DNA of 20,602 nucleotides from Aquisalimonas sp. (GTDB taxonomy: Bacteria > Pseudomonadota > Gammaproteobacteria > Nitrococcales > Aquisalimonadaceae). The notes beneath the pieces were generated by a model that was given only the letters and a program-made list of their open reading frames with translations, had not been told where the DNA came from and ran no database searches. The position numbers and the translations under genes were made by a program. Position 1 is the first letter of the stretch. Each line of letters begins with the position of its first letter. Where the stretch lies: positions 1 to 20,602 of the forward strand of contig SKYZ01000007.1 of NCBI GenBank assembly GCA_007127625.1. Direction: 5' to 3'. This document shows, piece after piece, positions 1 through 20,602 of the stretch.

Positions 1-824
1 CCGCTTTCACGCATCTTCTGCATGCCGCCGCGTACTTCCTCCAGCTGCTGGCTGATGCGATCGCCGGCGTCGGCGTTGCTCTGGCCCTGCTCTGCTGCCT
101 GGCGAATCTCGCCGGTGATGGATTCCACCTCGCCCTGGATGCGGTGGACCAGTTCCTGGATCTCCGCGGCGCTCTTCTGGGAGAGCTCCGCCAGGCTGCG
201 CACTTCGTCGGCGACCACGGCGAAGCCCTGCCCGTGCTGGCCGGCGCCCGCGGCCTCGATGGCCGCGTTCAGGGCCAGCAGATTGGTCTGATCGGCGATG
301 CGGGTGACCGCCTTGACGATGTCCCCCACCTCTTCGGCCCGCCGGGACAGGGTATCGGCACCCTCCACGGCACGGCCCTGGCGCTCGATGCCACGCTTGA
401 CCACCTCCACGAGGTCCTCGATGCGGTCACCGGTGCTGATGACCTGATCGGTCATGCTGTCCAGGCGCTGGGCGCCGGCGCGGGTATTGTCGCGCTGCTG
501 GGCCACGGCGCTGGCCACCTGGGTCACCGAGCCGAGAGCCTGCTGGGACGCGCCGGACGCCTCTTCGGCACCGACGGCGATCTGGTTCATGGACCGCTTG
601 AGCTGCTCGGCCGCGGACGAAGACTCCGTGACGCTACTGCCGAGCTGCGCCACGGCCGCGGCGATGCGCTCCGCCGCCTGCTGGCGCTTCGCCATGGTCC
701 GTGCGCGCCGCCGGGCCGCCTCCGCCTCACGGCGGGACTGCTGTTGGCCGCCATCCTTTCCGGCACCCTGCGAACCGTGTTCCTGCTCGCCCGATTCCAG
801 ATCGGACTTCTTTACCAGTGCCAT
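1..824 (-). CDS. Soluble methyl-accepting chemotaxis protein, C-terminus outside window
   Basis: Partial gene running off the left edge; 274 residues are visible. The protein is cytoplasmic: no membrane segment and no HAMP domain. A charged Arg/Ala/Gln-rich leader (about residues 28-60) leads straight into the chemoreceptor coiled coil. The CheA/CheW-contacting hairpin tip is clear around residues 175-214 ([17 protein letters not shown], then [14 protein letters not shown]). This tip reads EAAGAG where most receptors have EAARAG, a substitution I recall from other soluble receptors. The receptor should feed CheA/CheW. Any sensor domain must be C-terminal and lies outside the window, so the ligand is unknown. 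The ATG at 824 follows a GGGGAGAG ribosome site. It is divergent from the CheB/CheR fusion gene, and a consensus sigma28 promoter 91 bp upstream suggests late flagellar-class expression. Confidence 0.9.
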
Positions 825-914
825 TCGCTCTCTCCCCTGACTGGGACCCAATCGACGGTGATCAGCGCGCAGCATACCGGCCGATGCCCGCCGGAAGCTG
901 CGGTCTGGTTGGCG

Positions 915-941
915 TTATCGGCTGTGCGCCGGGAAGCTTTA
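915..941 (-). promoter_or_regulatory. Sigma28 (FliA) promoter of the soluble chemoreceptor
   Basis: On the minus strand TAAA is followed by exactly 15 bases and then GCCGATAA, the full core consensus for FliA. The extended -35 reads TAAAGCTT against TAAAGTTT, 7 of 8. Transcription should begin near 908 and leave a leader of about 84 nt before the ATG at 824. It sits between the divergent chemoreceptor and CheB/CheR genes. Confidence 0.88.
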
Positions 942-957
942 GCCGTTGCTGCGCGGG

Positions 958-986
958 TTGCGGCGGGTACACCCCCGCCCTAGAAT
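958..986 (+). promoter_or_regulatory. Candidate sigma70 promoter of the CheB/CheR-LOV kinase gene
   Basis: TTGCGG (958-963), a 17-base spacer and TAGAAT (981-986). The -10 matches 5 of 6 consensus bases and the -35 only 3 of 6. Start of transcription would be near 993, about 90 nt before the ATG at 1082. It lies upstream of, and points away from, the sigma28 promoter of the divergent chemoreceptor. Confidence 0.45.
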
Positions 987-1081
987 CGTGATCCAGCGCC
1001 CGAGCCCGGGCCGTTACGCAACAGCCCGTGCTCCCGTCGGCTCCCCCGCCAGCGGCGCTGCACCCGCCCGAGGTAGACGTC

Positions 1082-4000
1082 ATGTCGAATATCAGCGGGG
1101 AATACGACAGCGACGAACCCGTGCCCCGGAGTGACCTCCCGTCCCAGGCGCCGGAGGATGGCGCCATGACGGTGGTGGGCATCGGCGCGTCCGCTGGTGG
1201 TCTCGAAGCCCTGCGTGCGTTTGTCGGGTCACTGCCCGCGCACACGAACATGGCCTACATCATCGCCCAGCACCTTTCGCCCAGGCACGAAAGCATGCTG
1301 GTGCAGCTCCTGGCCCGGGAAACGGACCTTCCCGTGGCACAGATCAGCGACGGCATGGCCATCCTCCCCAACACCATTGCCATCGCGCCCGCCAATGCCA
1401 ACCTGGTGGTGGAAGGCGGTCTACTGCATCTCACCGAGCCCGAAGACCGCCCCATTCCCAAGCCCTCGGTGGATGCCTTTTTCCGCTCCCTGGCGGACGA
1501 ATTCGGGGACCATGCCATCGCCGTGGTGCTCTCGGGCACTGGCAGCGATGGCAGCCACGGCATTCGCAGCATCAAGGCCGCCGGCGGCTTCACCCTGGCG
1601 CAGTCACCGGACACTGCAAAGTATGACGGCATGCCGCGCGCCGCCATGGAGACGGGGTGTGTCGACATGGTGATGGCGCCGGACCGCATGGTCGGAGAGC
1701 TCCAGCGCATCGCCGACATGAGCGGTCGCACGCTGCTGATTCAGCCGGAACAGCAGGAAGCTCCGGTCTACGATCGCATAACGCGCCTGGTGCACAGGCA
1801 GACCGGGCTGGACTTGGCCGCGTACAAGGAAAAGACCATCCAGCGGCGATTGCGACGACGCATGGCAGCCCGACACATGAGCACCCTGGACGACTACCTG
1901 GCGCTGCTGCAAGCGGAGCCCCACGAACTGCAGCAGTTCTGTCAGGACGTGCTCATTTCCGTGACCTCGTTCTTCCGCGACCCCGAGGCCTTCGAGGCCC
2001 TGCGGGAACAGCTCGACGCCATGCTGCGCAAGCGTCGTCCCGGGGACGACATCCGCATCTGGACGCCGGGGTGCGCCACCGGGGAAGAGGCCTACAGCCT
2101 GGCCATCCTCCTGTGCGACATGCTTGGCCCCGCCGTGGGCGACTACCGCATCCAGATCTTTGCCACCGACCTGGACGACACCGCCCTGGGCACTGCCCGC
2201 CGCGGCGTCTACAACGCCGCATCGCTGGCGGAACTGCGGCCGGAGACGGTGAATCGCTATTTCGAGCCCGCGGGGGACCAGTACAAGGTCAACAAGGCGC
2301 TGCGGGAAATGCTGGTGTTTGCCCGCCAGAACCTGTTGCACGATCCGCCGTTTCTACGGCTGGACATGATCAGCTGTCGCAATCTGCTGATCTACTTCAA
2401 CAACGACGCCCAACGGCGGCTGTTCGAGCTGTTCCATTACGCCATCAATCCCGGCGGTCTGCTTTTTCTGGGAAAGTCGGAGAACGTCACCCGGCATGAG
2501 CATCTGTTCATGTCGCTCGACAGCCGCTGGAAGATCTTCCAGCACCGGGGCAACCGTAGCCCCCGCGCGGCACCCCCCTATCGCTCCGGGATGACCACGC
2601 CCCGGGAGGATCCGTCGGCGGCGGTGGCGCCGCGCACGCGCCTGAGCGCCTACGACCGCATGGTGCGCGCGACCCTGGAGCACTACGCCCCGCCGGGCCT
2701 GCTGGTCGACGATGAACTGGTGATCCAGCACATCCTCGGGGACACCTCGCAGTACCTTCGCATCCCCCACGGGGAACCTGACTTCAGCGTGCGCAACCTG
2801 GTCCGGCATGAGCTGCGAATCGACCTGGCGGCGCTGGTGGCGCGGGTGAAGAAGCATGGCGAATCCGTCAGCAGCCGTCTGATCCATCTGCCGGACGCCG
2901 GCGAACGGGTGCGGGTTTCCGTTCACCCGGTCACCGGCGAACTCGATCAGGACCTCCTCTACCTCATCAGCTTCGACCGGCAGGCTGCCACCGAGGCTTC
3001 CCCAAGGCGCGAAACCGATGCCGGGGATGGCACCGATGCCGAGCATGCGGAGTCGGCCGAGCGGCATATCGACGACCTGGAGGATGAGCTGGCGACCACC
3101 CGCGAGCACCTGCAGACAGTGATCGAGGAGCTGGAGACCACCAATGAGGAGCTGCAATCCTCCAACGAGGAGCTGCAGTCGTCCAACGAAGAATTGCAGT
3201 CGTCCAACGAGGAACTGGAGACCACCAACGAGGAGTTGCAGTCCACCAACGAGGAACTCACCACCGTCAACGAGGAGCTCGGCAGCAAGACCGACGAACT
3301 CAACGCCGCCTACACGGACATTGCCAACGTCAAGGACAGCCTGACCGACCCGCTGGTGGTCGTGGACGCAGGCCTGCGCATCAAGTTCTGCAACCCCGCC
3401 TGCGATGACATCTTTGCAGGGGGCGAGGCACTGGAGGGCACCCCCATCCTGGATCTCGAGCTCCGCCTCAGCGTCCCGCGCTTCCGGCAGCGCCTGATGA
3501 GAGTGGTGCAGAAAGGCGAGCAGATCGAGGTGCAGCTCACCCAGTCCCTGCACACCACGGAAGAAGGGGGTGAGCCGGACGGCAGTGCGGTGCAGCGCTT
3601 CTATCTCCTGCGCATGCAACCCTATCTGGATCAGGACGAGACCGTGCGCGGGGCCGTCATCACGTTCTTCGACAACACCCGGATCAAGCGCGCCGAACGG
3701 GAGGCCCGCGAGAGCGAGAGCCGTCTGCACGCCATCGTCAACCGTTCACCGGTCATCACCACGGTCAAGGACCGGCAGGGGCGTTACGTGATCGCCAACG
3801 ACGCCTTCGAGTCGCTGCTCGGCCTGCAGCCAGGCGGTGCCATCGGCCGCGTGGATGCGGACCTGCTGCCGGCACCACTGGCCAGCCGGAATGCCGAACG
3901 GGAGCGTGAAGCCTCGCGCAGCGACGTCACCCGCGAACACGAGGAGAGCTTCGAGCTCGGCGGGCAATCTTACACGTTCATCGTCGAGCGATTCCCGCTG

Positions 4001-6013
4001 CGCGACGAGGACGGCCAGGCGTACGGGCTCTGCACGAAAGCGCTGGACATCACGGCGCGGCGGCGGGCCGAAGAGGAGATTCGCCTGCAGTCCAAGGCGC
4101 TGGATGCCGCCATCAACGGCATCCTGCTGGCCGACGCCAGACGGCCCGACATGCCCATCGTGTACGTCAACCCGGCGTTCCAGCGCATTACCGGCTATCC
4201 CATGGAAGACGCCCTGGGCGCCAACTGCCGTTTCCTCCAGGGGCCCGACACCGATGCCGAGGCCGTTGCCACCATCCGGCAGGCGCTGCATGACGGCACC
4301 TCCGGGCGCGCACTACTGCTGAACTATCGTGCCGACGGCACCCCGTTCTGGAACGATCTGTCCGTCGCTCCGGTGCACGACGACCTGGGTAAAATCACCC
4401 ACTTCGTGGGCGTTCAGCAGGATGTCACTCAACGCGTGCGCTCGGAGCGTGCCCGGCGCGAGAACGAGGAGCGCCTCAGGACCGCACAGGATTACGCCGC
4501 CGTGGCCAGCTTTGAGTGGCATCCCGGCAACGCCTCCCTGGGCACACCGGAGCAACTCAACAAGCTCTTCGGCATCACCCCCGCCAGCCGGGAGTTGACC
4601 ATCATGCAGCTCCTGCGGCGGGTGCATGCAGAGGATCGGCATCCGCTGCTGCGTGCAGCGCGCCGGTGCCTGCAGGACCGGGGCGAAATGGACATCGAAT
4701 TCCGCGTCGACCGCGACGACGGCCTGCATCACTGGCTGCAGATCCGCGCCGATGCCGAACGCGATCCGCAGGGCCGCCCCATTCGCCTCCTCGGCCTGGT
4801 CATGGACATCGGCCGGCGCAAGGACGTGGAGAATGCCCTCCTGAGCGCCCGGGTTGAAGCGGAGCAGGCAAATCGCGCCAAGTCCGAATTCCTCTCGCAC
4901 ATGAGCCACGAGCTGCGCACGCCGCTGAATGCCATCCTGGGCTTCGGTCAGCTCCTGGAAAGCGACCCGGATGCGCCACTGAACGATACCCAGACCGAGA
5001 ACGTCCAGCACATTCTCAAAGCGGGCTGGCATCTGCTGGACTTGATCAGCGAGGTCCTGGACCTGGCCCGGATCGAGTCCGGTCGGCTGAACGTGGAGTA
5101 TCAGCCCACGGACGTCCGCACCGTGGTGGAAGACAGCATCCGCACCGTGGCACCCATGGCCGATCAGCGCCAGATCGCAGTGGAACACGACGTCCAGTTC
5201 GACGGCGAGTTCATGTCGGACACCACCCGCCTGACCCAGATTCTGCTCAACCTGCTGACCAACGCCGTGAAGTACAACCACGACGGGGGCCATGTGCGCC
5301 TGGTGGCCTGGGAAGCAGAGCAACGGCTGCATATCGCGGTGAGCGATACCGGCATCGGCATCAGCGAGGCCGATCACGACGGACTGTTCGAGTCCTTCAA
5401 CCGGCTGGGTCAGGAGGGCGGGCGCATTCAGGGGACGGGCATCGGGCTGGTACTGGTCCAACGACTCCTGCGGTTGCTCGGCGGCGACATCCAGGTGGCG
5501 AGCACTCCGGGGCAAGGTAGCACCTTCACCATCAGCCTGCCGTTCGTGTCGGCCGACCATGTGAGCCATCTGACCGGAACCGGCAATCAGGCGAACGTGC
5601 ACGCAGCGCCGGCAACACCCCCGAACAAGAAGTTGCGGGTGCTCTACGTCGAGGATAATCCCAGCAACATGGCCCTGGCGCGGGAAATCTTCCGGCGCGA
5701 CCCGTCCATCGAACTGCTGGAAGCAACGGATGCCGATACCGGCATCGCCGTGGCCACGAGTGAACAGCCCGATCTGATTCTCATGGATCTGCACCTGCCC
5801 GGCATGCATGGCCGGGAGGCGCTGGAGGCATTGCGCCTGGATGCGCGCACGGCGCGGATCCCGGTGGTGGCTGTCAGTGCCGATGTCGCCGCCAGCGCCG
5901 AAGACGTCCGCGCCGGGGGCTTCGCCCAGGTGCTGACAAAGCCGCTGCGGCTGCCTGACCTGCGCAGGGCCCTGACGCAGTGCGTCCGCAGCAGCGAGCA
6001 GCTTGGAACCTAG
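1082..6013 (+). CDS. CheB-CheR-PAS-LOV-PAS hybrid histidine kinase, blue-light sensor candidate
   Basis: 1643 residues. The ATG at 1082 follows GAGGT; an in-frame start at 1028 has no good ribosome site. Domains: CheB methylesterase 30-210 with triad S37 (GASAGG), H64 and D156 (GTGSDGS), but no CheB receiver; CheR methyltransferase about 228-490 with the SAM loop [11 protein letters not shown] at 330-340; PAS-like 520-632; NEEL heptad coiled coil 662-740; PAS about 750-868; PAS about 880-992; LOV 1003-1119; PAS with PAC 1130-1247; HisKA with H1276 (SHELRTP); HATPase with N1394, DTGIG and GTGIGL; receiver 1517-1635 with phospho-acceptor D1569 and K1620. The LOV domain has adduct cysteine C1049 in GANCRFLQG, flavin-contacting N1030, N1081 and N1091, and signalling Q1112. 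CheB and CheR normally remove and add receptor methyl groups. CheBR fusions with PAS domains are known; one with an intact LOV, kinase and receiver is notable. No membrane segment, so cytosolic. Confidence 0.93.
3122..3296 (+). repeat. In-frame 21-bp heptad repeat inside the CheB/CheR fusion gene
   Basis: About eight tandem copies of a 21-bp unit encode a seven-residue pattern built on NEEL (residues 681-738), for example NEELQSS and NEELETT. Hydrophobic leucines recur every seventh residue, so the segment is a parallel coiled coil joining CheR and its PAS-like unit to the other PAS domains. This coiled coil is typical of CheB/CheR/PAS fusions. The near-identical DNA units could recombine and change length. 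Confidence 0.85.
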
Positions 6014-6033
6014 TGTCCCGTCCCGGACACTAG
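6010..6033. terminator. Palindromic hairpin between convergent genes
   Basis: CTAGTGTCC and GGACACTAG form a perfect 9-bp stem with a 6-base loop. It includes the stop codon of the CheB/CheR fusion and lies 18 bp beyond the stop of the convergent LOV-GGDEF-EAL gene. No T-run follows on either strand, so it is not a textbook intrinsic terminator. It may stop both transcripts weakly or protect their 3' ends. Confidence 0.45.
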
Positions 6034-6050
6034 TCCCCGCTCAGCGGCGC

Positions 6051-9000
6051 CTAACCGATAAAGGGCTCCGGCTTGTGAACACCGAAGCCCTGTGCGTAGC
6101 GCACGCCAATCTCCTTGAGCCGGTCCATCACCTCATCGTTCTCGACGAACTCGGCAATGGTCTCGATACCCATGACGGTGCCGATGCGCTGCATGGCCTC
6201 CACCATGGCCTGGTCGAAGGAGTCCACCAGCAGTTCACGCACGAAGCGACCATCGATCTTGATGTAGTCCACCGGTAACGTCTTCAGGTAGCCGAAGGAC
6301 GACAGCCCGGCGCCGAAGTCGTCCAGGGCGAAGGAACAGCCCAGAGCGCGGATGCGCTGAATGAACTCCACGGCGGTCTCCAGGCGACGGATGGTGGCCG
6401 TCTCCGTGATCTCGAAACACAGCAACTCGGGCGGAACGCCGGTATCCCGCACATGTGCCACGAGGAAATCCGCGAACCCGTTCTCGCCCACCGTGGCGCC
6501 AGACAGGTTGATGCTGTAGCGCGCCGGCTGACCGCGCTCCAGGTGCAACTGACGGATCCCCTGAAGCGCGCGTCGTACCACCCAGCGATCCACCCGCGGC
6601 ATCACCTGGTAGCGTTCCGCCGAAGGAATGAAGCTCCCGGGCGCAATGAGTTCACCGTTCTCCCCGAGCATGCGCACCAGCACCTCGTAGTGCGGCCTCT
6701 CGTCGGCCTCGGGAAACAGCGGAACGATCTGCTGGCGGTAGAGCGCGAACCGGTCTTCCTCCAGGGCGCGGTTGATGCGCGGAACCTGCTGAATCAGCTC
6801 GGATTCCTGCAGCACATGACCGTCCTCATCGCGGTAGACCTGAACCCGGTCCCGCCCATTGGACTTGGCCGAGTAACAGGCGGTATCCGCGGCACTGAGC
6901 AGATCCTCGGCGCCGCCGCTGTCTGCGGTGACCGCCACCAGACCGGCACTGGCACCGACAAAGAACGCCTGATCCTGCCAGACAAACACGTAATTGCGCG
7001 CCGCTTCCACCAGCTTCTCGGCGACGCGCACGGCGTCTTCCAGCCGGCAGTCGCGCAGCAGCACGCCGAACTCGTCGCCGCCCAGCCGTGCCACCATGTC
7101 GCACTCGCGCACTTGTGCCGCAAGCACCGAGCCCAGGCGCGCGAGCAGTTCGTCGCCGGCCCCATGGCCGCAGGTATCGTTGACGATCTTGAACTGGTCC
7201 AGATCCAGATACACCAGGGCGTGCTGCGCTCCGCGGCTGCGGGTGTCATCCAGAAGGCCATTGAGGCCCTCATTGAAGCTGGCACGATTGGGCAGCCCCG
7301 TCAGGGCATCGTGATAAGCCAGGTACTTGATGCGCTGATGACGCTCCCGGGACAGTGCCATCTGGCGCAGGCGCTGCCGCAGCACGGGCAGAAAGATCGG
7401 TTTGGTGATGAAGTCCGTGGCACCGGCCCGGATAGCCTCGCTGGCAGACACTTCATCATTCAGTGCCGTGATGATCAGCACTGGCAGCTCCGCGAACTCG
7501 TCGCGTTGTTTGATGCGGCGACACGCCTCCAGGCCATCCATGCCGGGCATGACACAGTCCATGAGGATCAGGTCGGGAACATTATGTTCCAGATGCTGCA
7601 GCGCCCGCTCCCCGTTTTCGACGGCAGCAACGCGGTAACCGTCCCGACGCAGGAACTCCGTGAGCATCAGACGGGTGTCTGCGGCGTCCTCGACCACCAG
7701 TACCGACCGCTCTGACTCGTCGACTGCCTCGCACCGGGCTTCCCGACGATGCTCATTCTCCTGTTCGCGCCGCTGGCGGGCGTCCAGGGCCGACTCTGCC
7801 CACTGGGTAAAGCGGGCGACGGCATCCTCCAGCAGGCGCAGTGTCGCCCGGGCTTCATCCATCTGGTGCCGCCCGATCTGGTCATGGAGGGCATTAGCCA
7901 GGCCCACGCCCTCCGACGCACTGAAATTGGACAATCCGCCCTTGACGGTATGTGCCAGGAAGCCGGCCTCCGTGGCATCACCCTGCTCCAGGGCATTCTC
8001 CAGGTTGCGCACGCGTTCGGGGAAATCCCCGGCGAAGGCCTCCAGCATGTCGCGAAACAGCGGCACGTCGTAATCCAGCGCCCGCAGTGCCCGGTCCAGA
8101 TCCACCTGCTCGGTGGCATCCACAACCGCACCCTGCGGCGCGTCGCCGTCGCCGTCGCGCCGCCCCACCTGCTCCCACAGCACCCGCCGCAACTGTGCGT
8201 GACTCACGGGCTTGGTGACGAACGCATCCATGCCCGCCGAGCGGCTGCGCTCCCGCGCCTCTTCCATTCCCGCAGCGGTCACGGCGATGACCGGCAACCG
8301 GGGCAGCCCCTGCTCCGCCTCTCTGAGCCGCAGCAGGCGCGTTGCGTCGAAGCCGTCGCAACCCGGCATGTAGAGATCCAGAAACACCACGTCCGGCGGC
8401 TGTTCGGCCACCGCAGCGAGCACCTGCTCGCCGTCCTCGGCCACTCGTACCGCGTGCCCATCACGCTCCAGCAGACCCCGCAGCATCTTCCAGTTGACCG
8501 GATTGTCTTCGCCCACCAGCACCTGGAGCGGCCGCGCCCCATCGTGCGCCGCGCCGCCATGGACATCGTGCAGGGAGATGGAACGCTGCATACACAGCGT
8601 GAAGGTGAACTCGGGGTCGACCCTGAGGACGGCGCCGCCAAGCCGCGCCTCGCGGGCAAGCTCGACGAAGCTCAAGTCCCCCAGCGCGCCCCAGGCCATG
8701 TCATCACCGACGGAGGTCATACCGGGATCAATGACACCGATCAACGACGGGCTTACGGTCATCACCGGGGTCATGCCGCCGTCGGGACCGCGCTCCAGCC
8801 CCAGATCCACCCGCACTTCCGGAACCGGATGAAACCGGCACAGCAAACCGAGCACGCCGGCGAGCACATCGGTGAGCACCTGGAGCACACCGTGAACGCG
8901 CTCGGGAAAGCGGGCCTCACGCGTGACCTGCAACCGCAGCCAGGGCGCCGCGCGCTCCGCGCGGCGGCGGACCTGGGTCAGGAGATCATCCGGCACGAAG

Positions 9001-9662
9001 GCATGCACTTCCCGCCACTGGGACTCGTGCTCCAGATGCTCGTCCAGGGCGCCGTGAACAACCCGATCCGCCGGCGTGGCCGCCACCTGGAGCCAGTGCT
9101 GGACGTCGGTTGCCTGCTCCCCGTCCGGAACGAGCCCATGGCGCCGAACCAGCGTCGCGATCCCCTGCTGGCGTCGCAGTTCCGGCACCGTGGGCGTGCT
9201 GTCGCCAACCCGCTCCGGAAGCGCTGACACATCCCGGAGGAAACCGGCGAAGCATTCCGGCTCGCCGGGCAGTCCACCCAGCGGCAGCATTGTCATCTCA
9301 TTGATGAACGCCCGGCCCTGACGATCATAGTTCCGCACGAGGCCGCGCATGGGCCGTGCTTCACGGAGGGCCTCGCGCATCAGCCGTCTTGCCGGCTGAT
9401 CGAACTCCTCGCCCTGCAGCACGCGACAGTTGTTGCCCAGCATGGCGCCTGCCGGCCAGCCGCTGAGGCGTTCGAACTGCGGATTGACATAGACCAACGG
9501 CTGATCCGGCGCGCGCGCATCGGCAACTGCCAGGGCTTCGCCAGCAATGGCCACCAGGTCATCCAGAATCCCCTGAAGACCGTTTCGCATGCGTTCAGCA
9601 GTGATGACGTACTTCCTCGGATGTTGGGGGCGATCCGTGCCGGAGCGTGTCCTGGACTCCAC
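6051..9662 (-). CDS. LOV / pseudokinase / REC-Hpt-REC / GGDEF-EAL cyclic-di-GMP protein
   Basis: 1203 residues from a GTG at 9662; an ATG at 9590 (residue 25) is an alternative start and neither has a convincing ribosome site. Order: LOV 30-147 with C79 in GNNCRVLQG, N60, N111 and N121, but L142 where the conserved glutamine should be; 165-362, a degenerate kinase core that still aligns with the HATPase end (GGAVLRVDPEFTFTL) but lacks the N-box asparagine and glycine boxes; receiver 378-500 with D429 and K484; Hpt about 520-620 with H571 (AHTVKG); receiver 652-770 with D702 and K754; GGDEF at 861-865 with a product-inhibition RxxD (RECD, 852-855); EAL domain 960-1203. The EAL signature reads EVL, but N1052, E1084, D1114-D1115, K1135 and Q1191 are kept. 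It could make and break c-di-GMP. Last gene of the minus operon, 40 bp after the PP2C gene. Confidence 0.92.
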   Translation of the reverse strand: MESRTRSGTDRPQHPRKYVITAERMRNGLQGILDDLVAIAGEALAVADARAPDQPLVYVNPQFERLSGWPAGAMLGNNCRVLQGEEFDQPARRLMREALREARPMRGLVRNYDRQGRAFINEMTMLPLGGLPGEPECFAGFLRDVSALPERVGDSTPTVPELRRQQGIATLVRRHGLVPDGEQATDVQHWLQVAATPADRVVHGALDEHLEHESQWREVHAFVPDDLLTQVRRRAERAAPWLRLQVTREARFPERVHGVLQVLTDVLAGVLGLLCRFHPVPEVRVDLGLERGPDGGMTPVMTVSPSLIGVIDPGMTSVGDDMAWGALGDLSFVELAREARLGGAVLRVDPEFTFTLCMQRSISLHDVHGGAAHDGARPLQVLVGEDNPVNWKMLRGLLERDGHAVRVAEDGEQVLAAVAEQPPDVVFLDLYMPGCDGFDATRLLRLREAEQGLPRLPVIAVTAAGMEEARERSRSAGMDAFVTKPVSHAQLRRVLWEQVGRRDGDGDAPQGAVVDATEQVDLDRALRALDYDVPLFRDMLEAFAGDFPERVRNLENALEQGDATEAGFLAHTVKGGLSNFSASEGVGLANALHDQIGRHQMDEARATLRLLEDAVARFTQWAESALDARQRREQENEHRREARCEAVDESERSVLVVEDAADTRLMLTEFLRRDGYRVAAVENGERALQHLEHNVPDLILMDCVMPGMDGLEACRRIKQRDEFAELPVLIITALNDEVSASEAIRAGATDFITKPIFLPVLRQRLRQMALSRERHQRIKYLAYHDALTGLPNRASFNEGLNGLLDDTRSRGAQHALVYLDLDQFKIVNDTCGHGAGDELLARLGSVLAAQVRECDMVARLGGDEFGVLLRDCRLEDAVRVAEKLVEAARNYVFVWQDQAFFVGASAGLVAVTADSGGAEDLLSAADTACYSAKSNGRDRVQVYRDEDGHVLQESELIQQVPRINRALEEDRFALYRQQIVPLFPEADERPHYEVLVRMLGENGELIAPGSFIPSAERYQVMPRVDRWVVRRALQGIRQLHLERGQPARYSINLSGATVGENGFADFLVAHVRDTGVPPELLCFEITETATIRRLETAVEFIQRIRALGCSFALDDFGAGLSSFGYLKTLPVDYIKIDGRFVRELLVDSFDQAMVEAMQRIGTVMGIETIAEFVENDEVMDRLKEIGVRYAQGFGVHKPEPFIG

Positions 9663-9702
9663 GGCCGTACACGGGCACGACCTTTGAACTCCCCGCCGGG
9701 GG

Positions 9703-11424
9703 TCAGCAACGGCCTGCGGGCAACCGGTACACGGCCTCTACCTGGTTACCCCGTCCGTAGTACCGCAGCGACTCACACATGCCCTGGATCAACGAGACCC
9801 CCCGACCGCACAGCGCCGACTGGTTCGGCTCGCCCCCGGCCAGCAGGCCGCGATAGTCAAAACCGCTGCCCGAATCGGTCATGCGGATCAGCAGAAGCGG
9901 GCCCGCGCCGTCGGTGCGCCGATCCAGCTGAATACGCACTCGACCGGCACGCAGCTCCTGCAGCGCCCGTTGCCGCCCTTCATAGTAGGCGGCGAACCCG
10001 TCCGGGGAATCCTTCAACCCGGAATCCAGCCCCAGCACGCCGTGCTCGAGACAGTTCGAGTAGAGTTCCGCCATGACGGTGAGCAGTGCCTGCCGCGCCC
10101 GTTCGTCCAGCATCTCCATGCGAGCCACGCCGTCGACGACAGGCTGCAGGGGCGAGACTTCCCGCAGGGCGCCGGCATCCAGCTCCAGGCTGAAGGACCA
10201 GTCCCGCGGTGCCCCGCGGCCATCAACGGCATCCCCCGATGCTGCAAAATACGCCGGCCACACCTCCAGCAAGGTGATATCGTCCCTGGCCCCTTCCCGG
10301 AACGCCGCAACAGCCTCGTCCAGAGCCGCCACTCCCCCCTTGTGGAGCGCCGCTTCAGCGCGATCCATGCCGAACTCCTCGCCTTTGGCGTCGCGCTCCT
10401 CCAGGGCCCCGTCACTGACGGCCCAAACCGCCAGAGGGGCCAACAGAACCGTCATTTCCGAGCCACCGAATCCGGCTTGTACCCCCAGCGGCAGATGGCT
10501 CGACGGTACGCGCCCCACGGAGCCGTCCGCCGTGCGATAGAGCACGTCCGGCATGCCGCCGTTCCAGATTTCCACGGTCTGCTCCCGCGGATCCAGCACC
10601 ACCAGCGCCCCGGCCATGAACAGATTTGCCGGCAGGTACTCATGGAGCTTGCGGTTGATGCGTGCCAGCACCTCCTCCGGCCCGGCACCGTAAGCCACCG
10701 CACCGTAGAAGAGATCCGCCGTGGGCACTGTGCCGATGCTGGCGGCAATGCCGTGCCCAGTAAAATCCGCCAGCAGAAAAAAACAACGCCCGTCGGGCCC
10801 TTCGGCGGCGAGCAGCATGTCACCGCTGAGAATGTCCGCCGGATGGTATCTATAGACCACACCCGGGCGCCGCAGCACCTCTGATGCAGTGGCTCGCTGC
10901 ATGACGTCCCGGGCGATCCACTGATCAACCTCGTTGCGGCGCTGATAGGCGTCCAGCGCATCACGCTGCTCGCGCAGGGTCCGGTACACCTGGCTGATCC
11001 TGAGCCAGGAGTCCACCCGGGCGTTGAGCTGAACGCGACTCACGGGCTTGGCGATGAAGTCGTCGCCACCGCAGGCAACGCAACGTGCCAGCTGCTCGTC
11101 ATCGTTCAGCGCCGTGACGAACAGCACCGGGACATAGCTGTCGCCGTCCAGCGCCTTGATGCGCCGGGTGGCCTCGTAGCCATCCACTCCCGGCATGAGC
11201 ACGTCCATGAGCACCAGATCCACACGGTGCTCGGTAACGCGCTTGACAGCTTCCTCGCCGTCGGCGGCGGTCAGGAATTCCAGCCCCGCACGGTGGCGCA
11301 GCATACCACGAAGCAACTGCAAATTGACCGGCTCGTCATCCACCAGAAGGACGGTGGCGGCCGGACTGGCGCTAGCTTCGAAGGCCATGACACCCGTCGG
11401 ATCCTTGCCGGCCTCTGTAGCCAT
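9703..11424 (-). CDS. Response regulator with PP2C (SpoIIE) phosphatase and HATPase kinase domain, HsbR/CrsR type
   Basis: 573 residues from the ATG at 11424; a GTG directly before it is an equal alternative. Counting from that GTG (574 residues): receiver 24-145 with D75 (LVLMDVLMPG) and K127; linker helix; PP2C/SpoIIE serine phosphatase about 185-390 with metal-binding D203 (SGDM), D221 (DFTGHG), D339 (VSDG) and D382-D383; anti-sigma type HATPase about 405-574 with N458 in ELYSNCLEH, D518 (TDSGSG) and GRGVSL. In HsbR (Pseudomonas), CrsR (Shewanella) and SypE (Vibrio), this layout lets receiver phosphorylation choose between phosphorylating and dephosphorylating a partner STAS protein. The STAS gene lies immediately upstream, 12 bp away. 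All catalytic residues I can check are present, so both activities are plausible. The first Hpt-bearing kinase upstream could be its phosphodonor; that pairing is inferred. Confidence 0.93.
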   Translation of the reverse strand: MATEAGKDPTGVMAFEASASPAATVLLVDDEPVNLQLLRGMLRHRAGLEFLTAADGEEAVKRVTEHRVDLVLMDVLMPGVDGYEATRRIKALDGDSYVPVLFVTALNDDEQLARCVACGGDDFIAKPVSRVQLNARVDSWLRISQVYRTLREQRDALDAYQRRNEVDQWIARDVMQRATASEVLRRPGVVYRYHPADILSGDMLLAAEGPDGRCFFLLADFTGHGIAASIGTVPTADLFYGAVAYGAGPEEVLARINRKLHEYLPANLFMAGALVVLDPREQTVEIWNGGMPDVLYRTADGSVGRVPSSHLPLGVQAGFGGSEMTVLLAPLAVWAVSDGALEERDAKGEEFGMDRAEAALHKGGVAALDEAVAAFREGARDDITLLEVWPAYFAASGDAVDGRGAPRDWSFSLELDAGALREVSPLQPVVDGVARMEMLDERARQALLTVMAELYSNCLEHGVLGLDSGLKDSPDGFAAYYEGRQRALQELRAGRVRIQLDRRTDGAGPLLLIRMTDSGSGFDYRGLLAGGEPNQSALCGRGVSLIQGMCESLRYYGRGNQVEAVYRLPAGRC

Positions 11425-11436
11425 CACTGCCGGGAC

Positions 11437-11742
11437 TCAATTGCGCATGGGGAAGAGCTGGTGGAAATTGGCGATGCGCAGAATGCGCTCGAGTTCGCCG
11501 CTGACGTTGCGCAGCTCCACCTGAGCACTGTGGGTCTCGGCATGTTCCCGCAGCAGCAGCAGCATGCCCAGGGCCGAGCTGTCCATGTACTCCGTGTCCG
11601 CCAGGTCCACCACGAAACGCCGGACACCGGTGGCCTCGCGGTACGCATCGCGGAAATCGCGGTGCAGCCCGAAGTCGAACTGGCCGCTGATACGGATGAT
11701 CAGCTCACCGTTCTCGTCGGAACGGGTGGTCGTCAATGGCAT
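11437..11742 (-). CDS. STAS-domain anti-anti-sigma factor (SpoIIAA/HsbA type)
   Basis: 101 residues, a single STAS domain. The ATG at 11742 is chosen because GGGGGAGA lies 7 bases upstream; the in-frame ATG at 11769 adds nine residues and lies before that site. The phosphorylation loop is EYMDSSALG at residues 51-59, so S55 or S56 is the expected phosphoserine, as in SpoIIAA. The unphosphorylated form should bind a partner anti-sigma factor or effector; phosphorylation by the HATPase domain of the downstream gene would release it, and its PP2C domain would reset it. In Pseudomonas HsbA, the unphosphorylated form engages the anti-sigma28 FlgM and the phosphorylated form a diguanylate cyclase. 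Neither FlgM nor another anti-sigma gene is present in this window. Confidence 0.93.
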   Translation of the reverse strand: MPLTTTRSDENGELIIRISGQFDFGLHRDFRDAYREATGVRRFVVDLADTEYMDSSALGMLLLLREHAETHSAQVELRNVSGELERILRIANFHQLFPMRN

Positions 11743-11799
11743 GCTGTTTCTCCCCCGAATCGTATGCATTCCGCAGCCCGCCGCCGGGGCTTCGGCATC

Positions 11800-12996
11800 C
11801 TAGAACAGTTCAACTTCGCCGGCATCCATGACGCTCTGAGATACCGATCGCATCGATCGACGCTCTTCCTGACGCCGCTCGCACTGACCCGCCAGCCCGG
11901 CACGCGCCTCGCTCAGTTGCGTTGCCAGATCCCCCCGGCTGTCGGCGCCACTGATCTCCTGCACCACCGAACGGATGCCCGAGAGGTAACTCTCGAGCCC
12001 GTCCACACCGCGGGTGGAGTTGTCCACCAACTGTGTGGAAATGTCCTCGAACTGAAGCGCCCGCACAGCGTCCTGCACATGGCCATCGATATCGCCGGTG
12101 AGGGTGGAGATTCTCGCCAGGCCCGACTCCACTTCCTCGTTCAACCGCTCCAGCCCCTGCATCATGGAGGTGATGCGGTTCTTGGCGTTCAGGGACTCGG
12201 TCATGTCCTGGGAGGCCATTTCGCTTACCGAAGCCCGCGCCTTGTCGATCACGGCACGGGCACTGCCCACCTGCTGGCCGATCTGGTCATTGAAACTGTT
12301 CGCCTGCTCGGCCAGTGCACGTACCTGCTCGGCCACCACCGCGAAGCCTCGGCCGGCCTCACCGGCCCGTGCCGCCTCGATGCTGGCATTGAGCGCGAGC
12401 AGGTCGGTCTGCTTGGCGATGCCGCGGATGTCATCCAGCAGACTGTTGACGGTGTTCATCTGCGCGACGATGTCGTCCATGCTGTGGGCGGCATCGACAC
12501 TGTGGCGGCTCATTTCCACCACCATGTCAACATAGTCGCCGAGAATCGACTCCGTTTCATTGACGAAGGACTTGATACCCAGTTCGTCCTGCCCGCCTTC
12601 ATCCCGGGAAAAACTCATCACCCGGGATGCGAGATCGGCCTGTTCCCGGGTCTTCTCGTTGACCCCGACGAAACTGCCGTTGAGCTCCTGCACGGCATCG
12701 GTCACCAGGGAACGGATCTGGGCCAGGTCATCACGGACATAACCGAACTCGGCGTTGAGGCTCTCGTCCATGTCAGCGAGGAAGCCCCGCAGTTCCTGCT
12801 CGAGCTCACCGTGACCCGCCTCGCTGTTGACCGCCGGAAGCGCACCTCCCATCTGACCGCAGGCGCCCAGCCACCAGCCGATGGCCACCGCCGCGAGCAC
12901 CGCCGGCACCGCAACCACTGCCTGCCACCAGGCCAGCACCGCCAGCACCGCCGCCAACAGCACTGCCACAAGGACACGCGGGCGGGTGGCGTTCAT
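11800..12996 (-). CDS. Membrane-anchored chemoreceptor without sensor domain
   Basis: 398 residues. Two closely spaced hydrophobic segments (about 8-26 and 28-45) form an N-terminal anchor with almost no periplasmic loop, so there is no room for an external ligand domain. A cytoplasmic helical region (about 60-185) precedes the signalling hairpin, [19 protein letters not shown] at 192-210 and [15 protein letters not shown] at 217-231. After the tip come [15 protein letters not shown] (313-327) and a C-terminal EVELF. The receptor-tail NWETF-type CheB/CheR tether is absent. The ATG overlaps the stop of the CheY gene (ATGA), which implies translational coupling. It lies 57 bp before the STAS gene. 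It may sense membrane state, energy or a partner protein rather than a ligand. Confidence 0.92.
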
Positions 12997-13355
12997 CGCA
13001 GCACCTTGCCCACTGTGGCCAGCAATTGATCAGGCTTGAACGGCTTCACCAGCCAACCCGTGGCGCCGGACGCCTTGGCCTGCTGTTTCATGTCGGCGCG
13101 GGACTCGGTGGTCAGGAAAAGAATGGGTGTGAAACGGTAGCCGGCCAGTCCGCGCAGTTCCTTGATCAACGTCAGGCCGTCCATGTTCGGCATGTTCACG
13201 TCGGTGATCACTAGATCAAAGCGTTCCGCCTGGGCCTTGCGCAGCGCGTCCTTACCGTCCGCCGCCTCGCTGACCTGGTGCCCGGTTTCCTTCAGGGCGG
13301 TCGCCACCATTTGCCGCATGGTGGCCGAATCGTCCACCGCAAGAATCTTTCCCAT
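12993..13355 (-). CDS. CheY-like single-domain response regulator
   Basis: 120 residues, a lone receiver domain. Acidic pocket D8-D9 (VDDS), phospho-acceptor D52 (LVITDVNMP), T82 (LTTES) and K104 (LVKPFKP) are all present. The start at 13355 gives the standard CheY length and begins [10 protein letters not shown]; longer in-frame starts at 13382 and a TTG at 13412 would add a tail not expected for the family. It is the first gene of the minus operon, preceded by a sigma28-like promoter, and its stop overlaps the start of the chemoreceptor gene. It may be the output of CheA for that receptor, or a shuttle or phosphate sink for the Hpt domains nearby. The sequence does not decide between motor control and another target. 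Confidence 0.93.
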
Positions 13356-13376
13356 TCGTTTGACCCCGAATTCTTT

Positions 13377-13391
13377 GTACATTAATTGTAC
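13377..13391. promoter_or_regulatory. AT-rich palindrome upstream of the CheY-like gene
   Basis: GTACATTAATTGTAC: 5-bp arms GTACA and TGTAC around TTAAT. It lies 21 bp before the CheY start in an AT-rich patch unlike the surrounding DNA. On the minus strand it contains TACAAT, a 5 of 6 match to a -10 box, with a poor -35 (TTGTTC, 16-base spacing). It may be an operator or a secondary promoter inside the leader. Confidence 0.35.
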
Positions 13392-13424
13392 GTTCAATAG
13401 CAGGAGGAACAACCCATTGTTCGG

Positions 13425-13451
13425 TTATCGGCATGCACCACCTCGCCTTGA
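13425..13451 (-). promoter_or_regulatory. Sigma28 (FliA)-type promoter of the CheY/MCP/STAS/PP2C/GGDEF-EAL operon
   Basis: On the minus strand TCAA, exactly 15 bases, then GCCGATAA. The -10 is a perfect FliA consensus; the -35 core differs from TAAA at one base. It lies immediately after the stop codon of the hybrid kinase and in the short gap before the CheY-like gene, so it can drive the five-gene operon independently of the kinase. Transcription would start near 13418, giving a leader of about 63 nt. Confidence 0.78.
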
Positions 13452-13460
13452 GCCCGCGCC

Positions 13461-15539
<2,079 letters not shown>

Positions 15540-15691
15540 ATGCGCACCCTGAGAGTCACGCCCAGCTTACGCATCTCGATCCCTCGGCGATCGTCGGACG
15601 CCGGATGCAACGACCACATCGTAGCGAATGCGCCCCGCGAGAACAGGGACCCAGATCACACACGCCACCTTTTCCGGCCCCAACCATCCCG

Positions 15692-15932
15692 CCGGGACAT
15701 GCTCTCATGCCGGAAGCAGACCCGACCGTACTGGCGGCAGGTGCCTGGGGTCACCGAGGAGGTGTGCCCTGGTAGCCGCCCACGCCGACCACGTGCGGTT
15801 CCGCACAGACCACCTCCACACACCGAGGTACCGTTTAATTGCGCCTAGCCAGCGCGCGTTTCACCTCAGCGTGACGACCTCTCAGGTCGTTTTGCGCCCC
15901 GGCCTCTCCCCCCGAGTGCCGGGGCATTTTTT
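15692..15932 (+). ncRNA. Candidate small RNA ending in an intrinsic terminator
   Basis: A strong plus-strand terminator at 15896-15932 has no plus-strand gene upstream of it: the nearest plus-strand coding gene upstream ends at 6013. Four hairpins precede it within 240 bases, and GGA motifs occur in the bulge of the first (GGGACATG) and the apical loop of the second (GAGGA), as in RNAs that bind CsrA/RsmA. I see no convincing promoter: TTTAAT at 15834-15839 resembles a -10 but lacks a -35, so the 5' end is uncertain and the transcript could be only about 87 nt. It does not match RsmY/Z, 6S, 4.5S or RNase P RNA that I recall. Confidence 0.3.
15896..15932 (+). terminator. Intrinsic terminator, plus strand
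   Basis: GCCCCGGC and GCCGGGGC form a perfect 8-bp GC stem around a 14-base loop, followed after one A by six T. On the minus strand the hairpin lacks a T-run, so it acts on plus-strand transcripts. Confidence 0.85.
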
Positions 15933-15948
15933 GCACGTGCCCAGAACG

Positions 15949-15971
15949 AAAAAACCCCGCTAGAGCGGGGT
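15949..15971 (-). terminator. Intrinsic terminator of tRNA-Glu transcript
   Basis: On the minus strand ACCCCGC, TCTA loop, GCGGGGT, followed by a run of T. The 7-bp stem lies about 58 bp after the tRNA 3' end and faces the right way to end its transcript before the hybrid kinase gene. Confidence 0.88.
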
Positions 15972-16028
15972 CATTCTGTACAGGTCACGGGCAAAAACCG
16001 GTCCGAAAGCTGCACTACTCGATTTGAT

Positions 16029-16104
16029 TGGCGTCCCCAAGGGGATTCGAACCCCTGTTACCGCCGTGAAAGGGCGGTGTCCTAGGCCTCTAGACGATGG
16101 GGAC
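16029..16104 (-). tRNA. tRNA-Glu (anticodon UUC)
   Basis: The minus strand reads GTCCCCATCGTCTAGAGG at the 5' end, anticodon loop CTTTCAC with TTC, T-arm AGGGGTTCGAATCCCCT, acceptor GGGGAC, discriminator G and encoded CCA: 76 nt in all. It matches gammaproteobacterial tRNA-Glu closely. It stands alone, with its own strong promoter and terminator. No truncated copy of its 3' end or integrase is visible nearby, so it shows no sign of use as an integration site here. Confidence 0.97.
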
Positions 16105-16135
16105 GCTGTATCTCGACTCGGTCAAGATGGCGCGC

Positions 16136-16164
16136 ATGATACGAAGGGCTCCCCGGGGTGTCAA
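16136..16164 (-). promoter_or_regulatory. Strong sigma70 promoter of tRNA-Glu
   Basis: On the minus strand TTGACA (16164-16159), 17 bases, TATCAT (16141-16136): perfect -35, optimal spacing and 5 of 6 at the -10. A GC-rich discriminator (GCGCGCC) follows, as expected for stable RNA genes under stringent control. The start would be near 16129, about 25 nt before the mature tRNA. Confidence 0.9.
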
Positions 16165-16198
16165 CTCCTTCACGGTCGGTATCCTTCACTAACACCGC

Positions 16199-16227
16199 TT
16201 GGCCCGCACGCCCGGCACACGCACAAT
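16199..16227 (+). promoter_or_regulatory. Weak candidate sigma70 promoter of damX-like gene
   Basis: TTGGCC (16199-16204), 17-base spacer, CACAAT (16222-16227); each hexamer matches 4 of 6 consensus bases. Position and spacing suit the gene starting at 16267, which is divergent from the tRNA. Confidence 0.35.
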
Positions 16228-16266
16228 AGCGACCTATGGCACGGAGCAAGGAGGAAAGGCGAATCC

Positions 16267-17859
16267 ATGGCCGGCGGCGTTTATGAGGCACAAGGGAGCG
16301 GCGCGCTGCGTGCCACGTTCCACTACACCGATGGCGAGCGGGAGACCCGCGCCAATCTGCTGCTGCAGCATCTGCAGTCCGCGGAACAGGTCGTCGTGCT
16401 GCAGGGTGACCCCGGCAGCGGCCGAACGCACCTGCTGCGCAGAATCCTGGCCCGCAGCGACCACGGGCTGCGCATCTATGCCGTTCATTCGGAGGCGGAG
16501 CTCACGCTGACCGATCTGTTGCTGGGGCTGCTCGAGCATTTGCAGCTGCCAGCCCCGCCTTCGGAGGCGCCGGACCGCATTCGCACCCACACGGCGGAGC
16601 GCCTTGCCGCCCTCGCCAGCGCCGGCGAACATCCCGTGCTGGCACTGGACGACGCCGACGTGCTCGGCGATGACCTCCTGGAATCACTGCTTTCGTTGCA
16701 GGACGACACCAGGGCGGACGGGACGCCACCCCTGGGTCTGCTGCTGGTGGGTTCACCGCGGGTGGCCCTGCGCCTCACGGAACTCGCCGGACTGGACCAT
16801 GACCGTACCCCCGTGACCGTGGCCCTGCACGGCCTTGACCGGGCCGCAACCCGGGCGTTTCTGGCGCAGGCCCTCAAGGCCGACGGCGATACCGACGGCC
16901 GCATGCTGGAGAGCCTGGATATCGACGCCATCGTCGAGTCCAGCGGTGGCCGTCCGGTTGCCATCCTGGAGGCAGCCCGTCGGCAACTCGCCGGGGACAC
17001 GCCCGCCGCGCCGGCGGCGCGCCCCTCACGGTCCATTCCCCTGCCCGAGGGGCTACTGCCCAGTGGTTCCCGCCGCAGCATCGGGCTAGTGTCCGCAGCC
17101 ACCGTCGTTCTGGTGGGCACGCTGCTGGCATTGAGCTTCATCGCCGACGGGCCGTCGGAGGACGAACCGGAGCGGATCGAAAGCACCGAGATCACCGCCG
17201 CCGACGAGCAGGTCGACGCGCTGGAATCCGGCGATGTGGCGACACCCGACGCGGATGCCCCTGACACCGGGCAGCCAACCGACCCTGAAGAACCGGAGGC
17301 ATTCGAGGCCCCTGAAACCTATGGTTTCGGGGAGGACGAAGAGTCCCGTGACCAGGCATTCAGGGAGCAGACCGACGAATCCCCGGCACCGGATGCCGAG
17401 GCCCCGGAGGCATCGGAGCCCGAGGCGGAGGCCAGGCCGGAGGTCGCGGACACCGATGACGCTCCGGATGAACCCGCGCCTGCGCCCACTGACGATGATG
17501 CCGACGGGACCGCCGCCGCGGAGCCCGAGCAGGACACCGAAACGGAGCCGGCATCGGAACTGGAGCAGGCCCTGGCCGCAGGCCGTGACTGGCGCGCCGG
17601 GCACACCGACGACGCCTGGACCATTCAGCTGGTGGCGGCCCACAACCCGGAAACCGTCCAGAACTGGATGGAGCGTCACGCCGACGCCGCCGACCTGTAT
17701 CTGCTTCGCACCCAACGGGATGGTGAGGACTGGTTCCTGGTTGTCACCGGCGCCGATAGTGACCGTGAAACGGCGCGGGAACGCCGGGACGGGCTGCCGG
17801 AGGAACTCCGGGAGGGGGGCGCCTGGATACGGCAGCTTCACGGGCTGGACGACTCCTGA
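16267..17859 (+). CDS. damX: DamX-like AAA ATPase / SPOR-domain cell-division protein
   Basis: 530 residues from the ATG at 16267, preceded by AAGGAGGAAAGG. Cytoplasmic AAA/GspA-like ATPase about 25-240: P-loop GDPGSGRTH (47-55) and Walker B VLALDDAD (124-131). The P-loop lysine is replaced by R53, so ATP hydrolysis may be weak or lost. One membrane helix at about 272-293, then a strongly acidic Pro/Glu/Ala/Asp-rich periplasmic linker (296-435), then a SPOR domain (about 448-526, WTIQLVAAH to WIRQLHG), which binds denuded glycan at the division septum. Vibrio and Pseudomonas DamX proteins have this arrangement, whereas E. coli DamX lacks the ATPase. The usual aroK-aroB neighbours are absent: a tRNA lies upstream and a convergent diguanylate cyclase ends 13 bp downstream. 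Confidence 0.88.
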   Translation: MAGGVYEAQGSGALRATFHYTDGERETRANLLLQHLQSAEQVVVLQGDPGSGRTHLLRRILARSDHGLRIYAVHSEAELTLTDLLLGLLEHLQLPAPPSEAPDRIRTHTAERLAALASAGEHPVLALDDADVLGDDLLESLLSLQDDTRADGTPPLGLLLVGSPRVALRLTELAGLDHDRTPVTVALHGLDRAATRAFLAQALKADGDTDGRMLESLDIDAIVESSGGRPVAILEAARRQLAGDTPAAPAARPSRSIPLPEGLLPSGSRRSIGLVSAATVVLVGTLLALSFIADGPSEDEPERIESTEITAADEQVDALESGDVATPDADAPDTGQPTDPEEPEAFEAPETYGFGEDEESRDQAFREQTDESPAPDAEAPEASEPEAEARPEVADTDDAPDEPAPAPTDDDADGTAAAEPEQDTETEPASELEQALAAGRDWRAGHTDDAWTIQLVAAHNPETVQNWMERHADAADLYLLRTQRDGEDWFLVVTGADSDRETARERRDGLPEELREGGAWIRQLHGLDDS

Positions 17860-17872
17860 AGCCGCCCCGCAA

Positions 17873-18775
17873 TCACCAGAAAGCAACCTGGTTGCGCCCC
17901 GCGCGCTTGGCTTCGTACAGGGCTTCATCGGCACGCTGGAGCACACTGTCAACGGTGTCCCCGTCACCGAGCGCTGTAACGCCGATGCTCACGTACACCG
18001 GCAGTTCCTCACCGTTGTAATGGAACTCGTGGCGATCCACAGCGCGGCGCAGGCGCTCGGCCAGCAACCTGGCACCAACAAGGCTGGTATGGCTGAGAGC
18101 GATGAGGAACTCGTCACCACCGGTGCGATAGATGAGATCGCTCTCCCGCGCACAGCGCCGCAGGAGTTTTGCCAGGTCTCTCAGGACCTCATCGCCGGCG
18201 GCATGGCCGAAGGCATCGTTGACGGTCTTGAAGTCGTCCAGGTCCACCGAGACCACGCAGAACTCCTCGCCATGGCGACGGGCAAGGCCCAGCTCGCGGC
18301 ACAGGCTCTGCTCCATGGTGCTGCGATTGAGCAACTGGGTCAGCGGGTCCGTCCGTGCCTCCTGCAGCGCAGCCTCGTACTTGAGTGCGTTCCGTAGCGG
18401 GGTGACCAGCAAGCCAATGCACTGCTCTGCCACCGCAAGGTCGGCGGAGCTGAACGGGCGTGAGGCATGGAGCGTCATGCAGCCGAGCGACTCCCCCTTG
18501 ACGGTGAGCCGATACTGCGCCTGGTGTTCGGCCAGTTCGCCGTGCTCCAGGACTTCGCCGCTCTCCGGTGGCTGGTAGGTCACACCGGCGCAGTCAAAAT
18601 ACTGTCTCGCGCTCTCGCCGAAGGCCTGAATCAGGGCATCCAGCTCCAGGCTCCCCATCCACCGGGACACCAGTTGCCAGGCCTGCTCCGTGGAAAGCTG
18701 CTGCTCCGTGCCCAGGGACACCACGGGGCTCGCCTTGCCCGGGTGCTGTTGCAGAGAGTCGCTGTGCTGCGCCAT
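17873..18775 (-). CDS. GAF-like / GGDEF diguanylate cyclase
   Basis: 300 residues from the ATG at 18775; earlier in-frame starts would lie on or before the sigma54 promoter. An N-terminal region (about 30-132) has the size and ending of a GAF-type sensor but is divergent. It is followed by a helix and the GGDEF domain from ARTDPLTQLLNR (140-151) to the C-terminus. Catalytic GGDEF is intact at 219-223, metal-binding D179 lies in VSVDLDDFK, and the RxxD inhibition site is RESD at 210-213, the correct five residues before the motif. It should make c-di-GMP from two GTP with product inhibition. No membrane segment. It is divergent from fliK and convergent with damX. The sigma54 promoter suggests mid-class flagellar or RpoN-activator control. 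Confidence 0.93.
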   Translation of the reverse strand: MAQHSDSLQQHPGKASPVVSLGTEQQLSTEQAWQLVSRWMGSLELDALIQAFGESARQYFDCAGVTYQPPESGEVLEHGELAEHQAQYRLTVKGESLGCMTLHASRPFSSADLAVAEQCIGLLVTPLRNALKYEAALQEARTDPLTQLLNRSTMEQSLCRELGLARRHGEEFCVVSVDLDDFKTVNDAFGHAAGDEVLRDLAKLLRRCARESDLIYRTGGDEFLIALSHTSLVGARLLAERLRRAVDRHEFHYNGEELPVYVSIGVTALGDGDTVDSVLQRADEALYEAKRAGRNQVAFW

Positions 18776-18815
18776 TGCGTCATCGCCTCGTCGTGTTCTC
18801 AACTTGAGCCCCCTC

Positions 18816-18833
18816 ATGCGAGACACGTGCCAA
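18816..18833 (-). promoter_or_regulatory. Sigma54 (RpoN) promoter of the diguanylate cyclase
   Basis: On the minus strand TTGGCACG, four bases, TCGCAT: the -24 element is a perfect match and the -12 element differs from TTGCAT at one base. The invariant GG and GC are separated by exactly 10 bases. The start would be near 18807, about 32 nt before the ATG at 18775. An activator such as FleQ or another enhancer-binding protein would be needed; I could not identify its site. Confidence 0.78.
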
Positions 18834-18860
18834 CCTGCGAAAGTGCCCTGCAGGTAAGGC

Positions 18861-18875
18861 GCTGGTATCATCGAT
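18861..18875 (+). promoter_or_regulatory. Candidate extended -10 promoter of fliK
   Basis: TGGTATCAT just after 18861: an extended -10 (TGn) followed by TATCAT, 5 of 6 consensus bases, with no recognisable -35. It lies about 35 bp before the fliK start. I found no sigma54 or sigma28 site facing fliK. Confidence 0.35.
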
Positions 18876-18907
18876 TCAGTTCACCGGAGACCAGGACGGA
18901 CGCCCTC

Positions 18908-20104
18908 ATGCTGCCCCCGCCCGTTGCCCCGCAGGCCGCGTTGCTCCGCGTGGCCGAGCCCCCGGCCGGCGCGGCACGCGCGCTGCAGCCCGGCCAGGTG
19001 CTGGACGCAGTGGCGCGTTCGGTTTCGCGGGACGGGCAGGTGACGCTGCAACTCGGCAATCAGACCCTGCAGGCACGCACCGACCAGCCCCTGCAAAGCG
19101 GCGAACGGTTGCAGGTCCAGGTGGTGCGTCAGGATTCTGACACCCTGATGCTGCGCGTGTTGCCGACACCGCGTACCAGCGAGGCGTCGGAGGCCATGCG
19201 CGGATTGCTGGCCCGTCAGGCACCCGCCAACGCGCTATCGGCCAATGCCGCGCTGGTGGTGCAGGAACCTTCCGCGGTTCGCCAGTTGCCGGAACAGGTG
19301 CAACAGGCCCTGCGCCAGTATTTCCAGGCCCTGCCGGATGCCTCCCGGGTCAGCCGCAGTGACGGGCTCCGCCAGGCCGTCACGGACAGCGGCCTGCATC
19401 TGGAACGCCGCCTGGCCGCGGTCGCCGCCGGCGCCGAGCCCCCCGTCACCATTCGCGGGGACCAGAAAGGCCAGCTCGCTGCACTTCTCAACCAGATATT
19501 CAAGGCCCTGGATGCCCGCCCCCGGACCACGGGCAGCAGCGACCAGCCATTGCCCGCCGCCGCCCAGGGTCGCGCCGCACCCGCCACGCCGCCGCCGCCA
19601 CCGCAGCTACCCAGCCTCGCCAATCCCGGGAGCATGGGTGACGCCCTGACGGAACTGGCGCGCCAGGCCGACGGCGCGCTGGCCCGCACCCAACTCCATC
19701 AACTGGCACTGCTCGCCGGCGACGCGCTCCCCTTCTTCTTCGAACTGCCGGTGCGTGACGGTCGCGGCGTCGATCTGCTGCAGTTCCGCATGGACCGCGA
19801 CGGCGAAGGCGACGACAAGGACGGCGAGCGGACCTGGCGGGTCATGGTGAGCTTCAACTTTGAACGCCTGGGGCCGATGCACGCGGTCATCCACCTGTCC
19901 GCGGAGGCCGTCGCCACCACCTGGTGGGCAGAACACCCGGCCACGGCCCGTTTCCTGGACAGGCACCTGGAGGCGCTGACGGAAAGGCTGGAGGGCCTCG
20001 GCCTGCGGGTGGCCAACATGACCTGCGCGGAAGGGCGCCCGCCCATGGCAGACGACGCCCCCGGTTCTCCGGGGCGAGAGGGGTTCATCAATGAGCAGGC
20101 CTGA
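18908..20104 (+). CDS. fliK: Flagellar hook-length control protein FliK
   Basis: 398 residues from the ATG at 18908, with AGGA upstream; longer in-frame starts overlap the divergent cyclase and its promoter. The N-terminal half is Gln/Leu/Ala-rich (30-200), followed by a Pro/Ala-rich linker (about 205-236) and the conserved C-terminal Flg_hook domain (about 275-375), with VMVSFNFERLGPMHAVIHLS at 312-331. FliK is exported as a molecular ruler and, through its C-terminal domain, makes FlhB switch from hook to filament substrates. Its neighbours are unusual: it is not within a fliE-fliL cluster but overlaps a stand-alone FlhB C-domain gene by 14 bp. This matches a FliK-like/FlhB-like gene pair that I recall from many gammaproteobacteria. 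It may be a second paralogue rather than the only fliK. Confidence 0.85.
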   Translation: MLPPPVAPQAALLRVAEPPAGAARALQPGQVLDAVARSVSRDGQVTLQLGNQTLQARTDQPLQSGERLQVQVVRQDSDTLMLRVLPTPRTSEASEAMRGLLARQAPANALSANAALVVQEPSAVRQLPEQVQQALRQYFQALPDASRVSRSDGLRQAVTDSGLHLERRLAAVAAGAEPPVTIRGDQKGQLAALLNQIFKALDARPRTTGSSDQPLPAAAQGRAAPATPPPPPQLPSLANPGSMGDALTELARQADGALARTQLHQLALLAGDALPFFFELPVRDGRGVDLLQFRMDRDGEGDDKDGERTWRVMVSFNFERLGPMHAVIHLSAEAVATTWWAEHPATARFLDRHLEALTERLEGLGLRVANMTCAEGRPPMADDAPGSPGREGFINEQA

Positions 20105-20375
20105 CAACACCCACCACCGCCTGGCGGTGGCCCTGGAATACGACGGTGAGGGTGCCCCGACGGTCACCGCCAAGGGGGCGGATGCGCTGGCCGAGGCCAT
20201 CGTCGCCCTGGCCCAGAATCACGACGTGCCCGTGCATGCCGACCAGACCCTGGCGCAACTGTTGTCCCAGCTGGAGGTGGACGAGGAAATCCCGGAGCGG
20301 CTCTACCGGGTGGTTGCCGAGGTGATCGCCTTCGCTTACCTGATCAAGGGGAAGACACCGGGGGATCTGCGTTAA
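20091..20375 (+). CDS. Stand-alone FlhB C-terminal domain protein (EscU/YscU/FlhB switch family)
   Basis: 94 residues from the ATG at 20091, with GAGAGGGG just upstream; the start overlaps the last 14 bp of fliK, so the two are probably translationally coupled. The whole protein aligns by eye with the cytoplasmic domain of FlhB after its autocleavage point: NTHHRLAVALEYDG stands where FlhB has NPTHYAVALKYD, and AKGAD, VPV, EEIPERLYRVVAEVIAFAY follow the FlhB order. The four-helix membrane export-gate part is missing, and the proline of NPTH is not present, so no cleavage is expected. Such short FlhB-like proteins (FlhX type) are thought to take part in, or modulate, export specificity. Its position beside fliK supports that. 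Confidence 0.9.
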   Translation: MSRPDNTHHRLAVALEYDGEGAPTVTAKGADALAEAIVALAQNHDVPVHADQTLAQLLSQLEVDEEIPERLYRVVAEVIAFAYLIKGKTPGDLR

Positions 20376-20401
20376 GGGAAGCACACGCGGAGCCTTCGGC
20401 T

Positions 20402-20505
20402 GGATCCGTAGGCTGGACCTTCAGGTCCACCTTACCCCGACATGCAAGCCAAGGTGGCTTATCGAAGCCCGCCATGGTGGACCTGAAGGTCCACCCTACG
20501 GATCC
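20402..20505. repeat. REPIN-like inverted pair of REP elements
   Basis: Two 30-bp arms, 20402-20431 and 20476-20505, are inverted copies of one another with one mismatch. Each carries a GTAG tetranucleotide (CTAC in the second) beside an internal palindrome, TGGACCT-TC-AGGTCCA. GTAG plus an imperfect palindrome is the hallmark of REP sequences mobilised by RAYT transposases, and an inverted doublet is a REPIN. It begins 27 bp after the FlhB-like gene. No RAYT gene is in the window. Confidence 0.72.
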
Positions 20506-20524
20506 TCGGATCTTGTTGGATGGC

Positions 20525-20544
20525 CGGTGCATCAAGATGCACCG
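20525..20544. repeat. Short hairpin CGGTGCAT-CAAG-ATGCACCG
   Basis: A perfect 8-bp inverted repeat with a 4-base loop, 20 bp beyond the REPIN-like element. No T-run follows, so it is probably another palindromic repeat unit rather than a terminator. Confidence 0.5.
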
Positions 20545-20554
20545 ATTGACCGTT

Positions 20555-20596
20555 GGTTTCGGCTCGCGGCGCCGCGTCGCCCGTGTGCGAGAAACC
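20555..20596. repeat. Bulged hairpin at the window edge
   Basis: GGTTT (20555-20559) pairs with AAACC (20592-20596) and CTCGC (20563-20567) with GCGAG (20587-20591), leaving a three-base bulge and a GC-rich loop. It may belong to the palindromic repeat cluster or to regulation of a gene beyond the edge. Confidence 0.3.
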
Positions 20597-20602
20597 GGCT
20601 CA

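Follow-up and report, generated by a model that had tools for sequence, protein, structure and literature searches.

The window, that is, the whole stretch of 20,602 nucleotides analysed here, is an entire contig (C367) of the 3.04-Mb draft genome of Aquisalimonas sp., which is 83% complete. Its forward strand encodes a 1643-aa fusion protein in which two methylation-type enzymes, a coil, several PAS domains, a LOV domain, a histidine kinase (HK) and a receiver (REC) are arranged as follows.

1082..6013, forward strand: CheB-CheR-coil-PAS-PAS-LOV-PAS-HK-REC fusion, 1643 aa (open reading frame and domain search)
1175..1699, forward strand: CheB methylesterase domain without N-terminal receiver, residues 32-206, with S37, H64 and D156 (Pfam and alignment)
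1769..2533, forward strand: CheR_N and CheR methyltransferase, residues 230-280 and 294-484 (Pfam and alignment)
2534..3064, forward strand: stretch between CheR and the coil, residues 485-661, PAS-like by eye
3077..3307, forward strand: glutamate-pair heptad coil, residues 666-742, candidate methylation substrate in cis
3350..3673, forward strand: PAS_10 domain, residues 757-864 (Pfam)
3740..4066, forward strand: PAS_4 domain, residues 887-995 (Pfam)
4088..4438, forward strand: LOV domain, residues 1003-1119 (sequence and structure model)
4226..4228, forward strand: codon of the adduct cysteine C1049, invariant in 7 of 7 aligned proteins (sequence)
4553..4798, forward strand: PAS_3 domain, residues 1158-1239 (Pfam)
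4877..5545, forward strand: histidine kinase core, HisKA 1266-1334 and HATPase 1380-1488, with H1276 (Pfam and alignment)
5639..5974, forward strand: receiver domain, residues 1520-1631, with D1569 (Pfam and alignment)

The domain search recovered on a single chain the order CheB, CheR, LOV, PAS, kinase and receiver that the original prediction had given, and its coordinates and residue numbers are correct. The start at 1082 is shared in the alignment by two close relatives, and an alternative GTG start at 1028 would add 18 aa. CheB, CheR and coil follow one another on one chain, as in the CheB/CheR fusion class, and the C-terminal half has the parts of a hybrid histidine kinase, namely HisKA, HATPase and a C-terminal receiver with the phospho-sites H1276 and D1569; Pfam gives no Hpt match in the fusion although both kinase and receiver are present. 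The tested part (2642-3100) of the stretch between CheR and the coil has no Pfam match, and among the best 25 of 133 NCBIfam rows for the fusion the PAS S-box domain model alone lies above its cut-off.

Residues 1003-1119 form a canonical LOV domain, in which C1049 within the NCRFLQ motif, the three asparagines and Q1112 are all found as predicted. The structure-prediction check proposed for this domain gave a model that superposes on the M. ruber LOV at 0.7 Å, with a predicted fold close to those of solved photoactive LOVs, and photochemistry between C1049 and a flavin is very likely on the basis of these residues. A role in life as a flavin redox or stress sensor, with light not being the signal and the cysteine being incidental, is very improbable: a LOV-like domain without the adduct cysteine does occur in six of the best 120 relatives listed, whereas the cysteine is kept in 27 of the same 120 and in all 11 LOV fusions of the order, and the adjoining gene encodes a second Cys-LOV protein. 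The six proteins in which the adduct cysteine is replaced (P0132, P0134, P0127, P0181, P0193, and P0224) are scattered across the tree described below. The genome of the window contains more LOV-like matches, at C12:1053-1388 (L002), C491 (L004), and C79 (L005), with 38-46% identity to the fusion LOV, one of these matches being a short open frame of 147 aa.

The distribution of the architecture was followed with residues 1-1135 of the fusion as the query against 54 genomes of the order, 28 of which gave matches at the cut-off of E <= 1e-40; the architecture was then read in 12 matched regions and in the window. Recurrence of the same order in other genomes, raised as a check by the original prediction, was found, with CheB, CheR, Cys-LOV and histidine kinase encoded in one open reading frame in at least 11 of the 54 genomes. 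The holders include Aquisalimonas, Natronocella acetinitrilica, Alkalispirillum mobile, Spiribacter halobius, and Halorhodospira. Of the 11 LOV fusions, 10 have a detected receiver, L118 being the exception; a plain PAS replaces the LOV in the G028 region, and the G032 region yielded no LOV fusion. A pattern scan of contigs returned two LOV fusions in 55 loci, both already known, the two patterns being narrow and little informative on range.

Two protein sets picked independently of the coil were also examined, one selected with the LOV domain (the best 120 of 946 protein matches) and one with the whole protein (the best 120 of 7902), the database names of the whole-protein relatives being domain names. 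In the best 120 whole-protein relatives listed, the motif NCR[FILMV]LQ is present in 26, with a kinase as output in 18, GGDEF-EAL in six and neither detected in two; seven more have a LOV-like domain without this motif, P0133 keeping the cysteine (DCRLLQ) and six lacking it, and the domain scan found no LOV-like domain in the remaining 87. GGDEF-EAL stands in place of the kinase in the CheB-CheR-LOV proteins P0101, P0146, P0147, P0148, P0164, P0180, and P0190. In a CheB-CheR tree of 127 rows, built by a quick method and with several long branches, one clade of 48 rows (SH-aLRT 99) holds 31 of the 32 motif-bearing rows, all seven other LOV-like rows and 10 LOV-less rows. The simplest reading of this tree would be a single ancient acquisition of the LOV domain, followed by losses and by changes of output.

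The genes around the fusion include a divergent chemoreceptor (MCP) on one side and, on the other, a group that converges on it.

3..824, reverse strand: divergent chemoreceptor (MCP), cut by the left end of the window
6051..9662, reverse strand: convergent neighbour with a second LOV, a kinase-like predicted fold, REC, Hpt, REC, GGDEF and EAL
8535..9197, reverse strand: residues 156-376 of the neighbour, predicted histidine-kinase-like fold
9225..9539, reverse strand: LOV domain of the neighbour, with NCRVLQ present and Leu at the position of the signalling Gln
9703..11427, reverse strand: REC-SpoIIE-HATPase response regulator, HsbR/RsbY-like in domain order
11437..11769, reverse strand: STAS anti-sigma-antagonist, HsbA/RsbV-like

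Past the STAS gene there are an MCP-like protein (11800-12996), a CheY-like protein and a GAF-HK-REC-Hpt kinase. The window further encodes an AAA-SPOR domain protein on the forward strand (16024-17859) and, at 17873-20104, a GGDEF protein on the reverse strand and a FliK-family hook-length protein on the forward strand, near the partner-switch genes; the called FliK frame runs into the GGDEF gene, so that FliK probably starts further downstream.

The REC-SpoIIE gene adjoins the fusion or lies one gene off in six of the 11 loci (window, L114, L115, L116, L119, and L123), and the STAS gene is seen in five of these six, the L115 region stopping short of it. In L119 (Spiribacter halobius) the STAS, SpoIIE and fusion genes are co-directional, and the open frames of SpoIIE and the fusion overlap. 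Because each genome has just 1-6 SpoIIE matches, chance would not be expected to place one so close, although the loci are related to one another. No REC-SpoIIE gene was found near the fusion in four loci of Alkalispirillum and Halorhodospira type (L118, L120, L122, and L124) or on L117, a contig of just 9 kb. A SpoIIE gene about 5 kb away in L118 (Alkalispirillum) was rejected as a partner; its product has, by eye, a membrane-protein-like start, and an apparent guaB follows. The LOV-GGDEF-EAL neighbour is present in five of the 11 loci, namely the window, L114, L115, L117 (where the contig cuts it), and L123.

The protein encoded by this neighbour is, judged from its sequence, a natural Gln-to-Leu LOV protein; the signalling position is Leu in the window and in two close relatives (three of the six aligned) and Gln in the other three. 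Between its LOV and first receiver there is no Pfam HisKA or HATPase match, and a profile comparison of this region with the fusion kinase gave no match (probability 0.04%). A fold model of the region, made from four sequences and of middling quality (pLDDT 70), found 136 PDB matches at E <= 0.001, the best being RetS (1.7e-07) and DivL (9.3e-07), with TM scores no higher than 0.5 and rmsd values over 11 Å. According to this model, the region 8535-9197 is likely a pseudokinase. The HATPase-like end of residues 150-376 of the neighbour gave rise to the idea of a phosphorelay split between the two proteins, which is likely as well on the predicted fold; the neighbour has an Hpt and two receivers, and the fusion a kinase and a receiver.

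The CheB and CheR domains of the fusion resemble the chemotaxis enzymes. The residues S37, H64 and D156 of CheB align with what are presumably the catalytic triad positions in 1chd/6ymz and are invariant in 7 of 7 aligned proteins, while CheR aligns with the solved enzymes 1bc5/1af7/5ftw. The N-terminal receiver is the phosphorylation switch of chemotactic CheB; Pfam finds no receiver ahead of the fusion CheB, which begins at residue 32. The original prediction had described the protein as a possible phototaxis adaptation enzyme, linking blue light to the methylation of chemoreceptors. The constitution of the chain held, with LOV, CheB, CheR, kinase and receiver together, and chemoreceptor adaptation as its job was not supported in the form given. 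In such a role, CheB and CheR would act in trans on chemoreceptors, chiefly on the divergent MCP, so that light resets receptor methylation for phototaxis or light-dependent adaptation. The resemblance of both domains to solved enzymes speaks for it, as does the divergent MCP, which adjoins the fusion in four of the 11 loci (window, L114, L115, and L123); in addition, the copy of this MCP in the closed genome of the relative G008 has four strict methylation-type sites, against 0.66 in shuffles, and these sites keep a trans role on the chemoreceptor alive.

The gene content of the surroundings points the other way. In G008 the divergent MCP leads a run that comprises a protein with three CheW stretches, a receiver-CheB, a CheR, a receiver protein and, truncated at the edge of the region, a CheA-like protein, and a further contig of the window's own genome (C392) has a 349-aa stretch of the MCP, 97% identical to that of G008, with a CheB (88%) and a CheR (91%). 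By synteny, the fusion in the genome of the window would therefore adjoin a chemosensory operon that has a CheB and a CheR of its own. In L114, the operon protein with three CheW stretches is encoded on the reverse strand (4930-6531), beside an MCP with two signalling-domain stretches. Besides this operon and the missing CheB receiver, action in trans is opposed by the seven of 11 loci, L116 included, in which no relative of that MCP was found beside the fusion, some of these regions being short, by the REC-SpoIIE-ATPase gene being, of the window's neighbours, the one most often kept near the fusion (6/11 loci, against 5/11 for the second LOV protein and 4/11 for the MCP), and by a coil that goes along with CheR and offers an alternative substrate in cis. 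On balance, work on chemoreceptors in trans is rather unlikely.

This coil, at residues 666-742, contains eight EE pairs at a spacing of seven. Its search in 150 Pseudomonadota genomes at E <= 1e-12 gave 50 matches in 37 of them, the genome of the window included, with a CheR in the same open reading frame in 49 cases (30/30 and 19/20). In the fiftieth (L168, G059:C1), a transposase frame stands between the CheR and coil parts of a gene of the CheB-CheR-coil type. One of the coil proteins (L164) has a gap of just 81 residues between CheR and coil. CheR and coil both occur in all of the best 120 whole-protein relatives listed, at a spacing of 164-190 aa; the best 120 LOV-selected proteins listed have either CheR and coil together (seven) or neither (113), and the coil alone in no case. 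In a separate coil search, the match in G031 has a CheB-CheR_N frame upstream of it and no CheR core could be found there, and the remaining 33 coil matches were compared by position only with the fusion-query matches. Descent alone could keep coil and CheR together, as it does fused domains.

The glutamates are the best kept part of the coil. Across 41 coils with less than 80% identity, the share of Glu at the twelve positions of six pairs is 0.90-1.00, with a mean of about 0.97, and that of Leu at the six positions between the pairs is 0.78-1.00, with a mean of about 0.90; the 20 non-redundant coils of the whole-protein set give 0.95-1.00 for Glu and 0.80-1.00 for Leu. As the coil searches began from a Glu-pair coil, such coils are favoured and the conservation obtained from these searches is biased upward. 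In 53 gapless coils, 623 of the 636 codons at the Glu positions encode Glu (404 GAG and 219 GAA), and Gln accounts for six of the 13 others; the retention of Glu with mixed GAG and GAA codons indicates that the constraint acts on the protein. The fusion has six copies of the half-site [EQ][EQ]xx[ASTG][ASTG], compared with 2.0 in whole-protein shuffles, and all six lie in the coil, where shuffles of the coil itself give 0.62. The pattern presumed to be the strict chemoreceptor methylation consensus was found nowhere in the fusion by the pattern scan, which counts against methylation in cis, and is absent as well from the MCP-like protein at 11800-12996.

Its linkage to CheR and its conserved Glu pairs make the coil a candidate for methylation in cis. 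In the full form of this proposal, the fusion would be a self-adapting photoreceptor in which CheR writes and CheB erases carboxyl-methyl marks on their own coil, giving the kinase a methylation memory that needs no chemoreceptors, and methyl-accepting coils acting in cis would be a feature of the CheB-CheR class as a whole; this is conceivable, with the balance leaning against it. Conversely, CheB and CheR may be catalytically idle or act as a scaffold, with the coil as a structural signalling helix and the protein as an ordinary LOV hybrid kinase. The lack of strict sites in the fusion fits this explanation, and so do the 113 LOV matches mentioned above that have neither CheR nor coil, many of which are kinases. 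It is nevertheless quite unlikely, given the invariant CheB triad residues, the Glu pairs, whose mean conservation exceeds that of the Leu core, and the retention of the CheB-CheR-coil-LOV series with swapped outputs (HK or GGDEF-EAL).

The interpretation tentatively preferred, with slightly less than an even chance of being right, is a hybrid histidine kinase gated by blue light, which has a reversible methylation module of its own and resembles the RsbM-RsbK-RsbY system. Blue light would generate the C1049-flavin adduct in the LOV, and the resulting change would pass through helical linkers and the flanking PAS domain to the kinase. CheR and CheB would act mainly in cis on the adjoining glutamate-pair coil and set the gain of the kinase, which would be a memory of earlier light or of signals from the other PAS domains. 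Phosphate from the kinase, directly or via its receiver and an Hpt, would reach the nearby REC-SpoIIE-ATPase protein, which would control the STAS protein by partner switching, and also the REC-Hpt-REC-GGDEF-EAL neighbour; light would thereby move the cell between swimming and settled life. Such a light-gated, methylation-tuned lifestyle switch is favoured because the parts in the window match the RsbM-RsbK-RsbY set and HsbR-HsbA-like parts lie nearby. Points against it are the lack of the strict consensus in the coil, the five of 11 loci in which no REC-SpoIIE gene was found near the fusion, and the conservation of chemosensory genes, too, as neighbours in the closest genomes.

A light receptor may therefore carry its own adaptation machinery, in a combination common to a group of related bacteria. 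Since light is a clean on/off stimulus in the LOV version, methylation adaptation of a histidine kinase would be measurable in real time, and for CheB-CheR fusions at large, which are widespread (the associated coil occurs in 37 of the 150 Pseudomonadota genomes), the link between CheR and coil provides a direct, testable substrate. If the proposal is true, sensor kinases and c-di-GMP enzymes would join chemoreceptors as targets of reversible methylation with a paired esterase, and an optogenetic part with memory could be made from the module. In the available parts of the literature on LOV proteins, CheB-CheR fusions and kinase methylation, no paper on the CheB-CheR-LOV-kinase architecture was found, although it may be included in the surveys of Glantz 2016 or Herrou and Crosson 2011; nor, in the same parts and with the LOV surveys outside their scope, was a paper naming the methylation target of CheB-CheR fusions.

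Among known systems, the fusion belongs by descent to the class annotated as 'two-component system CheB/CheR fusion protein', with which it has in common the CheB-CheR-coil-PAS-output series; it differs by its LOV, the domain scan having found no LOV-like domain in 87 of the best 120 relatives listed. Compared with CheB and CheR of bacterial chemotaxis, the catalytic domains are alike, whereas the fusion lacks the CheB receiver, is a single fused chain and has only candidate targets. The LOV structure is like that of the LOV histidine kinases of Brucella abortus (LOV-HK, 3t50/6ph4) and M. ruber (Mrub_1259, 9vf7), and the LOV-PAS-HK order in the title of 6ph4 is that of the fusion; the titles of these entries are without CheB or CheR, and the fusion adds CheB, CheR, the coil and a receiver.

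The closest functional parallel is the RsbM-RsbK-RsbY-RsbV system of Bacillus cereus (PMC4574943, PMC12848376), as far as the available text of these sources goes, in which the signalling helix of a hybrid kinase with a C-terminal receiver is the target of a methyltransferase, and a REC-PP2C phosphatase, itself phosphorylated by the kinase, controls an anti-sigma antagonist. In particular, RsbM, called an orphan methyltransferase in the RsbK paper, methylates the S-helix of RsbK, whose receiver then restrains the kinase, and released RsbK phosphorylates the REC-PP2C protein RsbY, acting on RsbV (PMC4574943, in part). Here, a CheR-type enzyme, a hybrid kinase and a REC-PP2C partner are encoded together in six of the 11 loci. 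In contrast to RsbM and RsbK, the fusion joins methyltransferase and kinase in a single polypeptide together with a CheB esterase and has a LOV as its sensor, and the phosphatase encoded nearby has an extra ATPase domain. In this comparison the coil would take the place of the methylated S-helix of RsbK; it goes with CheR and has conserved Glu pairs, yet no strict MCP-type site.

The second parallel is the HptB-HsbR-HsbA pathway of Pseudomonas aeruginosa, which, in the available part of PMC5085249, receives its input from hybrid sensors by way of an Hpt and converges with the c-di-GMP control of motility; HsbR is a response regulator with phosphatase and kinase activity and HsbA is an anti-anti-sigma factor. 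The hybrid sensors, the Hpt, the regulator, the anti-anti-sigma factor and c-di-GMP all have counterparts at this locus, where the REC-PP2C-ATPase and STAS genes stand side by side, and no stand-alone HptB was seen in the window. In other pseudomonads, the genes of this pathway are in a flagellar region with fliK (PMC5085249, in part), and the window has a FliK-family gene. The two systems are likened by domain order, and the sensor in the window, whose gene lies near those of the switch, is a LOV fusion with CheB and CheR.
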